DNA from: Cyclobacterium sp. SYSU L10401
Lineage (GTDB): Bacteria; Bacteroidota; Bacteroidia; Cytophagales; Cyclobacteriaceae
Length of the DNA: 64,000 bases
Assembly (NCBI RefSeq): GCF_010993705.1
Contig: NZ_WOFO01000004.1
Coordinates: 372,001-436,000 of the forward strand
Direction of reading: 5' to 3'
Position numbers and translations under genes: made by a program. Positions 1-64,000 of the stretch are shown in pieces. The notes under the pieces were generated by a model. The model was given only the letters and a program-made list of their open reading frames with translations, had not been told where the DNA came from and searched no databases. How positions within the stretch are numbered: the stretch's first letter is position 1; every line of letters starts with the position of its first letter.

Positions 1-69
1 CATCCCGGATTGTCCCCGGGCAAAGGTGGTCATAAAAAGGAGTGAAAGGGTTATTATTGCTTTTTCCAT
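1..69 (-). CDS. 5' end of an exported protein gene (truncated by window edge)
   Basis: Reading the minus strand from the ATG at 67-69 gives 23 codons that form a typical Sec signal peptide: a Lys near the N-terminus, a hydrophobic core (IITLSLLFMTTFA) and a probable cleavage site around ARG-Q. The rest of the gene lies outside the window, so no function can be given. It is divergent from the cytochrome gene at 240, with about 170 bp between the two starts. Confidence 0.6.
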   Translation of the reverse strand, partial: MEKAIITLSLLFMTTFARGQSGM

Positions 70-228
70 CGTTATTGGTTTTCGGTAGAACCAAATTTAA
101 TAAGTTTCACCATTCCATATTCAATATCTATTGAATAATTCCAGTATTCCAGCCAATACTATACTGAAAAAAATAACGGTTAGGTCAAATTTTGGGAAAT
201 TAAATTAAGACTTTTTTATCTTTTTTAA

Positions 229-236
229 TACATTTG
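229..236 (+). promoter_or_regulatory. Possible Bacteroidota -7 box (TACATTTG)
   Basis: TACATTTG fits the TAnnTTTG consensus of the Bacteroidota housekeeping sigma factor. It ends only 3 bp before the ATG at 240, so it would make a nearly leaderless mRNA or imply the later ATG at 276. No TTG-type -33 box is seen at the expected distance. Weak call. Confidence 0.25.
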
Positions 237-239
237 TGT

Positions 240-665
240 ATGGTCACCAGGAAATGTACAGGCATTTATCAAATCATGTTGTTGGCTTCGGTTCTATTGG
301 CCGGGTGTGAGAAGGATCTTCCTGCCGAAAAAGAAAACGATGCACCAAAAAAAGACTATATCCGAAAAATCGAGGGAAAAAGTGAGCCCATACCGGATGA
401 GCTGGTATCAAAAGGAGAAGTATTGATAGCTTATTCGGGATGCGCAGATTGCCACCGGACCGATACCAAAGCCAAGGGACCTGCTTTTAAGGATATCGCT
501 CAGAGGTATCCTGTCCAACCTGCCTATGTGGACATGCTGGCCAGAAAGGTCATCTCAGGAGGCTTCGGATCATGGGGAAATCCGGTTATGAGCCCACACC
601 CACACCTAAAAATGGAAGATGCCCAAACCATGGTCTATTATATCCTGTCTCTGGATCAGCTTTAA
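240..665 (+). CDS. Small c-type cytochrome lipoprotein (monoheme)
   Basis: The 141-residue product has a short basic N-terminus and the lipobox LLAGC at residues 19-23, so it should be lipid-anchored facing the periplasm. One heme site, CADCH, lies at residues 68-72. A Met in NPVMSPH is the likely sixth ligand, followed by the C-terminal helix typical of class I cytochromes. The ATG at 240 is chosen over an in-frame TTG at 234. It probably carries electrons for a periplasmic dehydrogenase. It stands alone and is convergent with the ceramidase-like gene. Such domains often end PQQ or PVC-type dehydrogenases, and the partner here is not evident. Confidence 0.85.
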   Translation: MVTRKCTGIYQIMLLASVLLAGCEKDLPAEKENDAPKKDYIRKIEGKSEPIPDELVSKGEVLIAYSGCADCHRTDTKAKGPAFKDIAQRYPVQPAYVDMLARKVISGGFGSWGNPVMSPHPHLKMEDAQTMVYYILSLDQL

Positions 666-668
666 TTT

Positions 669-701
669 CCTTCCCGACAGGATGCCTGTTTTCCAGGAAG
701 G
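669..701. terminator. Probable bidirectional terminator hairpin
   Basis: An inverted repeat lies between two convergent genes: outer arms CCTTCC (669-674) and GGAAGG (696-701), inner arms ACAGG and CCTGT around a 3-base loop. T-rich tracts are present on the cytochrome side. It would serve both the cytochrome (+) and operon I (-). Confidence 0.5.
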
Positions 702-705
702 CTTG

Positions 706-2076
706 CTAGGACTTACTTAGCTGAGTCAATTCCAACACTTTTTCACGCATGATCTTTTCCGCCTGCCCATTCAGGTTACTGATCCTACACCGCCAGGTCT
801 CATAACCTCCCCTTTCCAGCTCATGCAAAGGAGGCACATACCCCAGGTTTCCATTGGCCAGGCAGACGGTGAAATAGGGTTTTCCCTTCATTTCCTTCTT
901 AATTTTCAGGCCTGTTTCAGCGAATATCTCTCCAGGCAAGGCCCCGATTCTGCCCGCTCCGATATGAAAAACCTGTACCGGACATTGGGCGATAGCAGGA
1001 AATTCGGCCAATAATACCTGTTCCCGGGCATAAAGGTACTCCCAGCCTTCCTGATTGGGCAGCAAATTTTCATAATCTCCCCTGCCTACCTTTTCTCTGG
1101 CTTCGGCCAGCTCGTTTTCATTGGGAAGCCTGCGCTTTACCTCCACTACTTCATAGCGAAATGCTAGTTTTGGCTGGGTTTCCCAATTCAACTCAGGGAT
1201 TTGTTCAATTAATTTTGCTGCAAGGTCCTCCCCGATCAATTGACTTTTGGCAAAATGGGCTTCAGGATAATTTTTTTCCTTCAGAAAATCCCAGATATTG
1301 ATATCTCCACTGGTCCCGTTACTGAGGATCCCTATAAAATCCTCCTTTGCTCCCAGTTGTTTTTTAAGGGCCTTACTGAAAGTACCAAAATAATCGGCCG
1401 TGATGGTACCATTTTCCCAATCGCCCACATAGTGCATGGAATAATTGGCAAGGATGCTGATCCATTCTCCCTTTAAGTCCTGAACGGCCAGAAAACCCAA
1501 TTCCGGATCCGGGCTGGATACAGGGCTGATGATCTGCTTCTCCACCCCAAAAGGGTTGGTTTTAACGGCATCCTGCTTTCCACTCACCGGATTGACGGGG
1601 GCATAGTCTTCCTGCATCCAAAACCTCCTGCAAACGGCATGTTCTGGAGCCTGAGCGGAACCAAAAGCCAGCCGGGCCGGCCTTTTTCTTTCTCTGGCCA
1701 GGGACACCGCCCGGGCGATCCGTTCTGGTAGGCACTTCCGGTAGGCCAGGTCTGCCTGCACCAAATGTACTTCTTCCACAGCTCCTGCAGCATGGGTGTG
1801 CGTGCTGCTTACCAGGATGCGGCCAGGCTCCAGGCCCTGCTGCTCATGGATCATCGCTTTGGCTTCATCAATCAATTCCTGCCCCATGACACAGATATCT
1901 ACCACTACAAAAACCAAGCTCCCACTCCCATTCTCCAACCATAGCGCTTTGGCAAATAGGGAGTCATGAATGGTCCGGGCATAATGGGTGACAAAATCTC
2001 CATTGATGATGGTGCCCAGAGGGGGCGTGGTATCCACCTTTGCTGCTCCGGCCATCAGTGTTAAGTCTGCTTTCAT
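706..2076 (-). CDS. Neutral ceramidase-like hydrolase, cytoplasmic, nucleophile Ser absent
   Basis: The 456-residue protein matches the N-terminal domain of neutral/alkaline ceramidases: an opening AGAAKVDTTPPLG strand, the metal-binding STHTHAA motif near residue 92 and NYSMHYVG near residue 212. True neutral ceramidases carry GDVSPN with the nucleophilic Ser. Here the equivalent stretch reads GTSGDINIWDF, so the Ser position is Asn. There is no signal peptide, so the product should be cytoplasmic, unlike the two paralogues at 36981 and 39386. It is the last gene of operon I, 42 bp after the dipeptidase gene. I infer a metal-dependent hydrolase acting on a pathway intermediate, not on ceramide. 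Confidence 0.75.
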   Translation of the reverse strand: MKADLTLMAGAAKVDTTPPLGTIINGDFVTHYARTIHDSLFAKALWLENGSGSLVFVVVDICVMGQELIDEAKAMIHEQQGLEPGRILVSSTHTHAAGAVEEVHLVQADLAYRKCLPERIARAVSLARERKRPARLAFGSAQAPEHAVCRRFWMQEDYAPVNPVSGKQDAVKTNPFGVEKQIISPVSSPDPELGFLAVQDLKGEWISILANYSMHYVGDWENGTITADYFGTFSKALKKQLGAKEDFIGILSNGTSGDINIWDFLKEKNYPEAHFAKSQLIGEDLAAKLIEQIPELNWETQPKLAFRYEVVEVKRRLPNENELAEAREKVGRGDYENLLPNQEGWEYLYAREQVLLAEFPAIAQCPVQVFHIGAGRIGALPGEIFAETGLKIKKEMKGKPYFTVCLANGNLGYVPPLHELERGGYETWRCRISNLNGQAEKIMREKVLELTQLSKS

Positions 2077-2118
2077 AATTTACCAGTAGTTAGTTCAAAA
2101 ATTTGCCTGGTTCAGCAT

Positions 2119-3204
2119 TCATACGGGCAAGGCATTGCGCAAAAACCGCAGCCAGTTGCCGTGAAATATGTTGTCAATATCCTGACTGGTATAGCCCCTC
2201 CTATCCAGAATTTCCTCGTATTTCTGAAGGTCCGCGATAGAATTCATGTCCCAGGGTGACTGTTCGGTACCGAAAATTCCATCCAGATCACTTCCAATGC
2301 CAATGTGCAGGCAATCACCCGCAAGTTGGCAAATATGATCCCAGTGGTCTACCAGCTGCTCCAGCCTGATATCCAGCTGCCAGGGGTCGGATATGGTATC
2401 TATAAAGCGGATGTCCATGGCCCAGCAATCCAGCATACCTCCGATTACCGCCCCTCTTCCCGCCAAACGTTTAATCTGTTCATCGCTCAGTTGCCTTTGA
2501 TTGGGTACAATTTTTCGCACATTATGGTGACTTGCCCAAACCGGACCACCATAGCTATCCAGGGCTTGCTCAAACCCCTGGTCGGTCAGGTGGGTCAGAT
2601 CGAGAATCATTTGGTATTGTTCCATGACCTTCAGCAGGTCCATTCCCAAGGGGCTGATGGGGCCTTCGGTTTTGGTTCCGGGAGCATACCTGCCAGGCCC
2701 GAAATGAGAAAGTCCCAGGGCCCTCAGGCCATAGGCATGCGCTTTTTCCAGGTAAGAAACATCCACCAGAGAATCCGCTCCTTCGAGATTTAGCAGGTAA
2801 CCAATAGGTTTGCTGGTATCCGCTTGGGAATCGTCATTCCACAGGTCCACCATTTGGTCGAGTTCTGTTCGGTTGGTGATTTGTTTCATTTCTCCCAGGG
2901 CTTCCATTTCCCGGTACCATGCCAATTGTGCCTGGGTCATGGCCCATGCCTGCTGGGGTGAATTCCACCCTGCCAGGGAAGAATCAGGCGGGGAATAACG
3001 TGCCAGTTGGGTGGCTACTACAATGCCAATTTTACCTTTCCTCAATTCTGGCAGGCAAACCGTCCCCTTGCCACGGTCCGGTTTGTCGGGCATGTGCATT
3101 TCCGATTTCCGGATTTCAGCCAGTGGAAGGCGCAGGTCCCGGTTCCATTCGATGGCATTCATGGCCAGGTCCAGGTGGGCATCAATGATCAGTCTTTTTT
3201 TCAT
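2119..3204 (-). CDS. Membrane dipeptidase (peptidase family M19)
   Basis: The 361-residue protein has the dinuclear zinc site of renal dipeptidases: HLD in IDAHLDLAMN at the N-terminus, the bridging Glu in LNLEGADSL, His residues in LTHLTDQGF and ASHHNVRKI, and GIGSDLDG near the C-terminus. M19 enzymes hydrolyse dipeptides, including those with D-residues or dehydro-residues, and some cleave N-acyl amino acids. No signal peptide is seen, so it should be cytoplasmic. Its start overlaps the ridA stop by 4 bp, which indicates translational coupling. In this operon it probably frees an amino group from an amide-linked intermediate. Confidence 0.88.
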   Translation of the reverse strand: MKKRLIIDAHLDLAMNAIEWNRDLRLPLAEIRKSEMHMPDKPDRGKGTVCLPELRKGKIGIVVATQLARYSPPDSSLAGWNSPQQAWAMTQAQLAWYREMEALGEMKQITNRTELDQMVDLWNDDSQADTSKPIGYLLNLEGADSLVDVSYLEKAHAYGLRALGLSHFGPGRYAPGTKTEGPISPLGMDLLKVMEQYQMILDLTHLTDQGFEQALDSYGGPVWASHHNVRKIVPNQRQLSDEQIKRLAGRGAVIGGMLDCWAMDIRFIDTISDPWQLDIRLEQLVDHWDHICQLAGDCLHIGIGSDLDGIFGTEQSPWDMNSIADLQKYEEILDRRGYTSQDIDNIFHGNWLRFLRNALPV

Positions 3205-3596
3205 CTGTCTTCAGGAATCCTGGCAATACAATCAATTTCTACCTTAAGCCCCTCTGCCAATACTGATTGAACCGTAATTCTGGCTGGTTTGGTTTCTTGG
3301 AAATAAGCTGCATACACCTTATTGTACCGGTCAAATTCACTGATATCGGCCAGGTGTACGGTACACTTGACGATGTGTTCCATACTGCCTCCGGCAGCTT
3401 CTACGATGGCCTTAATGTTATTCAACGTCTGGGTGGTTTCCTCCTCAATGGTGCCTAACTTGAATTGGGAGGTTTCAAAATCCACCGATGCCTGGCCACT
3501 GACAAACAGGAATCCATCTACCAGGATGGCATCAGAATAAGCTCCGGTATCAAATCCCTGAGCGCGTTTGGGATGTGCGATTTTTTTCATGGTCAT
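3201..3596 (-). CDS. RidA family enamine/imine deaminase
   Basis: The 131-residue protein is the usual RidA/YjgF/UK114 length. It shows GFLFVSGQ, the conserved Arg in KPARITVQSV that binds the carboxylate of the imine, and the end motif VEIDCIA. RidA proteins hydrolyse reactive enamines and imines made by PLP enzymes. This fits two class III aminotransferases in the partner operon. The start is ATG at 3596, with a second ATG two codons later. It lies between an SDR and the dipeptidase and shares the ATGA overlap with the latter. Confidence 0.88.
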   Translation of the reverse strand: MTMKKIAHPKRAQGFDTGAYSDAILVDGFLFVSGQASVDFETSQFKLGTIEEETTQTLNNIKAIVEAAGGSMEHIVKCTVHLADISEFDRYNKVYAAYFQETKPARITVQSVLAEGLKVEIDCIARIPEDR

Positions 3597-3620
3597 TTGA
3601 TTTTTTGTTAAACTAAAATT

Positions 3621-4400
3621 TTACCAGTTCGTCCAGCCTCCATCCACCACCAGGTTATGTCCGGTAATGTATGCAGAAGCATCGGATAGCAGAAAAGCCA
3701 CAGGGCCGGCTATCTCATCAGCCTGGCCTGTCCTTTGTAAAAAGGTTTTCTTTTCAAGCTTTGCCGTGAATTCCGGATTTTTCTTCCCTACCTCCAAATT
3801 GGGGAAAGGCCCCGGGGAAATACAGTTGAAGCGCACCTTTTGAGGTCCAAAGTGCATGGCCAGGTACCTTGTCATCTGTATGATGCCTGCCTTGCCCACG
3901 CCATATTCTATGGGGTTGGGATTCATGGGTGGTTCATACATCCCGGGATCAGGTACCACCATGCCATACATGCTGGCAAAAAACACCAGGCTTCCTCCTT
4001 CATGAGCGGCCATGGCCTTACCCACTGCTCTTCCCAAAATGAAATTGGCCGTAAGCCCTGTATGGTTTACGGTGTCAAATTCTTCTCCCGATATGTCCTC
4101 CAACTTCTTGGTGGTAGCCGCATAGGACAGGTTTACCAGTCCATCCGGAGGGCCGTATTTTTCCCTATTTCTCGTAATAAACTCCATCAGGGCTTTTTCA
4201 TTGCCTATATCCAGGGTTTCGGGAACCATTTGACCTGCAAAATCATGTGCTTCGGCCAGCTCGAAAGCCTTATTATCCAGGTCAGCGCAAATCACCTTTG
4301 CACCCAATTCGGTCAGGCGTTTCGTTACGGCAGCTCCCAGGTAACCGGCTCCACCAATCAGCCAAATCCATTTGTCCTTTAATCCGAATTGATCTTTCAT
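3621..4400 (-). CDS. Short-chain dehydrogenase/reductase
   Basis: The 259-residue classical SDR has the cofactor loop GGAGYLG at the N-terminus, an acidic residue after beta-2 (ICADLD) that favours NAD(H), NLSYAAT in place of NNAG, FFASMYG with the catalytic Ser, and the intact active-site YGVGK. The C-terminal region (ISPGPFPN, ITGHNLVVDGGW) matches SDRs of the PtmA/legionaminate type found in surface-sugar clusters. It lies 20 bp downstream of a second SDR that lacks the catalytic Lys. The probable role is oxidation or reduction of a sugar-like hydroxyl. The substrate is unknown. Confidence 0.88.
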   Translation of the reverse strand: MKDQFGLKDKWIWLIGGAGYLGAAVTKRLTELGAKVICADLDNKAFELAEAHDFAGQMVPETLDIGNEKALMEFITRNREKYGPPDGLVNLSYAATTKKLEDISGEEFDTVNHTGLTANFILGRAVGKAMAAHEGGSLVFFASMYGMVVPDPGMYEPPMNPNPIEYGVGKAGIIQMTRYLAMHFGPQKVRFNCISPGPFPNLEVGKKNPEFTAKLEKKTFLQRTGQADEIAGPVAFLLSDASAYITGHNLVVDGGWTNW

Positions 4401-4420
4401 TGCAGCTGTTGAATTATTGT

Positions 4421-5197
4421 CTAAGCATTGAGGCCCCCATCCATCAGGATATTTTCCCCATTGATGTAGGCCCCGGCCTCGGAGGCCAATAAAACCGCAA
4501 GCCCTTTGATGTCATCTTTATTGGCCATCCTTCCCAGGGGTACTTTTTTGCAGTAATTGTCCAGGAAAGGCCTGGGCTGGTGGTTAAACAGGCCTCCGGG
4601 TGAAATACAGTTAAAGCGAATGTTTTTACCGGCATGCATTTTGGCCAGGTAGCGGCTGAGATTGATCAGTCCGGCATTGTGGAAGAAATAATCCGGTGGC
4701 AAATCGCCCATGTCCGTTCCTTCGTAATTGGAAAGATCGGGTCCCTTCATGCCCATCATGGAACTGATGCTGATGACAGATCCACCACCGCTGCGGATGA
4801 TCAAATCGCTCATTTCCCGCACCAGGTCCATCATGCCCGTGGCATTGATGTGCATGGACGCTGCAAATTGGGCAATGGGTGCACCGTAGCCTTTCATGGG
4901 CCGGGAAACCGCATTGTTTACCAGGACATGTAACCCACCAAATTCTTTTGAAAGGGCTTCTTTTAAAGCCTGTACGGAGGCAGGATCCCCCTGGTCCAGT
5001 TCCATGGGATGTACTTCCAGTCCTCTCTTCCGAAAAATACCTGCAGTTTCCCTCGCCGATTCCAGTTTCCTGGAGGTGGTGATGACGGTTCCTCCGGCCT
5101 CTGCCAGCCCTTCTACCAGGCATTGGCCATATTGACCGGATCCCCCGGTCACCACAATGACCTTTCCTTCTAAATTAAACAAATCCTTTATATGCAT
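4421..5197 (-). CDS. SDR family protein with the catalytic Lys replaced by Asn
   Basis: The 258-residue SDR has an intact cofactor loop (TGGSGQYG), NNAVSRP, the catalytic Ser in SISSMMG and a C-terminal INGENILMDGG. The active-site motif is YFFHN where YxxxK is expected, and the codon is clearly AAT. The flanking AGLINLSRYLAK aligns exactly with AGIIQMTRYLAM of the neighbouring SDR, so this is not an alignment slip. The YEGTDM and SPGGLFNHQP stretches resemble PtmA-type SDRs of nonulosonate pathways. It may be a non-catalytic partner of the 3621 SDR or use another proton relay. One base separates it from the Gfo/Idh gene. Confidence 0.85.
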   Translation of the reverse strand: MHIKDLFNLEGKVIVVTGGSGQYGQCLVEGLAEAGGTVITTSRKLESARETAGIFRKRGLEVHPMELDQGDPASVQALKEALSKEFGGLHVLVNNAVSRPMKGYGAPIAQFAASMHINATGMMDLVREMSDLIIRSGGGSVISISSMMGMKGPDLSNYEGTDMGDLPPDYFFHNAGLINLSRYLAKMHAGKNIRFNCISPGGLFNHQPRPFLDNYCKKVPLGRMANKDDIKGLAVLLASEAGAYINGENILMDGGLNA

Positions 5198-5198
5198 G

Positions 5199-6119
5199 TC
5201 ATTTCAATGAAATTACCCTTCCGTCATTTTCATAACTTTCCCAAGCCCCTATTACTGTCCGGATGATCGCCCCGGTCTTTTCAAATTCCAATCGGGAAGC
5301 CCCCTCCTCCACCGACCGGATGAATTCAATCAGGTTGTCCCGGAACATGGCGTAGGAATTTTTTATTTCTGCTATCCGCCATCCTTCAGATCCAAAAAAG
5401 GAAAGCTGAAAAGTACCACTGATGTCCTTGAACAGGTGAACCGTCGCCTTGAGCCCGTGCTGAAAACCGATCACTACAATGTCTTTGTCCTTTTCACCTA
5501 CATGTTGTACCCATAATGGCGTGGGGTCATCCAGGGTGGCGAACAGGGCTTCCAGCAAGTGCACCCCATATTTTTTCCAATCCTTTTTACCTACAGCTGT
5601 GACCAGGTGCAGTTGGCCCAGGGATTTGATTTCTGTCTTGATGGTCCGGCATTCATGGGCATACCGCATCGAAGAACAGGACATCAGGAATTTTCCCGAA
5701 CGGTGCTGACTGCTGAAATACTGTAAGTCAGCCTTACTGAATGCCAGGGGCTTGTCTATGAATATCGGGATGTCGGCCTCCAAAAAGGCTTTGGCCATGG
5801 CCACATGGTTTTCCGGATCATCTCTGGCCAAAATCACGGCATCCACTTGCCCGATCATGTCTTCCAGCCGCTCCACTACCTGGTCGATTTGGGAAGATTT
5901 GGCGATGCTCTTACTGATTGCTTTTTCCTGGCACCACACGTGGGTTACCCTTGCATTCGGTAAGCCCAACGTATCCTTGTTGGCCATCAGGTAATCGCTC
6001 ACTGCAGGATAACCCAGCGCAGCAATCTCCTTTCCGTCAAAGGTCCCATTGATAATGGCAGACCAGGAATAGGGATGGGCGTTGCCCGGACTCATACCGA
6101 TTATTCCAATTTTAATCAT
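5199..6119 (-). CDS. Gfo/Idh/MocA family oxidoreductase
   Basis: The 306-residue protein has an N-terminal Rossmann fold with an atypical glycine loop, IGIIGMSPGNAHPYSW, and the family Lys in IFIDKPLAF (residues about 125-133), then a short C-terminal domain. The NAHPYSWSAI signature is, as I recall it, shared with Gfo/Idh proteins in nonulosonate and O-antigen sugar clusters, but this is from memory. It should catalyse an NAD(P)-linked oxidation or reduction of a sugar or sugar acid. It is 7 bp downstream of the AKR gene and 1 bp upstream of the next SDR. Confidence 0.85.
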   Translation of the reverse strand: MIKIGIIGMSPGNAHPYSWSAIINGTFDGKEIAALGYPAVSDYLMANKDTLGLPNARVTHVWCQEKAISKSIAKSSQIDQVVERLEDMIGQVDAVILARDDPENHVAMAKAFLEADIPIFIDKPLAFSKADLQYFSSQHRSGKFLMSCSSMRYAHECRTIKTEIKSLGQLHLVTAVGKKDWKKYGVHLLEALFATLDDPTPLWVQHVGEKDKDIVVIGFQHGLKATVHLFKDISGTFQLSFFGSEGWRIAEIKNSYAMFRDNLIEFIRSVEEGASRLEFEKTGAIIRTVIGAWESYENDGRVISLK

Positions 6120-6126
6120 TTATCTA

Positions 6127-7083
6127 TCAGGTTAACCAGCCCATTTTATCCCAATGGGGCAGGTTGATGAATTCAGGTTGAGGATAGGCCAGTCTTCGGG
6201 CCAACTGGCGTTCGTCCTTGTTCAAATATTGACCATTTGCTGCCTTTAGGGCATGATCCAGGTAAGTCTCCTTATCAATGCCCACCAATACCGCCGAAAC
6301 CTCGGGAAATGACAAAGCGAACTTGATGGCCAGTGCAGGCAGGTCAAATTCACCGCCATGGGTCAATGTCCCGTATTTTTGGATGTGTGCCTCCACTTCA
6401 GCAAGTGGTGCAGGCAGGTCCTTTCCCCTATCGCTCAACAAACCTTTAAGCAATACCGACCTGATGATGATGCCCACCCCACTTTTCCTGGCCTGATTGA
6501 ACATGGCAGCCTGCCTTTGGTCCATCAGGTTAAAGGGTAATTGGATAAGGTCCCAAACCCCGCTGTCAATGGCAGTGCCCGTTTCTTCTACGGAATAGGT
6601 AGAGACACCTATGGCCTTTACAATACCCTTTGCTTTAAGCTCTAGAAAGGTTTGGCCGATTTCTTCATGTCTCAGGATCTCTATATCTGCCTGGTGAAGC
6701 ATATAAATATCCAGGTAATCGGTACGCAGACAGGCCAGGCTTTCTTCCAATGAGGCCAGTATTTTGTCTTTAATTTGCTTTGGTTCCGGTAGGTTGCCTT
6801 GTTCATCCCTGAGGTGCCTGCATTTGGAAGCAAGTACTACCTGGTCTCTTTTGGATACAAAGGCTTTTCCGATGAGGGTTTCACTATTGCCGTACATACG
6901 GGCAGTGTCAAAAAAATTTATCCCCCGGTCCAAGGCATCATTTAACAATTTGATGGCCTCCCGCTCATTCAGCATGTCTTTGGCAGAATTAACCCCCAAG
7001 CCATAAGGCATCCCGATTTCCACCGCCCCAAATGCAATTTCGGATACTTCTATGCCGGTATTTCCCAAAGGCCTTTTGTTCAT
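6127..7083 (-). CDS. Aldo/keto reductase
   Basis: The 318-residue TIM-barrel reductase has all four catalytic residues in order: Asp in FFDTARMYG, Tyr in the same motif, Lys in VLASKC and His in YMLHQ. The GNTGIEVSEIAFGA start is typical of the family. It should reduce or oxidise a carbonyl/hydroxyl with NADP(H). Its start overlaps the stop of the aldolase gene by 4 bp, so the two are translationally coupled. A likely use is processing the aldehyde released by the aldolase, which is inference from order only. Confidence 0.9.
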   Translation of the reverse strand: MNKRPLGNTGIEVSEIAFGAVEIGMPYGLGVNSAKDMLNEREAIKLLNDALDRGINFFDTARMYGNSETLIGKAFVSKRDQVVLASKCRHLRDEQGNLPEPKQIKDKILASLEESLACLRTDYLDIYMLHQADIEILRHEEIGQTFLELKAKGIVKAIGVSTYSVEETGTAIDSGVWDLIQLPFNLMDQRQAAMFNQARKSGVGIIIRSVLLKGLLSDRGKDLPAPLAEVEAHIQKYGTLTHGGEFDLPALAIKFALSFPEVSAVLVGIDKETYLDHALKAANGQYLNKDERQLARRLAYPQPEFINLPHWDKMGWLT

Positions 7084-7904
7084 TGTTTTTGGGAGGGGTT
7101 ATAATAATCAGGCCTGTTTTGAGCTTCCTTTTCTTCCTTCGTTTCAGCAATCAACTGGTTACAATATTGGGTAAGCCCTACAACATCCGCTCCCACACTT
7201 ACAAACTGATAGCCCATTTCATGTAACATGCCCAATTGCTTTGGTCCCCCAGTGGTCCCTGCAAATTTCCCGTGTTTGGCGGCTGCGGCGGCCACCTTTT
7301 TCCTGGCCTCCTGAATTTTGGGATGATCCATGTCACCAGGTGCTCCTATGGCCTGACTGAAATCGCCAGGTCCGAAAAAAAGCATATCGAAGCCATCCAC
7401 CTGGGCGATGCCTTCCACTTCTTCCAACGCTTCGGGGTCTTCGATTTGCAAGATAATGAAGCGTTGCTGATTGGCATCTTTGAGGTATTGCTTGAAATCT
7501 GCCGCCGTGTAGGCCCCGTCGGCATTGCCTCCATCAATGGCCCGCATCCCCTGTGGATGGAACCGGGTCATCGCCACTACCTTCTCGGCATCTGCTACGT
7601 TCATCACATGAGGCACCATGATCCCGCTGGCATCCAGCTCTAGGGGTTTGACATAATCGCTGTAGCTGCCCCTGGGCACCCTTACCAGGGTGTCTTTGTT
7701 CTGGGATTTGGCTGCCCAAACCTGTGCCGTAAGGATGGACCAGTCATGGCCGATGTGCTCCTGATCCAGCCAAATGCAATCGAATCCGGCAAGGGCCGCC
7801 ATTTCCACCACCCGGGCATCTGCCAGGTTTATTTTAAAACAGGACACATTTTCGCCGGAGCGTAATTTTTTCAGCACCAGGCTGGATTTCATGGGAACAG
7901 TCAT
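7080..7904 (-). CDS. HpcH/HpaI family aldolase
   Basis: The 274-residue protein has the HpaI class II aldolase pattern: WLDQEHIGHD with the base His, RVPRGSYSDYVKPLELDASGI split around the phosphate/carboxylate Arg, the metal ligands Glu in ILQIEDPEAL and Asp in FFGPGDFSQA. Family members split 2-keto-3-deoxy sugar acids or 4-hydroxy-2-oxo acids into pyruvate and an aldehyde. It is the first gene of operon I. Upstream are a perfect -7 box and operator site A. Being first and next to an AKR suggests the C-C cleavage step of the pathway. Confidence 0.88.
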   Translation of the reverse strand: MTVPMKSSLVLKKLRSGENVSCFKINLADARVVEMAALAGFDCIWLDQEHIGHDWSILTAQVWAAKSQNKDTLVRVPRGSYSDYVKPLELDASGIMVPHVMNVADAEKVVAMTRFHPQGMRAIDGGNADGAYTAADFKQYLKDANQQRFIILQIEDPEALEEVEGIAQVDGFDMLFFGPGDFSQAIGAPGDMDHPKIQEARKKVAAAAAKHGKFAGTTGGPKQLGMLHEMGYQFVSVGADVVGLTQYCNQLIAETKEEKEAQNRPDYYNPSQKQ

Positions 7905-7921
7905 ATCGGTTTTTGCTTGAT

Positions 7922-7986
7922 CAAATGTAAGGTAGTAGCCAGGCAGTAACTATTACTTTTATTTGGAAAGATGGTACTATTTTTCA
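7922..7986 (-). promoter_or_regulatory. Operon I promoter with AraC operator site A
   Basis: On the minus strand TACATTTG (7922-7929) matches TAnnTTTG exactly and would start transcription about 12 bp before the ATG at 7904. No TTG -33 box is evident, as expected for an activated promoter. Upstream on the plus strand lie TTACTTTTATTT (from 7953) and ATGGTACTATTTTTCA (7971-7986). These are two direct half-sites 21 bp, or two helical turns, apart. The 16-mer recurs exactly at 23235 and 23468. The near half-site would cover roughly -36 to -47, a normal place for an AraC activator. Confidence 0.65.
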
Positions 7987-8088
7987 TGGCCTGTACGGAC
8001 AAGTGAACCGCCTGAATACCAAATTAAGGGATTGACAAATATAAAAAGAATGAGGGTGGGTGAGCAGCCTTCCAACGTGTCTTTCCGA

Positions 8089-8559
8089 TTATCCGGTAGA
8101 TACAAATATATCCACCTCAGCATCATTCCAGTTCTTGCTTCTTTCGTCATACACTTCAAAGTCAAAACCATAAGCTCTCTTGATTTCAGAACGCCAGATG
8201 TGCTCCCATGAACCGACCATACAATCGGGCATTTCCCCTTTGGCAACTATTTTAAGGTAATGCTGTTCTGGTACTTCAAGACTTTGTAGCCCCTGCGGCG
8301 TAACTGTTTGCGAAAGAACTTTACAGCCTATAAAGTAAGAAAAAGGTTGGGAATGATCCCCTTCATAATCAAAATAAACGGCATAGATTTTATCCTCCAT
8401 TTTGTTAGGAATTTGACGAACATATTGGCCTTCTTCGAACTTTTGCCACAAATTGCCGCCATCCACCATTGACTTTCCATTTTTGTTGGTCGTCTTTTCA
8501 GGAAGTTGGAGGCCAAGAAGCTTAAATCCGGGAATTTTCATTTTTTCTCCTAATTTCAT
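8089..8559 (-). CDS. GyrI-like effector-binding domain protein (AraC effector-binding family)
   Basis: The 156-residue stand-alone protein has the GyrI-like small-molecule-binding fold: YAVYFDYEG in the middle, YFIGCKV, the VPEQHYLKIVAKG strand with its conserved Glu and aromatic residues, the WEHIWRSEI helix and a final DIFVS strand. Free-standing members bind hydrophobic or cationic compounds and act as sensors or hydrolases. No DNA-binding domain is attached. It is transcribed toward operon I from its own start (ATG 8559, or the later MKIPGF) and lies about 100 bp beyond operator A. Whether it cooperates with the AraC regulator is unknown. Confidence 0.75.
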   Translation of the reverse strand: MKLGEKMKIPGFKLLGLQLPEKTTNKNGKSMVDGGNLWQKFEEGQYVRQIPNKMEDKIYAVYFDYEGDHSQPFSYFIGCKVLSQTVTPQGLQSLEVPEQHYLKIVAKGEMPDCMVGSWEHIWRSEIKRAYGFDFEVYDERSKNWNDAEVDIFVSTG

Positions 8560-8621
8560 TGTGGTTTGTTAAAGGAATTTTGCCAAAATTAAATAGCAAT
8601 AGTACTTGCCACATAAAGAGT

Positions 8622-9941
8622 TTAATTACCAAATAAAGCATTGGGCTGGTTCCAGCAGATTTTCGCCACATAGACACTGCCATCGCTGCCGTGTTTTTCT
8701 ACGCCCTCAGGCTGCATCCATTCAGACACGGTCACCCAGGTTTCCTCCGGACTGACCGCTGTAACGCCGAAATTGCCCAGGCGGGCTCCTCTTTCCGGAA
8801 CCAGTATCCGTTCGGTATTGCGGATCACCACCAGCTTTTCGGGATCCACCCTAGCCATAAAAAGCGGTGCCCTGTGCCGGAACACATGGTCATTCCCTGC
8901 TCCCCGCCGGGTATAAACAAGGTAAAGGCCTTCGCTATGCGTCACCCAATGCTGCTGGGTATTGTAATTGCCTAAATCCGTTCCATCATCAAATTTCCAA
9001 AGCTTAATGGGCGCGTAATTCAGCCCGTCATCACTTTGGGTAACAAATCCATGATTGTCATTCCGAATGGTGAGGTAGAATTTGCCCTGAAAATGTGTCA
9101 GGGAGGGTTCATGTAGTCCCCTGCTATCATCGGCGATGGACAAATCATTGCCCTGCTCCAGAAAGCGAAGCTTTTTCCCATCAAAAGCACAGCGCGTTAC
9201 CGTAACCTGGGAATTGCTTCCCGGAGGCATAAAATAAACGGGCAAAAGAATATTTCCATCCACTTCGTCCCAGCGCTGCACACAGCCGGCCCCTGCATTT
9301 TGAAATTTTTCATCGTCTCCCATATCCAATTTTTCCCAGTCGGACCATTGGTTTCCCTGGGGATCATAGATAGAAAATGCGGTATGCCGGGGTCTTGGGT
9401 GGGCCACTTTCCAGTCCCTGGTATAGACAATGGTATGCCCGGTGCCCAATAAAGTGTTGCTTTTTTTATGCCAGGAGGGCCAGAAATCACTGGCCGCTAC
9501 GGGGCGCTCCTCCCCTTCCAGCTGCTCGGTCCGTGGGGCCAACGGAGGAAGGGCTTGTGGATCGGTCCAACTTGCACCCCCATCCTCCGAATGCATGCCG
9601 AACATTCCCTTAAAAACATCACTCCCCGATAATTCCAGTGTATTAAGGGTCATGACGATTCTGGGCATCCCTGCTTTTCCAGCTCCGGGAACGATTCCAG
9701 CTCTTGGGTGCACCCAGCACTTTTCCCCATCAAACAAGCGGGTAGGCACCTTCAGGTCAAGGTGATATTTCAAGGTGTCCTGGCCCGGAGATGACTTGCC
9801 TGGGCCTCCAAAAAGGGCAAGGGGAGCGATGCCTGAGAGTGTGATGGCTGCGATCAGGCCATCCTTTAGAAAGGCCCTTCTGCTGTCGGATTCATTGGGA
9901 TCCATAAGCTCAGTTATTTTGGTGGAAACGTTAAAATACAT
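8622..9941 (-). CDS. Tat-exported BNR/sialidase-like propeller protein
   Basis: The N-terminus carries a twin-arginine signal, SRRAFLKDG, followed by a hydrophobic stretch, so it should be exported folded. If translation starts at the second ATG (9905), the Tat signal has a standard length; both ATGs are possible. The body shows Asp-box-like repeats such as SEDGGASW and QSDDG, typical of the six-bladed sialidase fold. The FRIP motif of genuine GH33 sialidases is not visible; the region reads WVHPRAGIVPG. It is monocistronic as far as can be seen, with no operator copy upstream. It is probably a glycan- or ester-acting hydrolase of unknown specificity. Confidence 0.75.
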   Translation of the reverse strand: MYFNVSTKITELMDPNESDSRRAFLKDGLIAAITLSGIAPLALFGGPGKSSPGQDTLKYHLDLKVPTRLFDGEKCWVHPRAGIVPGAGKAGMPRIVMTLNTLELSGSDVFKGMFGMHSEDGGASWTDPQALPPLAPRTEQLEGEERPVAASDFWPSWHKKSNTLLGTGHTIVYTRDWKVAHPRPRHTAFSIYDPQGNQWSDWEKLDMGDDEKFQNAGAGCVQRWDEVDGNILLPVYFMPPGSNSQVTVTRCAFDGKKLRFLEQGNDLSIADDSRGLHEPSLTHFQGKFYLTIRNDNHGFVTQSDDGLNYAPIKLWKFDDGTDLGNYNTQQHWVTHSEGLYLVYTRRGAGNDHVFRHRAPLFMARVDPEKLVVIRNTERILVPERGARLGNFGVTAVSPEETWVTVSEWMQPEGVEKHGSDGSVYVAKICWNQPNALFGN

Positions 9942-10078
9942 TATTTATCCATTACCTGAAAGCCTGTTTTTGTACGGGGCTATCTGGTAGCCTTTAAAGT
10001 GCACCTGTGATTTAGGTCAACAGTTTGGACAAGATATCTTCAAATTTGATAGTGCTCATATTGATGGGTTTATAATTG

Positions 10079-10546
10079 CTAGACACCAAATTGCCTCAAA
10101 TGGTGGTCGGTATGCTTGTAGGCCAGAATTCCAATTTGTTCTCTGGTCATTTTTCCAAGAAAATCGTGGATAAAGGCTGGATTGTGAAATTGATCATAAG
10201 CCCGGATTAAGGCTATCCATTTTGTTTTTTCTGCGTCCAGGTCACCCGTCGGGTCATTTATTTTGAATTGGGCGGAGGTAGGGATATTTTTATCCAAGGG
10301 CTTTTCATCCTTTATCATGCTCCGCAAAGCCATTTTACCAAATAGTCTGCCCATCCATGCCTGCTTATAGACATGTTTGTCTTTGCCCAAAATCCAACCG
10401 TTCCAATAGGTATTGTGTTTCACCATCTGAAAAACATTCATTTTGCCCCATTGGGCTTTATGGCCTTTGGTCAAGGCACTGATTCTTAACACCAAAACTT
10501 CCCGTACCCTTTCATCAAAAATTGTGGTCAAATTTAAATCTTCCAT
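10079..10546 (-). CDS. DUF1569/DinB-like protein
   Basis: The start is the ATG at 10546, because the longer frame would need a TTG start. The 155-residue product begins with MEDLNLTTIFD and ends with GKMTREQIGILAYKHTDHHLRQFG. This resembles the four-helix DinB/DUF1569 fold, whose His residues (HTDHHLRQ and an earlier NVFQMVKH) can form a metal site. Family members are of unknown or thiol-transferase type function. It is a single gene with no obvious link to the neighbouring catabolic operons. Confidence 0.75.
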   Translation of the reverse strand: MEDLNLTTIFDERVREVLVLRISALTKGHKAQWGKMNVFQMVKHNTYWNGWILGKDKHVYKQAWMGRLFGKMALRSMIKDEKPLDKNIPTSAQFKINDPTGDLDAEKTKWIALIRAYDQFHNPAFIHDFLGKMTREQIGILAYKHTDHHLRQFGV

Positions 10547-10570
10547 ACACCAGTACTTTGTTTTTCTCAA

Positions 10571-11177
10571 TTTGTTGCTGTAAAAAGGAGCTATTTATGG
10601 CCTTTTGTTTCAATAGATCAACTTCTCTTTGTATCAGTTGCACCAGTTGAAATTTTAGATTGAAATAGTTGTCGGAATAGGATAAAGGGGATTGTCCTCA
10701 ATATCCACCTTCAGATCAACATTACTTTCAGGTTTGAATGGATTGGTACAAAACTATGCCTGGGGATGGGTTTGCGTGTATATGTCCGCATCCCTCCACC
10801 TGTTTTTATTGGTCAAATTAAGTATTTCGGACAAGGAATCAAGCCCGAACGATTACTTTTTTATCCTTATCCACCTTTATTGCAATTTGGTAACGACACC
10901 GATTAGCAACCCTGGTAGTGAAAGTCGATTCCCGACCTCTGGTTTTTTAAGGAAAAGTGTTGTCGGAAGGGGTTTCACGCCGAGACCGCAACGAAGGCGC
11001 GGCGAACGCAGAGGAATGCAATGCCCGAATATATGTCCTCTAGCGATTCAGTATATGCAAAGTACGCAGGTTGGAGAGATTCTCGTTCGGCTTTCGATGA
11101 AACTTATACGGGCGGAAACCTTTGATTTTGCTGATTTCTAGCCTATTTTCTATCTAATTTTGTTGTGCCTTCGTGCT
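10571..11177. other. Non-coding stretch with degenerate repeats
   Basis: No convincing gene is seen. The stretch holds the left copy of a direct repeat (10755-10910) and a GC-rich block around 10965-11015, TTTCACGCCGAGACCG and onwards. That block resembles the common degenerate 'cacgca-aaggcgc' spacers of many bacterial genomes. A 149-codon frame on the plus strand crosses both and has no protein-like composition. Confidence 0.5.
10755..10910. repeat. Left copy of a diverged direct repeat flanking mntA-hepT
   Basis: The segment around TTGCGTGTATA (10771-10781) and ATTGGTCAAATTAAG (10808-10822), then ATTTCG, AATCAAG and CGAACG, recurs in the same order and orientation at 11903-12060. The copies differ by substitutions and small indels. 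The toxin-antitoxin pair lies between them. Confidence 0.55.
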
Positions 11178-11528
11178 TTATTTTCCCCTTTGTATTATTC
11201 TTTCAATTTGAGATTTATTTTCAGGTAGGTAATTTGTGGCTACATCCCATATTATCTCATAATCAATCCCAAAATATTCATGTGATACTTTATTCCTGAG
11301 CAAGTACATTTCATCCCAGGGAACATCTTCGTATTTGGACCTGATCTCTATGGGTAAATTTTTCGCAGCTTCTCCCATAACTTCGAAATTTCGGATTACC
11401 GCATCTACCGTTTTATAATCTTTTTTGAATTCATTGAAGGAAAGTCCATCTATATATTCAGCAATACGATCCATCGAGGTAATTATATCCTCAAGATACA
11501 TTTGGTAATTGCGATTCCTTTTTTTCAT
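11178..11528 (-). CDS. hepT: HepT-like HEPN toxin (RNase/ribonucleolytic toxin)
   Basis: The 116-residue helical protein contains the HEPN signature RNKVSHEY at residues 78-85, that is Rx4HxY, as in HepT toxins. The Arg and His form the RNase site, and the Tyr is the residue AMPylated by the MntA antitoxin in characterised systems. It follows its antitoxin gene directly, the stop of mntA adjoining this start (11529/11528). The pair should act as a type VII toxin-antitoxin module. It lies on the minus strand between diverged direct repeats. Confidence 0.88.
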   Translation of the reverse strand: MKKRNRNYQMYLEDIITSMDRIAEYIDGLSFNEFKKDYKTVDAVIRNFEVMGEAAKNLPIEIRSKYEDVPWDEMYLLRNKVSHEYFGIDYEIIWDVATNYLPENKSQIERIIQRGK

Positions 11529-11819
11529 TTAGACATAGTTAATCTTTTTATAGATGCTATCTCTAATTTGATCTTTAATCGCATTCTTTGTAACCAAATC
11601 TATTTTCCGTTTAAAAATTTTCTCCAGGTATATTTCCAATGTAAAAAATTTCCATCCAATTGGCCTCTCCAATTCTACAATTAAGTCAATATCACTATCT
11701 TCATCAAAGGAATCATCCGCAAATGATCCAAAAAGACCTATCTCTTTCACGGCAAAATCTCTTTGAAGGGTAGGCTTAAGATCCCGTAACTTTAATAATA
11801 TTTCACCTTTTGACATCAT
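11529..11819 (-). CDS. mntA: MntA-like minimal nucleotidyltransferase antitoxin
   Basis: The 96-residue protein carries the minimal nucleotidyltransferase motif GSx10DxD exactly: Gly31-Ser32, then Asp43 and Asp45 in DSDIDLIVELE, followed by a third acidic residue in ELE. Such proteins transfer AMP to the HEPN toxin's Tyr and so neutralise it. It is upstream of hepT with no gap, the standard MntA-HepT order. The ATG at 11819 is preceded by an AT-rich stretch with no obvious palindrome. Confidence 0.88.
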   Translation of the reverse strand: MMSKGEILLKLRDLKPTLQRDFAVKEIGLFGSFADDSFDEDSDIDLIVELERPIGWKFFTLEIYLEKIFKRKIDLVTKNAIKDQIRDSIYKKINYV

Positions 11820-11902
11820 AAATCAAAGATAATAAATTGTATCAAGTTTAGCGATTTGATTTTTTCAGCATGCGGCACAACATCTGTAGGCAGCTATATC
11901 TT

Positions 11903-12060
11903 GAATGGGGACTTGCGTGTATAGGTACTAGGTCCACCATCCCCCCTATTATCATTGGTCAAATTAAGGATTTCGTATAAAAAATCAAGAGCGAACGGGT
12001 ATTTTTTTGATACCGGGTCTGCACCTATGGCTATTTGGTACGTAAACCTACTGGCTATCC
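11903..12060. repeat. Right copy of the direct repeat flanking mntA-hepT
   Basis: It starts with TTGCGTGTATAGGT at about 11913 and continues with ATTGGTCAAATTAAGGATTTCG at about 11954, AATCAAG and CGAACG, matching the left copy at 10755-10910. It abuts the end of the methyltransferase-like gene at 12060. Confidence 0.55.
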
Positions 12061-12740
12061 TATTTATTTTGTATTCTTAACATCTTATTTCCTCCTTTTT
12101 GAAATTCATAGCTAACAGATTCAATGCTGCAGCTATAGCCATTTCCAAATTCCTCCAGGATGCCATCTAATACTTCGGATTTTTTTGCATTCAGATTTAA
12201 CAAGGGAAAAACCCTTATTTCTTTACAGATTCTCAACATTTCTGCCATAGATTTTATATGAAATTCAATCCCCAGTTTTGAGTACAAGATTAAAAAATGA
12301 GAGCTCAACCCCAGGTCAAAGGCTTGCGCTTTAAAACTTGTCGTTTCCGGCAGCTCATGATGTACATACCGATGTTGATTTTTTCCCAATTCAAAATCAG
12401 CAATAAAATCTGACATGGCACGCATCCTAATGTGTTCCAGTTCCTCCAAATCTTTTATCGAAGTCCAAACAAAATTATTTTGATTTTCTATCATTTGCTT
12501 CATGACGGTATCCCTTGCTGACACAATCTGCCTATTCAATTCATCTTTCGAGAATTGATAAATTGGGTCAAGCGAAGTAACCGTCTTGTTTTGTTGTGTC
12601 ATTTCGTAATTAAAACTCGCTGGACCATCCCCAAAACTTATTATCTTTTTATTAAGGTCAAGGTCTGTTAAGTTGAACATGCTTTTATACTCCGCTAATG
12701 ATCGCCCCCAGGGAACTGTATTTTTTAATTCAAATGCCAT
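12060..12740 (-). CDS. Putative SAM-dependent methyltransferase-like protein
   Basis: The 226-residue protein begins WGRSLAEYKSMFNL, followed by KKIISFGDGPASFNYEMTQ. This resembles a degenerate SAM-binding loop, with FGDGPA for the usual GxGxG, and an acidic residue after the next strand (SLDPIY). This layout matches a small family usually annotated as class I methyltransferase, but I see no substrate clue. The C-terminal half holds SSHFLILYSK and FPLLNLN strands compatible with a Rossmann fold. It is a single gene, AT-rich relative to the flanking operons. Confidence 0.6.
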   Translation of the reverse strand: MAFELKNTVPWGRSLAEYKSMFNLTDLDLNKKIISFGDGPASFNYEMTQQNKTVTSLDPIYQFSKDELNRQIVSARDTVMKQMIENQNNFVWTSIKDLEELEHIRMRAMSDFIADFELGKNQHRYVHHELPETTSFKAQAFDLGLSSHFLILYSKLGIEFHIKSMAEMLRICKEIRVFPLLNLNAKKSEVLDGILEEFGNGYSCSIESVSYEFQKGGNKMLRIQNK

Positions 12741-13016
12741 TGTTTTTTCTTTAATACCTTCGTAAACACTGAAATTGAATTATTTCTAATTCATGCGGAT
12801 GTAGTTAAACCCTATTTCCCAGAGCCACCTAAGCTAATCAAATTAATCCATAGGCTAGTCTCCTGATTCCTGATTTCGAATCCCATGATTTTCTATTTTC
12901 TGTTCTGAAACAATTCTCACAAAAGTCCCGGTTCCGCAGCCCAAAGCTGCAACATTAATGTTTTTTGATTGGCTATAAAAAGGATAGCGTCAAATAAACC
13001 GTTAACCCTTATGGTC

Positions 13017-15347
13017 TTAAATCAACCTGGAAAAGCCGCTTTTCGCCACCTCCTCGTCCCGTAAATTGCGATAACTGCCTGTGGACAGGCTTTCTGAAAG
13101 TGCAGCAAACACCTTGTCCAAAGCGAGCCCATATTTTTCTACCTCCACTTCCCCATGGGCAAGGCAGGGGTAAAAGGCCGTGCCTGCCAAAAAGCCCTGG
13201 GCCAACATCATTCGGGTAAACAAGGTGCGCAGGCGCTCTCCTTCAGGATGAACAAATCGAAAGCCAGCCAGGCAAGGAAAGCCGGTGACTTCGATGGGCA
13301 ATCCCCATTTTTGGCCCAGCTCCCTCCATAGCTGCTGAACCTTGCCACCTGTTTCGGCCAGGCGGCCGGGAAGGTCCTGTTTTTTCATTTCTCCCAGCGT
13401 GGCCAGCGCCGCCACGGGACCAATGCTTTCGCTCCAATAGGTACTGCTGATAAAGGAACGATGTGCGCCCTCCATGGCCCATTTCCTTCCGATCACGGCT
13501 CCAATAGGAAAGCCATTGCCCAGAGCTTTGGCAAAAATCGCCATGTCGGGATCCACCCTGTACCGCAGGTGAAGTCCGCCCAGGTGCATTCTCCATCCGG
13601 CGGTGATTTCATCAAAGATCAAGACAATCCCCAACCGCTGAGTCTCCTCCCGGATCAGCTCCAAAAATCCGGGAAGGGGTTCCTGATTCCTTGCCGGCTC
13701 CATCACCACTGCCGCCAATTGCTGCCCATGGGTTTTGATCAATTGCCTGAACCCATCCACATCATTATAGCGAAAGGTAAAGGCGGTGCCCCGCAATTCT
13801 TCTGGTACACCAGCCGGTTCCAGGCCGGGAAGCAAGTGGCCTTTCAAGGCATCTGAGGTCCCCAGGTTGGCCGCCAGGTACCAATCCTGCCAGCCATGGT
13901 AGCCACAAATCCCCACAATAGACCTGCCCGTAGTCGCCCGGGCAATGCGTACCGCCACAGCACAGGCTTCCCCTCCGCCACGGGCCATCCTGACCTGATC
14001 GGCCCAGGGATGTAGCACACAAAGTTCATCCGCCAATGCCAGCTCCTCGGGTGGGTTCAGGGAACTCATATTGCCCATCCTGATGCGCCGCATGACTGCC
14101 TCATTCACCGCCGGATGGGCATAGCCCAGCAGGCAGGAACCCACCGCATGGGTGGAAAAGTCATAATAATGGTTGCCGTCCAGGTCCCAGACCTCACAAC
14201 CCCGGGCTTCACAGAAATAAGGGGGCCAATGCCCGGGCGCCAGGTTTTCCGGCCGCTTGCTGAGCAGGTGAACCCCTCCGGGAATCCGGCTTTTGGCCCG
14301 ACGGTAAAGTTCCTGGTTCTCCGCCTGCTTTTCTTCTGCGCATCCGAGCAGGCGCATGCCATTATTACAGAATATTTGTTCCCGGTCGTTTTTGTTCAGC
14401 CCCATCCATTCACAGGCCTGTTTCAATGCCCTGAGGGATTCGATACCTACCAGGCTGGGCTCCGCCCATGCCTTCTCCCAGTCACAGGACTGCTGGTCCA
14501 GCCAGATAAACCCATCACCCACCGTTATGGCTTTGCCCCGAAGGGAGGAAACCGGAAAATCACTTCCCCACAACAACCGGCCAGGACCAAAATGGTGCAA
14601 AACCGACATCATGGCCTGGGGTTCACAGATTCCTGACATGTCAAACCAAACATTGGGCAGGTCCTTCAATGCCGAGATCCCGGCAGCATGGGGTCCATGG
14701 AAAGAACGGGCCACATGGGCAAGGACCAGTCGGATACCGGGATATTGCAAGCACATGCGGCGGATGGTTTCCTGATTGGAAGGATCCGTAATGGCCCGGT
14801 CTTTCATGATGTGCATCATGACCACCGCCTTCCGCTCATGGGCCCATTGCCACCAGTATTCCGGAAAAAATCCACTGATGGAGCTTTGCGGAGTAGGCTT
14901 TTCTCTGCTGTACACATGGTAAGGTTTTAGCCCTACCACCTGTGGATGCGCGAGGGTCTCCGCCAGGTCTTCCACCCGCATTTCGGGCCGCACCAATGCC
15001 AGCCCCCTGCTTCGGGGATCCTGCTCCAACTGCTCCCGGAGAAAAGTGTTCGATGCGTGTATATCTGCCAAAGGAAGCGGTGCCGGAAAAAACAAGCCCC
15101 CCAGCAGCCGGGCTCCGGGAAAAAAGGGTTTCACCCCTGATGCCCATTCCGGAATGCCTACCGAGGCCGGACCACCCGTCCACAGGCCTGGTTCCTTTAG
15201 GTTCAGGTCTCCGGTCTGGTAAATATGGGCATGACTGTCCCATACCCTGTCCGGTAGAAAATCTGCAAGGCTTTCCACCATTTCCCGGTCCTTGGTGGTA
15301 AAGCTCCAGGAATAACCCTCCTGATCCCTGTATTTGTCATCGCTCAT
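13017..15347 (-). CDS. Amidohydrolase - class III aminotransferase fusion
   Basis: The 776-residue protein joins two enzymes. Residues about 30-330 form an amidohydrolase-2 TIM barrel with metal ligands HAH (39-41), His in VVMMHIMKD, His in LVLAHVARS and Asp in LLWGSDFP. Residues about 345-760 form a class III PLP aminotransferase of the glutamate-1-semialdehyde aminomutase type, with YHGW, the PLP Asp in IFDEITAGWR and Lys607 in FAKALGNG. Both active sites look intact. The barrel could hydrolyse or decarboxylate a cyclic or amide intermediate and pass the product to the aminotransferase. It is the last gene of operon II, 32 bp after the BNR gene. There is no signal peptide, so it should be cytoplasmic. 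Confidence 0.88.
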   Translation of the reverse strand: MSDDKYRDQEGYSWSFTTKDREMVESLADFLPDRVWDSHAHIYQTGDLNLKEPGLWTGGPASVGIPEWASGVKPFFPGARLLGGLFFPAPLPLADIHASNTFLREQLEQDPRSRGLALVRPEMRVEDLAETLAHPQVVGLKPYHVYSREKPTPQSSISGFFPEYWWQWAHERKAVVMMHIMKDRAITDPSNQETIRRMCLQYPGIRLVLAHVARSFHGPHAAGISALKDLPNVWFDMSGICEPQAMMSVLHHFGPGRLLWGSDFPVSSLRGKAITVGDGFIWLDQQSCDWEKAWAEPSLVGIESLRALKQACEWMGLNKNDREQIFCNNGMRLLGCAEEKQAENQELYRRAKSRIPGGVHLLSKRPENLAPGHWPPYFCEARGCEVWDLDGNHYYDFSTHAVGSCLLGYAHPAVNEAVMRRIRMGNMSSLNPPEELALADELCVLHPWADQVRMARGGGEACAVAVRIARATTGRSIVGICGYHGWQDWYLAANLGTSDALKGHLLPGLEPAGVPEELRGTAFTFRYNDVDGFRQLIKTHGQQLAAVVMEPARNQEPLPGFLELIREETQRLGIVLIFDEITAGWRMHLGGLHLRYRVDPDMAIFAKALGNGFPIGAVIGRKWAMEGAHRSFISSTYWSESIGPVAALATLGEMKKQDLPGRLAETGGKVQQLWRELGQKWGLPIEVTGFPCLAGFRFVHPEGERLRTLFTRMMLAQGFLAGTAFYPCLAHGEVEVEKYGLALDKVFAALSESLSTGSYRNLRDEEVAKSGFSRLI

Positions 15348-15379
15348 TTGCCCATCGTTTTATGGTTCAAAATCATCCA

Positions 15380-16501
15380 TTATTTACCCAATTCCACCCT
15401 AATGAACCGGATACTTGTTTTATCCGGAAGGGTGCCCTGATAATAATAGGCCAGCAGTTGCCCATTTCCCAAACCCATCAGTTGGGGATGTCCCATGGAA
15501 AAGCGGGACATTTCTGCCCAGGCTTCCTGCATTTTCATGTACCTGCTGTCCTGCCTTTCCGAGGGCAATGTTTCCAGCAGCATGGCCTCATCAAAGGTCT
15601 TCCCTTCATCCCGGCTGATGTAGGCGTGTATTTCCGGCATTTCCCTTCGGTCGATGGCCACCAGGGCCAGTCGGCCATCCTTTAAAGCCACCGGCCTCCC
15701 CGGCTGTCCATAGATGCCGATATCCTTGGGTTGGCTCCAACTTTTGCCTCCATCCCTGCTTACTGCCCGGTGGATATTTTGATATTGATTCTGCCTCCCA
15801 TCAAAGGTCCAAAAGAAGTTGACCAGTGACTGCCCATCCCGAAGTACTGCAGGCCGCTGGTCCCAGTAATACATGCCCGGTTCGCTTGTAACCAGACTCA
15901 GGTCGCCCCAGGAATTTCTGTTGTCCTTGGAAAACAGGCAAGCCGAGCGGTGCAGCCATGGTTTGGGATCATGGCGGAATTTATTGATTTCAAACTGGCA
16001 AATCAAGGTCCCATCGCCCAGGGACATCGGGGGACCGGTCAAGGGCACCGGGCCTCCGGCACTTCCGGTATCCATCAGGCGGGGAGCGGACCAGTCCCTG
16101 CCCTCATTCTCACTGAAACTGTAATAAATCCGGGTGTCTTTCAGGCTTTCATGTTGGGGATCAAAAAAGGGTGATTCGGGCTCGGAAGCATCTACCCAAT
16201 TGATGACCATCAACACCCGGCTACCACCCAGTGCGAGGAAATACAGGCTATGAGAATTACCAGGGCGTCCTCCGATGGGCGGTAATGGCACTGGCTCAAA
16301 TGGCGGCACCCAGGACCTGCCCCCATCATCTGACCAGGTCATCATGGCTTGCATCTGTTTACCATCCTTTTTCCTATCGGCTGCCCTGAATCCCGCCAGC
16401 CAGCGGCCGGAGGGCAACACTTCCATGGTGGGAAAGGTAAGGCTTTTGAGGCCTGAGGCTTCCGGCAATCCACATACAAGTCCTTTTTCCAGAATTTTCA
16501 T
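15380..16501 (-). CDS. Cytoplasmic BNR/sialidase-like propeller protein
   Basis: The 373-residue protein has Asp-box repeats SDDGGRSW, SENEGRDW, SRDGGKSW and SRDEGKTF spaced as in six-bladed sialidase-fold propellers. It has no signal peptide or lipobox, which is unusual because most relatives are exported. The N-terminal blade reads LTFPTMEVLPSG where GH33 enzymes have FRIP. A genuine sialidase is therefore doubtful; isomerase or lyase roles on an internal sugar-like intermediate are possible. It lies 11 bp after the symporter gene in operon II. Confidence 0.78.
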   Translation of the reverse strand: MKILEKGLVCGLPEASGLKSLTFPTMEVLPSGRWLAGFRAADRKKDGKQMQAMMTWSDDGGRSWVPPFEPVPLPPIGGRPGNSHSLYFLALGGSRVLMVINWVDASEPESPFFDPQHESLKDTRIYYSFSENEGRDWSAPRLMDTGSAGGPVPLTGPPMSLGDGTLICQFEINKFRHDPKPWLHRSACLFSKDNRNSWGDLSLVTSEPGMYYWDQRPAVLRDGQSLVNFFWTFDGRQNQYQNIHRAVSRDGGKSWSQPKDIGIYGQPGRPVALKDGRLALVAIDRREMPEIHAYISRDEGKTFDEAMLLETLPSERQDSRYMKMQEAWAEMSRFSMGHPQLMGLGNGQLLAYYYQGTLPDKTSIRFIRVELGK

Positions 16502-16512
16502 TGGCCCGTTCT

Positions 16513-19017
16513 TTATTCCTTTTCTGAAGAAGCCTTGAATATCGCTGCTTCCCGGCTGCGCTTGGCCATGGTCTCCGGGTTTCCCAGCACTTTTACATCC
16601 AGAAAACTAAAAAAGCTTCCCAAAACCATTCCCACCAAAAGGGATACCGGCATGATGAACAGCACTTCAATTCCCATAAACTTAAAAAAGGCAATGGCTA
16701 CGGCCATGCCCACACTTCCTATTCCACCCCAAAAAGTACCCCGTGCGGTGGCAAAAGGGACAAAAAGGGCCATAAAAAACAGTACAAACAGGGGCGAAAC
16801 AAATAAATTCACCACCTTGACAATCACATCGTACAAATTGCCCTCCACCCTGCTAATCAGAACGCTAAGCACCAGAGCAAAGACCCCGACAAAGAAAGAA
16901 AGGTTGCGCACGCTGGACATTTGGTTTTTTGGGGCTTTGTAATTCTTGGTAAACCTTTTGATCAGGTCCTCTGAGATCACGGAAGAGGTACTGTTAAGGC
17001 CGGAGGAAAGGCTGGACATGGCCGCTGCCAGAATACCTGCCGCCACCAAACCGGAAATGCCCACCGGCAAACCCACCAGAATAAATTTGGGAAACAGCTG
17101 GTCTGCATGGGTAGCCACTGATTCCCCGGGTCCCATATATTGGGGAAAGGCAATAAAATAGGCCAGTACGGCCAGGCCCACCAGGCCCAGCAAGGTTTGT
17201 ACTACAAAGGTGGTGATCAGCGAAACCCCAAAGGTTTTCCTGGCGGTCTGTACATTTTCCGTCGCCAGAAAGCGCTGAATGGACATCTGGTCCGATCCGG
17301 AAGAGGCCACGTACCAGACAAAGGTAGTTAGCAGGGCATTGCCGATCGTGAGGCGCTCCATGGCGTCCAGCCCAAATTTTAACTCCCCCCAATGTCCCAG
17401 CCACTCATCCGGAATCCAGGAGGTAAAGGAACCAAAGGTATAGCTCACCACCAGAAGGGTAAGGATGGCTCCACCCATTAACACCCCGGATTGGATCACA
17501 TCAGTAAAAACCACCGCTTTTAATCCTCCCAGGGTGGTATAAAATATGGTAATACCCATCAGCAAGACACTGATAATCAGTGTATATTTGGGGTCAAAAC
17601 CAAATATGGCCAGGATAGCGGTATGTACGGTGATAAAAATAATGGTACCCATCCAGAGGAACCTCAGGGACAGGAAAAAGAAAGTGGCCAGCAGCCGGAT
17701 GCTAACCCCTAAATTGATCTCCAGTATTTCATAGGCACTGGTCACCCTCAGCTTCATAAATTTGGGAATCAAAAACCATCCCACCACATAATAGATCAAT
17801 GGAAAGACCAGAATCCCGGAAAAGATTACCGGGCCATATTTGACCATTTCTCCGGGATAGGAAAGGTAACTCAATGAACTTAACAGCGTCGCAAACAGCG
17901 ACAGCCCGACGGCTATGGGGTTCATTTTGCCCCCGCCCAAATAGTAGTCCTTTTCATTTTTGTTCTTTTTGGAAAAATAATAGCCAATGCCTACCATTCC
18001 TGCCAGGTAAAAAATCACCATCAGCCAGTCGGCCAAAGCCAGGGTATGCTCCTGCCGCCTGTCCAGGGTCAAGATACTGTATGCCGCTGTGGCCCTGATG
18101 TCGGCATTCGCTTGACCTAAAGGGCCTGCATTTTCGGGCGCTACAGGCTCTTCCAAGGGATTTTTGTTTTCCAGCAGGTCCTTAAGTACTGGTAAATCCC
18201 CTGCTTGTCCGGCCTTTCCCAAAGCGATGGCCATCTCCATGCGCTCCCCCTTGTTGGGAGCGTTTTTGTAAGCCAGCAATTCCTCCTTGATAGAATGGAA
18301 GGTACTGGAATTTCTTTCATTTTCGAGGGCATGAACATAGGCAGCAGCCAGCAGATACACCCTTGCCAGGGAATTATCGGGCACTGCCAACGCTTCCCGG
18401 GCCAGTTCGTCCCAGGGTATCATATTTTCTTCATTTCTGATGGCATAGGCCGCCTGCATGCGGAGAAGGTCATCCAGTTGCCTGTCCAGTGCCAGGTCCA
18501 TTAGTGCCGAAATATCATCTTCTCCCTGAAGGCTGCTCCATAGGGTGTACACATAAAGCGAGTTGATGGGACCCTTCAAAACCTCTTGGGTTGCCTCGGG
18601 TGCCCATTCGTTCAGGTTATGGCCCAGTTTGGCCATGGTTTCGGCAGCATGAATCCGGTCCGCTCCTTGTTTGTTCTGAAAAGCCTTTACAATTTTATCA
18701 ATATACTCCTTTTCTGAAGCCGGATCGGATTGGGCCAAAACCCGCCAAATACCTATCCGGTAAGGGGACTGGGATTCCCATTTGCTTTTTTCTTCCAGAA
18801 AAGTCTCCCGGACCGATTCCCGGTACCCGGACCAAATTTTATATTCCGCTGCATGCACCTTCACCCAGGATTCCTGGCTTTGCATCACCTGGTCCAATTC
18901 CTTCACCGCTTTTTCCCTCAAATCATCACTGACGGTGTTGTCTTTTTTGTCACAGCCAAAAAACAATAAAAGAAATAAGCAAAGCAGGCAGGAAAGGGAT
19001 GGTTTCTTGTATTTCAT
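16513..19017 (-). CDS. Sodium:solute symporter with N-terminal lipoprotein/HEAT-like extension
   Basis: The 834-residue protein starts with a signal peptide ending LLFFGC (Cys22), then about 300 helical, HEAT-repeat-like residues, then an SSS-family permease from about residue 325. The permease part includes FSKKNKNEKDYYLGGG, GLSLFATLLSSLSYLSYPG and the family signature GGLKAVVFTDVIQ, with a dozen hydrophobic segments. The extension would lie outside the membrane and might capture substrate or bind a partner. The start overlaps the PhyH stop by 1 bp (TGATG). It is the only transporter in the two operons, so it probably imports the pathway substrate with Na+. Confidence 0.88.
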   Translation of the reverse strand: MKYKKPSLSCLLCLFLLLFFGCDKKDNTVSDDLREKAVKELDQVMQSQESWVKVHAAEYKIWSGYRESVRETFLEEKSKWESQSPYRIGIWRVLAQSDPASEKEYIDKIVKAFQNKQGADRIHAAETMAKLGHNLNEWAPEATQEVLKGPINSLYVYTLWSSLQGEDDISALMDLALDRQLDDLLRMQAAYAIRNEENMIPWDELAREALAVPDNSLARVYLLAAAYVHALENERNSSTFHSIKEELLAYKNAPNKGERMEMAIALGKAGQAGDLPVLKDLLENKNPLEEPVAPENAGPLGQANADIRATAAYSILTLDRRQEHTLALADWLMVIFYLAGMVGIGYYFSKKNKNEKDYYLGGGKMNPIAVGLSLFATLLSSLSYLSYPGEMVKYGPVIFSGILVFPLIYYVVGWFLIPKFMKLRVTSAYEILEINLGVSIRLLATFFFLSLRFLWMGTIIFITVHTAILAIFGFDPKYTLIISVLLMGITIFYTTLGGLKAVVFTDVIQSGVLMGGAILTLLVVSYTFGSFTSWIPDEWLGHWGELKFGLDAMERLTIGNALLTTFVWYVASSGSDQMSIQRFLATENVQTARKTFGVSLITTFVVQTLLGLVGLAVLAYFIAFPQYMGPGESVATHADQLFPKFILVGLPVGISGLVAAGILAAAMSSLSSGLNSTSSVISEDLIKRFTKNYKAPKNQMSSVRNLSFFVGVFALVLSVLISRVEGNLYDVIVKVVNLFVSPLFVLFFMALFVPFATARGTFWGGIGSVGMAVAIAFFKFMGIEVLFIMPVSLLVGMVLGSFFSFLDVKVLGNPETMAKRSREAAIFKASSEKE

Positions 19018-19766
19018 CAGGTGCTTTGGTTCAATGCTTTAACATACGCTGCTTTGGCGGCCACATCTTCTTTGGCTGATGTGCCAAAATAAATCAATCC
19101 CATGGCTTTTCGGCTTCTTTGGCTGCTGGTGTTTGGGCTGGCCCGGTGGATGGTCAACGCGTGGTGTACCAGCAAATCCCCGGGCCTGGCGGGAAAAAAT
19201 ACCTCGTTTTCCAGGTCTTCCGGAGTGCCAAAATCTGCAATCCCCTGTGAAAACCCCAGTGTTTGGGTGGGCGAATGGTCCCTCATTCCCTTTTTATGGG
19301 ATCCCCGGACATAACTTACCCAGCCGTTTTCCTGGTCCACTTCCTCCAGTGCCAGCCACATGGTAACCGCACTCATGGGGTCCAGCATAAAATAAAACCC
19401 GTCCTGATGGGGAGGAGTGGCTTTGCCTATTTTGGGAGGTTTGTTAAAGTACTCCAGGGTTTTACCAATGACTTTTTCTTCCAATAAATGTTCAGCCAGC
19501 TTTGTAAAGGTGCTGTCAAAGAGGACCTCCGCAAAAAAGGGATCGTATAGCTGAAGGTCCTGCAGCATCTTCAGGGTAGTGGCATCTCCCTTCACCTCAT
19601 ATTTGACATGCTCGGAGGGCATATTGGCAACTTTGGTATTCACCAGGTCCTTTAATCTGGCGTTGATCTCCGCCACCTGGTCCTGCTTTAGAAACCCGGG
19701 CAAATGAACATATCCGTTTTCAATAAATGATTTTTTAACTTTCGAAGCATCCATTTCTATGGTCAT
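19017..19766 (-). CDS. Phytanoyl-CoA dioxygenase (PhyH) family Fe(II)/2-oxoglutarate enzyme
   Basis: The 249-residue protein shows the cupin-fold iron triad: HQD in PPHQDGFYF and a distal His in LLVHHALTIHRAS, with the 2-oxoglutarate-binding Arg shortly after (SQRSRKAMG). PVXG-type NGWVSYVRGSHKKG is typical of PhyH proteins. Bacterial members hydroxylate small molecules such as ectoine or phosphonates, or cleave C-P or C-N bonds. It sits between the HAD pair and the transporter, so it may carry out an early oxygen-dependent activation step. Confidence 0.88.
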   Translation of the reverse strand: MTIEMDASKVKKSFIENGYVHLPGFLKQDQVAEINARLKDLVNTKVANMPSEHVKYEVKGDATTLKMLQDLQLYDPFFAEVLFDSTFTKLAEHLLEEKVIGKTLEYFNKPPKIGKATPPHQDGFYFMLDPMSAVTMWLALEEVDQENGWVSYVRGSHKKGMRDHSPTQTLGFSQGIADFGTPEDLENEVFFPARPGDLLVHHALTIHRASPNTSSQRSRKAMGLIYFGTSAKEDVAAKAAYVKALNQST

Positions 19767-19817
19767 TGTTTGTTGCTTTTGATACCACTACCGATAAATG
19801 TTGTCCCCGGAGGGAAT

Positions 19818-20744
19818 TTACTCCTCTGCTCCACGCCCATCCTTTGGAAAAGGGTACTTTTCCATCAGGGCTCTCATTTCCTTGCTGAATTCCAAAAAGG
19901 AATGTTCCAGTTTCTCCTTCCCGGAGGGAGAATGGGAATGGTATCCCTGGTCAGTCCCCCTTTCTTTCTTGATCATTTCATCAAAAAAGCCGGGCACCTC
20001 CCTGGCATTGGACAGTTCGGGATTGAGGTCTTTCATGACCACCCCATATATGAAGGTACCCATCAGATCCATGTACCGGCAATTTCCGGAAAAAGGAAGA
20101 TAATAACCCGGATCATTTCTGCAGGCCCTATCAATGTCTGTAACTTCCACATACCCATTTTCCACCAGGTAAAAGGCTTCCCTGGCCATGGCAGCGATCA
20201 ATCGGCTCCGGATTCCCTTACCCCCCATCAACAAGTAGGGATCTTTGCCCCATTTTTTACGGGCAAGGGTCATCAAAGCAGCTAGCATCTCACTATCCGT
20301 TTGCTGATTGGCGATAACTTCCAAAAATAAGGTTTGGTGTGCAGGGTAGGTCCAGTTTACGCCCAGCAGCCTGGAAGGTGCCTGTACCTGGTTTTGCAGG
20401 TGCTCCAAAGGGATACTTTCCGAATTAATGGCGATCAGGGCATTCTGGTCCGCCGCATGATCAATTTTCTTCAGGTAGTTTTCTTTTTCTCCTGTCTTTT
20501 CTGTTGTACAGGCCACCACGATCTGAAATCCCTTCAGACTGGTAGGGTAGGCAAAATTTTCTTCCCAATCAAAGGTACCCGATGGAGAAAGGCCGGCAAT
20601 CTCCGACAGCCTATCTACCTCTTCGGTAGGATTCCCGGAAGAAAAGCATTTGAGCTGATGCCCTGCCTGTAGGAGACAGCAAATCACGGAAGGTAACATT
20701 TTACCCTCCCCCACCACTGCTACCTTACAATTGAGGTATTTCAT
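19818..20744 (-). CDS. 3-hydroxyacyl-CoA dehydrogenase-like protein, degenerate active site
   Basis: The 308-residue protein has the two-domain layout of the HAD family but altered key residues. The glycine loop reads VVGEGKMLPSVICC, with Leu for the third Gly. The SxNTS stretch is INSESI. The catalytic His motif, GIHWAEP in the sister gene at 22148, is LGVNWTYP here, so His is replaced by Asn (AAC). The C-terminal helical domain is intact. It may be a structural partner of the active paralogue or bind a ligand without catalysis. It lies 87 bp downstream of the aminotransferase and 51 bp upstream of phyH. Confidence 0.8.
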   Translation of the reverse strand: MKYLNCKVAVVGEGKMLPSVICCLLQAGHQLKCFSSGNPTEEVDRLSEIAGLSPSGTFDWEENFAYPTSLKGFQIVVACTTEKTGEKENYLKKIDHAADQNALIAINSESIPLEHLQNQVQAPSRLLGVNWTYPAHQTLFLEVIANQQTDSEMLAALMTLARKKWGKDPYLLMGGKGIRSRLIAAMAREAFYLVENGYVEVTDIDRACRNDPGYYLPFSGNCRYMDLMGTFIYGVVMKDLNPELSNAREVPGFFDEMIKKERGTDQGYHSHSPSGKEKLEHSFLEFSKEMRALMEKYPFPKDGRGAEE

Positions 20745-20831
20745 GTGTTTATAATTTGTATTAAGTGGTCAGATGGAATCTCACATGCTTAACGGTCATC
20801 CCACTGGATGGCGATATCGTTATGCTCGATT

Positions 20832-22142
20832 TCATTTTTCCTGATGGGTTAAAACTTCTTTGACCAGTCCGAGAGCCTCGTCTACTTCCGCTTCCGTATG
20901 CACTGCGCTGATGTACCAAAGCCCTCTTCCTATCACCCGTAAGCCCTTGTCATGCAAGGCAGCAATAAAGGATTTTAATTTCCCCTTATCGAAGCGGAGC
21001 ACATCCCGGAAATCTACCGCCCTTTCCATATCTGTAAATCCGGTATGCACCACCGGACCAATGCCCGATACCAGCATTTGATGTCCGGTAGTTTGGGCTA
21101 TTTCCCGGAGGCCCTTTCTCAGCCTCTCACCCAGGGCAAACATCCTGGGATAAGGATCCTCCCTTTCCAGTATGCTAACCGTGGCCAGAGCGGCTGCCAC
21201 GGTAGGGTTTCCGGTGTTCATGGTGCCTGCATGGATCACCCTGGCTGTGGCGATTTCCTCCATCCATTCCTTTTTGCCCACGATGGCGCTGATGGGGTAA
21301 CCACTTGCGATGGCTTTGGCAAAGACGGCCATATCCGGGGTAACCCCATAAAATGACTGCGCCCCACCCAGTCCTAACCTGAACCCGGTAATCACTTCAT
21401 CAAAAATAAGGGCTATGCCATATTGGGTACACAGGTCTCTCAGCCCTTGAAGAAACCCTTCTTCAGGGGTAATACAGCCATTGTTACACATCACAGGTTC
21501 CGTAATGATAGCAGCCAACTCCTGGTGGTGCTTAGCCACGTGTCGCTCAACCAAATCTAAATCGTTCCAGGGCAGGAGGAAACTTTCCTCCTTTGATCCC
21601 GGGGGTAAGCCCTGACTCCAGGGGTGCATTACAGGGCTTTCCCTGGAACCCATGGCCTCCGGTGATGGGGTAGAGATCCCGAAGCAAACGTTGTCCAACC
21701 AACCATGGTAATGGCCTTCAAACCTCAGGAACTTACTTTTTCCTGTCTTGGACCTGGCTACCCGCAATGCAGTCTGTACTGCTTCCGACCCGTCCAGGCA
21801 AAAACGCATCATCTCGGCAGCGGGAATGACTTTCTGCAGCTTTTCTGCCAATTCAATTTCCCTGGCATGCTGCCCGGCAAAAAGTTGACCCTGAAGGGAT
21901 TCCTGATGGACTGCATCCAAAACTTCCGGATGGGAGTGCCCCAAAATCAATGGCCCCTGGCTCAGGGTAAAGTCCAGGTATTCATTGCCGTCCACGTCAT
22001 AAACCCTACTACCCTTGCCATGGGTATAAAAAAGGGCATGGGGATGGTTGTACTTTCTGAATTCAGAAGATACTCCCGAAGCCAATACTTTTTTTGCCCT
22101 TTCCAGCCATGCTGCAGATTGTTGATAGTTGTATTCTTCCAT
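20832..22142 (-). CDS. Class III aminotransferase (glutamate-1-semialdehyde aminomutase type)
   Basis: The ATG at 22142 (MEEYNYQQS) is preferred because it follows the upstream stop by 5 bp with AGGA before it; a longer frame would overlap that gene. The 436-residue product has the HemL-like signature LGHSHPEV, GSEAVQTALRVAR, GHYHGW, the PLP Asp in IFDEVITGFR and the Schiff-base Lys in VFAKAIASGYP. It should transaminate or shift an amino group on a small substrate. It is distinct from the aminotransferase domain of the 13017 fusion. Two such PLP enzymes plus RidA suggest an amine-rich pathway. Confidence 0.9.
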   Translation of the reverse strand: MEEYNYQQSAAWLERAKKVLASGVSSEFRKYNHPHALFYTHGKGSRVYDVDGNEYLDFTLSQGPLILGHSHPEVLDAVHQESLQGQLFAGQHAREIELAEKLQKVIPAAEMMRFCLDGSEAVQTALRVARSKTGKSKFLRFEGHYHGWLDNVCFGISTPSPEAMGSRESPVMHPWSQGLPPGSKEESFLLPWNDLDLVERHVAKHHQELAAIITEPVMCNNGCITPEEGFLQGLRDLCTQYGIALIFDEVITGFRLGLGGAQSFYGVTPDMAVFAKAIASGYPISAIVGKKEWMEEIATARVIHAGTMNTGNPTVAAALATVSILEREDPYPRMFALGERLRKGLREIAQTTGHQMLVSGIGPVVHTGFTDMERAVDFRDVLRFDKGKLKSFIAALHDKGLRVIGRGLWYISAVHTEAEVDEALGLVKEVLTHQEK

Positions 22143-22147
22143 AGGTC

Positions 22148-23119
22148 CTATGATTCTTTTTGTTTTTGACAGGCTGCGGCCATCCGGAATATTTCCCGGT
22201 TGAATGCTGCAAAGGATTTCTCCCAAGCCTTCCCCTCACCTTGTTTATATGGGTATAGCCCTTTACCATTATGTACTCCCCTGGCTTGTATACTTACCAT
22301 CTCCTGCATGCGTTCAGGCACCTCAGGTGAGTTTCCAAGCTGGGGAAAAATTCTTTTAAATGTTTCTCTGTAGTCAGCCAGGCCAAGTTGTTCCATCCGT
22401 TCAAATATACCCATAAAAGTCATCCAGGAACCTGCATCATAGCGGAATGCCTTATCGGCATCCTCAATGCTGGCCTCTCCCGATGACAGGAGGTGAAAAA
22501 TTTCCCGGTACACGGCATACATCAGGCGGTTGGTTACAAATCCCCTGATGTCCTTTTGAAGAAATGTGGGCTCCTTGCCCCATAAATGAGCCAGCTCATA
22601 CACCCAGTTTGCCAGGCTGTCATCAGTTTTCGCCCCTTTTGTGATTTCCATAAACCGGGTAAGATAAGCGGGTTCAGCCCAATGAATCCCCAGAAAACGT
22701 CCGGGGTTGGGGACCAATTCCTGAAGAAGGCTTACAGGAATGGCCGATGTATTGCTGGATATCACTGTGTTTTCACCGGTATGTTCAATGATATTCCGGT
22801 ATATTTTTGCTTTGATGGTTTGATTTTCTACTACACATTCCTGTACCAATTGGCAATTTTCGAGGATGCTATAATCTTCAGAAAAATGAATGTGCCGATA
22901 ATATTCCGAAACAGATGTATTCAGTAAACCGCTTTCTTCAGCATGCTTCAAAAGATGAAAGGTGGTTCTCTTTGCTCCTTCCAGTTCGTCTTTTACGGGT
23001 GCCACTGCCTTTACAGGATGACCGGCAATACATAAGGCAACGGCTATACTGCTTCCCATCAATCCCAATCCTACGACTCCAGTGTCAATTTCGGGCAAAT
23101 ATTTTGCATTTATCATCAA
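22148..23119 (-). CDS. 3-hydroxyacyl-CoA dehydrogenase family NAD-dependent dehydrogenase
   Basis: The 323-residue protein is a single-domain-pair HAD of the carnitine/gulonate dehydrogenase size. It has an intact VVGLGLMGSSIA loop, SSNTSAIPVS, the catalytic His in LGIHWAEPAY and the Asn-containing FVTNRLMYA helix. It should oxidise a 3-hydroxy acid or similar hydroxyl with NAD. It is the first gene of operon II, 116 bp from operator site C and about 62 bp from the predicted transcription start. The neighbouring gene at 19818 is a degenerate paralogue. Confidence 0.9.
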   Translation of the reverse strand: MMINAKYLPEIDTGVVGLGLMGSSIAVALCIAGHPVKAVAPVKDELEGAKRTTFHLLKHAEESGLLNTSVSEYYRHIHFSEDYSILENCQLVQECVVENQTIKAKIYRNIIEHTGENTVISSNTSAIPVSLLQELVPNPGRFLGIHWAEPAYLTRFMEITKGAKTDDSLANWVYELAHLWGKEPTFLQKDIRGFVTNRLMYAVYREIFHLLSSGEASIEDADKAFRYDAGSWMTFMGIFERMEQLGLADYRETFKRIFPQLGNSPEVPERMQEMVSIQARGVHNGKGLYPYKQGEGKAWEKSFAAFNREIFRMAAACQKQKES

Positions 23120-23186
23120 TCACAGTTCATTGATTTAAAAATAATTTCATTATTGAAATAAAATTTAAGTGCGGCAATTACAAGAT

Positions 23187-23250
23187 CAAAATTATCAGGA
23201 TCAGGTAAATTTTACTATTCATATTATGTAGAATTATGGTACTATTTTTC
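23187..23250 (-). promoter_or_regulatory. Operon II promoter with AraC operator site C
   Basis: The minus-strand -7 box TAATTTTG (23187-23194) fits TAnnTTTG. The exact 16-mer ATGGTACTATTTTTCA lies at 23235-23250, 41 bp from the box; at operon I the distance is 42 bp. A second TTACTATT is present at 23212-23219. The half-site 21 bp inward is weaker here (TTCATATTATGT) than at sites A and B. Confidence 0.6.
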
Positions 23251-23418
23251 AAAGCCTTACCGGGTTTCCAACGCCCATTCTGGAAATCAGCGCCGGTTGC
23301 TCCTTTGGATTAATCGATCCTTTTTGCACTTGATTTAGAACATAATCAACTCATATTCAACCCAAAATATGCTTTAATTCCTTTAATCCTCAAGCAAGAT
23401 TAATCTGATGCATGTAAG

Positions 23419-23483
23419 ATAAAGTAGGGCAAAAACCCCTAGGCAACTGTTACTATTATTTATATTTATGGTACTATTTTTCA
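23419..23483. promoter_or_regulatory. AraC operator site B, upstream of araC
   Basis: TTACTATTATTT (from 23450) and ATGGTACTATTTTTCA (23468-23483) form direct half-sites with their ACTATT cores exactly 21 bp apart. The site faces operon II like sites A and C. A weak minus-strand -7-like sequence, TACTTTAT, ends 42 bp away at 23426. It lies about 190 bp before the araC start, so autoregulation or looping with site C, whose 16-mer lies 233 bp away, is plausible. Confidence 0.55.
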
Positions 23484-23607
23484 TTTGAGCTGCCAATCAC
23501 TTTTATGTATTCATACTTTAAATTATATTAATAGGAAAAAAGGAAGACCCTATGAAATCGAGCCTGCCTGGGGCAGACAAGCATGACGCAAGCAACACAA
23601 GGAGGGA

Positions 23608-23629
23608 TTCCCCGAAAGGTTTCGGGGAA
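23608..23629 (+). promoter_or_regulatory. Strong hairpin in the araC 5' region
   Basis: A perfect 10-bp stem is formed by TTCCCCGAAA (23608-23617) and TTTCGGGGAA (23620-23629) with a 2-base centre. It ends about 45 bp before the araC ATG. No U-tract follows, so it looks more like an mRNA leader structure or palindromic site than a terminator. Confidence 0.45.
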
Positions 23630-23674
23630 ACATGCGAGATTCCATATGGCCTTTAAAAAGCAAATTATAATCAT

Positions 23675-24553
23675 ATGAAATCGATCGAAGTAAGGCTACC
23701 ACAGGATTTTGATAAATCCTTCATCGTATTTAAAGAAAAAGGCCAGTATTTTCCTTGCCCCTGGCATTATCACCCTGAATATGAGTTGGTATTGATTCTC
23801 AAAAGCCAGGGTAGAAGGATGGTGGGCGATCATATTGGTTATTTCCAGGAAGGAGACCTGGTTTGCATGGGTCCCTACCTTCCCCATGTTTGGGTAAATG
23901 ACTCCGAATTTGTAAAAGGACAAGCCGACTATGATGCCGAAGCCATTGTAATCCATTTCCAGGAGGATTTCCTTGGAGAAGATTTTCTGAAAATACCGGA
24001 AATGGAAACCCTCAAAAATTTTCTTAAACTGTCCAAAAGGGGCATGGCCCTTAAAGGAAAAACAAGGGAACAAATCAATGCACTGATGGAAGGCATGATA
24101 CACATGAATGGCATTCAGCGACTTTCGAGTCTGTTTTCTATCTTTGATATCCTCTCGCAAACCAAAGAATATGAATTACTGGCCAGTCCTGGGTACCTGG
24201 ACCAGGTGGAAATTCAGGGCTCCGACCGCCTGGACAAGATAAAAGCTTATATACACAAAAATTTCGATAGGGACATTTCCTTACCAGAAGTGGCTTCCAT
24301 GGCCAATATGGCGGTAACCACCTTTTGTAATTTTTTCAAGGAGCAATACCGGATTACTTTTGTGGAATACCTGCATACGGTGAGGCTTGGCCATGCCTGC
24401 AAGATGCTTTCCGAAACCGACATGAATATCGTAGAAGTAGCCTTCGAGTGTGGTTTTAACAACCTGGCCAATTTCAACCGGCAATTTAAAAAATACAAGA
24501 AAATGACACCCACGCATTTCAGGAAGATGGTGAATATTCAAGAAGTGGCGTGA
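23675..24553 (+). CDS. AraC family transcriptional regulator
   Basis: The 292-residue protein has an N-terminal cupin sensor (residues about 10-100, with PWHYHPEYELVLILK and GDLVCMGPYLPHVW). A C-terminal double helix-turn-helix covers residues about 190-288: ISLPEVASMANMAVTTFCNFF, then the family signature IVEVAFECGFNNLANFNRQFKK. The cupin His cluster suggests a sugar or sugar-acid ligand. It is divergent from operon II, and three matching operator sites lie before the two operons and before itself. It most likely activates both operons when the substrate is present. Confidence 0.92.
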   Translation: MKSIEVRLPQDFDKSFIVFKEKGQYFPCPWHYHPEYELVLILKSQGRRMVGDHIGYFQEGDLVCMGPYLPHVWVNDSEFVKGQADYDAEAIVIHFQEDFLGEDFLKIPEMETLKNFLKLSKRGMALKGKTREQINALMEGMIHMNGIQRLSSLFSIFDILSQTKEYELLASPGYLDQVEIQGSDRLDKIKAYIHKNFDRDISLPEVASMANMAVTTFCNFFKEQYRITFVEYLHTVRLGHACKMLSETDMNIVEVAFECGFNNLANFNRQFKKYKKMTPTHFRKMVNIQEVA

Positions 24554-24564
24554 TGGTCTTTTAT

Positions 24565-24705
24565 TGGGGATTGGGGGTTTGAGATTGAAAGGGATTGAGG
24601 GGAAAGATGGAGAGAGATTGATTTGGTTAAAGAGATTGAAGGGGAAAGAGATTGAAAAAGATTGAAGAAAAGAGATTGAGAGGGCGGGCTGCGATTGACA
24701 ACGCT
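24565..24705. repeat. Degenerate short repeat, GATTGA-rich
   Basis: About seven GATTGA words, mostly within AGAGATTGA or AAGATTGAA, recur at irregular 10-25 bp spacing just downstream of araC. The purine-rich strand is the plus strand. No protein-like frame is seen. It looks like an expanding simple-sequence or slippage tract. Confidence 0.5.
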
Positions 24706-24780
24706 CGGGGAACAGATGGAGAATGCCGGATTTAATTTTTTCAGGAAGGCGGATTCGGCCAGGTTTGTGGTGATAAAAGT

Positions 24781-25020
24781 CCTATCCTAAATTTGGGCTA
24801 AAGGCCAGGACCTTTAATTGCTAATTTTTTTTGAACGGGCTAAAGCCGCATTCCTATTGAGGTAGGTTTGGATATTGGTTTATCTGCGAAAAATCGTCTA
24901 CAATTTCAGGATCAATCCGATGAAATCAATTGCCTAATAGCTGTAGGTACTAGGGAATGCACCAAAATCTCTGGCTTTAGCCAAACCATCCATCCCAAAA
25001 GACTAAAAATCCCAATGTCA
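24781..25020. repeat. Palindromic repeat block R1 (GGCTAAAGCC family)
   Basis: This single unit of the family runs in order: TTTGGGCTAAAGGCC (variant left box), GGGCTAAAGCCGCATTCCTATTGA, a diverged ATTGCCTAATAGCTGTAGG hairpin box and TGGCTTTAGCCA (24972-24983). The left GGCTAAAGCC and right GGCTTTAGCC cores are reverse complements of each other. No gene is seen. It lies between convergent araC and the first propeller lipoprotein. Confidence 0.65.
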
Positions 25021-25072
25021 CCATAAATACTCCGGCTCGCTCGTGGAATGGGTACAGGATAATATCCTAATT

Positions 25073-26215
25073 TCATTCACTTATCGCCACCCTAACAAAT
25101 CCCATCTCATCGTCCATGTTTTCAAAAACCCATAGCATCCCTTCCTTGACAAAATATTTAGCAGAGGGGTTGATATTAAGCTCAGGTATTGGCATTTCAC
25201 TTAGCAGATTGAATTCCATGTCAAAAACACTGAGAAATACATCGATATTAGTTGTTTCATGGAGTAACCTTCTCTCTCGTTTTTCTTCACCAAAAGTTCT
25301 TGAGGAAGAAAGCCTATAATATCTTTCCTTTTGCGGATCCAAAACCAAAGGGCCAAAACTTACTTGTTCGTGATAAGATTCCAGGGCATTGATCCTGTCC
25401 TCAATTGAATTTATTAAGTCACCTTCGGTAGCTATTGTTACCTTGCTTGGTGTGTGTTGGGAGGAATAGGTCACTTGTTGAAGTTCATCGTTTTCCGGAG
25501 AATACACATAAAAATCATTGGAAAACTCATGGGATACGATCACCTTATCCTGTTGACTGGTTATAAAGACCCGGGGATCCCATTTATTATAAGTTGTCAG
25601 ATCTCCAAGTGTGTATTTTTTATAATTCTCGTTAGGATCAATTTCAAATGTGGAAATAAGGGTGTCCGCTATGTTTAGCTTCTTTAATGATATCCTATTG
25701 GTCGAATGGTCAGTAACCAATCCAAAGGCCAGGTGATCAAAGCTGGGATTTGCCTTTTGCTGGTATACATTTTCTTTGTCATCCATTCCTCCCTGTGCGA
25801 GGGAAATATTATTCCAATCAAATTTTTTCACCAGCCTGCCTTCTAAATTGAAATGCCCGGCATATTGCCCGGCCAGGAACAATTTTCCATTCCCCATACT
25901 TTTGAGCGAGGAGATCCATGAACCGGTACCATTCGGGCCTTCTTTTTGAAGCGGAAATTTGTCCACGAGTTCCAGCCGGTCCAGATCTATCTTTTCAATG
26001 CTGTGGTCAAATTCGCTGTAGTTATAAAGAAACGCATCTTCCTGACAGTAATCCGAGACGTGTAATAGGTATTCCAAGTACAAAATCTCCCCCATGGAGT
26101 CTACTACCACGGAATCAACCCTGTAAGAGATTGTTTCAACGTTTGCGGAGTCTTGTGGTTTTCCGCAGGAAAAACTTACAATAAGTAAAATACCAAGGAA
26201 AGTTCTGTTGAACAT
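25073..26215 (-). CDS. Propeller-type lipoprotein (DUF4221-like), copy 1
   Basis: The 380-residue protein has a signal peptide ending VSFSC (Cys17), so it should be an outer-membrane or periplasmic lipoprotein. The body is beta-rich with repeated strand-turn units, consistent with a six-bladed propeller. Conserved landmarks shared with the 27042 gene are EKIDLDRLELVDKFP, KEGPNGTG and a C-terminal MLWVFENMDDEMGFVRVAISE split over two strands. I recognise it only as DUF4221/6-bladed-propeller-like, and no function is known. It stands alone between repeat blocks R1 and R2. Confidence 0.7.
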   Translation of the reverse strand: MFNRTFLGILLIVSFSCGKPQDSANVETISYRVDSVVVDSMGEILYLEYLLHVSDYCQEDAFLYNYSEFDHSIEKIDLDRLELVDKFPLQKEGPNGTGSWISSLKSMGNGKLFLAGQYAGHFNLEGRLVKKFDWNNISLAQGGMDDKENVYQQKANPSFDHLAFGLVTDHSTNRISLKKLNIADTLISTFEIDPNENYKKYTLGDLTTYNKWDPRVFITSQQDKVIVSHEFSNDFYVYSPENDELQQVTYSSQHTPSKVTIATEGDLINSIEDRINALESYHEQVSFGPLVLDPQKERYYRLSSSRTFGEEKRERRLLHETTNIDVFLSVFDMEFNLLSEMPIPELNINPSAKYFVKEGMLWVFENMDDEMGFVRVAISE

Positions 26216-26340
26216 TGGATTTAAAGGTGTCTATTATAAAAGTAAAGCAACATTTCCTAAACCTATTCATTTTAAGCACATAATGGAAGTAAAATGATTT
26301 AGTTTAACCATTTTTAACTCCAAATCATGGAGAGGTAAAT

Positions 26341-27000
26341 TGGTATTGGCTATTTCCTATTGAATATTTATATCAATTGCCTACTGCTTTAGCTGTAGGC
26401 AATAATGAATTCGTCAGCATCATTGGCTTTAGCCAAAACTTTATCCCAAACCCTAACATCCAAATTTATAGTTCAACCTGTGAATTGAGCAATTACCTAT
26501 TGAAGGGGGTAATGGTTTGCTGGTGTTCTTCCCAGCAATTTTGGCTAAAGCCAGGGGATTTGAAATCTAAATTTACGAATGGGCTAAAACCCAATCCTAT
26601 TGAGGATTGTTCGGTTAAAGATAGATCCATCATGATCCGGAACCCGCTTTACCTATCATCAATCGCCTGATAGCTGTAGGCAATCGGATTATTGTCCGCA
26701 TCCCTGGCTTTAGCCGAATCTGGATTACCCTAAACCTGTCCTATCCAAATTTGGGCTAAAGCCCAGGACCTTTAATTCCAAATTTTTTTGAATGGGCTAA
26801 AGCCACATTCCTATTGAAGTAGGTTCGGATTCCGGGAGTCTGCAAATTTTTTTATAAGCCAAAATCCCTCTGCTATTTTGGAATCGTTCCTGTTGAATCA
26901 ATTGCCTCCTGCTTTAGCTGGAGGCAATGTTGAATTTATCGATGTCCCCGGCTTTAGCCAAACCATTTATCCCTGAAAGCTCAAATAAGAATCACACCAT
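26341..27000. repeat. Palindromic repeat block R2 (GGCTAAAGCC family)
   Basis: About two and a half units fill the gap between two propeller genes. The perfect nested hairpin TTGCCTACTGCTTTAGCTGTAGGCAA is split here as TTGCCTAC (26377 on) and GTAGGCAA. Six exact GGCTAAAGCC or GGCTTTAGCC cores occur at about 26426, 26543, 26706, 26753, 26794 and 26950. The stretch 26401-26960 is nearly the same, base for base, as 29650-30190 in block R3. Translating it gives only repeat-derived nonsense peptides. Confidence 0.75.
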
Positions 27001-27041
27001 AAATGCTTCGGCTCCCTCATAAACAGGATAACCTCATAATG

Positions 27042-28151
27042 CTATTCGCTAATCGCCAACCTGACATATCCCATTTCATCTTCCATATTTTCATACATCC
27101 AAATTTCCCCATCCTTGGCAAAATGCCTTTCGGGCTTTTTGGTCAATTGCGGGACTAACGTTTCTCCAATTTGATTTAAATCCTCGTCAAATGCGGTTAA
27201 ATATACCTTTGTTTCGCTCTCGTTTTCCTCATAGGAAAACCGATAAAAACACTGCCTGTCGCTATCCCAAAAGGGTGACATGAAACTAATCTCTTGTTTA
27301 TACCTTGCATATTCAACCTTAAATTCCTCAGGAGTTTCATGTACTTTCTTATACGCTTTCTCTTTTTGGTTAGCAGTAAGCTGGCTAGCGTATGATTTCA
27401 TAAACAGAGAATCCATCTCTGTGTCATACCACATCAAAGCATTCGTAATTTCATTCCACAGCATCACTTTTCTACCAAACTTTTCTATCCCCACTTTTGG
27501 TGTTTGATGTATTGTACTCTTCCCCAAGTGGTACATAAAGCTATAGTCAGGCACCTTATCAAAGCTTTTTAGCTCAACTCTGGCAGTTTCATATTCCTCC
27601 AAATGGAGCAGTCCCAAAACAAACCTTTTATCCTCATATCCTTGAATCAATCCATATAATCGCTTGGTATCGGGGTCCAATAACACCCTATCTCCCTTTA
27701 ACAGGTCGCCCCCGTTATGCCAATCCGCCAAAGAGAAGTTTTCGTAATAAACAGTCATTAATTTTTCACCTTCCATGGAGAATAAGGAGCTCTGATACAT
27801 ACCCGTTATGGAAACATGGCTTTCATCGATAATTCTCATCACCCCTATCCCCGGCCCGGTCCCGTTCGGTCCTTCTTTTTCAAAAGGGAGCTTTTCCTCC
27901 AAGCGTAACTCATCCAGATTAATTTTTTCCAGGGTATGGTCACCACCATTGAAATTATAAAAGTACTTTCCGTCCGTGCCCATGTCCGCATTCAATAGTT
28001 GATGCTTCAGAAATAAAATCTCATCTCCCGGTTCAATGATCACGGTGTCCAGGGAAAATTGCCGATTGGAAAAGTAGTCCGAACCGGTTTTGCCCATTTT
28101 TCCCTCACAGGAAACCAATAAAATAATGGCGAGGTAACATACATTCCGCAT
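27042..28151 (-). CDS. Propeller-type lipoprotein (DUF4221-like), copy 2
   Basis: The 369-residue lipoprotein (lipobox ILLVSC near residue 15) is a clear paralogue of the 25073 product. They share EKINLDELRLEEKLPFEKEGPNGTG in order, split over adjacent strands, and the ending ENMEDEMGYVRLAISE. It is beta-rich throughout with regular strand spacing, suggesting a propeller. It starts 18 bp after the stop of the 28170 gene, so the two form an operon. The role is unknown; surface sensing or glycan binding are guesses from the lipoprotein and propeller features. Confidence 0.7.
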   Translation of the reverse strand: MRNVCYLAIILLVSCEGKMGKTGSDYFSNRQFSLDTVIIEPGDEILFLKHQLLNADMGTDGKYFYNFNGGDHTLEKINLDELRLEEKLPFEKEGPNGTGPGIGVMRIIDESHVSITGMYQSSLFSMEGEKLMTVYYENFSLADWHNGGDLLKGDRVLLDPDTKRLYGLIQGYEDKRFVLGLLHLEEYETARVELKSFDKVPDYSFMYHLGKSTIHQTPKVGIEKFGRKVMLWNEITNALMWYDTEMDSLFMKSYASQLTANQKEKAYKKVHETPEEFKVEYARYKQEISFMSPFWDSDRQCFYRFSYEENESETKVYLTAFDEDLNQIGETLVPQLTKKPERHFAKDGEIWMYENMEDEMGYVRLAISE

Positions 28152-28169
28152 CTTGTATTAGTTTTAAAA

Positions 28170-29360
28170 TCAATCCATACTATTCTTATTCTCCACCCTG
28201 AGTTCCAACCGAAACAACCGGAAATAATCTCGCTCCACTTCTTCATCCGGTTTTTCTTGCATCCAGAGTTCATTATTCCTGAGCAACATGCTTTCCGGAG
28301 TCAATCCATCGGGAACAAAATCAATGACCCTATGGCCTTCAGCGTCCAGAATAGCAATTCTTTTGGCATATTTTTTCAGCATTCTTTCCCTATATAGTAA
28401 ATTTTCTGCCTGGGTCTTATTCTCGCTTTCTCCTTCCTTATCTGCATCCGAATAGCCAGGGAAATAGGCGATCACAAAATATCCATCTATCTTCTTGATA
28501 TTCAATATATTGCCTGAAGTGAACATTAAGGTGTGATCGACGGAATTATCAATTGAACCCCTGAAATACCGGTAATCGTCCAAGTCAAAAGGTATACTTG
28601 AAAGTAAAGAATAGGGTTCGGTTAAGCTGTAAACATAAATCACGGGTTCGGCCCCAAACACCACATACATTTGGTCATCATCGATTGTAAATATTGGCCG
28701 CCAGGCATTCATGTAAAAGAATTTCCCGTTTCGAAATAAACTGCCTTCAGGAAGCTTGATAAAAGGCTCTCTGCTACCGGATTCTGGGTTAAGCAAAAAC
28801 ATCAAATCCATTTCCTCGTAAAACCGGGTATCAGATTCAGAAATGCCTTCAGGTACCTCTTGGTCAGGATATACATAACGATTGCCCGATTTTTCCATTC
28901 CAAAACCCATTGCATCCCTTCTAAAATAGGGTAGCTGAAATTTTTTGAGTTTTACCCTGTTTAAAAGCTTGCCTGAAAAATCATAAGTCATAAAACCATT
29001 GTATCCATAGACCAGAAAAGTATTGTCATCAAGAATTCTTAATGTTGACATCAGTTTTCCATACCCATCAGGGACATCTCCCAATTTGGAGAAGGAGTCG
29101 AGAATTTCGCCCTCAAAATTGGCAACCATGATGTCTTCAGTAAATTGCCTGTGCTCCATAAACAAAATGGTACCTGACTTAGGGTCAATGTCATGGACGG
29201 AAGGATTTCCGAGGTAATCAATCTTTATACTGTCCAGTTTTTCAAAATACACGGCCGTATTTGAACCTTCGTTTTTTTTATTACCACCTTCATCCTTTTT
29301 CCCGGAATCGCAGGAAAACAACAACACGACAAACAAAAAGGGAATAAAGATTCGATGCAT
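28170..29360 (-). CDS. Propeller-type lipoprotein, tandem duplicate A
   Basis: The ATG at 29360 (MHRIFIPFLFVVLLFSCDSG) gives a normal lipoprotein signal with Cys17; upstream in-frame ATGs exist at 29381 and 29423. The roughly 396-residue product shares landmarks with the 30292 product along its length: YFEKLDSI, VHDIDPKSGTILFMEH, LGDVPDGYGKL, and the ending MLLRNNELWMQEKPDEEVERDYFRLFR given here in two parts. It is a six-bladed-propeller-like protein of unknown function. Its upstream 40 bp is also duplicated (29420-29460 and 31538-31577). It heads a two-gene operon with 27042. Confidence 0.7.
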   Translation of the reverse strand: MHRIFIPFLFVVLLFSCDSGKKDEGGNKKNEGSNTAVYFEKLDSIKIDYLGNPSVHDIDPKSGTILFMEHRQFTEDIMVANFEGEILDSFSKLGDVPDGYGKLMSTLRILDDNTFLVYGYNGFMTYDFSGKLLNRVKLKKFQLPYFRRDAMGFGMEKSGNRYVYPDQEVPEGISESDTRFYEEMDLMFLLNPESGSREPFIKLPEGSLFRNGKFFYMNAWRPIFTIDDDQMYVVFGAEPVIYVYSLTEPYSLLSSIPFDLDDYRYFRGSIDNSVDHTLMFTSGNILNIKKIDGYFVIAYFPGYSDADKEGESENKTQAENLLYRERMLKKYAKRIAILDAEGHRVIDFVPDGLTPESMLLRNNELWMQEKPDEEVERDYFRLFRLELRVENKNSMD

Positions 29361-29419
29361 AGCCGGTGAATTTTTCAGCATGGACAGAGGAAAACCTGTA
29401 TTAATACCTGGGGTATATT

Positions 29420-29460
29420 TCAACTATTAATTTATTAATTAAAATTTGAAAATCAAACTT
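29420..29460 (-). promoter_or_regulatory. Duplicated upstream block of propeller gene A
   Basis: TCAACTATTAATTTATTAA and the following 20 bp are identical but for one base to 31538-31577 before the tandem duplicate. The sequence is AT-rich and probably holds the promoter, but no clear -33/-7 pair was found. Confidence 0.4.
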
Positions 29461-29499
29461 TTCTTAGGAGACCAATTAGATTTAAGATTTGCCCGATCC

Positions 29500-30215
29500 G
29501 AAATTTGGGCTGAGGCCCATGAACTTTAATTGACATTTTTTGGCATGGGCTATTTCCTATTGAAGAGTGATCGCCCATTGATTTCGGCCATAATTTGGAA
29601 TCAGGGTTCTTTTGGTTCAATTGCCTCCTGCTTTAGCTGGAGGCAATATGGAATTTTGACTTCTTCCTAGGCTTTAGCCAAAACTTTATCCCCAAACCCT
29701 ACAATCCAAATTTACAGTTCAACCTGTGAATTGGGCATTTACCTATTGAAGGGACTAATGATTTGCTGGTGTTCTTCCCAGCAATTTTGGCTAAAGCCAG
29801 GGGATTGGAAATCTAAAATTACGAATGGGCTATATCCTATTGAGGGTTGCTCGGTTAAAGATAGATCCATCATGATCCGGAACCAGCTTTACCTATCATC
29901 AATTGCCTGATAGCTGTAGGCAATCGGATTATTGTCCGTATCCCTGGCTTTAGCCGAATCTGGATTACCCTACATTTGTCCTACCCTATATTTGGGCTAA
30001 AGCCCAGGACCTTTAATTCCAATTTTTTTTGAATGGGCTATTTCCTATTGAGGTAGGTTCTGATTCCGGTAGTCTGCAAATTTATTCATAAGCCAAAATC
30101 CCTCTGCTATTTTGGAATCATTCCTGTTGAATCAATTACCTACTGCTTTAGCTGTAGGCAATATAGTTTTTGCCAACATCCCTGGCTTTAGCCAAATCAG
30201 GTCCGAAATAGGTCT
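29500..30215. repeat. Palindromic repeat block R3 (GGCTAAAGCC family)
   Basis: About three units lie in a non-coding gap of roughly 870 bp. Core palindromes occur at about 29670, 29789, 29946, 29994 and 30184. Nested hairpin boxes lie at about 29619-29646 (TTGCCTCC...GGAGGCAA, with compensating changes on both arms) and 30136-30162. The form GGGCTATTTCCTATTGA at 29547 and 30036 is a deletion variant of the box GGGCTAAAGCCGCATTCCTATTGA split over positions 24837-24860. No gene is seen. Confidence 0.75.
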
Positions 30216-30291
30216 AGCACACACTGTTTTTGGACCAAGGCTGAATTCCTAATAATTAAGTTGTTGCATGCAATGATCGCTTAGGCCTGAT

Positions 30292-31500
30292 TCATTGATC
30301 AGACCGATCGATTTTCAGCCCCACCCGAAACAAACGGAAATAATCCCGCTCTACTTCCTCATCCGGTTTTTCCTGCATCCAGATTTGGCCATTTCGAAGA
30401 ACCATAGAGCTGGCTATAAGCCCTTTTGGTTCAAAATCGCTTAACCTATTGCCGGAAGCATCGAAAACAGCCATTCGATAGGGGTATTTTTCCCGCATGC
30501 CCTTCCAGAAGTTAATGGCTTCCTCCGGCGTCAAATTGGCAAAAGAAGCCTCCTTATCCGCCGAATTAAACCCCGGAAAGTAGGAAACAAGGATATATTT
30601 ATCTATCAACTTGATGTTTAGTATTTTCCCGGAAGTTCTGGCCTGACCAAAAAACCTTACATCGGAGGAATACTCATTCTCACCTTCAGAAAACCGATAG
30701 TCAGGTAAATCAAGTGGTATCTCTTCGAGCAAGGGATGAGGGGCAGCTCCATCAAAAATGTATACCCTTGGCTCCAGCCCAAAAACTACAGCAATTTTGT
30801 TCTCTGAAACCGTAAAGGCAGGAGCCCAGGCATTTCGGAAGAAATACTTTCCCTTCAAAAAAATACTGGATTTAGGGAAATGAAGAAGCGGCTTGGTTTC
30901 GCCTGTATGGGGATTCAGAAATACCAATGGATGCAGTGCTGCATAATCTTCCCCACCATTGGGCAAGCTAACACTACTACCTGTATTGATATAAAGGTAT
31001 CCATCTCCTAACGGTTCCATGCCAAACCCTAATCCGATACGTGTAGACCCCTGATAGGGATTATCAGTATGTTTCACCAAAGATTGAAGCTCCCCATCAA
31101 AATTATAGGTCAAAAAACCTTTTGATCCATAGACCATGAAGGAATCATTTCCAGCAATTTTTAGCGAAGCCAACAAATTTCCGTAGGTGTCGGGAAAGTC
31201 TCCCCATTTCGAAAAAGATGTCAGAACAGATCCCTCAAAATCAGCTACCGTAATTACCTGGGAGGTCTCCTTATGTTCCATAAAAAGCACCTTTTTGGAT
31301 ACAGGATCAATGTCATGGAAAGTGGGACTGCCTAAGTATTTAATCCGAATACTGTCAAGTTTTTCAAAGAAGACGGATGTACCTGACCATGCGGTATCTT
31401 TATTCCCGGTATCCCTGTTTCCAGAATCACAGGAAAACAACAAAAGGACCATCCAAAAGGGATACAATAAACGATTCATGCATGGTGAATTTTTCAGCAT
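30292..31500 (-). CDS. Propeller-type lipoprotein, tandem duplicate B
   Basis: The 402-residue product has MLKNSPCMNRLLYPF then LLLFSCDSG. The start may be the ATG at 31479, giving Cys17 as in duplicate A. It matches duplicate A along its length: FFEKLDSIRI, FHDIDPVSKKVLFMEH, WGDFPDTYGNLL and a C-terminal QEKPDEEVERDYFRLFRVGL. The predicted fold is a six-bladed propeller on the cell surface or in the periplasm. The flanking repeats and the 40-bp upstream block are duplicated with it, which points to segmental duplication. The function is unknown. Confidence 0.7.
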   Translation of the reverse strand: MLKNSPCMNRLLYPFWMVLLLFSCDSGNRDTGNKDTAWSGTSVFFEKLDSIRIKYLGSPTFHDIDPVSKKVLFMEHKETSQVITVADFEGSVLTSFSKWGDFPDTYGNLLASLKIAGNDSFMVYGSKGFLTYNFDGELQSLVKHTDNPYQGSTRIGLGFGMEPLGDGYLYINTGSSVSLPNGGEDYAALHPLVFLNPHTGETKPLLHFPKSSIFLKGKYFFRNAWAPAFTVSENKIAVVFGLEPRVYIFDGAAPHPLLEEIPLDLPDYRFSEGENEYSSDVRFFGQARTSGKILNIKLIDKYILVSYFPGFNSADKEASFANLTPEEAINFWKGMREKYPYRMAVFDASGNRLSDFEPKGLIASSMVLRNGQIWMQEKPDEEVERDYFRLFRVGLKIDRSDQ

Positions 31501-31537
31501 AGAAAAGGTAAGACCTATTACGATACCTGAGATTTAT

Positions 31538-31577
31538 TCAACTATTAATTTATTAATTAAAATTTTAAAATCAAACT
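31538..31577 (-). promoter_or_regulatory. Duplicated upstream block of propeller gene B
   Basis: This is the second copy of the AT-rich block at 29420-29460, beginning TCAACTATTAATTTATTAA. Its conservation outside coding sequence suggests a promoter or operator kept after duplication. Confidence 0.4.
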
Positions 31578-31609
31578 TAAATTAGGAGCCAAACCCGATT
31601 TTGGAATTT

Positions 31610-32440
31610 GCCCAATCCGAAATTTGGGCTAAAGCCCAGGACCTTTAATTCCTAATTTTTTTGAATGGGCTAAAGCCGCATTCCTATTGAGGGGGATTGG
31701 GATTTCGGAATGTCCGAATATATATTTATAAACCAAAACCCTTCTAAAATTTCAGAATCAATCCCTTTAGATCAATTGCCAAATAGCTGTAGACAATCAG
31801 GAGTGCACCAAAAACCCAGGCTTTAGCCAAACCTGGATTACCATTCATTTCTCCTTTACCCAAATTGGGCTAAAGCCCATGACTTTTGATTGCAATTATT
31901 TAGGAATGGGCTATTTCCAATTGAAGAGGGATCGCCCATTGATTTCGGCCATAATTTGGAACCAGGGTTCTTTTGGTTCAATTGCCTACTGCTTTAGCTG
32001 GAGGCTATAGGGGATTTTGACACCTTCCTTGGCTTTAGCCAAACCTGGATTACCCAACACTTGCCCGATCCTATAGTTTGGGCTAAAGCCCAGAACATTT
32101 GGTTGCTATTTTCTTGGAATGGGCTATTTCCTATTGAGGAGGTCGGATTGAGGGAAATCCAGATTTTTATTAATAAACCAAAATCCTTCTAAAACTTTAG
32201 ATTCATTACCCTTTGAATCAATTGCCTACTGCTTTAGCTGTAGGCAATAATGAATTCGTCAGCATCATTGGCTTTAGCCAAAACTTTATCCCCAAACCCT
32301 AAAATCGAAATTTACAGTTCAACCTGTGGATGGGGCAATTACCTATTGAGTTCTTCCCATCAATTTTGGCTAAAGCCAGGGGATTGGAAATCTATAATTG
32401 GGAATGGGCTAAAGCCCAATCCTATTGAGGGAAATTGAGG
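31610..32440. repeat. Palindromic repeat block R4 (GGCTAAAGCC family)
   Basis: This is the longest block, roughly three to four units. Exact cores lie at about 31625, 31667, 31820, 31867, 32031, 32079, 32270, 32368 and 32406. Nested hairpin boxes lie at about 31980 and 32219-32246. The segment from 32220 onward repeats the start of block R2 (ATAATGAATTCGTCAGCATC) closely, so material has been copied between blocks. The gap of about 1 kb holds no gene. Confidence 0.75.
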
Positions 32441-32498
32441 AGCTCCAAATTTTTATTTTTTAACCAATACCCCATAAAATTTAAAGATATAATTCCGC

Positions 32499-33653
32499 TC
32501 AAATCTCCGACTTTAACTCATAAACCGAATAAGTGGAATAGGTAGGTTCATCGTCTCCTCCATACTTGTCCCTAAACAAAAGTCGTTTGCCAGGTAAGGA
32601 AAGGATCTCAGAATGGGGTTCGCAGCCTGCTGGAAAGCCCATCTCCTCCTCTTGTTGCACCCCATCCTGGATGAGAATGAAATGGTACAAACCGGAATCT
32701 CTATAGGGAAAATAATTCGGGTCCTTGGCCCTTCTCGCCTCGGTGGCCGCTTCGGAAAGTCCCTCGAAATAAAGTACTCCATAGAAATCATCCTCAAAAT
32801 TAAACAAGGCCTTATTTCTTGCATTTTGGACGGAAGAAAAACGCCGATGATCGAAATTCAGCATCTCTTTTAGCCCGAAATCCTGGTCCATATCGTAAAC
32901 TCCAATAGTATTTGACCGATCGTAGGTCAGGTACAGGCGATTAGCGGCTTTGTCCAGTGCAAAAACCTGTACCGGATTTGCCCGTTTGGAATCTGGATTT
33001 ACCGCTACTTCCGGCAGCAGTTCCGGATCATTGGCAAAGACCCATTCAAGCCCCCCTTTCCGGGGGTTGTAGCGTTCGATCAGGTAATCAGGACCGTCTC
33101 CCCCATTCATTCCTCCTGCAGAATTATTGACTCCTGAGAAAAAATTGGTAAAAAAATAGGGGTCTGAGGCATCCTGCAACCGGAAATAAGGAACCCTTAG
33201 CTGAGGACCTGAATAAAACCTGATCACCACTTCAGAAGCAAATCGTATCCTATTTTCCACTTCCCAATCGGAGTTATACCACAAAAATTCACTTGAGCTT
33301 TGTAGAAAATAGCCTCCTGCTTCCTGATTGAAGGAAGCTGCCAACAAACTGCTGTTGTACTCATTGGGACCCTCCCCTATCCGATAAACTGCTTCCAAAA
33401 CCTTTCCTTTTCCATCCAACACCAAAAATTCCTCCGTAATTTGGTCATAGGCCAGAAAACGATCTTCTATTGGGTGATAGTCAAGCAACCTGACGGTATT
33501 TTCCCGGTTTATACGGATGGAGTCCACCTTTGCCAAATAATAGGTAGTAGCTTCACTCATTTCCTCTTCTGACTTACTGCTTGTATTACAGGAAATTACG
33601 ACCGGCAATGCCATAATGATAAAGACTCCCGCTTTGTGTATTCTATCTAGCAT
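32499..33653 (-). CDS. 6-bladed beta-propeller lipoprotein
   Basis: The 384-residue protein has a signal peptide and lipobox (PVVISC, Cys22). It resembles the '6-bladed beta-propeller' family common in Bacteroidota: a short N-terminal strand (VDSIRINRENTVRLLDY), IGEGPNEYN in place of the KEGPNG motif, then alternating strand repeats. It is more distant from the four other propeller lipoproteins than they are from each other. It lies just past repeat block R4. No enzymatic motif was found. Confidence 0.7.
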   Translation of the reverse strand: MLDRIHKAGVFIIMALPVVISCNTSSKSEEEMSEATTYYLAKVDSIRINRENTVRLLDYHPIEDRFLAYDQITEEFLVLDGKGKVLEAVYRIGEGPNEYNSSLLAASFNQEAGGYFLQSSSEFLWYNSDWEVENRIRFASEVVIRFYSGPQLRVPYFRLQDASDPYFFTNFFSGVNNSAGGMNGGDGPDYLIERYNPRKGGLEWVFANDPELLPEVAVNPDSKRANPVQVFALDKAANRLYLTYDRSNTIGVYDMDQDFGLKEMLNFDHRRFSSVQNARNKALFNFEDDFYGVLYFEGLSEAATEARRAKDPNYFPYRDSGLYHFILIQDGVQQEEEMGFPAGCEPHSEILSLPGKRLLFRDKYGGDDEPTYSTYSVYELKSEI

Positions 33654-33750
33654 CCTTATTGGTTTTAAAGATAGTTGTAATAAATATACACCTGATAAAT
33701 AAGTTAAACAATTGTTTTATCAGTTATTTTACTAAATTATTATTATATAC

Positions 33751-33790
33751 TTTTAAACCCGGATTATGCATCAGGCTTCGTAGCAAGGGC
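33751..33790. repeat. Solo end of a small inverted-repeat element
   Basis: TTTTAAACCCGGATTATGCA and the following TCAGG closely match the terminal repeats of the element at 47363-47530. CTTCGTAGCA, found inside that element, follows directly here. The rest of the element is not recognisable, so this looks like a decayed or truncated copy. Confidence 0.45.
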
Positions 33791-33855
33791 TTTAATCGCA
33801 GGAAAATCAAGGGAAGAAATTGGACAATGGAAATGATCTCTCCGTGAAAAAGCTA

Positions 33856-36800
33856 TCACCCACCTGACTTTAGAAAAGCAATCAGGTTGGCCATATCTTC
33901 CTTTGTCATGGTTTGCTCCAAACCATCGGGCATCAAAGAAAGCCCTGAATGCTGGATGGATTCAATATTTGACCTTAAAATGGATTCATCAGTGCCAAAA
34001 GCTGTTCGAAGGGTAATGCTGTTATCCGATTCGGCAGAGATCCATCCAGCAATAGCTCTCCCATCATTGGTGCTGATAGTTGTGGCCTGATAGGCCGGCA
34101 ATACTTCATAATTGGGTACAATGGTATGCAGAAGCAAGGCATCACCAGGTTGGTTTTTGACGCCGGTAAGGTCAGGGCCCACTTCGCCACCCTCTCCTGC
34201 ATAAGCATGACAGGAAGAACAGGTTTTTTCAAAAACAACCTTTCCCAAACCGGGGTCTGCAGGATGATTCAATACTTCAAGATAATCTTCATATACAGCC
34301 ATCCGGCCTCCCCCTTCCAGCTCGTTGAAAAGAAGGGTAGCCCTTTCTTTTATGGTATCATTTGCCTCATTCATCAGCCGCTGCCGGATCATGGAGGGAA
34401 TCGCTGCCGGAGCCACCACCTGTGCTTCAATCGCAGCAAGTAACTGCAGCATGGTGGGCCTTCTTGCTACCATTGCCGATATCACAGCAGATTTTAGCCT
34501 GGGGGTATAGGTCGCCCAGGCGTCTTTGGAAAGCAATATTAGGCCCGCCTCAGGATCATTTATGCGCCCCAGTGACTTTACTGCCTCCAACTGGATTTCC
34601 ACCGCAATATTGGGCTTCAGCAAATTCCTTAACCCATTTTCAACCCATTCAAATGGTGCATAACCCATAAGTGAGGTAGCTACCACCTTGGAAGACAAGG
34701 GCCCCTCTTCTTCCAAAGCCTTTAGGGCGACCTGATCGATAAAGTCCTTCATGGCTTCCATGCCCAAGTCCGAAGAAGGGTGATTTACCATGGCATGTAA
34801 AAGCCCTTTTTCGGATTGGAATACACCCCTTCCTTCCAACCCCTTTAGCAAGCCCAAGGCCGTGGCCATCCTCCACTGCAGCGCTCCTTCAGCAGTCACC
34901 ATGTCTTTCAACAGCACCTGGCAGTCCTCCATTTTGGCAGCATGTCCATATAATTCCCCCAGGTCTTGCATCATCAATGGAAAAGCGGACCGATCAAGGG
35001 TATCCATCTTGCGAAAAGTGCTCAAAAAAGCAGAAAGCTGGTCCCCCACCCCACTCAATATGGCAGCCCGCGACCAGGGGTTGTCACCGTCCCGGGCAGC
35101 TACCCTGGCAAGGGCATCGATGACTTTTTCCCCTTTGCCTGCTCCTAACTCCAGGGATGACAGGTACCTGACCCGTATTTCCTCATCTTCGGTGGCGGTA
35201 ATCAATAGCTCAATCAAATCCGGGAATCTCTCCAGAAGTTTTCCCGAAAGTATCACGGCCTGCTCTCTTACACTTGCTTCCCTGTCTTTAAAGGCCCTTT
35301 GAAGTACTGTTGGATGTAATGCTTCCATAGCATAAAGCACCCACAGCGCTCTTGCCCTTCCTTCCGGCCTATCACCTTCTTCGGCCAGCTCAGTCAACCT
35401 GGGTACAGCCTCGTTATCCAGGCTTTCCAAAAGCAGTCGGTGGGCGGTGGACCTTACCCATTCATCCGCTGCACCCAATGCCAATACCAAATCTCTGGTA
35501 CTGGATGATGAACGCATTGGAATTACACCTTGGTCGGAATCCCGGGTAAATTCCTTTTTTACAATACGGTAAATCCTTCCTTTGTCCTTACCACTTTCAA
35601 AATCCAATTCCCCCCGGGCTGTTTCCGGAACATAGGATGGGTGATCGATCACTTTCCTGTGCATATCTGCCAGGTACAGTGCCCCATCAGGCCCATGGCC
35701 AAGAAATACCGGATTGAACCAACTGTCCGTTGAAGCCAAAAATTCCCGGTTTTCGTAGGCTGGTACAGAGCGAAAGGACACATTATCAGGGCTGATGGTT
35801 TGCCTTTGCACCAGGTTTTGGGCAGGTTCACAGATAAAGGCATTTCCCAAATGTTCTTCCTCCAATGCGGTACCATTATAAATTACAGGTCCACAGGCGG
35901 AGGTAAAGGTGCCTTTATGGGAGAGCCCCATTAATTTGGGAATAAAATCGGCTGTAGTTACCGCATTACTTATGGGATATACCGTCGCATTGGCCTCAGC
36001 ATCGGCCACGTCCTGAATGGTTTGGTTAAATAAAAGATGGGGATTACGTCCCAGGAAATCGGGTTCGATGACCACATGCTGTAAGGGATGCCTGTTGGAA
36101 GTTCCAAAGCGTCTGCCAAAAGCGTCAAAAGCCAATCCGAACTGACTTCTGCCACCCGTATTCTGGAACTCCAGGGTTTCCGGATGAAAACGGCCATCCG
36201 AGGGCGAAAAAGCAACCGGGTCCCGTTCCGGATGTTCAGGGGAAGTTACCTTCCCCCCATTCAGACCACTGGTCAGGTACACCCAGCCATCCATGCCGAG
36301 GGTGGGGTGGCTGGTTCTGATCTGGGCAGTTTTATCGGCATTGAACCCGGTGAGCACCACCTTTTTCACATCGGCCATGCCATCCCCATTGGTATCTTTA
36401 AAGTAAAAAATATCCGGTGCACAGGTCACAAAAACACCACCACGCCAAACCATGATGCCATTGGGGTAGCTGAGTCCGGTTGCAAATTCAGTCCTGTGGT
36501 CATATTTGCCATCCCCATCCCGGTCTTCCAGCCTCGCAATTCTTCCCAATTGGTCCGGTGCTCCGCCTTCAGCAGGGTCCGGATAACCCCTGTTTTCGGC
36601 CACATACATCACCCCGTCCTCATCAAAAGCAAAAGCAGCAGGATCAACCACCAGGGGTTCTGCGGCCACTAATTCTATCCTTAATCCCGGCTCCAACTGA
36701 AATTTGGCCATGGCTTCTTTGAGTGAAGACGAATCGGCATAGGTATACAAGGGGGAATTCACAGGAGCATCTTGCAACTCAAATACTACTTCTCCATTTT

Positions 36801-36903
36801 GATCCCCTTCCCTATTTTTGCTCATACAAGCCCAAAAAATAATTAATGGAACCAAGCCTAACAAAAGGCACCTCAAGAATAGATCTTTGACTATCGAAAT
36901 CAT
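33856..36903 (-). CDS. PVC-type dehydrogenase / HEAT / cytochrome c lipoprotein
   Basis: The 1015-residue protein has a lipoprotein-like signal (IIFWAC, Cys26). A membrane-bound-dehydrogenase-type propeller follows (about 55-430, with VAAEPLVVDPAAFAFDEDG, RDGDGKYD and NGDGMADVKK calcium-like loops), then HEAT-type helical repeats (about 450-860) and a C-terminal heme domain with CSSCH at 895-899. The architecture matches proteins common in Planctomycetes and Bacteroidota, thought to oxidise sugars and pass electrons to a cytochrome chain. It lies 77 bp from the ceramidase-DUF1080 gene upstream and probably shares its transcript. Confidence 0.88.
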   Translation of the reverse strand: MISIVKDLFLRCLLLGLVPLIIFWACMSKNREGDQNGEVVFELQDAPVNSPLYTYADSSSLKEAMAKFQLEPGLRIELVAAEPLVVDPAAFAFDEDGVMYVAENRGYPDPAEGGAPDQLGRIARLEDRDGDGKYDHRTEFATGLSYPNGIMVWRGGVFVTCAPDIFYFKDTNGDGMADVKKVVLTGFNADKTAQIRTSHPTLGMDGWVYLTSGLNGGKVTSPEHPERDPVAFSPSDGRFHPETLEFQNTGGRSQFGLAFDAFGRRFGTSNRHPLQHVVIEPDFLGRNPHLLFNQTIQDVADAEANATVYPISNAVTTADFIPKLMGLSHKGTFTSACGPVIYNGTALEEEHLGNAFICEPAQNLVQRQTISPDNVSFRSVPAYENREFLASTDSWFNPVFLGHGPDGALYLADMHRKVIDHPSYVPETARGELDFESGKDKGRIYRIVKKEFTRDSDQGVIPMRSSSSTRDLVLALGAADEWVRSTAHRLLLESLDNEAVPRLTELAEEGDRPEGRARALWVLYAMEALHPTVLQRAFKDREASVREQAVILSGKLLERFPDLIELLITATEDEEIRVRYLSSLELGAGKGEKVIDALARVAARDGDNPWSRAAILSGVGDQLSAFLSTFRKMDTLDRSAFPLMMQDLGELYGHAAKMEDCQVLLKDMVTAEGALQWRMATALGLLKGLEGRGVFQSEKGLLHAMVNHPSSDLGMEAMKDFIDQVALKALEEEGPLSSKVVATSLMGYAPFEWVENGLRNLLKPNIAVEIQLEAVKSLGRINDPEAGLILLSKDAWATYTPRLKSAVISAMVARRPTMLQLLAAIEAQVVAPAAIPSMIRQRLMNEANDTIKERATLLFNELEGGGRMAVYEDYLEVLNHPADPGLGKVVFEKTCSSCHAYAGEGGEVGPDLTGVKNQPGDALLLHTIVPNYEVLPAYQATTISTNDGRAIAGWISAESDNSITLRTAFGTDESILRSNIESIQHSGLSLMPDGLEQTMTKEDMANLIAFLKSGG

Positions 36904-36980
36904 ATTACAATAATGTCTTGCAAGGGAATCTCAGACTGGCTGCCATCAGCAACCAGGTTTCGAAAAATCCCTATTCCTTT

Positions 36981-39197
36981 TTATAGAATGGGACTGAGGT
37001 CCACCTTTCTCACCAACATTTCCGCCGCTTCGGATTGGATCTGAATTTTCCCTCTTTTGGGTTTTACTTCCAGGGCCCTGTTCACCAAAACCCCATTCAG
37101 GTACACCGTGATTTCTCCATCCAATACATGGCATTCCAATGTATTCCATTCACCCACAGGATTTTCCACATCATTCGTCCCTCTAAAATCAATCACATCC
37201 TTCCACTCAGGGTCCCTGCCAAACCAGTTGACCCTTCCTCCATGGATGGTTACCGGCTCTCCATCGGGCTGATACACATAGGCTCCGGCCACTTTTTCAG
37301 GGGCTACCGGACATGTAATGGCAAACTGGTCCGTACCGTCTCCCACTACAATAAAATCTCCTGTACCGCCTTCTATGATCTGACATTCGATGGAATTCAT
37401 CCAGGTACCCGAGTAATTTCCGTCCTTCCCCTGTGAATGAAGCAAAACTCCGCTGTCTCTTGCTTTCTCCAGGCGTGGTTCGTGGGTTCCTCCTCCCCAT
37501 TTAAATTCAACGAGCAATTTATAGTCTTCATATTCTTCCTCAGTAGTGATACAACCCCATTCTTCTCCGGATATGTGAATGAGGCCATCCTTAACCGTAA
37601 ATACATTTTTCGGGTCATTGTTTTTCCCTCTATCTTTCAGAAAGGTATACCAGCCGTCCAGGTTTTGACCATTGAATAATTTTACCGTTTCCTCCAGCTT
37701 CATATCATTGGCATTCAAAGGTTCTGAATACCTGGAGGTGTTGGAGCTTGATTTCAATTGCCCCAGTAATTCCAGGAGGTTATCCGTGATCTTCCTGGAG
37801 GCATCCACTTCCAGGTAGCTAGACCTGGCCCTCCAGGTTTCATAGCCACCCAGGGCATGGTGTTCGGGAGTCGGCAGGTACCCATAATAGCCATTGGCAA
37901 GGGAAACACTGAATGTTTGCCTGAAGGGACTTTTCTCCTTGATTTCCAAACCTATTTCTACAAAAACCTCACAGGGAATGGCAGTAATGGCCAAATCCCC
38001 CAACTGCATCGCCTGGAGAAGGATGCTTTCACTGTCCGGATAATCATTCATCAAAACAGTTTCCCTGGCATAAATTTCTTCCCTGGAAACCATATTGGGG
38101 CCTTTGGCTTCCGACATGATCTTTTCGGCCCGCTCCAATTCTTCTGCACCGGGCTTCCTTACGCCCAGGTTAATTTCTTTTTGAACTACGGCAAGTGGTA
38201 CCCAATCCTTAAATTGGATATGCTGGTAAACCTTGAAAGCCTCTGCAGCAAGCGTATTGGCGACCGTTTCCATTTTGGCATAAGCCGGCATGGGTGCAGG
38301 TGCCTCTCCTCCAAAATTGATATTGTTGATGTCCCCACTGCTGCCGTTGGACATCATGGCCACAAAAGAGGGAGACTGGTGGTCAGACCCGATCATTTGT
38401 TTGACTTTATCCGCAAACATTCCGAAATAATCTGCAGATATTTCTCCATTGCCTGTCCCCCCTACATAATGCAGGGAATAATTGGCCATCAAAGCGATGG
38501 GCTTTCCCTCAATGGATTGGACAGCCACCACAGGCAGCTCCGGATCGATGGGTCCGGCAGGTTCCAGCAAATCAGGGTTACCTATTCCAGGATTCATCCT
38601 TACCTGATCTTCTCCCCCAAAGGGATTGGTCAAATCGGCTCCGGGCTTCATTTTCCACCTGCGGTTGAAAACCTGTCCTGGTTCCTGACCTGTTCCCCAA
38701 CCAATTTTCGCAGGTTCGAGGTTATTGTGAGCCCGGATAATGGCATCGGCGGCCCTTTCCTCCAAAAAGGTCAGGTAAGCAGGGTCCGGATCACTTTGAA
38801 ATACGGAACAAGCCGTTCCTGCAGAATGGGTATGGGTGGCAGAAACCAGCATATTCTCAACAGGAATGGCCGTAAACTCATGGGCCCGCAGCTTGGCCTT
38901 ATCGATGGTCTCTCTATAGGCCATGCATAGATCCAGGGTGACGATGGCCAGTTTAGTAAGCCCATCATCCAACACCAGGCTTCTGGCATGGGTGTCGTCA
39001 TGGACATGAAGGGTTGTGCGGTCCTGCATGCCACCGTTGATAGATGTGCCGATTTTAGGCGTAATGCTGCTTATGGCAGCCCCGGCACGGAAAACTTTTA
39101 TGGCAGGAATTACATCTTTTTCCTGTTGCTGACCATTGACCTCCGTGTTACCCAGGGCCAATAGCATGAGGATAATAAAAATTATGGGTACTCTCAT
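36981..39197 (-). CDS. Exported ceramidase-like domain fused to DUF1080
   Basis: The start is taken at MRVPIIFIILMLLALG (39197), which gives a clean signal peptide; in-frame ATGs at 39221 and 39269 are possible. The neutral-ceramidase-like domain spans about residues 35-470, with SATHTHSAG and NYSLHYVGG. The nucleophile motif GDVSPN reads SSGDINNINF, so Ser is replaced by Asn. Residues about 495-735 form a DUF1080 (3-keto-disaccharide hydrolase, concanavalin-like) domain: KLFNGQNLDGWY, SIECQIIEGG and a closing IQIQSEAAEMLVRKV. The fusion suggests an extracellular or periplasmic glycoconjugate hydrolase. It lies next to a dehydrogenase and a second ceramidase-like gene. Confidence 0.85.
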   Translation of the reverse strand: MRVPIIFIILMLLALGNTEVNGQQQEKDVIPAIKVFRAGAAISSITPKIGTSINGGMQDRTTLHVHDDTHARSLVLDDGLTKLAIVTLDLCMAYRETIDKAKLRAHEFTAIPVENMLVSATHTHSAGTACSVFQSDPDPAYLTFLEERAADAIIRAHNNLEPAKIGWGTGQEPGQVFNRRWKMKPGADLTNPFGGEDQVRMNPGIGNPDLLEPAGPIDPELPVVAVQSIEGKPIALMANYSLHYVGGTGNGEISADYFGMFADKVKQMIGSDHQSPSFVAMMSNGSSGDINNINFGGEAPAPMPAYAKMETVANTLAAEAFKVYQHIQFKDWVPLAVVQKEINLGVRKPGAEELERAEKIMSEAKGPNMVSREEIYARETVLMNDYPDSESILLQAMQLGDLAITAIPCEVFVEIGLEIKEKSPFRQTFSVSLANGYYGYLPTPEHHALGGYETWRARSSYLEVDASRKITDNLLELLGQLKSSSNTSRYSEPLNANDMKLEETVKLFNGQNLDGWYTFLKDRGKNNDPKNVFTVKDGLIHISGEEWGCITTEEEYEDYKLLVEFKWGGGTHEPRLEKARDSGVLLHSQGKDGNYSGTWMNSIECQIIEGGTGDFIVVGDGTDQFAITCPVAPEKVAGAYVYQPDGEPVTIHGGRVNWFGRDPEWKDVIDFRGTNDVENPVGEWNTLECHVLDGEITVYLNGVLVNRALEVKPKRGKIQIQSEAAEMLVRKVDLSPIL

Positions 39198-39385
39198 ATT
39201 GAAAGCAGGAATTGAGAACATAATAAAATCAGGGTGCTTGTTTGTTTTGGGTTTGCTGGGCTGCCTCATTATTTTCTTTTAAAGTGTATAACCTTGAATA
39301 TGCTTTACAATATAGCCAACAATTCTGCTCCATGCTAAACCCACCTGGACTTAGCTAAATGGTGTGTTGTCTTTATCATCCGGCT

Positions 39386-40891
39386 TTAATCCATTGCCGA
39401 AAACAGGTTTAACAATTGTCCAACTATTTTCTCTGAAGCCTCCTCTTCTACCCTATTGGTGGAAAGCCAGGTTTCATATCCTCCAAGTTGGTGTTGTCGG
39501 GGGCTGGGAAGGTATCCAAAACTGCCGTTGGCAAATGAGATGGTAAAAGTTTTACTGAATGGGCTCCTTTCTTTTATCTCCAGGCCTGTCTCTGCAAATG
39601 TTTCAAATGGTATGCCGCCAATGCCCAAATCTCCTATTTTAAAAGCCTGGATGATGACCTGGATTTCATCTGGCCAGGATTCCATTTGAATCACCCTTTG
39701 AGCGTATGTTTTTTCCAATCTGTGCCGCACGGTTTCCGATTCCGGTCTTTCCAAAACCCCTTTCACAAATTTCGACAATTCCGGTCCGGGTTTTCTAACC
39801 TTCAACGGAAGAAGGTCCTGTCTGGCCTCCAATTTCACCCAATCCTGGTAACCGATATCATAATAGCCTTTCAGGATTTCCCTGACTACATCTTCGGCCA
39901 CCACTTTCATCTTACCATAGGCTGGATGCCGGACGGAAGGACCTCTGAAATTGATGTTGTTCACATCACCCGAGGTACCATTGGACATCATGGCTACAAA
40001 GGGGGGATGTTGCCCATTTGCGTGCAAATGGTCCTGGATCCTTTCGGCAAATATCCCAAAATAATCTGCTGAAACATGCCCTTTGGGCACTCCCCCTACA
40101 TAATGCAGGGAATAGTTGGCCAATAAAGCCAACGGCCTTCCATCAATGGCCTGTACGGAAAGATAGGCTACTTCAGGGTCTGTGGGTCCCGCCGGTTCCA
40201 AAAGGTCCGGATGGGCAACACCGGGGTTCATTACTGCCAGGTCATCCCCTCCCAAAGGGTTGGGCATGGGTGTTCCCGGCTTCATTTTCCACCTCCTGTT
40301 AAAAACATGTTGAGGCACACTGCCTGTCCCCCAGCCGAGCCGGGCTGGTTCCAGGTTTTTCAAAGCGTTTTGCACGCCGTCGGCTATCCTGGATGCCATA
40401 AACGATTGATAAGCGTCCAAGGGTTCGCCCGCTGTCCATGCTCTTCTTTTCTCTCCGGTGCCTCCGGCACTGATGGACGAATGGGTGTGGGTGGAAGCCA
40501 TCATAATATGGGCTGGAGGTAAACCTGTTGCCTCAAAGATCATCTTTTTGGCTGTATCAAACACCTCCTGTTTTACCCCTACATTATCTACTAAAACCAA
40601 ACCCAACTGGGATTCTCCGTCATCCAGCACCAGGCAGCGAGCAAAAATTTCATCGTGGATATAATCAGCGGGAGGCTCCTCCCAGTTTCCGACGATCGGC
40701 TCTCCCAGGGGAGGGGTAATATTGCTTTTGGCAGCACCTGCCTGGAAAAAACGGTTGGTATCACGGTTTCCCTGGCTCATTAGCGGATGTACCATCATCC
40801 ATATGCCTACTCCCAATATTAGCCCTATTCGATCAGATTTTATATAGGGCAGTTTTGCCTGAGTGGTGAGCCAAATCCATGTTTTTTTCAT
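39386..40891 (-). CDS. Exported ceramidase-like hydrolase
   Basis: The 501-residue protein has an N-terminal hydrophobic segment after a long polar start (LILGVGIWMMVHPLMSQ), so the true start may be later. The ceramidase-like domain shows AGAAKSNITPPLG, STHTHSS and NYSLHYVGGVPKG. The nucleophile motif reads GTSGDVNNINF, again without the Ser of GDVSPN. It is close to the first domain of the 36981 product, so the two probably arose by duplication. It starts about 120 bp downstream of the glycosidase-like gene end. The substrate is unknown. Confidence 0.82.
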   Translation of the reverse strand: MKKTWIWLTTQAKLPYIKSDRIGLILGVGIWMMVHPLMSQGNRDTNRFFQAGAAKSNITPPLGEPIVGNWEEPPADYIHDEIFARCLVLDDGESQLGLVLVDNVGVKQEVFDTAKKMIFEATGLPPAHIMMASTHTHSSISAGGTGEKRRAWTAGEPLDAYQSFMASRIADGVQNALKNLEPARLGWGTGSVPQHVFNRRWKMKPGTPMPNPLGGDDLAVMNPGVAHPDLLEPAGPTDPEVAYLSVQAIDGRPLALLANYSLHYVGGVPKGHVSADYFGIFAERIQDHLHANGQHPPFVAMMSNGTSGDVNNINFRGPSVRHPAYGKMKVVAEDVVREILKGYYDIGYQDWVKLEARQDLLPLKVRKPGPELSKFVKGVLERPESETVRHRLEKTYAQRVIQMESWPDEIQVIIQAFKIGDLGIGGIPFETFAETGLEIKERSPFSKTFTISFANGSFGYLPSPRQHQLGGYETWLSTNRVEEEASEKIVGQLLNLFSAMD

Positions 40892-41010
40892 TTTTCATTT
40901 CGGGTTTAACAACGCATACAAATTGGGTTGAAAAAGTTCAGTCTTAAAGGCCCAAACTTTAGTTAAAAGCACCAGTACTTTCTGAATAGAACAAATTCAC
41001 CGATATCCGA

Positions 41011-42480
41011 TCAATGAAACCTAAAGGAAAACAAATTAGCATCCTTTAAGTATACCCTCATTCTGATCGGTTTCCCGGATAACTCCGATACATCACTGCT
41101 GCCATTCCAAAATACTTCCCTGGAAATTTCATTGCCGATAACAGCCTGGGCTTCCTCCACGGAATAGCCCGGCAATTTATTCCCCTCTCCATCCAACAGT
41201 TCAATCCTGATTTCCCCGGCGGCAGAGGTGGAATAATTGAGCTCCAGGGCTTTTCCCTCGAAGGTAAAGGGTTTCGTAAGCATTTCCCCACCTTCATATC
41301 CGGCCGACAAGGAAGCAAATCCATCCAGACGCAGGGCATAGCGGCGCAGGTGGGCAGATGGCTGGGCATAATCCTGATTCACATAAATCGACATTTCGGT
41401 TTCTCCGGTTTTTACCACATTCAATGCCGGATAATTGGACCGGGAAACCCAGTTCTGCAAACCGATACCTGGCCGGATAAAGGATTCCATAAATTGCCTT
41501 TCATAGTGGTTGCCTCCCCTTGAGGACATCAGGATTACATCGGAGCAGTCGTTGTAATATTTGGGATTCACTCCCAATCTCTCGGCTTCCGCATCCGAAA
41601 CCACCTTTCGGTTGGGCATGAAGCGCGCACCGATGGCCAGGTAGATGTGAGGCGCCCGAAAATAGGGGCTGGTCTGCTGCGTATACAGGTGTTCGTAGGG
41701 AGTATTCCCAAAGCCCATAGGCTCGGGGGCTGTCCAATGGATAAAATCCTCAGAAGTGGTACGGCTTACCGAGCGGAACCCCTTGTATCCCTTACCGGTC
41801 CAGGATCGGAAATAGCAGACATACACCTGCTCTTCCTCCGACCAAAAGGATACATTCTGAGAATCAAATACTCCCTGTGTAAATACGGCTTCCTCCCGGA
41901 CTTTTTTCCAGTTTTTTCCGTCTGCAGAGGTGAAGGCCACCAACCCACTCTTAGAAGTACCGCCCAGGGCTTTAAATTTTTCATTGGGTTTGGCTGCCGG
42001 ATTGCTGTCCAAAAAGGGACTGAAATTATGCGTTACAGGGGCTTCATTGGCCAGGATTACGTTATTGTTTTTGCTGCCTTCTATTTCATAGATGCCCAGG
42101 TCGGGCTTTTCCCAGTGTATGCCATCCCTTGATTCGGCATAGCAGGTCACCTCGGCACTATTGCCATCTTTTCCAGCCGTGGGGACACCCCTGTAATAGG
42201 CCCTGAAAAAGCCATCTTCCTCAATGATGGTCACATAAGCAGAGAATGCGCCTTCCCAGGGCTTGTCAAAATCCAGTACCTTCCCCTTATCTTCGGGATG
42301 TTGCAGGGTAATCTCCGCATTATCCAGGGATTCGATCAGGTATTGGTCTACAAACAGCTCTCGGTTGTCGCCAATAAATACATGGGATTGCGCATGCGCC
42401 GTGAAAGTTTTCGAAAAAAAAATCAAGAACCACAAGATGAGTTTACCTATACTTATAAAGGAATATTTTTGCATAATCAT
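41011..42480 (-). CDS. Exported glycosidase-like five-bladed propeller protein
   Basis: The 489-residue protein has a signal peptide (about residues 1-30, ending TAHA-QS). It begins the mature part with GDNRELFVDQYLIES, a start seen in a family of secreted GH32/GH43-like proteins from Bacteroidota and Planctomycetes. Repeated blades include YAESRDGIHWEKP, FTSADGKNW and SRTTSEDFIHW. A beta-sandwich tail (ALELNYSTSAAGEIRIELLDG) closes the protein. It probably acts on a carbohydrate, and no precise family can be set by eye. Its ATG lies 2 bp after the restriction enzyme stop, with no room for its own promoter. Confidence 0.7.
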   Translation of the reverse strand: MIMQKYSFISIGKLILWFLIFFSKTFTAHAQSHVFIGDNRELFVDQYLIESLDNAEITLQHPEDKGKVLDFDKPWEGAFSAYVTIIEEDGFFRAYYRGVPTAGKDGNSAEVTCYAESRDGIHWEKPDLGIYEIEGSKNNNVILANEAPVTHNFSPFLDSNPAAKPNEKFKALGGTSKSGLVAFTSADGKNWKKVREEAVFTQGVFDSQNVSFWSEEEQVYVCYFRSWTGKGYKGFRSVSRTTSEDFIHWTAPEPMGFGNTPYEHLYTQQTSPYFRAPHIYLAIGARFMPNRKVVSDAEAERLGVNPKYYNDCSDVILMSSRGGNHYERQFMESFIRPGIGLQNWVSRSNYPALNVVKTGETEMSIYVNQDYAQPSAHLRRYALRLDGFASLSAGYEGGEMLTKPFTFEGKALELNYSTSAAGEIRIELLDGEGNKLPGYSVEEAQAVIGNEISREVFWNGSSDVSELSGKPIRMRVYLKDANLFSFRFH

Positions 42481-42482
42481 AT

Positions 42483-43538
42483 TTAAGTTCTATTAAAAAA
42501 GGAGTTCAAATACTTCTCCAAATCAAATGGAAGTTCCATCCATTTGGAATTCCTAACTACTTGTTCTACCCAAAAACCAAACCTATTATCTACTGATGAG
42601 GTGTCCCAAAAATATACTAAATCTTCATCTTCAATTTCGGAAAAATAGTCTACTAAATTGGGCATTAAGCTATTTAGGTTTACCAAAACTCTGGGCACTT
42701 TTTGAATAGATTCCCCTTTCCAAACAATTGACCCTTTCCCTCCTGCGGTAAAAGGGTCCCTCACATTAGGGCAAACAATACTTTTTTTCTTAATTAACCA
42801 TATGGCAAACCGGTTGAACTTATCAGGCTTTTTCCCAAATATCTCTGGAAAGAATATCATCCCTTTAGCCAAAAGCTCAAGCCGTTCTTGATTTGGCAGG
42901 TTATTCCATGATTTAATAATCACTCCGGATGTGTTCTGCTCTTCGTTATCTAACCACCAAACTTCTTCTCCAGGCTTTAAAAATCGCCTGTAATATTCAG
43001 AAATTGGCTTTATGGGATTGGGCAACACCCTAAGAGCATCATAGCTGGTATCCAATTTGTCAAAAATTGTATTACCTTTCAATAAATTCATGTCCACGAG
43101 GTATCTGGGAGAATGGGTTACGACTATTTCTGAAAGACATTCTTCATATGGTTTGCATCTAAACTCAATTGGAGATTTCATCTTCCCAAAAAGGATAAAA
43201 ATCCTTTCAATCCCATCAACTCTGGTACCTTCCAAAACTGAATTCCCTGTAGTTTTCCAGTGATTTTGTTTCGTGGTTTTAATCTCCAACCCAAAGAATT
43301 TATTTGCAATTATATCTGGGAATTTTTGACCAGAAATTAGTTCAATTGAATTTTCAAAAGGTGTCCCTTTTGCCTTCTCAGCCATAATCGTATAAACTAC
43401 ATTTTCAAGCTTATTTCCCAAAAAAGTAAGGTAAGCTGCCTCATCTTTTTCTGATTCGGTTTTTAGAGTTTGAAGTGTTTCATCCAACAATGCTTCGAAC
43501 TGATGTTGATTTGGTTTTGGGTTTACTGAAATTACCAT
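42483..43538 (-). CDS. Type II restriction endonuclease (PD-(D/E)xK)
   Basis: The 351-residue protein carries a PD-(D/E)xK nuclease core: Pro74-Asp75 in KFPDIIANK and Glu85-x-Lys87 in GLEIKTTK, with an upstream Glu in KLENVVYT. It overlaps the end of the cytosine methyltransferase gene by 59 bp, the usual tight arrangement of a type II system with the methylase first. It should cut the unmethylated form of the sequence methylated by its partner. The recognition site cannot be read from the sequence. The coding sequence is AT-richer than the flanking genes, consistent with recent transfer. Confidence 0.85.
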   Translation of the reverse strand: MVISVNPKPNQHQFEALLDETLQTLKTESEKDEAAYLTFLGNKLENVVYTIMAEKAKGTPFENSIELISGQKFPDIIANKFFGLEIKTTKQNHWKTTGNSVLEGTRVDGIERIFILFGKMKSPIEFRCKPYEECLSEIVVTHSPRYLVDMNLLKGNTIFDKLDTSYDALRVLPNPIKPISEYYRRFLKPGEEVWWLDNEEQNTSGVIIKSWNNLPNQERLELLAKGMIFFPEIFGKKPDKFNRFAIWLIKKKSIVCPNVRDPFTAGGKGSIVWKGESIQKVPRVLVNLNSLMPNLVDYFSEIEDEDLVYFWDTSSVDNRFGFWVEQVVRNSKWMELPFDLEKYLNSFFNRT

Positions 43539-44928
43539 TTGGCTTTTTATTAAAATATAACTCCCAAATATGTTCTATTCTTCTGGCAATATGATAAGCC
43601 ATTAAAGGAGGCACTGCATTACCGATCAATTTATAAGCTGCAGAGGGACTGACAAAAAACTTTTTCCCTTTTCCGGGAATGACAAATTCATAATCTGGTG
43701 GGAAAGTCTGAATAAGCGCACATTCCCTGGGAGTAAGTCTTCTCTCCTTAAGTTGTTTGAGCGAAAGTTCCTCCTGATATTTTCCTCCATTTTCTATCGA
43801 AAGTCTTCTAAACTCTATATTCCCGTGGTGCTCTGACCTAATTGTAGGCCCAATTCCATCAAGTTTTACCTCTGTTTGACCCTGACAGTGCTTTCCCATA
43901 AATTTAGCTTTAGAGTAAAATTTTTGGGAGGGATCATTGGTCAACTCGGGTTCTTCTAAACCAGCAAAAATCCGATTTAATTGAACAGGTTGCTGTAAAC
44001 CAGTCCCACTAACTGAAAAAGCATGGGAAGGAAACGGATAGGGATTAAATTCCTCAGAAATGATTGGTTTGTTCAATTCTGCCAAAGCTTTTTCGGTCAA
44101 GGCAGCCTTTTTTATCCCTATAAAAATAACCCTCTCTCTGGATTGAGGCACCCCATAATTGGCTGCATGTAACACCATGGGAGGCAAAACCAGGTATCCA
44201 TTTCCGTCAGCACTTGAAAAATCTCGTTGAATAATTTCCTTTACGTTAGTTAAATTAACCAGTCCTTTTACATTTTCCGCTATGAAAACATTTGGCTTGG
44301 TAATTTCGATTACCTCTTTTAGCCACATATAGAGTTGGCCTCTGGTTTCTACAGATGGGATTTCAGTTTTAAATATTCTTCCATGATGATCTTTATGGGA
44401 GCTGAGCCCTTTTCTTTTACCTGATAAGCTAAAATCCTGACAAGGAAACCCACCTGTTACCAGGTCCACATTCTCCGGAAAAACAGGAGTTCCCTGACGA
44501 TGTAATTTGACCAAATCTACAATACTTTCAACGTGGTAAACACTGGCAGGGTATCCCTTCTTTCTAAAATAGGTTACCCAGGCATTTCTGGCATCTTGCA
44601 ATATATCATTGGCAAAAACTGTTTGGAACCTGGTAGGTTTTAATCTAAAGTAATTACCAACAGCATTTCCTGTGATAAAATCCTTATTTGTTGTTTCGTT
44701 TATTGCATCCCGGTGAACTAAAAAATCTCCCTCAAATCCCAAATCCATACCTCCGCAGCCAGAAAATAGGGAAGCAACCTTTAAAGGCTTTTTTTCATCT
44801 TCAGTAGACCCTAGTCCATATCCAATATTAAGTTGTGGTTCACTAACTTCTAAATTATTAATTTGAGACATATTGGAACAATGAATTAATCCGGATTGAT
44901 TTGTTTGAAAAGACCCGATAGGACTCAT
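43480..44928 (-). CDS. DNA (cytosine-5) methyltransferase
   Basis: The 482-residue protein shows the ordered motifs of C5 methylases: motif I VASLFSGCGGMDLGFEG, motif IV GGFPCQDFS with the catalytic Cys, motif VI IAENVKGL, motif VIII QSRERVIFIGI, motif IX LTPRECALIQTFP and motif X YKLIGNAVPP. The target-recognition domain lies between VIII and IX. The start may be at 44928 or at the ATG at 44871 (MSQINNLEV). With the overlapping endonuclease it forms a complete type II restriction-modification system inserted among glycan-use genes. No controller (C) protein is seen. Confidence 0.92.
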   Translation of the reverse strand: MSPIGSFQTNQSGLIHCSNMSQINNLEVSEPQLNIGYGLGSTEDEKKPLKVASLFSGCGGMDLGFEGDFLVHRDAINETTNKDFITGNAVGNYFRLKPTRFQTVFANDILQDARNAWVTYFRKKGYPASVYHVESIVDLVKLHRQGTPVFPENVDLVTGGFPCQDFSLSGKRKGLSSHKDHHGRIFKTEIPSVETRGQLYMWLKEVIEITKPNVFIAENVKGLVNLTNVKEIIQRDFSSADGNGYLVLPPMVLHAANYGVPQSRERVIFIGIKKAALTEKALAELNKPIISEEFNPYPFPSHAFSVSGTGLQQPVQLNRIFAGLEEPELTNDPSQKFYSKAKFMGKHCQGQTEVKLDGIGPTIRSEHHGNIEFRRLSIENGGKYQEELSLKQLKERRLTPRECALIQTFPPDYEFVIPGKGKKFFVSPSAAYKLIGNAVPPLMAYHIARRIEHIWELYFNKKPNGNFSKPKTKSTSVRSIVG

Positions 44929-45005
44929 CCCCTACAAAGATAAAAAAAAGTCGGACAAAGGAAACGCAAATCCCCTGTCCAACCCTTCTAAATGTAAGGT
45001 GCCGA

Positions 45006-46187
45006 TCAAAATCCAATGACTGTTCCGGCAATGTGTCTGGTGCCATTGTCCATATTAAAATAATAGGTCACCAAAGCATGGTGATCATCCAAGACCACTG
45101 CCCAGGGATAACCGATGTCCCCGTTGCCACCATCTTCTCTTAGGACAATTTCCTCGGCAGTGGCGAAATCCGTACATTCTGCATTTAAGATCTTAGCTTT
45201 TATTCCATAAGGTTCATGGCGGTACCCATAGACCAGAAGCACCCGGTCATCAGGCAACCTGGTTGCCTGCAAGGGGTGGCCCTTAAATCCCATAGCCTGC
45301 CATTGTCCAAAGCTTTTCCCACCGTCTGTAGACCTCGCAATAACGGCCTGGTCTTCGAAATTGGCGGTACGGATAAAAGCCACCAGGTCACCTTTGGGGG
45401 TTTCATAGATGGAAGCTTCATTGAAAACCACTTCTTCGTCTTTGGCAACAGTGGACAAATGCTCCCAATTTTTCCCCTTATCATCGGAAACCAGCAGGTA
45501 ATTGGATGTTCGCCGGGGACTTAACCGGTCATTGGCTGCAACCACCCAATAGATTCGTCCATTTTTCCCTTCGTACATGGCTCCCCTGTTGTAGGCGGGA
45601 ATGGGAGTTCCCATGGGGTTAAGATGGACTTCCGGCTCGATGTGTGGCGGATAAATGGGTCCGGCCCATTTGCTTCCTCCATCTATGGACCGTAGCAGGT
45701 AACCTCCCAAAAAAACAGAACCGTCGCGGTTTTGAAAGTGGGGTTCGGGAATGTTTTCCAGGCCATCCTCATTCAAAAATGCCCATCCATAGCTGGCGCA
45801 TAGCAGCGTCCCATCACGAAGCTGAAGCAAGCAGGGGTCCTGTGACCCCCCAAAATCGTGGGCATAGAGCAGATCCGGTTCCCCTTCCCAGGTAATACCG
45901 TCTTTGGAGGTCATGCTTACCAAATAACTGTTGGGATCCACATGGCTGTTGCCCTTTTCGCCAAAGACTACCCGTCTGTCCGGAGCACGCCGAAAGGAAA
46001 GGAGAAATTCTCCGTCTGCTTTCCTCACAATAGACGGAAAAGTAGCGTAGTAATTGGAATCCTGGTAAATGACCAAATCCCGGATCTTGGTTGCAGGCAT
46101 GGGGCTTTCACTGGTAGAAGACCGCTGTGCAAAAAGTGGAAGTAGAGCCAGAAATAGGCCCAATGTTGCGAAAATATACTTTCTCAT
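45006..46187 (-). CDS. Exported BNR/sialidase-like propeller protein
   Basis: The ATG at 46187 (MRKYIFATLG) gives a Sec signal ending LLPLFAQ; an in-frame TTG lies four codons upstream. The 393-residue product has Asp-box-type blades SIDGGSKW, SDDKGKNW and STDGGKSF, typical of the sialidase fold. The region where GH33 enzymes have FRIP reads YATFPSIVRKADG, and RRAPDRR follows. It is thus sialidase-fold but not clearly a sialidase. It lies upstream of the restriction-modification pair and 136 bp after the next propeller gene, in the PUL-like series. Confidence 0.78.
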   Translation of the reverse strand: MRKYIFATLGLFLALLPLFAQRSSTSESPMPATKIRDLVIYQDSNYYATFPSIVRKADGEFLLSFRRAPDRRVVFGEKGNSHVDPNSYLVSMTSKDGITWEGEPDLLYAHDFGGSQDPCLLQLRDGTLLCASYGWAFLNEDGLENIPEPHFQNRDGSVFLGGYLLRSIDGGSKWAGPIYPPHIEPEVHLNPMGTPIPAYNRGAMYEGKNGRIYWVVAANDRLSPRRTSNYLLVSDDKGKNWEHLSTVAKDEEVVFNEASIYETPKGDLVAFIRTANFEDQAVIARSTDGGKSFGQWQAMGFKGHPLQATRLPDDRVLLVYGYRHEPYGIKAKILNAECTDFATAEEIVLREDGGNGDIGYPWAVVLDDHHALVTYYFNMDNGTRHIAGTVIGF

Positions 46188-46323
46188 AATGCTTTTCAAT
46201 TATTTATAATACTTGCTAAAAGAGGAAAAGGCCATTTCCCTATCCTCCCGGGTAAAGGACCTGAAGAAAAAAACATCCCTATCCTTCAGTCCGGTGCGAG
46301 TCGTTTATTTCTACTATTTCAGC

Positions 46324-47334
46324 TTATTTGCGAAGCGAGGGCAGTGGAATTTTGGACAGGTAAATGCTGGTCTTCTCCTCGTGACTGGAATAATAGACCA
46401 GCCATAATTTGTTCTTGTGATACAGCATTCCGGGATAGCTGGTGTCCCCACCGCTGGGGAATTCTATCGTCTTTTCAATATTACCCTTCAGGTCCGTTCG
46501 GTGCAGGACGGTTTTGGCACCGGTCTCCCGGTAATCACGGGTACCGATCAACAAGTTGTTTTTTCCGAAAAACAAAAAGTTAGGACCTCCCAGGCGAACG
46601 GTAAGTTTGGTATAGCTCCAATCAGTATAAGGGTACTCGCTTTTTGCCAGGACACCCATTTGATCTGCTGACTCTCTCCTTACCAGAACGTAAAGCCGAT
46701 CGTTTTCGTCAAACCGAAGCGTAGATTCATTCGGGTTGCCTCCCGTATCTATACCCGAAACCTTTTCAAACTTTATACCGTCCCTGGTTCTCAGCAGATG
46801 GGTTTCCCAACCTTCCTCCTCGTTAATGGTATACATTACGCCATATCCGATTCCCTTATGCCAGGTCAGGCTCCAAATCCAATCCAACCCTGGTTCAATG
46901 TTTAATTCTGTACGTTGTAAAGTAGAAAAATTACCACCCTGCCCGTCTGAAAAAGCCACCATGGGATAAAGCTCCTGGTAACCTTGGTCATAAATGCCCA
47001 CAGCGGTCAACACCATGATTTTACCTTCAGGGGTTACTGAAAGTCGGGCTTCACGAACGTCCATACCTTCTTTTTCCAACAAGGCTACACTATCCCATTC
47101 CTCTCCATCCCTGGAGCGGATGATACGGACCCTGCCACTATTATCCGGCATGTGGTTATTCCCTTCCCGCACGGCTACGTAAAACATTCCCCGAAACCGG
47201 ATCATATCCGGAAAGGCATTGTGGGGAGCCTGGTCCCAGATTTTGGTTGTTTTGGGCGTATCCGCATCCTGGGCAAAACCAGTTTCAATGCTAAATGCGA
47301 TCAGGATTAGGGTTAAAAACAGGTGATTCATCAT
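46324..47334 (-). CDS. Exported sialidase-fold protein
   Basis: The 336-residue protein has a signal peptide (MNHLFLTLILIAF, cleaved near GFAQ) and a propeller with weak Asp boxes: RSRDGEEW, RTRDGIKFEK. FRIP is replaced by NAFPDMIRFRG. Arginine-rich spots (AVREGNN, VRRESADQ) may form a carboxylate-binding site as in sialidases, but this is a guess. It lies between the 45006 propeller and the element at 47363, with the DapA-type lyase further upstream. Two ATGs in tandem (47334, 47331) are equally good starts. Confidence 0.7.
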   Translation of the reverse strand: MMNHLFLTLILIAFSIETGFAQDADTPKTTKIWDQAPHNAFPDMIRFRGMFYVAVREGNNHMPDNSGRVRIIRSRDGEEWDSVALLEKEGMDVREARLSVTPEGKIMVLTAVGIYDQGYQELYPMVAFSDGQGGNFSTLQRTELNIEPGLDWIWSLTWHKGIGYGVMYTINEEEGWETHLLRTRDGIKFEKVSGIDTGGNPNESTLRFDENDRLYVLVRRESADQMGVLAKSEYPYTDWSYTKLTVRLGGPNFLFFGKNNLLIGTRDYRETGAKTVLHRTDLKGNIEKTIEFPSGGDTSYPGMLYHKNKLWLVYYSSHEEKTSIYLSKIPLPSLRK

Positions 47335-47362
47335 AGTTTTACGTAGTCTTATTTATTCAACA

Positions 47363-47530
47363 TTTAAACCCGAATATGCATTAGGAATTCTATTGCAGAC
47401 TGAAATTACTTCAAAATCAGGCACTTCGTAGCAGTTTTCAACTTCACCATAGCGGTGCTAGATTCCAAACTGCCTGATTTTCTTGAAATTTCAGCCTTCA
47501 TAACGAAACCTAATACCTAATCCGGGGTAA
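47363..47530. mobile_element. Small inverted-repeat (MITE-like) element
   Basis: The left end TTTAAACCCGAATATGCATTAGG (split here: TTTAAACCCG at 47363 and ATGCATTAGG ending 47385) and right end CCTAATACCTAATCCGGGGT (from 47509) are imperfect terminal inverted repeats. Inside, arms at 47398-47423 and 47471-47496 pair over about 26 bp with few mismatches around a 47-base loop. There is no transposase. The right end supplies the last codons and stop of the lyase gene. A fragment of the same sequence lies at 33751. Confidence 0.5.
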
Positions 47531-48451
47531 AAAACCCGGGAATATTTCCTCCAGTTGCTTCCTTTTTTTCAGGACTAATTCCATGGGCACTCCCTGATAG
47601 GGCCAGCGGAGGCGGGTTCCAATCTCCGACCAGCCTCCGATGGCTGCCAGAAACTTATCAACGGCAGTATCAGAATATCCATCCTTTTGGATCAGAGGGA
47701 AGATGGCTTCCTGGAAAAAGAGGCCCAGTTTAGCTTCCCATTCTTTTGCCTCGGAGGGATTTGTCTGTATACTTTCATACCATTTTAGAGCAGCCTTTGG
47801 ATGCAGGCAGGCGATATTGGAATAGGAACCTTTGGCCCCAAGCTGCATACCGGTAGCCAACTTGTGGCCCGGGATAAAATGAGAGAATGGTTGGGGAAGG
47901 GAGGCCATTTCCTTGTACCAGCTTGCATCCCCACCGGCTGTTTTGCAGCCCACAATAGGAAAGCCTTCTGATAAAATATCCCGATAATCGGCTGGCTTCA
48001 GGTACTTTTTTGCATGGGGCGGATTATAAAGCACCAAACCCACCGGGTCAGCTACTTTGGCCATTTTCTCTAAATACCGGAACAGTTCAACACGGTTAGG
48101 AGCTACCCAATCGGGCAAAACAACCTGCAAAGCTCCCGGATGCAATGATTTTGCTCTCTTTACCCGCTCTAGAGCGGCTAATGGCAAGGGGTGGGAGCAG
48201 CCCAACTGAAAGGGAACTCCCTTTAATTCCGCTGCGGCAGCCACCTTTTCACTAAGGGTATCAAATTCCGATTCGCTCTGGTTATAAAATTCTCCGGCTG
48301 TGCCATTGGTGTAGATTCCGTGTAGCCCCGTATTCAGCAGTAGGGCGATTTCCTCGTCTAACAGCCCCCAATCGATGGCTTCATTTTTCTGAACAGGTAG
48401 CAATACCGTACCCCAAACACCTACAATTTCTTCTGCACCGAGTGGTTTCAT
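47510..48451 (-). CDS. DapA/NanA family aldolase (N-acetylneuraminate lyase-like)
   Basis: The ATG at 48451 (MKPLGAEEIVG) is chosen because it follows the upstream stop by 7 bp. The 313-residue TIM-barrel protein has the family nucleotide-free active site: TNGTAGEF (GxxGE loop), Tyr in VLYNPPHAKK and the Schiff-base Lys in IVGCKTAGG. Members split or form 2-keto acids with pyruvate, including sialic acid and KDG. Its place after a sialidase-fold gene and SusC/SusD suggests catabolism of a released keto-sugar acid. The C-terminal end RIRY lies inside the right end of a MITE-like element. Confidence 0.85.
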   Translation of the reverse strand: MKPLGAEEIVGVWGTVLLPVQKNEAIDWGLLDEEIALLLNTGLHGIYTNGTAGEFYNQSESEFDTLSEKVAAAAELKGVPFQLGCSHPLPLAALERVKRAKSLHPGALQVVLPDWVAPNRVELFRYLEKMAKVADPVGLVLYNPPHAKKYLKPADYRDILSEGFPIVGCKTAGGDASWYKEMASLPQPFSHFIPGHKLATGMQLGAKGSYSNIACLHPKAALKWYESIQTNPSEAKEWEAKLGLFFQEAIFPLIQKDGYSDTAVDKFLAAIGGWSEIGTRLRWPYQGVPMELVLKKRKQLEEIFPGFLPRIRY

Positions 48452-48458
48452 CAGCAAG

Positions 48459-49592
48459 TTACGGTTTCTTCCAAATAACAGTCCCCATGTGGTAGCGGTC
48501 ATGCACGGCATTCCCGTTGGAATAAAAAGCCGTCATGATGCTCCCATCCGGAAGTTGAACACTGGACGGATACCCACAATCGCTGCTTTTCAGGTCGTCC
48601 ACTACCAGGAACTCTTCTGACCAGGTTTTGCCCTGGTCCGAGCTGAATTTAACCGCTACTCCAAACTCCCCAGGTATCCTGTTTCCGTAGGTCAAAAGCA
48701 AGTCTCCGTTGTCCATGGTGGTGATATGTCCCGGGTGCTGCCTTTCCTCTGTCAATTGTTGAAGATATTTCCAACTCTCCCCATCATCTTCACTGATAAA
48801 TAAATCCATGGCCGCTCCTGCCTTCCACCTTCTGGCAGCGGCTATCCAGGTTTTAGGCCCTGTTTGGTAAAATGCCGTTTCATTATGCCCGCCTGCAAAG
48901 GCTGTGGGCCCGCTGGCATCGCTAAGATGGGATATCCAGTTCCAGGATTTACCCTGGTCATCACTTCTAAATAGGGATACCTTATTGATTTCCTTATCCA
49001 GGGATTGGGCGTAGGCCAGCAGCCTGAGGCTGCCATCCTGTGCAGGTAATATATCCCCAAAGGGTATGAATTCCGTCATGCCAGCCTCTGCTTCAGGAAA
49101 GCCATTTTTATAGGTTTTCCATTTCTTTCCCCCATCTCCCGAGACGGATACCCAGGCCCTCAGCACCCCTACTAAATCCATGGGAGCATCAGGGGTTTCT
49201 CCGGGCTTCAATTCCCAGCCTGATGCCACTACCACCAATTCATCATTCTGATTGGAACCAGCCGCTACATTCATTCGGTTGGTACCTTTGTCGTGAGCAG
49301 CAGGAACGCCTGTTTTTTCCCAAAACAATCCACCATCTTTGGTAGACCAAACTTCCACACTTCCCTCTCTCCGGGCATGGCTGGGCTGGTTGAATATACT
49401 GGCATGGATGCTACCATCTTCCAATTTTGTCAAATTGGGCCAGGCACAAACGTTGTCAATAGATACCAATCGCTGAAGTACTTCCACGGATTTCTTTTCT
49501 TTTGGAAGTGGCGACTTGCTTTTTTCTTCGGTCGGCTGCATCAGCAGTATACCGATGGCCATAGAAGTAGTAATTAACCAACTATACATCAT
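48459..49592 (-). CDS. Exported BNR/sialidase-like propeller protein
   Basis: The 377-residue protein has a short N-terminal hydrophobic segment (WLITTSMAIGILLMQ) and clear blades: STKDGGLFW, SGDGGKKWK, SDDQGKSW, SEDDGESW and SSDQGKTW, five Asp boxes at even spacing. The FRIP position reads CAWPNLTKLEDG. A conserved end, SDCGYPSSVQLPDGSIMTA in two strands, matches other sialidase-like secreted proteins. It lies between SusD (23 bp gap) and the lyase (7 bp gap), so it is part of the SusCD operon and probably a surface glycan hydrolase. Confidence 0.82.
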   Translation of the reverse strand: MMYSWLITTSMAIGILLMQPTEEKSKSPLPKEKKSVEVLQRLVSIDNVCAWPNLTKLEDGSIHASIFNQPSHARREGSVEVWSTKDGGLFWEKTGVPAAHDKGTNRMNVAAGSNQNDELVVVASGWELKPGETPDAPMDLVGVLRAWVSVSGDGGKKWKTYKNGFPEAEAGMTEFIPFGDILPAQDGSLRLLAYAQSLDKEINKVSLFRSDDQGKSWNWISHLSDASGPTAFAGGHNETAFYQTGPKTWIAAARRWKAGAAMDLFISEDDGESWKYLQQLTEERQHPGHITTMDNGDLLLTYGNRIPGEFGVAVKFSSDQGKTWSEEFLVVDDLKSSDCGYPSSVQLPDGSIMTAFYSNGNAVHDRYHMGTVIWKKP

Positions 49593-49614
49593 CTGTTATT
49601 TATTTTTTTTATTT

Positions 49615-51087
49615 TTAAAACCCAGGGTTTTGTTCCACCAGCGGTTCCTGACTCAACACGGTATTGGAAATGGGAAATAGCAATAAATGGTCTTCGCCTT
49701 CCCTATCCTGAAGGGCTGGTACCATTTCGAATGCTTTCCCGAACCGAACCAGATCCCACCATCTTTTACCTTCATGTAAAAGCTCCAGCAAACGTTCTTT
49801 CAAGATGACCTCATCGTTGGCTTCTTTACCCTGGTCCACAAATTCCCTACCTGGGAACTGATCCCCATAAGCCCTTTGCCTGATTTGGTTGATCTCTGCA
49901 GCAGGATCCATCCCCAACGCATTCTTGGCTTCAGCTTTCATCAACAGTACGTCGGCATAACGGTACAAAATCGGATCGCTCAGGAATACCCGATTCCCAC
50001 CAATGATGGTTCCCTGGAATTTCTGCTGTATATTGGTCAGGTATTCCCTGCCCCCGTTTTCGTTGATGGTGTAAATTTCAAAAAAGGAGGCATCTCTTCG
50101 GGCATCCTCTGCTTCAAATTGATTTCGTACCAGGTCGGAAGTAACCATCAGTCCCTGCCCTCCCCCTATGGGGAAAATTTTATCCCGGGTTTCCTGATCT
50201 ATATTGCTGGGTGCGGCTGCTCCAATGATCCACATGAACCACAAATAATTTCCCGGTTCCAAATCCTGGTGTCGGATGCTCAGGAGAATTTCCCTGTTTC
50301 CTTTGTTTTCGAAGTCAAAAACATCCTGAAAGTCATCCAATAATCCCACATCTGCCTGATCTACTTCCTCCAAAGCAGCTAATGCAGTCTGGAAGTCTTC
50401 CGTTCCTCCCTCCAATCTCCTGGCGGTCCAAAGGTAAACTTCTCCTTTTAACGCATTTGTTGCCGGCCTGGACCATACAGACCTTCCAATGGTAAATCCA
50501 TTGTCAGGGAATAATTGAAGGGCCTCCTCAATATCCTGCTTGATCAATTGAAACACCTGTGACTGTGGAGATCTTTCCCTTTGTGTCACATCCGCTCCAA
50601 ATCCCTCAGTAGGTTCTTCTCTGATAATCAGGTCTCCCCAGGTACGGGTCATTACAAAATAGACATAGGCCCGCATGGCATGCGCCTGGGCAAGCATCAG
50701 GTTTTTTCTGGATTCGTTGGAAAAAGTAATATCAGGGACGTATTTCAACATAAGATTTGCCGTATTGATGACACGGTAAAACCCGCTCCAGTCAGGATGA
50801 CCAGGAGTATCCGCATTCATTTGATTTCGGTGCAGGATAAAGACCCCTTCTCCGAAAAGTCCCGGAGAAAGAACCTCACTGCGGTGTTCCCCCAATTGGT
50901 GCAGGCCCTGTGCAAGGCTTCTTAATTCCACATACATGCCCATCAATGCTCCTTCCGCGTCATTTTCACTCTGCCAGAATGAATTGGTGGTAATGACACT
51001 GGTAGGATTTACTTCAAGTGTTTCTGTACATGCCCACCCCATTATCAGGAAAAGGGTAATGGCAAAGTATTTTTTTATTCCTTTCAT
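49615..51087 (-). CDS. SusD/RagB family outer-membrane lipoprotein
   Basis: The ATG at 51087 (MKGIKKYF) is used; a TTG lies three codons upstream. The roughly 490-residue lipoprotein has lipobox MGWAC (Cys20), TLEVNPTSVIT after the anchor, then the SusD helical TPR core: FWQSENDAEGALMGMY, QAHAMRAYVYFVMTRTWGD, and the C-terminal LLEL-HEGKRWWDLVRFGKA. It binds oligosaccharide at the surface and lids the SusC channel. It follows susC by 17 bp and precedes a sialidase-fold enzyme and an aldolase, which defines a PUL. Confidence 0.92.
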   Translation of the reverse strand: MKGIKKYFAITLFLIMGWACTETLEVNPTSVITTNSFWQSENDAEGALMGMYVELRSLAQGLHQLGEHRSEVLSPGLFGEGVFILHRNQMNADTPGHPDWSGFYRVINTANLMLKYVPDITFSNESRKNLMLAQAHAMRAYVYFVMTRTWGDLIIREEPTEGFGADVTQRERSPQSQVFQLIKQDIEEALQLFPDNGFTIGRSVWSRPATNALKGEVYLWTARRLEGGTEDFQTALAALEEVDQADVGLLDDFQDVFDFENKGNREILLSIRHQDLEPGNYLWFMWIIGAAAPSNIDQETRDKIFPIGGGQGLMVTSDLVRNQFEAEDARRDASFFEIYTINENGGREYLTNIQQKFQGTIIGGNRVFLSDPILYRYADVLLMKAEAKNALGMDPAAEINQIRQRAYGDQFPGREFVDQGKEANDEVILKERLLELLHEGKRWWDLVRFGKAFEMVPALQDREGEDHLLLFPISNTVLSQEPLVEQNPGF

Positions 51088-51104
51088 GGCTCTCAATGAT
51101 TTGA

Positions 51105-54100
51105 TTAAAACGTAATATTGGCTCCGAAAATAAAGTTTTTAGGTATGGCATAGCGGCCATCATCCCTACCACCTTCTTCCGGGTTCAGACCCTTGTAGCG
51201 AGTGAAGTAATGCAAATTATTGCCGGTGACATTAAATCTAAGACCATTGATTTTTATCCGGTCAAGCAAGGCACGAGGGACGGTATAACTGATCGTTAAT
51301 TCTCTGACAGCCAGAAAGTCCCCGGACTCAAAAAATACTGAGTTGCCAGAGGTCGCCGTTCCATTAAAGTTGTTTCGCTGTATCCTTTCACCTCCCCAGT
51401 AAAACCGGGAATATTCGGCAATGTCTCCCTGTTCTTTCCAGGAATTATCCACCTTGTCCTGGGTCATATTGTTGTCAGCAAATAAATTGGTGTCAATAAA
51501 CATTTTGGCCCAGTTAAAAATCGTATGCCCTGTGGTATAATCCAACCGGAGATAAAGGTTCAGGTTGCCATAGCTGATGGAATTGGTAATCCCCCCTGTC
51601 CAAACCGGAAACTCCTGACCCATGTATACCTGGTCCCTGCTATCAATGATTCCATTGCCATCCAGGTCCTGCCAGTTGGTATCCCCTCCGTATTTGGTTT
51701 TATCAGCGGATACGATGTAATTGTCTGTTGGGGCATTACTTGCTTCCTCGTCAGTGGCGTAGATGCCCAACTGGTTTCTACTATACATTTCTCCAAGTTT
51801 ACCGCCTTCCTGAAGCCCTCCTTTCCACACATAATCTTCCTGTGAGGGATCCCATACCAAAACCCCTCCAACCCGATTATTCTCCACCCCATTGGGTGGA
51901 AGCCTGAGGATCTTGTTTTTAACTTTGGAAGCATTTAGCGATAAATCCCAGGTCACCGGACTGCCCTCCGGCAACAGGCTGGCCCCCATTTCCAGCTCAA
52001 AACCCCTGTTTTCCAAGCTGCCCAAATTGGTCAATACACTGGAAAAACCTGTAGATTGAGGGAGGGGCAGACTGGTGATCAAATTGTCTGTGACCCTTCT
52101 GTACACATCAACGATAAAGTTCAACCTTTGATTAAACAAACTGAAATCCGCACCAATATCTATCGTTCGTGATTGTTCCCACTGCAGGTTGGGGTTGGGT
52201 ATAACCGTATTTTGAATAGCAGAGATCCCTGCATATCTGGTTCCAACCCCATACGCTCCCTGAGCAGCGAAATCACCTAATCCACCGATATTACCATTTT
52301 CACCATAACTTGCCCGGAGCTTCATCCGTAGAAGATTTTCAGGTAGGGCATCTTGCCAAAAATCCTCCCTATGAAGATTCCATCCTGCAGAAATGCCTGG
52401 GAAAAAGCCCCATTTGTTATCCGCTCCCAGGTTAGAAGCACCATCGTAACGCATATTAAGAGACAGTAAATATTTCTGCCCCAGGTCATAATTTACCCGC
52501 GCAAAATACCCAAGGATCACCTGATCAGTAATACTACTGTTTACAGCAGTGGGTTCAGAGGCAGCATTGAGTGTAGGAATTAAGTCCGTTGAAGCACCTC
52601 TTCCGGAAGCACTTAAGGTGGCTATATTGCGGTCATAATAGGCAAAACCAAGTTTAGCATCCAGGTTGTGATTTTCGCCAAAAGTCTTTCCATAGGAAAA
52701 CACGAGATCGGCCTGGTTTTGCCTCCACTGATAATTGGAAGCACTGGCATTTCGGGTGTCCACAAAATTCAAGGGACCATTTAAAAATCCTGGTTGAAAA
52801 TTGTAGCTGTCATTATTGACATTGTACATGGACAACTGGGGGTCGAAAGACAGGCCTGGCAAAATGTCCCAATGCGCTCCAACAGTAAAAGTTGATTTTT
52901 CCGCCGTACTCTCGGCTACGCGGTTATTGAGAAAATACAGGGGATTTCCAATATTGGCAGCTGTACCCGGTGCCAGGGTGCCGTCCTCAAAGTAAATCTT
53001 GGCTGTAGGAGCAAGACCTGCTGAGCGGTAGAAAGTAACAGCTGTGGATTGACCGGTGGTATTGGTAGTATTATAGGTATAGAGGACCCTGCCAAATACA
53101 CTTAAATTATCCTTTACTTTTAATTCCCCATTTAAATTGAAAGTAAGGCGGTCATAAGCGGTAGTGACGACTGTTCCTTCATTGGACAGGTAACCCAGAC
53201 CAGCATTAAAAGTAGCTTTTTCGGTACCTCCCTGAATCCCCACATGGTGGTTATGGGAAACACCCGTTTGGTAGATCAGGGATTGAATGTCATTGTCCTG
53301 AAATAGGAGGGTTCGGGAAGGGTCTACCGGATCCGGCATGCTTTCCCACCCTTCATTTAGCTTGTACTCATTTTCCGGTGTAAGGTATTGCGTAGTAAAT
53401 GCGGTATTATTACTCAAGTCATTTCCCGTTCCAAATCCATTTGGCAGGCCTAACCTTACGGTTTCATCCGGAAATTTATCAGGCCTGATATGACCCAATC
53501 TAAACATGGTAAGGTAATCTCTGGCATTGGCCATTTCGTAAAGTTTACCAGGTTCTGATAGGGTCAGGTCATACCGGTAGGAGATCTTAGATTGGCCTGA
53601 TTTTCCGGTTTTGGTGGTGATGATGACTACCCCGTTGGATCCCCGGGCTCCATAAATGGAGGTGGCTGCTGCATCTTTTAATACCTGCATCGAAGCTATA
53701 TCATCTGCTGAAATGTCATTCATGTCAGGTCTGATTACACCGTCTACAATAAATAGTGGTGCGGCTCCATTGGGGTTATTGATAGAGGTACCCCCTCTTA
53801 CGATGATCCTTGGCGCAGCGCCGGGTTGGCCTGAGGTACTTTGTACCCTGACGCCAGACACTGATCCTTGAAGTGCCGATGCGGCATTGGGAAAAGGAAC
53901 ACTTTCCAGAACCTTTTCGTCTACCTTAGTGATGGAAGTGGTAAGGGTTTCTCTGGATTGTTCCCCATAACCTATCACCACCACTTCCTCCATATCGGAC
54001 AGGGAAGGAAATAAAACCAGGTCAAGGGTATTGCTATTTCCTACTTCTACTTCCTTGGTCGCATAACCAATAAAGGAAAACACAAGCGTATTACTTCCTT

Positions 54101-54326
54101 CGGGAACATTGATGGCATAACTTCCGTCGATATCAGTAATGGTACCAACGGATGTACCTTTGACCAAAACATTTACTCCAGGGATGGTCTCTCCAGAATC
54201 ATCGGAAACTTTTCCCTTCACTTGTCTGCTGGTTTGGGAAAAAACCTGCGGAGCAGTGGTCAGCAAAATGGCCAAAATGGTGACCAAACAGCCGAATTGC
54301 CGCAGTAGTAGTATGAATATCTTCAT
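51105..54326 (-). CDS. SusC/RagA family TonB-linked outer-membrane transporter
   Basis: The ATG at 54326 (MKIFILLLRQFG) gives a signal peptide ending QVFSQ. The 1073-residue product has an N-terminal carboxypeptidase-regulatory-like domain (VKGKVSDDSGETIPGVNV), a plug with the SusC signatures SALQGSVSGVRV, IIVRGG and LKDAAATSIYGARGSNGVV, and a 22-strand barrel ending in NFIFGANITF. It imports glycan fragments with TonB energy. An ECF sigma factor gene lies about 580 bp upstream on the same strand and may control it. Confidence 0.93.
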   Translation of the reverse strand: MKIFILLLRQFGCLVTILAILLTTAPQVFSQTSRQVKGKVSDDSGETIPGVNVLVKGTSVGTITDIDGSYAINVPEGSNTLVFSFIGYATKEVEVGNSNTLDLVLFPSLSDMEEVVVIGYGEQSRETLTTSITKVDEKVLESVPFPNAASALQGSVSGVRVQSTSGQPGAAPRIIVRGGTSINNPNGAAPLFIVDGVIRPDMNDISADDIASMQVLKDAAATSIYGARGSNGVVIITTKTGKSGQSKISYRYDLTLSEPGKLYEMANARDYLTMFRLGHIRPDKFPDETVRLGLPNGFGTGNDLSNNTAFTTQYLTPENEYKLNEGWESMPDPVDPSRTLLFQDNDIQSLIYQTGVSHNHHVGIQGGTEKATFNAGLGYLSNEGTVVTTAYDRLTFNLNGELKVKDNLSVFGRVLYTYNTTNTTGQSTAVTFYRSAGLAPTAKIYFEDGTLAPGTAANIGNPLYFLNNRVAESTAEKSTFTVGAHWDILPGLSFDPQLSMYNVNNDSYNFQPGFLNGPLNFVDTRNASASNYQWRQNQADLVFSYGKTFGENHNLDAKLGFAYYDRNIATLSASGRGASTDLIPTLNAASEPTAVNSSITDQVILGYFARVNYDLGQKYLLSLNMRYDGASNLGADNKWGFFPGISAGWNLHREDFWQDALPENLLRMKLRASYGENGNIGGLGDFAAQGAYGVGTRYAGISAIQNTVIPNPNLQWEQSRTIDIGADFSLFNQRLNFIVDVYRRVTDNLITSLPLPQSTGFSSVLTNLGSLENRGFELEMGASLLPEGSPVTWDLSLNASKVKNKILRLPPNGVENNRVGGVLVWDPSQEDYVWKGGLQEGGKLGEMYSRNQLGIYATDEEASNAPTDNYIVSADKTKYGGDTNWQDLDGNGIIDSRDQVYMGQEFPVWTGGITNSISYGNLNLYLRLDYTTGHTIFNWAKMFIDTNLFADNNMTQDKVDNSWKEQGDIAEYSRFYWGGERIQRNNFNGTATSGNSVFFESGDFLAVRELTISYTVPRALLDRIKINGLRFNVTGNNLHYFTRYKGLNPEEGGRDDGRYAIPKNFIFGANITF

Positions 54327-54910
54327 GGGATAATGATTAAAATGACACATTAACATTTACCTACCAAAGATATTATCAGATACATCCCTACTCTTCTACT
54401 TTTTTTTTGAATAGCAATACGATATTACCGTAACATTTTGTCTAGAAAGCATGGGGAAAAATTAATTGGTGTCAGGAATTTCCAGGCGTTAATTTTAGAT
54501 TGGCTTTCCGACCAGGCCATGGCCAATTTGACCAGTAAGCCATGCACTACTACTGACAACATGTTTACCCTACCAACAATGCAAGTAAACGGCTGGCATC
54601 CGGAAAGTCCGTCAGGTATAAGGTGAAAAACGAATGAAAAAGGCGAGCCGATGCACCGGACGCCAAAAAAGAAAAACACCCACTTTTTTTGAGATAAACA
54701 CCAGCATGCCCTCCTGGTTACTCCTGATAGCGGTCGGATCAAAAAATAAATACCAATGCAATTCAAAAAAAAGTCCGTATCCTTAGCTGAGGAAGTCTGA
54801 GGAAAAAACAGACCAGATAATTTGCCAAGGCAACAAATAAAACGATCTTAAAACCAGTCCAGTTCAGCCGAAAATTATTGATGTTATCCTGTAAACTTAA
54901 AAATATTAAT
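54327..54910. other. Non-coding stretch between sigma factor and susC
   Basis: This roughly 580-bp AT-rich stretch has no credible gene. A 113-codon minus-strand frame exists but has low-complexity composition. FecR-type anti-sigma sequence is not found here, although it is usual between an ECF sigma and susC. Short inverted repeats around 54550-54620 were not strong. Confidence 0.45.
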
Positions 54911-55438
54911 TTATTCCATCTCCCTTCTTAAAATAAACTTGGCTTTTACCAATTGGTTTTTGACGGTGTTTTTTGAAATCATCAGAATATCTGCTATTTC
55001 ATTATAGGATTTCTTTTCAAAATAATTCATCTCCAGGATCTGCCTCCTTTTTGGTGAAAGGTTTTGAATAATGCTTTCCATTCTGGTCAGCTGCTCCTCC
55101 TTTACCTGACTGCACGCTTCTTCCTCCTGATGGATCCTTTCCCAAAACTGCTCCTTCAGGTTGTTGTTTTTATTCAAGGCCTTCAGGTAATCAAATATTT
55201 CGTTTTTTACTGAGGTAAACACATAGGAATTGAAATTCAATTCCGGCTTGATGTTTTTTCTTCGTTTCAGGATTTTCATGATCACTTCATGGTAAATGTT
55301 CTCCGCCTCCTGTTCATCCTTGATAATGGAAACACTGAAACGGATCACAGGTATCCTGTAGTATTGGTAAATCTTCTCGAAGGCCTTTCGGTCTCCGTTT
55401 CGAAAACCATCCAGTAATTTTTTGTCAGGTTGTTCCAT
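54911..55438 (-). CDS. ECF sigma-70 factor (Bacteroidota expansion type)
   Basis: The 175-residue sigma factor has region 2 (FEKIYQYYRIPVIRFSVSI, DEQEAENIYHEVIMKIL) and region 4 (LSPKRRQILEMNYFEKKSYNEIA then ISKNTVKNQLVKAK) with the linker between. It is the size of ECF factors that pair with SusCD loci. No FecR/anti-sigma gene adjoins it. Its likely target is the susC promoter downstream. Confidence 0.88.
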   Translation of the reverse strand: MEQPDKKLLDGFRNGDRKAFEKIYQYYRIPVIRFSVSIIKDEQEAENIYHEVIMKILKRRKNIKPELNFNSYVFTSVKNEIFDYLKALNKNNNLKEQFWERIHQEEEACSQVKEEQLTRMESIIQNLSPKRRQILEMNYFEKKSYNEIADILMISKNTVKNQLVKAKFILRREME

Positions 55439-55839
55439 ATCCCAAGTATTTAAGTTGTAATAATATTTCGGTTACAGACCAAAACATATTATTTGGATTG
55501 GTCCGTCTTATTTTTTTATGAATATCAAGGTTTAAAACTAGAATTTCTGCGCAAATCACGTATATAAATCTTCAATTTGCGAATTTAACTAATCCATTTG
55601 GGGTTGGAAATGAAGGATTTAACAAAACCATCACAAAAAAATAACCTATTGATTGATTATATCATTTTAAAAACCGGTTCTTTTTAAAATTGTGTTAATT
55701 TTCCATACAAATCCTGATTATGGAACAAAAATTACTTTTTTCAGAATTCTGTTTGATTTTTTTAATTGATTAAATTTTTGGTTCATTTTTTGAATACAAA
55801 TAACCTGTATGCATTCATCAGTCTTTTTTATCAACAGAA
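55439..55839. other. AT-rich divergent intergenic region
   Basis: The stretch of about 400 bp separates the sigma factor (-) from a small protein gene (+). It is very AT-rich with several poly-T/A runs. No GG-N10-GC sigma-54 promoter, no tRNA and no clear operator were found. Confidence 0.4.
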
Positions 55840-55869
55840 GTGAAAGAGATTCATATAAACCAACTATCC

Positions 55870-56220
55870 ATGAAAACCATAGCAGCACATTTGCCCATTG
55901 TATTACTATACCTGGACAACCCTTCAGGCAATGAAAAAGTAAAAGGAAAACTAGAAAGTATTTATGAATGGTTAGAATGTAAATTGACCCGGACCACCGG
56001 ACACGACAGGTTGGATCAACTCAGGTCTACACCAGGCGATACACAGGTGAAAGAACAATGGAAAATGATTTTACAGGAGGCCTTTTCCGAGGATGATCTT
56101 TTTCGGGAAGAACTGGATGCGAATTTGGATGAGGGAATAGGCTTGATTCAAAGAAATGATCCTGAATGGTACCACAGTCATTTGAAAAATCAGCAAAAAA
56201 GCAGCCTAGAGATGGGTTGA
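55870..56220 (+). CDS. Small hypothetical protein
   Basis: The ATG at 55870 (MKTIAAHLP) gives 116 residues; an in-frame GTG at 55840 would extend it by ten. The product is soluble, mostly helical and acidic toward the C-terminus (EAFSEDDLFREELDANLDE), with no signal peptide, membrane segment or familiar motif. It lies between the ECF sigma factor (divergent) and a DUF1989 remnant (convergent). The function is not recognised; real coding use is supported by amino-acid-like composition and a clean start after AT-rich sequence. Confidence 0.5.
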   Translation: MKTIAAHLPIVLLYLDNPSGNEKVKGKLESIYEWLECKLTRTTGHDRLDQLRSTPGDTQVKEQWKMILQEAFSEDDLFREELDANLDEGIGLIQRNDPEWYHSHLKNQQKSSLEMG

Positions 56221-56273
56221 ACCAATCAAGCAGGCAGTAGGTTTGCAAACACTTTCCTTCCTTTGTTTAATTA

Positions 56274-56561
56274 TTAAGTAGGGTTTATCTCGTAGGCGAT
56301 GGGTTTGAAGCGATAATTGTTGGATTGCTCCGCTGAACAGGCGGTAAGGCCAATGATTAAATACATGCAGGCTTTAAATAAAACGTAGTCACCCGCTTTA
56401 CTTTCTGGAGGGGCCACTTGAATCCTCCCATCCAGGGCCACCTGCACATTCATAAAAATATTGAATGCTGTGGGAATGTCATCCGTCTGTATGTCAAATT
56501 GGGCTAAATTCTTTGCCAGGTTTTCAAAGCAGCTGGGATGGTAGTGGGGCTTATCATACAA
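56274..56561 (-). pseudogene. C-terminal remnant of a DUF1989 (urea carboxylase-associated) gene
   Basis: The 95-residue frame matches only the last part of DUF1989 proteins. It has the HPSCFENLAKNL stretch with its conserved Cys, then PTAFNIFMNVQVALDGRIQ split over two strands, PPESKAGDYVLFKACM and LTACSAEQSNN. Full-length members have about 100 more residues before this. Only about 50 bp separate it from the sigma-54 activator gene, so the N-terminal part is gone. It may have been part of an amine or urea pathway. It might still be translated as a short peptide, but a functional DUF1989 enzyme is unlikely. Confidence 0.6.
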
Positions 56562-56613
56562 TATCTGAAAGGTTTCAAATCATTACTATTCAAAAAAAAG
56601 CCGGCCTGCTTCG

Positions 56614-58041
56614 CTAATAGGCTAAATTTACAACTTTTAATTTGGAGTATAGGGTTTTTCTGTGGATGTTAAGAATCTTTGCGGCTTTTGTTTTATTAAA
56701 GTCAACTTTGTGCAGTACTTCCATAATTCTGGTTAATTCAGCCTGTCTGGCCGCTGATTTAAGATCCGTGTCAGCACCTTCATCCAGCCTATTTACAGCA
56801 TACCTTTCGTTTTTGGCCTTTGAAAGTCCATTTTCTTCAATGGGTACAAGCGCATCTAACAGCCCCTTAGGCAAAGCATTTTGATAAATACAGTTGTCCG
56901 CTTCGATAAACAAACAAGCCCTACGAATTACATTTCTCAATTCCCTGACATTTCCGGGCCACTCATACCTATTGAATATCCTTTTTACTTCCTCTGAAAG
57001 CAGGGGTTTTTCAATCTTTAATTCCTCGCTCGTCTGCTGGAGGAAATGATCAATGAATAGGGGTAGGTCCGAAATCCTTTGCTTTAAAGTGGGGACTTTC
57101 AAAATAAACTCACTTAATCTGAAAAACAGGTCCTCCCTAAAACAGTTTGCTCCGGACTTGACGATCAGGTCTTCTTTGGTCGCTGCAATTACCCTCACAT
57201 CGATGGGCAATTCATCAACCCCTCCGATTTTTCTAATGAGCTTTTCCTGAAGTGCCCTGAGCAATCCCATTTGCGTTTCCGGGGATAGGTTGGCGATTTC
57301 ATCCAGGAAAATGGTGCCTCCATTGGCCAGCTCAAACAAACCTGTTTTTTTAGTAATGGCTCCGGTAAAGGCTCCTTTTTCGTGACCAAAAAGCTCACTT
57401 CCTGCAATTTCTTTGGACAAGCTTCCGCAATCCACGGCTATAAATGGTTTATTGCATCGGCTACTTACTTTATGGATAAGCCTGGCCACGGCTTCTTTCC
57501 CTGTACCTGTTTCACCTTCTATTATAACGGTAAAATTAGTACTCCCTACCCTTTTTATCAGGTTGATCATCTCCAAAGCCTCTTTGCTTTCACCCACCAC
57601 AAAGCCGAATTCCTCATTTTTCCCATTCTCCCGGGACTTGGGTTGTTTGTTTGCAAAAGATGCTTCCGGGGAAAAGGATGTTTTCAGCTTATCGCAGTCC
57701 TGTATCACTTCGAGTAACTCATCTGGATGCAATGGCTTGGTCAGAAAATTGAATGCACCCCTTTTGATCAGATCAACAGCATTTTTTAAATTGACCTCCT
57801 GACTCATGAAAATCATGAATACTTCAGGCTGAATTTTCAATACTTTTTCAAAGAATTCCACGGCTCCTATATCAGGTAAGCGATATTCACTGATAATAAT
57901 ATCAAAATGGCGTTTTTTTATGATATTCAGAGCAGGGTTTCCCTGTGTAATGGTTTCCACTTCAAAATTTTTTTGCGAAAGAAATTTTTGTAAAAGCTCA
58001 CAAGTAGAAATTTGATTGTCAACAACTAATATCTTTTTCAT
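56614..58041 (-). CDS. Sigma-54-dependent NtrC-type response regulator with Glu at the phospho-site
   Basis: The start is taken at MKKILVVDN (58041). The 475-residue protein has a receiver domain (1-120), an AAA+ sigma-54 activator domain (about 145-385) and a Fis-type HTH at the C-terminus (TKAAKILNIHRKTLYSKLK). The AAA+ part is complete: GETGTGKE Walker A, GAFTGA sigma-54 contact loop and FLDEIANL Walker B. In the receiver, the phospho-acceptor Asp is Glu52 (DIIISEYRLP, codon GAA) and the acidic pair is DN; the Lys in FLTKPL remains. Glu can mimic phospho-Asp. No sensor kinase gene adjoins it. Confidence 0.9.
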   Translation of the reverse strand: MKKILVVDNQISTCELLQKFLSQKNFEVETITQGNPALNIIKKRHFDIIISEYRLPDIGAVEFFEKVLKIQPEVFMIFMSQEVNLKNAVDLIKRGAFNFLTKPLHPDELLEVIQDCDKLKTSFSPEASFANKQPKSRENGKNEEFGFVVGESKEALEMINLIKRVGSTNFTVIIEGETGTGKEAVARLIHKVSSRCNKPFIAVDCGSLSKEIAGSELFGHEKGAFTGAITKKTGLFELANGGTIFLDEIANLSPETQMGLLRALQEKLIRKIGGVDELPIDVRVIAATKEDLIVKSGANCFREDLFFRLSEFILKVPTLKQRISDLPLFIDHFLQQTSEELKIEKPLLSEEVKRIFNRYEWPGNVRELRNVIRRACLFIEADNCIYQNALPKGLLDALVPIEENGLSKAKNERYAVNRLDEGADTDLKSAARQAELTRIMEVLHKVDFNKTKAAKILNIHRKTLYSKLKVVNLAY

Positions 58042-58267
58042 AACATATAAGGCTTTTGGATCCTTTTGCCCGTTCAACTTGAGCAAATTAATTATATACA
58101 AAGATGGAGAAGAAAATGCCTCAATGTGTTACAATATAATCTCGGTTAGTTACATCTTGCTGGTATTAAATTATAAAAAGCCATTTACTATTATTGGAAA
58201 ATCTCTTTTCTTCTTCAGTTAGATTCAAATTATATTAAATAGCAAGGATAGAGATTTCAGTGGTAAA

Positions 58268-60895
58268 TCAGGGAAATACGGTGACGGTTTTACTTCCCTT
58301 TCCTGCCATGTCAAATGCCTTGATATTTACCCGTCCGCCAAGAGGGATTGGCCTTTCATAAAGATTGGAAGTAGGTCCTGGTTCGGAGCCATCTGTAGTG
58401 TATCGCAATTCAAGACCAGGAAAATCCACATTAACCTGTAAGGTGTCATTTTCAACCTTCACTCCCGGAGGGGCAATGCGGTAAAAATAGCCCCCATTCC
58501 AGTGGGATAATTTGGGATACTCCCTATGAGCGATGGTATTGGCAAAGCCATTCCACCCATTTTCTATCGCCTGATCCATAATTTCCAGGTTATCCTCTGT
58601 TTCCCAATTCCGCTCTTTTGCCCAGGCACTTTCGGCAAAACCCAGTAGCTTTGGAAAAATGTAATACTCAGCCATGTCACCTCCTTTTACAGTCTCTCCC
58701 CAAAGCTGCGCTTCCATGCCCAGGATGTTGCCTTCGTTCTCGGGAAATATTCGTTCCATGTCTTCAAATGCTGCTTTCCTATCCAGAGGTCTGCCCATAC
58801 TTGATTTATAGGTGGTTTTAAACCAGTCAAAAGGAGCAAATGTCCAGGCATTTCTGGTATCTACAAAGCCTGCCCAATACAAACCAGGTTCTGCAGGATC
58901 ATTGGAATAGGCCAGGTCAAAGTAAAAGTTTGACACATTACAAAGTACCACTTCATAACCCTGGTTCGCCAGCTGGTAGCCCAAATCCGGGTAATCAAAC
59001 ATATTGTTCCATATATAAGGTATGACCTTCCTACCCACAAATTCAGGATTGGGAACCAGGGAGCCGGATTCATTCCTTCTCAACGCCATTTCTTCCCACA
59101 CATGAACTTCCAAGCCCCGTTTTTCCAATCGTGTCAGTAATTCCCGAAAGAAAAAAGCCTGCAGGTTATCCATATCCCCTATATCGGGCAGTTCTTCCAG
59201 CAATAATTCCGTAGAGGATGACTCCCCCGGAGACTCCTCCAACAATTCCGCCACCATAGGTGATTGCGTCCAGGAACCTACAGGTACTTCATCTCCTCCG
59301 GCATGCATTTTTTTCATCTCCAGGCCCGCTTCAGCATACATAGCCATTAATTCATCCACTACCTTTTCATAAAAACGGTAGGTAGATTCCCGGACTACGC
59401 TGACGACATTATCCTTGTATGCCTGTGCCGAAAGGTACTCCGACTGATCATTGGGATCAATCAGACGGTATTCTTCGGCGGCAGCCTCGTCTCCTGCTTT
59501 CATATATTTCAGGTACCTGGCCTCCATGGATTTGATGGCAGCACGGGCATGTCCGGGGAAATTTAACTCCGGAATGACCGTAATGTGCCGGTCCCTGGCA
59601 TATTCGAGGATATCTATAAACTCTTCTCTGGAATAAAAGCCACTGCCATGACTGCCCTCCCCATAAGCTTCCGGACCGGAACCATAAGCAGGATGCAGCG
59701 CTGCCTCATCCATTCCATCCACATGCTGACGCTGTCCACCGACAGTTGTCAATTCAGGCAAACCTGGAATTTCAACCCTCCAACCTTCATCTTCAGAGGT
59801 GTAAAAAAGGAAATGATTCAGTTTGTAATGGGCCATCATATCCAATGTCTTTCTGATGGTTTCTTTGGTTTGAAAATTTCTGGCCACATCAACATGCAAA
59901 CTTCTGAACCCAAATCGAGGAACATCTTCTATATAAACGAAAGGCAAACCTACAGGTGATGATTCATTCAGATAAACCTCAGGCCCCATTAGTGCCAGCA
60001 AGCTTTGTACTCCGTAAAAAACCCCTGCTGCATCGCCCCCAGTTATGGTGATTCCATCCCCACTTATTTCCAGCTGGTAAGCTTCCTTTTTTTTGCCATC
60101 TATTCTGATATCAGCTATAGCAAGGGAAATCGCGGCTTCTCCACCCTGGCCTGCATTGCTGGCCAGGTTCACACCCGTCAGGCTTTCCAGTTTTTCGTTC
60201 AGGTAGGCGGCCTCATTTTCAAGGCCTTCTTGAAAGGCAATGGTCATTCCGGATTCAATTTCAAAGGTACCTGCTCCTTTTTCCATATGATAGGGCGAAG
60301 GTATAATCGGCAAAAGTTCCGATGAACTGACGGGTTCCATTTTTTCATTGGCATTGAATTGGCTGGCGGGGCTGTAGGTATTTTCTTCATCCATGGCTCC
60401 CCTGAGCAGTTGCTCCTTTCTTTCAAAAGGCCTTACTTCCCAGTTGCTGACAGGGATGGTCGCCAATTCCTGATCCTCGGCTCCATAAAACACCATGTAC
60501 AGACCCATAGGCGCATCGGTTTCTTTGATGACACCCTCTATTCCCGTATAGGATATTTCCATTTGTTTTCCCGCATCCAGGTAAAATCCCTCCCTTGGGC
60601 TGAGCTTATACCAATCTCCATTAATATGGGTAATATCTGCCTTGGTACTGCTTACAATCATCCGGGGAGACATATTAAAAAACAAAGCCCAACCTTCATC
60701 TTCCAATGGATCGTTTCCCTTATTTTCAATGATAAAGCGTGCTTCAAACTGTCCCTCCTCCTCAGTAAAGTTACTGACCAACTCCCATTCTAAATGAAGC
60801 TGATTGACGGTATTTTGCCAGGATTCCTCTTGCTGACAGCTGGTAAAGAAAATAAAAATGCCGAGGAGCAGAAAGTAAGTATTGCTTTTATTCAT
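58268..60895 (-). CDS. Beta-N-acetylhexosaminidase (glycoside hydrolase family 20), lipoprotein
   Basis: The 875-residue lipoprotein (lipobox FFTSC, Cys20) has an N-terminal immunoglobulin-like CHB_HEX domain (about 30-165), a GH20b alpha/beta domain (about 190-320), the GH20 TIM barrel (about 325-750) and a C-terminal strand domain with YTTDGSEPG. The catalytic pair Asp-Glu is in KMHAGGDEVPVG. A substrate-assisted mechanism on GlcNAc or GalNAc ends is expected. It is divergent from an acetyltransferase-like gene (60974), whose NagX-like family is often found with aminosugar use. Confidence 0.93.
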   Translation of the reverse strand: MNKSNTYFLLLGIFIFFTSCQQEESWQNTVNQLHLEWELVSNFTEEEGQFEARFIIENKGNDPLEDEGWALFFNMSPRMIVSSTKADITHINGDWYKLSPREGFYLDAGKQMEISYTGIEGVIKETDAPMGLYMVFYGAEDQELATIPVSNWEVRPFERKEQLLRGAMDEENTYSPASQFNANEKMEPVSSSELLPIIPSPYHMEKGAGTFEIESGMTIAFQEGLENEAAYLNEKLESLTGVNLASNAGQGGEAAISLAIADIRIDGKKKEAYQLEISGDGITITGGDAAGVFYGVQSLLALMGPEVYLNESSPVGLPFVYIEDVPRFGFRSLHVDVARNFQTKETIRKTLDMMAHYKLNHFLFYTSEDEGWRVEIPGLPELTTVGGQRQHVDGMDEAALHPAYGSGPEAYGEGSHGSGFYSREEFIDILEYARDRHITVIPELNFPGHARAAIKSMEARYLKYMKAGDEAAAEEYRLIDPNDQSEYLSAQAYKDNVVSVVRESTYRFYEKVVDELMAMYAEAGLEMKKMHAGGDEVPVGSWTQSPMVAELLEESPGESSSTELLLEELPDIGDMDNLQAFFFRELLTRLEKRGLEVHVWEEMALRRNESGSLVPNPEFVGRKVIPYIWNNMFDYPDLGYQLANQGYEVVLCNVSNFYFDLAYSNDPAEPGLYWAGFVDTRNAWTFAPFDWFKTTYKSSMGRPLDRKAAFEDMERIFPENEGNILGMEAQLWGETVKGGDMAEYYIFPKLLGFAESAWAKERNWETEDNLEIMDQAIENGWNGFANTIAHREYPKLSHWNGGYFYRIAPPGVKVENDTLQVNVDFPGLELRYTTDGSEPGPTSNLYERPIPLGGRVNIKAFDMAGKGSKTVTVFP

Positions 60896-60973
60896 AATTC
60901 AAAAGATTTAAATAGCCTTATTATTACCCCTCTTGGTATTAAATTGACTATTAAAAACACATAATTTTATTCT

Positions 60974-62071
60974 ATGAAGCCTACCATTACCCGATTGATC
61001 TCCCTGGATGCCTTAAGAGGGTTTACCATTGCCGCCATGATTCTGGTTAATTACCCCGGATCCTGGAGCCATGTATACCCGCCTTTACTCCACGCATCGT
61101 GGAATGGCCTTACCATGACGGATTTCATTTATCCCTTTTTCCTTTTTATCGTAGGTGTTTCCATTGCTTTTGCCTATACCAAAAGGCTTCAGGAAGGCTT
61201 TCCCAAGGAAGGAATGTATAAAAAAATCGTGGTACGTTCAATAAAGATTTTCGTTGTAGGCGTTTTTTTAAACCTTATCCCCACTTTTGATTTCACCGAT
61301 ATGCGCATTGCAGGCGTATTACAACGGATTGCGTTGGTATTTTTGGTTTGTGCTTTCCTTTTTCTAAACACAGACTGGAAAAAACAAGCCTATCTGGCGG
61401 GAAGCATATTATTGCTTTATTGGCTGGCCATGACCCTGATACCTACCCCAGATGAGGGCCTGATAATACTTGAACCCGGCCGGAACCTGGCCGCATGGAT
61501 AGACCGCATCCTTTTACCTGGAAAAATGTGGGAAGGCAGCTGGGATCCCGAAGGTTTATTCAGTACCCTTCCAGCTATAGTCACGGGTATTTTGGGCTTA
61601 CTGGCAGGAAAAATTTTACTCGGTAGGAGTAATGAACAGCTCAAAGCCAATTACTTGATGGCCATAGGAGTCCCGCTGGTATTGCTGGGTTTACTCTGGG
61701 CGCAGGTTTTTCCAATCAACAAGCACCTCTGGACCAGTTCCTTTACCCTGGTCACCGGTGGAACGGCATTTATCGCTTTAGGCGCCTGCTATTTTTTGGT
61801 AGACATTCTGGGCAAACAAAAAGGAACCAGTGTGGGTATCATTTTTGGTGCCAATGCCATCACCGTGTACGTACTGGCTGATGTCCTGTCTTTGCTGTTT
61901 TATGGATGGGAAATAGGTGGACAGTCCCTGAACACCCACTTTATGAATGGCCTCACAGGTTTGGGAATTTCCGCCAAATTGGCGAGCTTATCCTATGCCC
62001 TTTTATTTGTAGGAATAAATTTCATTCCTGCCTTCATCTTGTTCCGAAGAAAAATATTTATCAAACTCTGA
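60974..62071 (+). CDS. DUF5009/NagX-like (HGSNAT-type) membrane acetyltransferase
   Basis: The 365-residue integral membrane protein starts with the family signature RLISLDALRGFTIAAMILVN in two parts. The putative catalytic His lies in LLHASWNGLTMTDFIYPFF. About ten hydrophobic helices follow, with an HGSNAT-like order. Human HGSNAT acetylates terminal glucosamine across a membrane, and bacterial NagX-like proteins go with GlcNAc and chitin genes. It is divergent from the GH20 gene and ends 4 bp before the 62076 gene, so it shares an operon with it. Confidence 0.85.
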   Translation: MKPTITRLISLDALRGFTIAAMILVNYPGSWSHVYPPLLHASWNGLTMTDFIYPFFLFIVGVSIAFAYTKRLQEGFPKEGMYKKIVVRSIKIFVVGVFLNLIPTFDFTDMRIAGVLQRIALVFLVCAFLFLNTDWKKQAYLAGSILLLYWLAMTLIPTPDEGLIILEPGRNLAAWIDRILLPGKMWEGSWDPEGLFSTLPAIVTGILGLLAGKILLGRSNEQLKANYLMAIGVPLVLLGLLWAQVFPINKHLWTSSFTLVTGGTAFIALGACYFLVDILGKQKGTSVGIIFGANAITVYVLADVLSLLFYGWEIGGQSLNTHFMNGLTGLGISAKLASLSYALLFVGINFIPAFILFRRKIFIKL

Positions 62072-62075
62072 ATTC

Positions 62076-63935
62076 ATGTATACCCTTACTGCCCCCTCAA
62101 GCCTTTTGTTGGTTTTTTTCTGCTGTTTTTCCCTCAACCTGCAGGCACAAACCGGTAGCCACCATGAGCCTGTCAGGTATATAGGAGGGAACAGTATAGA
62201 CCCGGACCGGCATGAGGGACGGTTGCGGTATGCCATAGGAGTGGAAAGCCGGCAAACCCTGAGGGTAAACAGGTCTCAGCCAGAACTCGCCGATGGCCAT
62301 GGATGGACGTATAACCATGCCTCCAACCTGGCCTATTGGGAGGGTAAATTTTACCAGCAATACCTGAGCAATCCGGTAGATGAACACATTGCCCCGGGTC
62401 AGACTTTATTGATCACTTCTGAAGACGGCAGGAGATGGTCTTCCCCTGAGGTGATATTCCCTCCATACCCGGCGCCAGAGGGAACAGAAATCCCGGCAGG
62501 GTATGATGGCTATATGATGCACCAGCGCATGGGGTTTTATACAAGCAAAAACGGAAAGTTGCTTACATTGGCTTTTTATGGACATACAGAAGACCCTTTT
62601 GAAGAAGGGGGTATCGGCCGGGTAGTACGGGAAATAAAAAAAGATGGCACTTTGGGTCCCATCTTTTTTATTCGGTACAGCAGCCATACCCATTGGAATG
62701 ATAGCAATACTGCTTTTCCTTTCTACCAATCCTCTCCCGATGAAGGCTTCAAAGCAGCCTGTGAGGAATTGCTGGCCAATACCCTCATGACCCTTCAGTG
62801 GAGGGATGAAGACAATGGAATGGATGGCTTCTATAAGGGAGAAAGGGGTGGATCTGCTTTTTCATTTTTTACCAGGAAAGATGGCAAAACTGTCGGCCTT
62901 TGGAAACGCTCTATGGCTGCACTCTCTGCAGATGGGGGTGAAAACTTTACGCCCTCCGTAAGAGCACCTACCCTTACCATGGCTGGCGGCAAAGTCTGGG
63001 GTCAAAAGACACGGGACGGCCGCTTCGCCATGGTATATAATCCCATCGATATTGACGAATACAGGTACCCCTTAATTGCTATCAGTTCTGATGATGGAAT
63101 CATTTTCGATGACATGGTACTGGTACAGGGAGAAGTGCCTGCCAGAAGATTTTACGGGAGATGGAAGGATTTTGGGCCTTGCTATGTGAGGGGAATCGTT
63201 CCTGGAAATGGCATGCCTCCCGGAAATGACATGTGGCTAACCTACAGCATGAATAAGGAAGACATGTGGGTCAGTCGAGTCCCCACACCTATACGCCATC
63301 GGGTCGGCGGTCCTGTGGATGATGATTTTGACCAATTGGAGGAAGCAGGGCTTGTACCGGATTGGAACATTTATGCCCCACTTTGGGCTCCGGTGAATGT
63401 GGTAAAAGCTCCGGATGGACCTGGACTGGCACTTGAGCTGAAAGATGAGGATCCTTACGATTATGCCCGTGCCATAAGGGTTTTTGAGGAATCAAAAGCA
63501 GTCCATGTATCATGGGAATTGATGGTAGCCCCCGAAAATGCCGGGCTCCTTGAAATGGATGTGGTGGACCAATATGGAAACCGGCCAGTCAGGATTAAAA
63601 TCAATCCGGAAAAGCAGCTCAGTTACATGGCAGGGCATCTTGAGCAAAAAATGGGAGAAGTGAAAGCCGGAGTTTGGCAAAAGCTCAGGCTGGAAATCAA
63701 CGCACAGCCATTTGGATCCTATGACCTGTACTGGAACGGACAATTGGTAGCAGAAAAAATACCCTTAACCGAAGCCGTCAAATCTGTGGAGCGGATTTCC
63801 TTTCGTACAGGTCCTTACCGAAACCTTCCCAACAGAAAGACTCCCAATGAAGATCCAGTGCCTCCCCTTCCAGGAGCAGATGATAAGGATGCCATGGCTT
63901 TGTTTTATATTGACAATGTGAAAGTTTCCGATTAA
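62076..63935 (+). CDS. Large exported sialidase-fold protein with C-terminal lectin-like domain
   Basis: The 619-residue protein has a signal peptide (residues 1-25, ending LQAQ). A propeller with Asp-box-like blades follows (SEDGRRW, SADGGENF, SSDDGIIFDD) to about residue 405. A C-terminal concanavalin-like sandwich (about 420-619) ends in FYIDNVKVSD. The central part has Arg- and acid-rich loops (RRFYGRWKDFGPCYVRG). No FRIP motif is seen. It follows the acetyltransferase by 4 bp. It is probably a secreted hydrolase that binds glycan through its C-terminal domain; the substrate is unknown. Confidence 0.75.
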   Translation: MYTLTAPSSLLLVFFCCFSLNLQAQTGSHHEPVRYIGGNSIDPDRHEGRLRYAIGVESRQTLRVNRSQPELADGHGWTYNHASNLAYWEGKFYQQYLSNPVDEHIAPGQTLLITSEDGRRWSSPEVIFPPYPAPEGTEIPAGYDGYMMHQRMGFYTSKNGKLLTLAFYGHTEDPFEEGGIGRVVREIKKDGTLGPIFFIRYSSHTHWNDSNTAFPFYQSSPDEGFKAACEELLANTLMTLQWRDEDNGMDGFYKGERGGSAFSFFTRKDGKTVGLWKRSMAALSADGGENFTPSVRAPTLTMAGGKVWGQKTRDGRFAMVYNPIDIDEYRYPLIAISSDDGIIFDDMVLVQGEVPARRFYGRWKDFGPCYVRGIVPGNGMPPGNDMWLTYSMNKEDMWVSRVPTPIRHRVGGPVDDDFDQLEEAGLVPDWNIYAPLWAPVNVVKAPDGPGLALELKDEDPYDYARAIRVFEESKAVHVSWELMVAPENAGLLEMDVVDQYGNRPVRIKINPEKQLSYMAGHLEQKMGEVKAGVWQKLRLEINAQPFGSYDLYWNGQLVAEKIPLTEAVKSVERISFRTGPYRNLPNRKTPNEDPVPPLPGADDKDAMALFYIDNVKVSD

Positions 63936-63951
63936 GCTGCCCGGATAGGAA

Positions 63952-64000
63952 TCAGTCATTCAAAGGATAGTATTGAAGGGTTTTGACAATTTCGTTGCGC
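63952..64000 (-). CDS. 3' end of a minus-strand gene (truncated by window edge)
   Basis: Reading the minus strand into the window gives the plausible protein tail EIVKTLQYYPLND followed by TGA at 63952-63954. Only 15 codons are visible, so the family cannot be named. It would be convergent with the 62076 gene. The frame has protein-like composition but could be chance. Confidence 0.35.
   Translation of the reverse strand, partial: RNEIVKTLQYYPLND

Follow-up and report, generated by a model that had tools for sequence, protein, structure and literature searches.

The window analysed here, a stretch of 64,000 nt from a Cyclobacterium contig, contains dense palindromic repeats in the spaces between lipoprotein genes, which an earlier note had attributed either to a REP/MITE-type element or to a structured RNA family. 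The question raised by this locus is what the repeats are and what brought them there. Sequence comparison suggests that the blocks are probably arrays of a palindromic mobile repeat that is dispersed in the genome and owes its spread to a single-strand DNA transposase of subclass 1.2 (TnpA), encoded elsewhere in the genome in an array of its own.

Repeat blocks in the window

The GGCTAAAGCC/GGCTTTAGCC core was found 22 times as an exact match in the 64-kb window, against 0.13 expected and a maximum of 2 in 100 shuffles, confirming the number of about 22 in four blocks given previously. All 22 cores lie within 24838–32416 (12 and 10 by strand), and the blocks span 24793–24985, 26341–26962, 29505–30196 and 31624–32428. 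The repeat is built from double hairpins of about 58–67 nt, each made up of a conserved GGC-TAAA-GCC hairpin, 19–26 nt, a second hairpin and a terminal TTGA, and these halves stand in inverted pairs. The window holds 10 A halves, 10 B halves and one partial half, and in each of the 20 listed halves the hairpin is followed by ATTGA. A fixed order of boxes had also been claimed and is borne out, with a B half (GGGCTAAAGCCC ... CCTATTGA) followed on the plus strand by a reversed A half (TCAATTGCC hairpin ... GGCTTTAGCCA), repeatedly and in one orientation for every copy in the window.

B halves are on the plus strand and were scored with model R2, and A halves are on the minus strand and were scored with model R1 (bit scores in brackets). 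The first block consists of a B half with the GGGCTAAAGGCC hairpin, a spacer, the GGGCTAAAGCC hairpin and CCTATTGA (24793–24860; 56.9), and an A half with the GGCTAAAGCC hairpin, a spacer, an inner hairpin and ATTGA (24926–24985; 55.1). It is separated from the second block by a minus-strand gene for a DUF4221 protein (25073–26215; PF13970, 135 bits), which by feature order lies between this A half and a partial B half (GGCTATTTCCTATTGA; plus strand, 26341–26363, the start taken from the nhmmer match and the end from CCTATTGA at 26356). The second block continues with an A half carrying the TTGCCTAC...GTAGGCAA hairpin (26373–26437; 85.5), a B half (26540–26603; 61.6), a short-stem A half (26659–26718; 55.9), a B half (26751–26817; 66.7) and an A half with TTGCCTCC...GGAGGCAA, a compensated variant of the hairpin (26898–26962; 76.6). 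Two minus-strand genes follow, the first for a DUF4221 protein (27042–28151; PF13970, 120.4 bits) and the second (28170–29423) for a product that had no Pfam match and is ~46% identical to the product of 30292–31500.

The third block includes a B half of the short variant GGGCTATTTCC (29505–29563; 60.4), an A half with the TTGCCTCC...GGAGGCAA hairpin (29617–29682; 73.9), a short-variant B half (29786–29843; 63.8), a short-stem A half (29899–29958; 58.3), another short-variant B half (29992–30051; 71.5) and an A half (30132–30196; 78.8). Sequence comparison and feature order place the minus-strand paralogue of 28170–29423 (30292–31500) between this A half and the fourth block, which comprises a B half (31624–31690; 66.6), a short-stem A half (31772–31831; 57.1), a short-variant B half (31865–31924; 69.8), an A half (31978–32043; 71.1), a short-variant B half (32078–32137; 72.0), an A half with the TTGCCTAC...GTAGGCAA hairpin (32218–32282; 85.5) and a B half (32365–32428; 64.4). 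Segments of the blocks are 86–92% alike at offsets of 3234–3246 nt, and 88% alike at an offset of 2361 nt.

Compensating changes on both arms, which the earlier note had reported, were recovered for the TTGCCTAC...GTAGGCAA hairpin but not for the inner hairpin of the B half, where paired change was looked for within the genome and none was found. Among 21 distinct copies of the former from this genome, 10 cells had changes on both sides where shuffles gave 2.5, and the signal for this hairpin persisted when 131 distinct copies from several Cyclobacterium genomes were aligned (193 against 59, in an alignment fitted to the model). Cruder measures showed no clear excess over shuffles, with 4 pairs changed on both sides against 2.0 in this genome, a value reached by 29 of 500 shuffles, and 8 against 7.0 in the several genomes (reached by 143 of 500), and further pair types numbering 10 against 8.8 and 22 against 22.4, respectively.

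Dispersed copies and a transposase gene

Within the window the blocks are found only beside lipoprotein genes, as had been described, but this does not hold genome-wide. GGCTTTAGCC occurs at 60 sites in the genome against 10 for the reversed control, R1 has 25 matches, and of 16 stretches retrieved around sites beyond the window, 7 contained the repeat and 9 only a lone core. In addition to scattered copies, there is a second dense cluster, which surrounds a Y1 (HUH) transposase gene, tnpA. The repeat is present in 12 of 12 Cyclobacterium genomes and is thus not restricted to this locus. The tnpA array holds the same place in three of these genomes, and at flush orthologous sites array size differs between species by whole units. 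Isolated pairs in Cyclobacterium occur in both orders, and TCAA...TTGA as the sole mobile unit was therefore set aside. A clean empty site in Cyclobacterium was looked for at two copies (L007 and L234) and none was found. The L007 copy is not a clean insertion, as G008 retains the B half but lacks the 188 nt containing the A half while G004 has both; at L234 the leftovers differ among G006, G003, G000 and G001.

TnpA (146 aa) carries the HUH and Y---Q--HH motifs, and the latter is present in 85 of 90 aligned TnpA rows (three of the rows being duplicates), the remainder being four truncated or frameshifted rows and L123. It scores 96.9 bits against PF01797 and 62.8 against NCBIfam IS200/IS605 (NF033573), passing the cut-off of 55. 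Among proteins of known structure, IS608 (ISHp608) transposases were the only relatives found (E about 3e-4). In Quentin et al. 2018 (PMC6006769), subclass 1.2 is described by a Y---Q--HH motif, low copy number and occurrence in Bacteroidota. TnpA has this motif, is present in low copy and falls within the taxa Bacteroidota or Cyanobacteria, which would assign it to the HUH/Y1 family, TnpAY1 subclass 1.2. A partner transposase such as a RAYT had been envisaged; one Y1 transposase gene with repeats around it does exist, but it is not strictly a RAYT, as it scores 30.1 bits against NCBIfam REP_Tyr_transpos (cut-off 80; 19.9 for the second tnpA of the genome) and has Y---Q--HH instead of Y---NP.

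The repeat code matches the transposase clade. A GGCTNNAGCC core was found within 300 nt of tnpA at 47 of the 52 loci of the clade that includes the TnpA of this genome (absent in 5); the corresponding counts were 2 among 35 loci outside the clade and 1 among 43 control windows at a distance of 2 kb. Of the 52 clade members, 48 entered the tree and formed one group with support of 99/99; the tree left out 11 of 90 proteins (three duplicates, seven that were truncated, broken or lacking the motif, and L138, which could have been kept). Another TnpA clade carries a different repeat code, as judged with a pattern composed after its loci had been seen. Hairpins are dense on both sides of tnpA, at 2.54 per kb upstream against 0.47 shuffled and 2.49 downstream against 0.08. 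Both the outer core and a hairpin were found in 38 of 104 flanks, though some of these are chance hairpins, and the paired fraction of 1.0 in the flank search holds by construction, as the search requires paired arms. Three loci at the same places as others (L022–L024, matching L081–L083) were excluded from the hairpin-density, flank and core-proximity counts, and one count excluded 7 of 87 loci with short or N-containing flanks.

Outside Cyclobacterium and G012, R1 gave matches in 4 of the 6 genomes that encode a TnpA at 55% identity or above, and in 0 of the 40 that do not. In 8 of the 13 genomes G000–G012 repeats occur although no TnpA reaches 69% identity, three relatives of Flavobacterium hydrocarbonoxydans likewise have repeats but no close TnpA, and in G026 and G027 the fetched repeat match was on a different contig from tnpA.

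Flavobacterium-type copies

Paired copies with inverted ends are carried by F. hydrocarbonoxydans and its relatives, mostly at unrelated sites; the 40 stretches fetched were chosen from earlier matches, bar three candidate empty sites, so that 35 of 40 is not a rate. The ends (TGAATWGCC...GGCWATTCA) are of the TTCA type and are inverted repeats of each other. A 610-bp version has tnpA in the middle, and short copies have near-terminal palindromes and are too short for a transposase. Target duplication was not detected in 34 copies (L210 excluded), observed and shuffled values being about equal at k = 2, 3, 4, 5, 6, 8 and 9. Between the same two genes, G084 and G093 lack one of the copies (L162) and G082 has a single hairpin left, while G086 has an element there. 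The exact junction is unreadable as the spacers are too diverged, and the absence could be due to loss of the copy.

Alternative explanations and known systems

Of the two options raised initially, the REP/MITE-type element is supported, as the repeats are dispersed, inversely paired and surround one Y1 transposase gene. The other, a structured RNA family in which the repeats are transcribed and their hairpins serve as terminators, small RNAs or mRNA stabilisers, with selection acting on the RNA structure, finds no support and is highly improbable. The strong folding (as single-stranded DNA; energies are indicative only, as the folded L218 and L161 stretches do not begin at the element end), the compensatory changes in one hairpin and the single orientation in the window would fit it. 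However, the Flavobacterium-type copies are near-symmetric palindromes and hence have no preferred strand, copies elsewhere occur in both orders and orientations, the repeat code tracks the transposase clade, and an Rfam search at gathering thresholds (window and six loci) gave no match on the repeats. Secondary RNA effects of the repeats are possible. An account without mobility, in which a lipoprotein gene cluster and its intergenic DNA were simply duplicated in tandem on the spot, is scarcely conceivable: the likeness of block parts at fixed offsets and the paralogy of some genes indicate that duplication contributed part of the copy number in the window, but copies at other sites, around tnpA and in all 12 Cyclobacterium genomes rule it out as a full account.

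It is quite unlikely that the arrays, whatever their origin, persist as recombination substrates by letting tandem lipoprotein paralogues recombine, delete or shuffle. Arrays do accompany DUF4221-type paralogues in several species, including apparently non-orthologous clusters, and the whole-unit size differences agree with this, but 35 of 46 repeat-derived stretches tested had no such gene (many are short and some are a lone core only) and no rearranged gene order was tied to the repeats. There is similarly little to recommend a standard IS200/IS605 element accompanied by PATE derivatives and no different from IS608-like systems. The NF033573 score and the lack of target duplication agree with it; the ends, in contrast, are inverted repeats with two hairpins each, the gene place is constant across three genomes, and TnpA has the Y motif of subclass 1.2. 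The two ends of IS608 are not known to be inverted copies of one another.

Most likely, the lipoprotein genes are bystanders, and repeat copies gathered in the spaces between them. In an unlikely joint reading, subclass 1.2 transposases would represent a second, independent origin of REPtrons from IS200-type elements, with a double-hairpin code for each clade and, in Cyclobacterium, ends that capture host genes; the window would then be a tandem of units, some with a surface-protein gene as cargo, as the lipoprotein genes lying between an A and a B half sit where tnpA sits in its own element, and in the same orientation. Gene-sized gaps in arrays were linker-type in 20, same-sign in 10 and spacer-type in 1 of 31 cases (12 sources, several orthologous), but insertion of whole blocks between ordinary genes predicts these counts too, and they are insufficient evidence for cargo.

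Under the preferred reading of mobile repeats, TnpA would bind folded hairpins on one strand (TRAA loops), cut at or near the TTGA/TCAA tag and move or re-insert the paired unit as single-stranded DNA. Tandem arrays may be enlarged by re-insertion of this kind or through recombination of one copy with another. Several observations speak against this reading: the genomes with repeats but no close TnpA, the repeat matches on another contig than tnpA in G026 and G027, the five clade members that lack the core, the fruitless search for a clean empty site in Cyclobacterium, the diverged spacers at the one in Flavobacterium relatives, and the isolated pairs in both orders. The changes in array size could also be plain recombination.

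On the whole, we take this for a system of the REPtron/PATE type, operated by a transposase of the IS200 class. As in REPtron/RAYT (TnpAREP) systems, a low-copy Y1 transposase gene is flanked by its dispersed intergenic palindromes and the repeat code is specific to the transposase, and as in REPs, BIMEs and REPINs, units are two repeats in inverse orientation, single or in tandem. However, class 2 RAYTs have Y---NP, whereas TnpA has Y---Q--HH and falls below the NCBIfam RAYT cut-off; their repeats have GTAG/GTGG at the hairpin foot rather than a TTGA/TTCA tag; a REP has one hairpin rather than two; and E. coli REPs number hundreds rather than tens. PATEs, the IS605-derived elements of haloarchaea, are likewise short and transposase-free, with palindromes near their ends, no target duplication and a design shared with a transposase-carrying element, but are described as lacking terminal inverted repeats (PMC3119063), whereas the ends here are inverted repeats of each other. 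IS200/IS605 elements (IS608, ISDra2; TnpAY1 subclass 1.1) share the HUH and Y family and the absence of target duplication, but not the inverted double-hairpin ends or the fixed gene place seen in three Cyclobacterium genomes.

The system bears on the emergence of domesticated RAYT/REP systems from IS200/IS605 elements, and may show the passage from a jumping gene to a resident that spreads short palindromes. One class-1 (IS200-type) transposase family occurs in both states with one end design, IS-like in F. hydrocarbonoxydans (the 610-bp element and short derivatives) and resident in three Cyclobacterium genomes (a gene in a repeat array). Dense palindromes between Bacteroidota genes can be transposase products rather than RNA genes.

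Subclass 1.2 is described as generally without typical IS200 ends, and the automatic repeat search of the study that describes it demanded GTAG or GTGG (Quentin et al. 2018, PMC6006769); no report of a cognate repeat was found for it. Here, repeats adjoin a tnpA with the same motif, copy number and taxon, so the subclass gains a candidate substrate that is directly testable, for which natural stem variants and two or more clade-specific codes could serve as controls. One TnpA-bearing contig (L107) is labelled Planctomycetales, and one relative genome (G024) has 26 distant TnpA matches.

Repeat anatomy and paired change

The window carries 22 copies of the core GGCTAAAGCC/GGCTTTAGCC, where 0.13 would be expected, all within 24838-32416 and grouped in four blocks; the palindromic repeats described in the earlier note were accurately seen. 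Two alignments of genome copies (22 and 23 sequences) define a half-unit of ~58-67 nt, in which 19-26 nt separate an outer hairpin (GGC-TAAA-GCC) from an inner one, after which comes the tag ATTGA. The type A inner hairpin is TTGCCTAC-AGCTAAAGCA-GTAGGCAA or a shorter form, and that of type B is GGAATGGGCTAAAGCCACATTCC or the short GGAATGGGCTATTTCC, plus variants. A halves (- sense) and B halves (+ sense) alternate along the + strand of the window; there are 10 halves of each type, and one more B half is partial. As the model built from A copies (R1) matches B copies on the opposite strand, and the B-built model (R2) matches A copies in the same way, the two types look like related halves, inverted relative to each other. 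A degenerate run of AAAGAGATTGA-like units (24585-24690) lies immediately ahead of the first block.

Compensating changes on both hairpin arms, also claimed from the sequence, were found in type A, while no paired change was seen among the genome copies of type B. In the 21 distinct type A copies of the genome, 10 cells carried a change on each side, where shuffles gave 2.5. A larger alignment, with 131 distinct rows drawn from several Cyclobacterium genomes, gave 193 against 59; it was fitted to the model and contains some B copies. Covariation in this alignment was 0.293, whereas shuffles gave 0.091 and slid controls no more than 0.080, and 8 of 9 inner-helix pairs were changed on both sides. 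For the 21 copies and the 131 rows, respectively, neither the number of doubly changed pairs (4 versus 2.0; 8 versus 7.0) nor that of further pair types (10 versus 8.8; 22 versus 22.4) was clearly above shuffles. Across genera, 38 halves beside the transposase gene were recovered from 104 flanks examined; the inner hairpin of 27 has an 8-bp stem with a TAAA or TGAA loop, and 27 different left arms occur among the 38.

A Y1 transposase gene within the repeats

The sequence GGCTTTAGCC occurs at 60 sites genome-wide (10 for the reversed control), and R1 has 25 matches in the source genome. Stretches fetched around GGCTTTAGCC sites outside the window carry the repeat in 7 of 16 cases and the lone core alone in 9. 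The repeats are densely clustered once more on a different contig (L014:6575-11975), where they enclose tnpA (L014:7419-7859), the gene for a Y1 transposase of 146 aa. With copies dispersed in the genome and densely clustered around tnpA, the earlier REP/MITE reading was right. An assembly gap (run of N; L014:11734-11830) interrupts this array, so its repeat counts are minimum values. TnpA relatives are found in Cyclobacterium plantarum (95% identity), C. lianum (91%) and C. jeungdonense (84%), and the source genome is accordingly assigned to Cyclobacterium. It shares the position of tnpA with G004 and G008: a pair of TPP-enzyme and aldehyde-dehydrogenase genes lies on one side and cupin, oxidoreductase and symporter genes on the other, all named from a reading of their translations; none of these neighbours was found beside the gene in C. 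jeungdonense (G001; L083).

A partner transposase such as a RAYT had been anticipated, and a partner exists, but it belongs to another class. TnpA is a Y1_Tnp protein by Pfam (96.9 bits) and scores 62.8 against the NCBIfam IS200/IS605 model (cut-off 55) and 30.1 against the RAYT model (cut-off 80). Among proteins of solved structure, only the IS608 (ISHp608) transposases were found to be related to it at E <= 0.001. The motif Y---Q--HH is present in 85 of 90 TnpA rows. According to Quentin et al. 2018 (PMC6006769), this motif is diagnostic of TnpAY1 subclass 1.2, a low-copy group found chiefly in Cyanobacteria and Bacteroidetes that generally lacks typical IS200 terminal structures and does not share IS properties. 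The automatic repeat search in that study demanded GTAG or GTGG, and the available part of its text names no repeats for subclass 1.2.

The association was surveyed at 87 non-redundant tnpA loci. Perfect hairpins of at least 8 bp occur in the first 300 nt from tnpA at 2.54/kb upstream and 2.49/kb downstream, compared with 0.47 and 0.08/kb in shuffles, and the density falls to 0.79 and 0.32/kb at 300-600 nt and to 0.12-0.36/kb beyond. The core GGCTNNAGCC lies within 300 nt of tnpA at 47 of 52 loci in the group of the Cyclobacterium gene (48 placed by tree, four by identity) and at 2 of the 35 others, a difference for which Fisher values overstate the evidence because the loci are related by descent. 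In the tree, which comprises 79 proteins, the 48 TnpAs form one clade (support 99/99). A neighbouring group of 15 has another code, AGCCCACGGTTTAAACCGTGGGCT with AAACCGTTTYAACGGTTT, at 12 of 15 loci and none of the other 72, by a pattern written after the fact. The upstream flank resembles the reverse complement of the downstream flank beyond all 60 shuffles at 24 of the 47 close loci and 20 of the 33 far ones, and resembles it directly at 26 and 24, respectively.

Loci of the neighbouring TnpA clade in Roseivirga, Chitinophagaceae, Saprospiraceae and others (L125-L135, L032-L034) carry the double-hairpin code CATAGCCCACGGTTTAAACCGTGGGCTATG plus AAACCGTTTYAACGGTTT. Hairpins of the same kind also flank a 58% identical TnpA on a contig labelled Planctomycetales bacterium MS499-59 (L107), indicating either horizontal transfer or a mislabelled contig.

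Distribution of the repeats and a probable mobile form

R1 matches were found in all 12 Cyclobacterium genomes, in G012 from another genus of the family and in 4 of 46 other genomes, all four among the six whose TnpA reaches 55% identity. The fetched matches adjoin tnpA in G031 and G046 and lie on a different contig in G026 and G027. The four Cyclobacterium genomes whose TnpA is at least 84% identical have 25, 31, 61 and 40 matches, compared with 3-28 in the other eight, including G009 with a 69% TnpA (one-sided rank test, p 0.004).

Many genomes keep the repeats but have no close transposase, and these orphans either count against strict dependence on TnpA or reflect loss of the gene. G012 has 15 matches without a close transposase. 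Among five copy-rich genomes of Flavobacterium hydrocarbonoxydans relatives, a close TnpA is present in G062 and G086, where the core adjoins tnpA (on one side only in G086), whereas G083, G084 and G093 have only ~40% relatives; the core was near one of seven distant tnpA genes examined, ~350 nt off.

In F. hydrocarbonoxydans, GGCTTTAGCCAAA occurs 39 times (control, 1), and copies often face each other across 6-18 nt. Stretches picked from sequence matches in this species and its relatives include 35 in which a paired element was recognised by pattern; it measures 128-147 nt and has the order TGAATWGCC, hairpin, ~20 nt, GGCTTTAGCCAAA, short linker, TTTGGCTAAAGCC, ~22 nt, hairpin, GGCWATTCA. 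The flanks of 34 copies showed no target duplication, the base before the left end was T in 88%, and only four pairs of related sites were seen when the left 150 nt were compared. The copy at L162 has no counterpart between the same two genes in G084 and G093; at this site G082 retains one hairpin and G086 has an element. The F. hydrocarbonoxydans tnpA is housed in the same paired design, extending over 610 bp from TTGACTAGCC to GGCTAGTCAA (L094:4897-5506), and four of five places examined in G012 hold a single pair in the Flavobacterium order with a linker of 33-34 nt. A Flavo-1 RNA (RF01705, 79.8 bits; L094:8112-8189) ~2.7 kb from this tnpA is apparently unrelated.

Arrays, mechanism and precedents

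Blocks at orthologous sites whose two flanks align flush vary in size by whole units: six halves at window 29505-30196 against two in G006, seven in G006 against one in G003, and eight after tnpA in G004 against six in the source genome. Single pairs in Cyclobacterium occur in both orders. Among 31 gene-sized gaps in arrays, 20 have the outer hairpins turned towards the gene (linker-type); 10 are same-sign and one is spacer-type. All three gene blocks in the window belong to the linker type and have B on the upstream side of the genes and A on the downstream side, an arrangement shared with tnpA in its own element. The genes may be cargo, a reading on which nothing here rests, since insertion of blocks between ordinary genes would give the same picture.

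By analogy with IS200/IS605 and RAYT enzymes (PMC8266576, in part), we infer that TnpA would recognise folded half-units on one strand, cut near the TTGA/TCAA tag and move paired units as single-stranded DNA. Gene loss from elements carrying tnpA would then yield short derivatives, and in Cyclobacterium tnpA may have turned resident.

The repeats and TnpA are a variant of an already known kind of system; excerpts consulted cover PATEs (PMC3119063), REPINs (PMC3116915) and a further source (PMC3733652). Open-licence PMC literature, searched also by the repeat letters, gave no description of these repeats or of subclass 1.2 repeats among the matches listed. The letters GGCTTTAGCC occur inside a GTAG-type Haemophilus REP in an excerpt of PMC2817692, which was taken for coincidence. 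RepRanger (PMC12306157) tabulates two Flavobacterium species, and the word "transposase" is absent from the part available.

The source genome has another Y1 transposase gene (L020:1492-1941; G000:C15:5047), 26% identical to the first and flanked on either side by different hairpins of its own. These include ACCCCGGGCGAAACCCGGGGT, which has 8 genome copies with up to three mismatches (control, 0). In G004, a fragment of a second tnpA (residues 117-145, with a stop) adjoins a pair of halves (G004:C32:511993; L246). Clusters of DUF4221-type paralogues with repeats nearby recur in Cyclobacterium (window 25073-33653; L053, L069, L058, L075, L052). Such genes occur in 11 of 46 stretches tested, window included, and some clusters share 24-55% identity and look non-orthologous.
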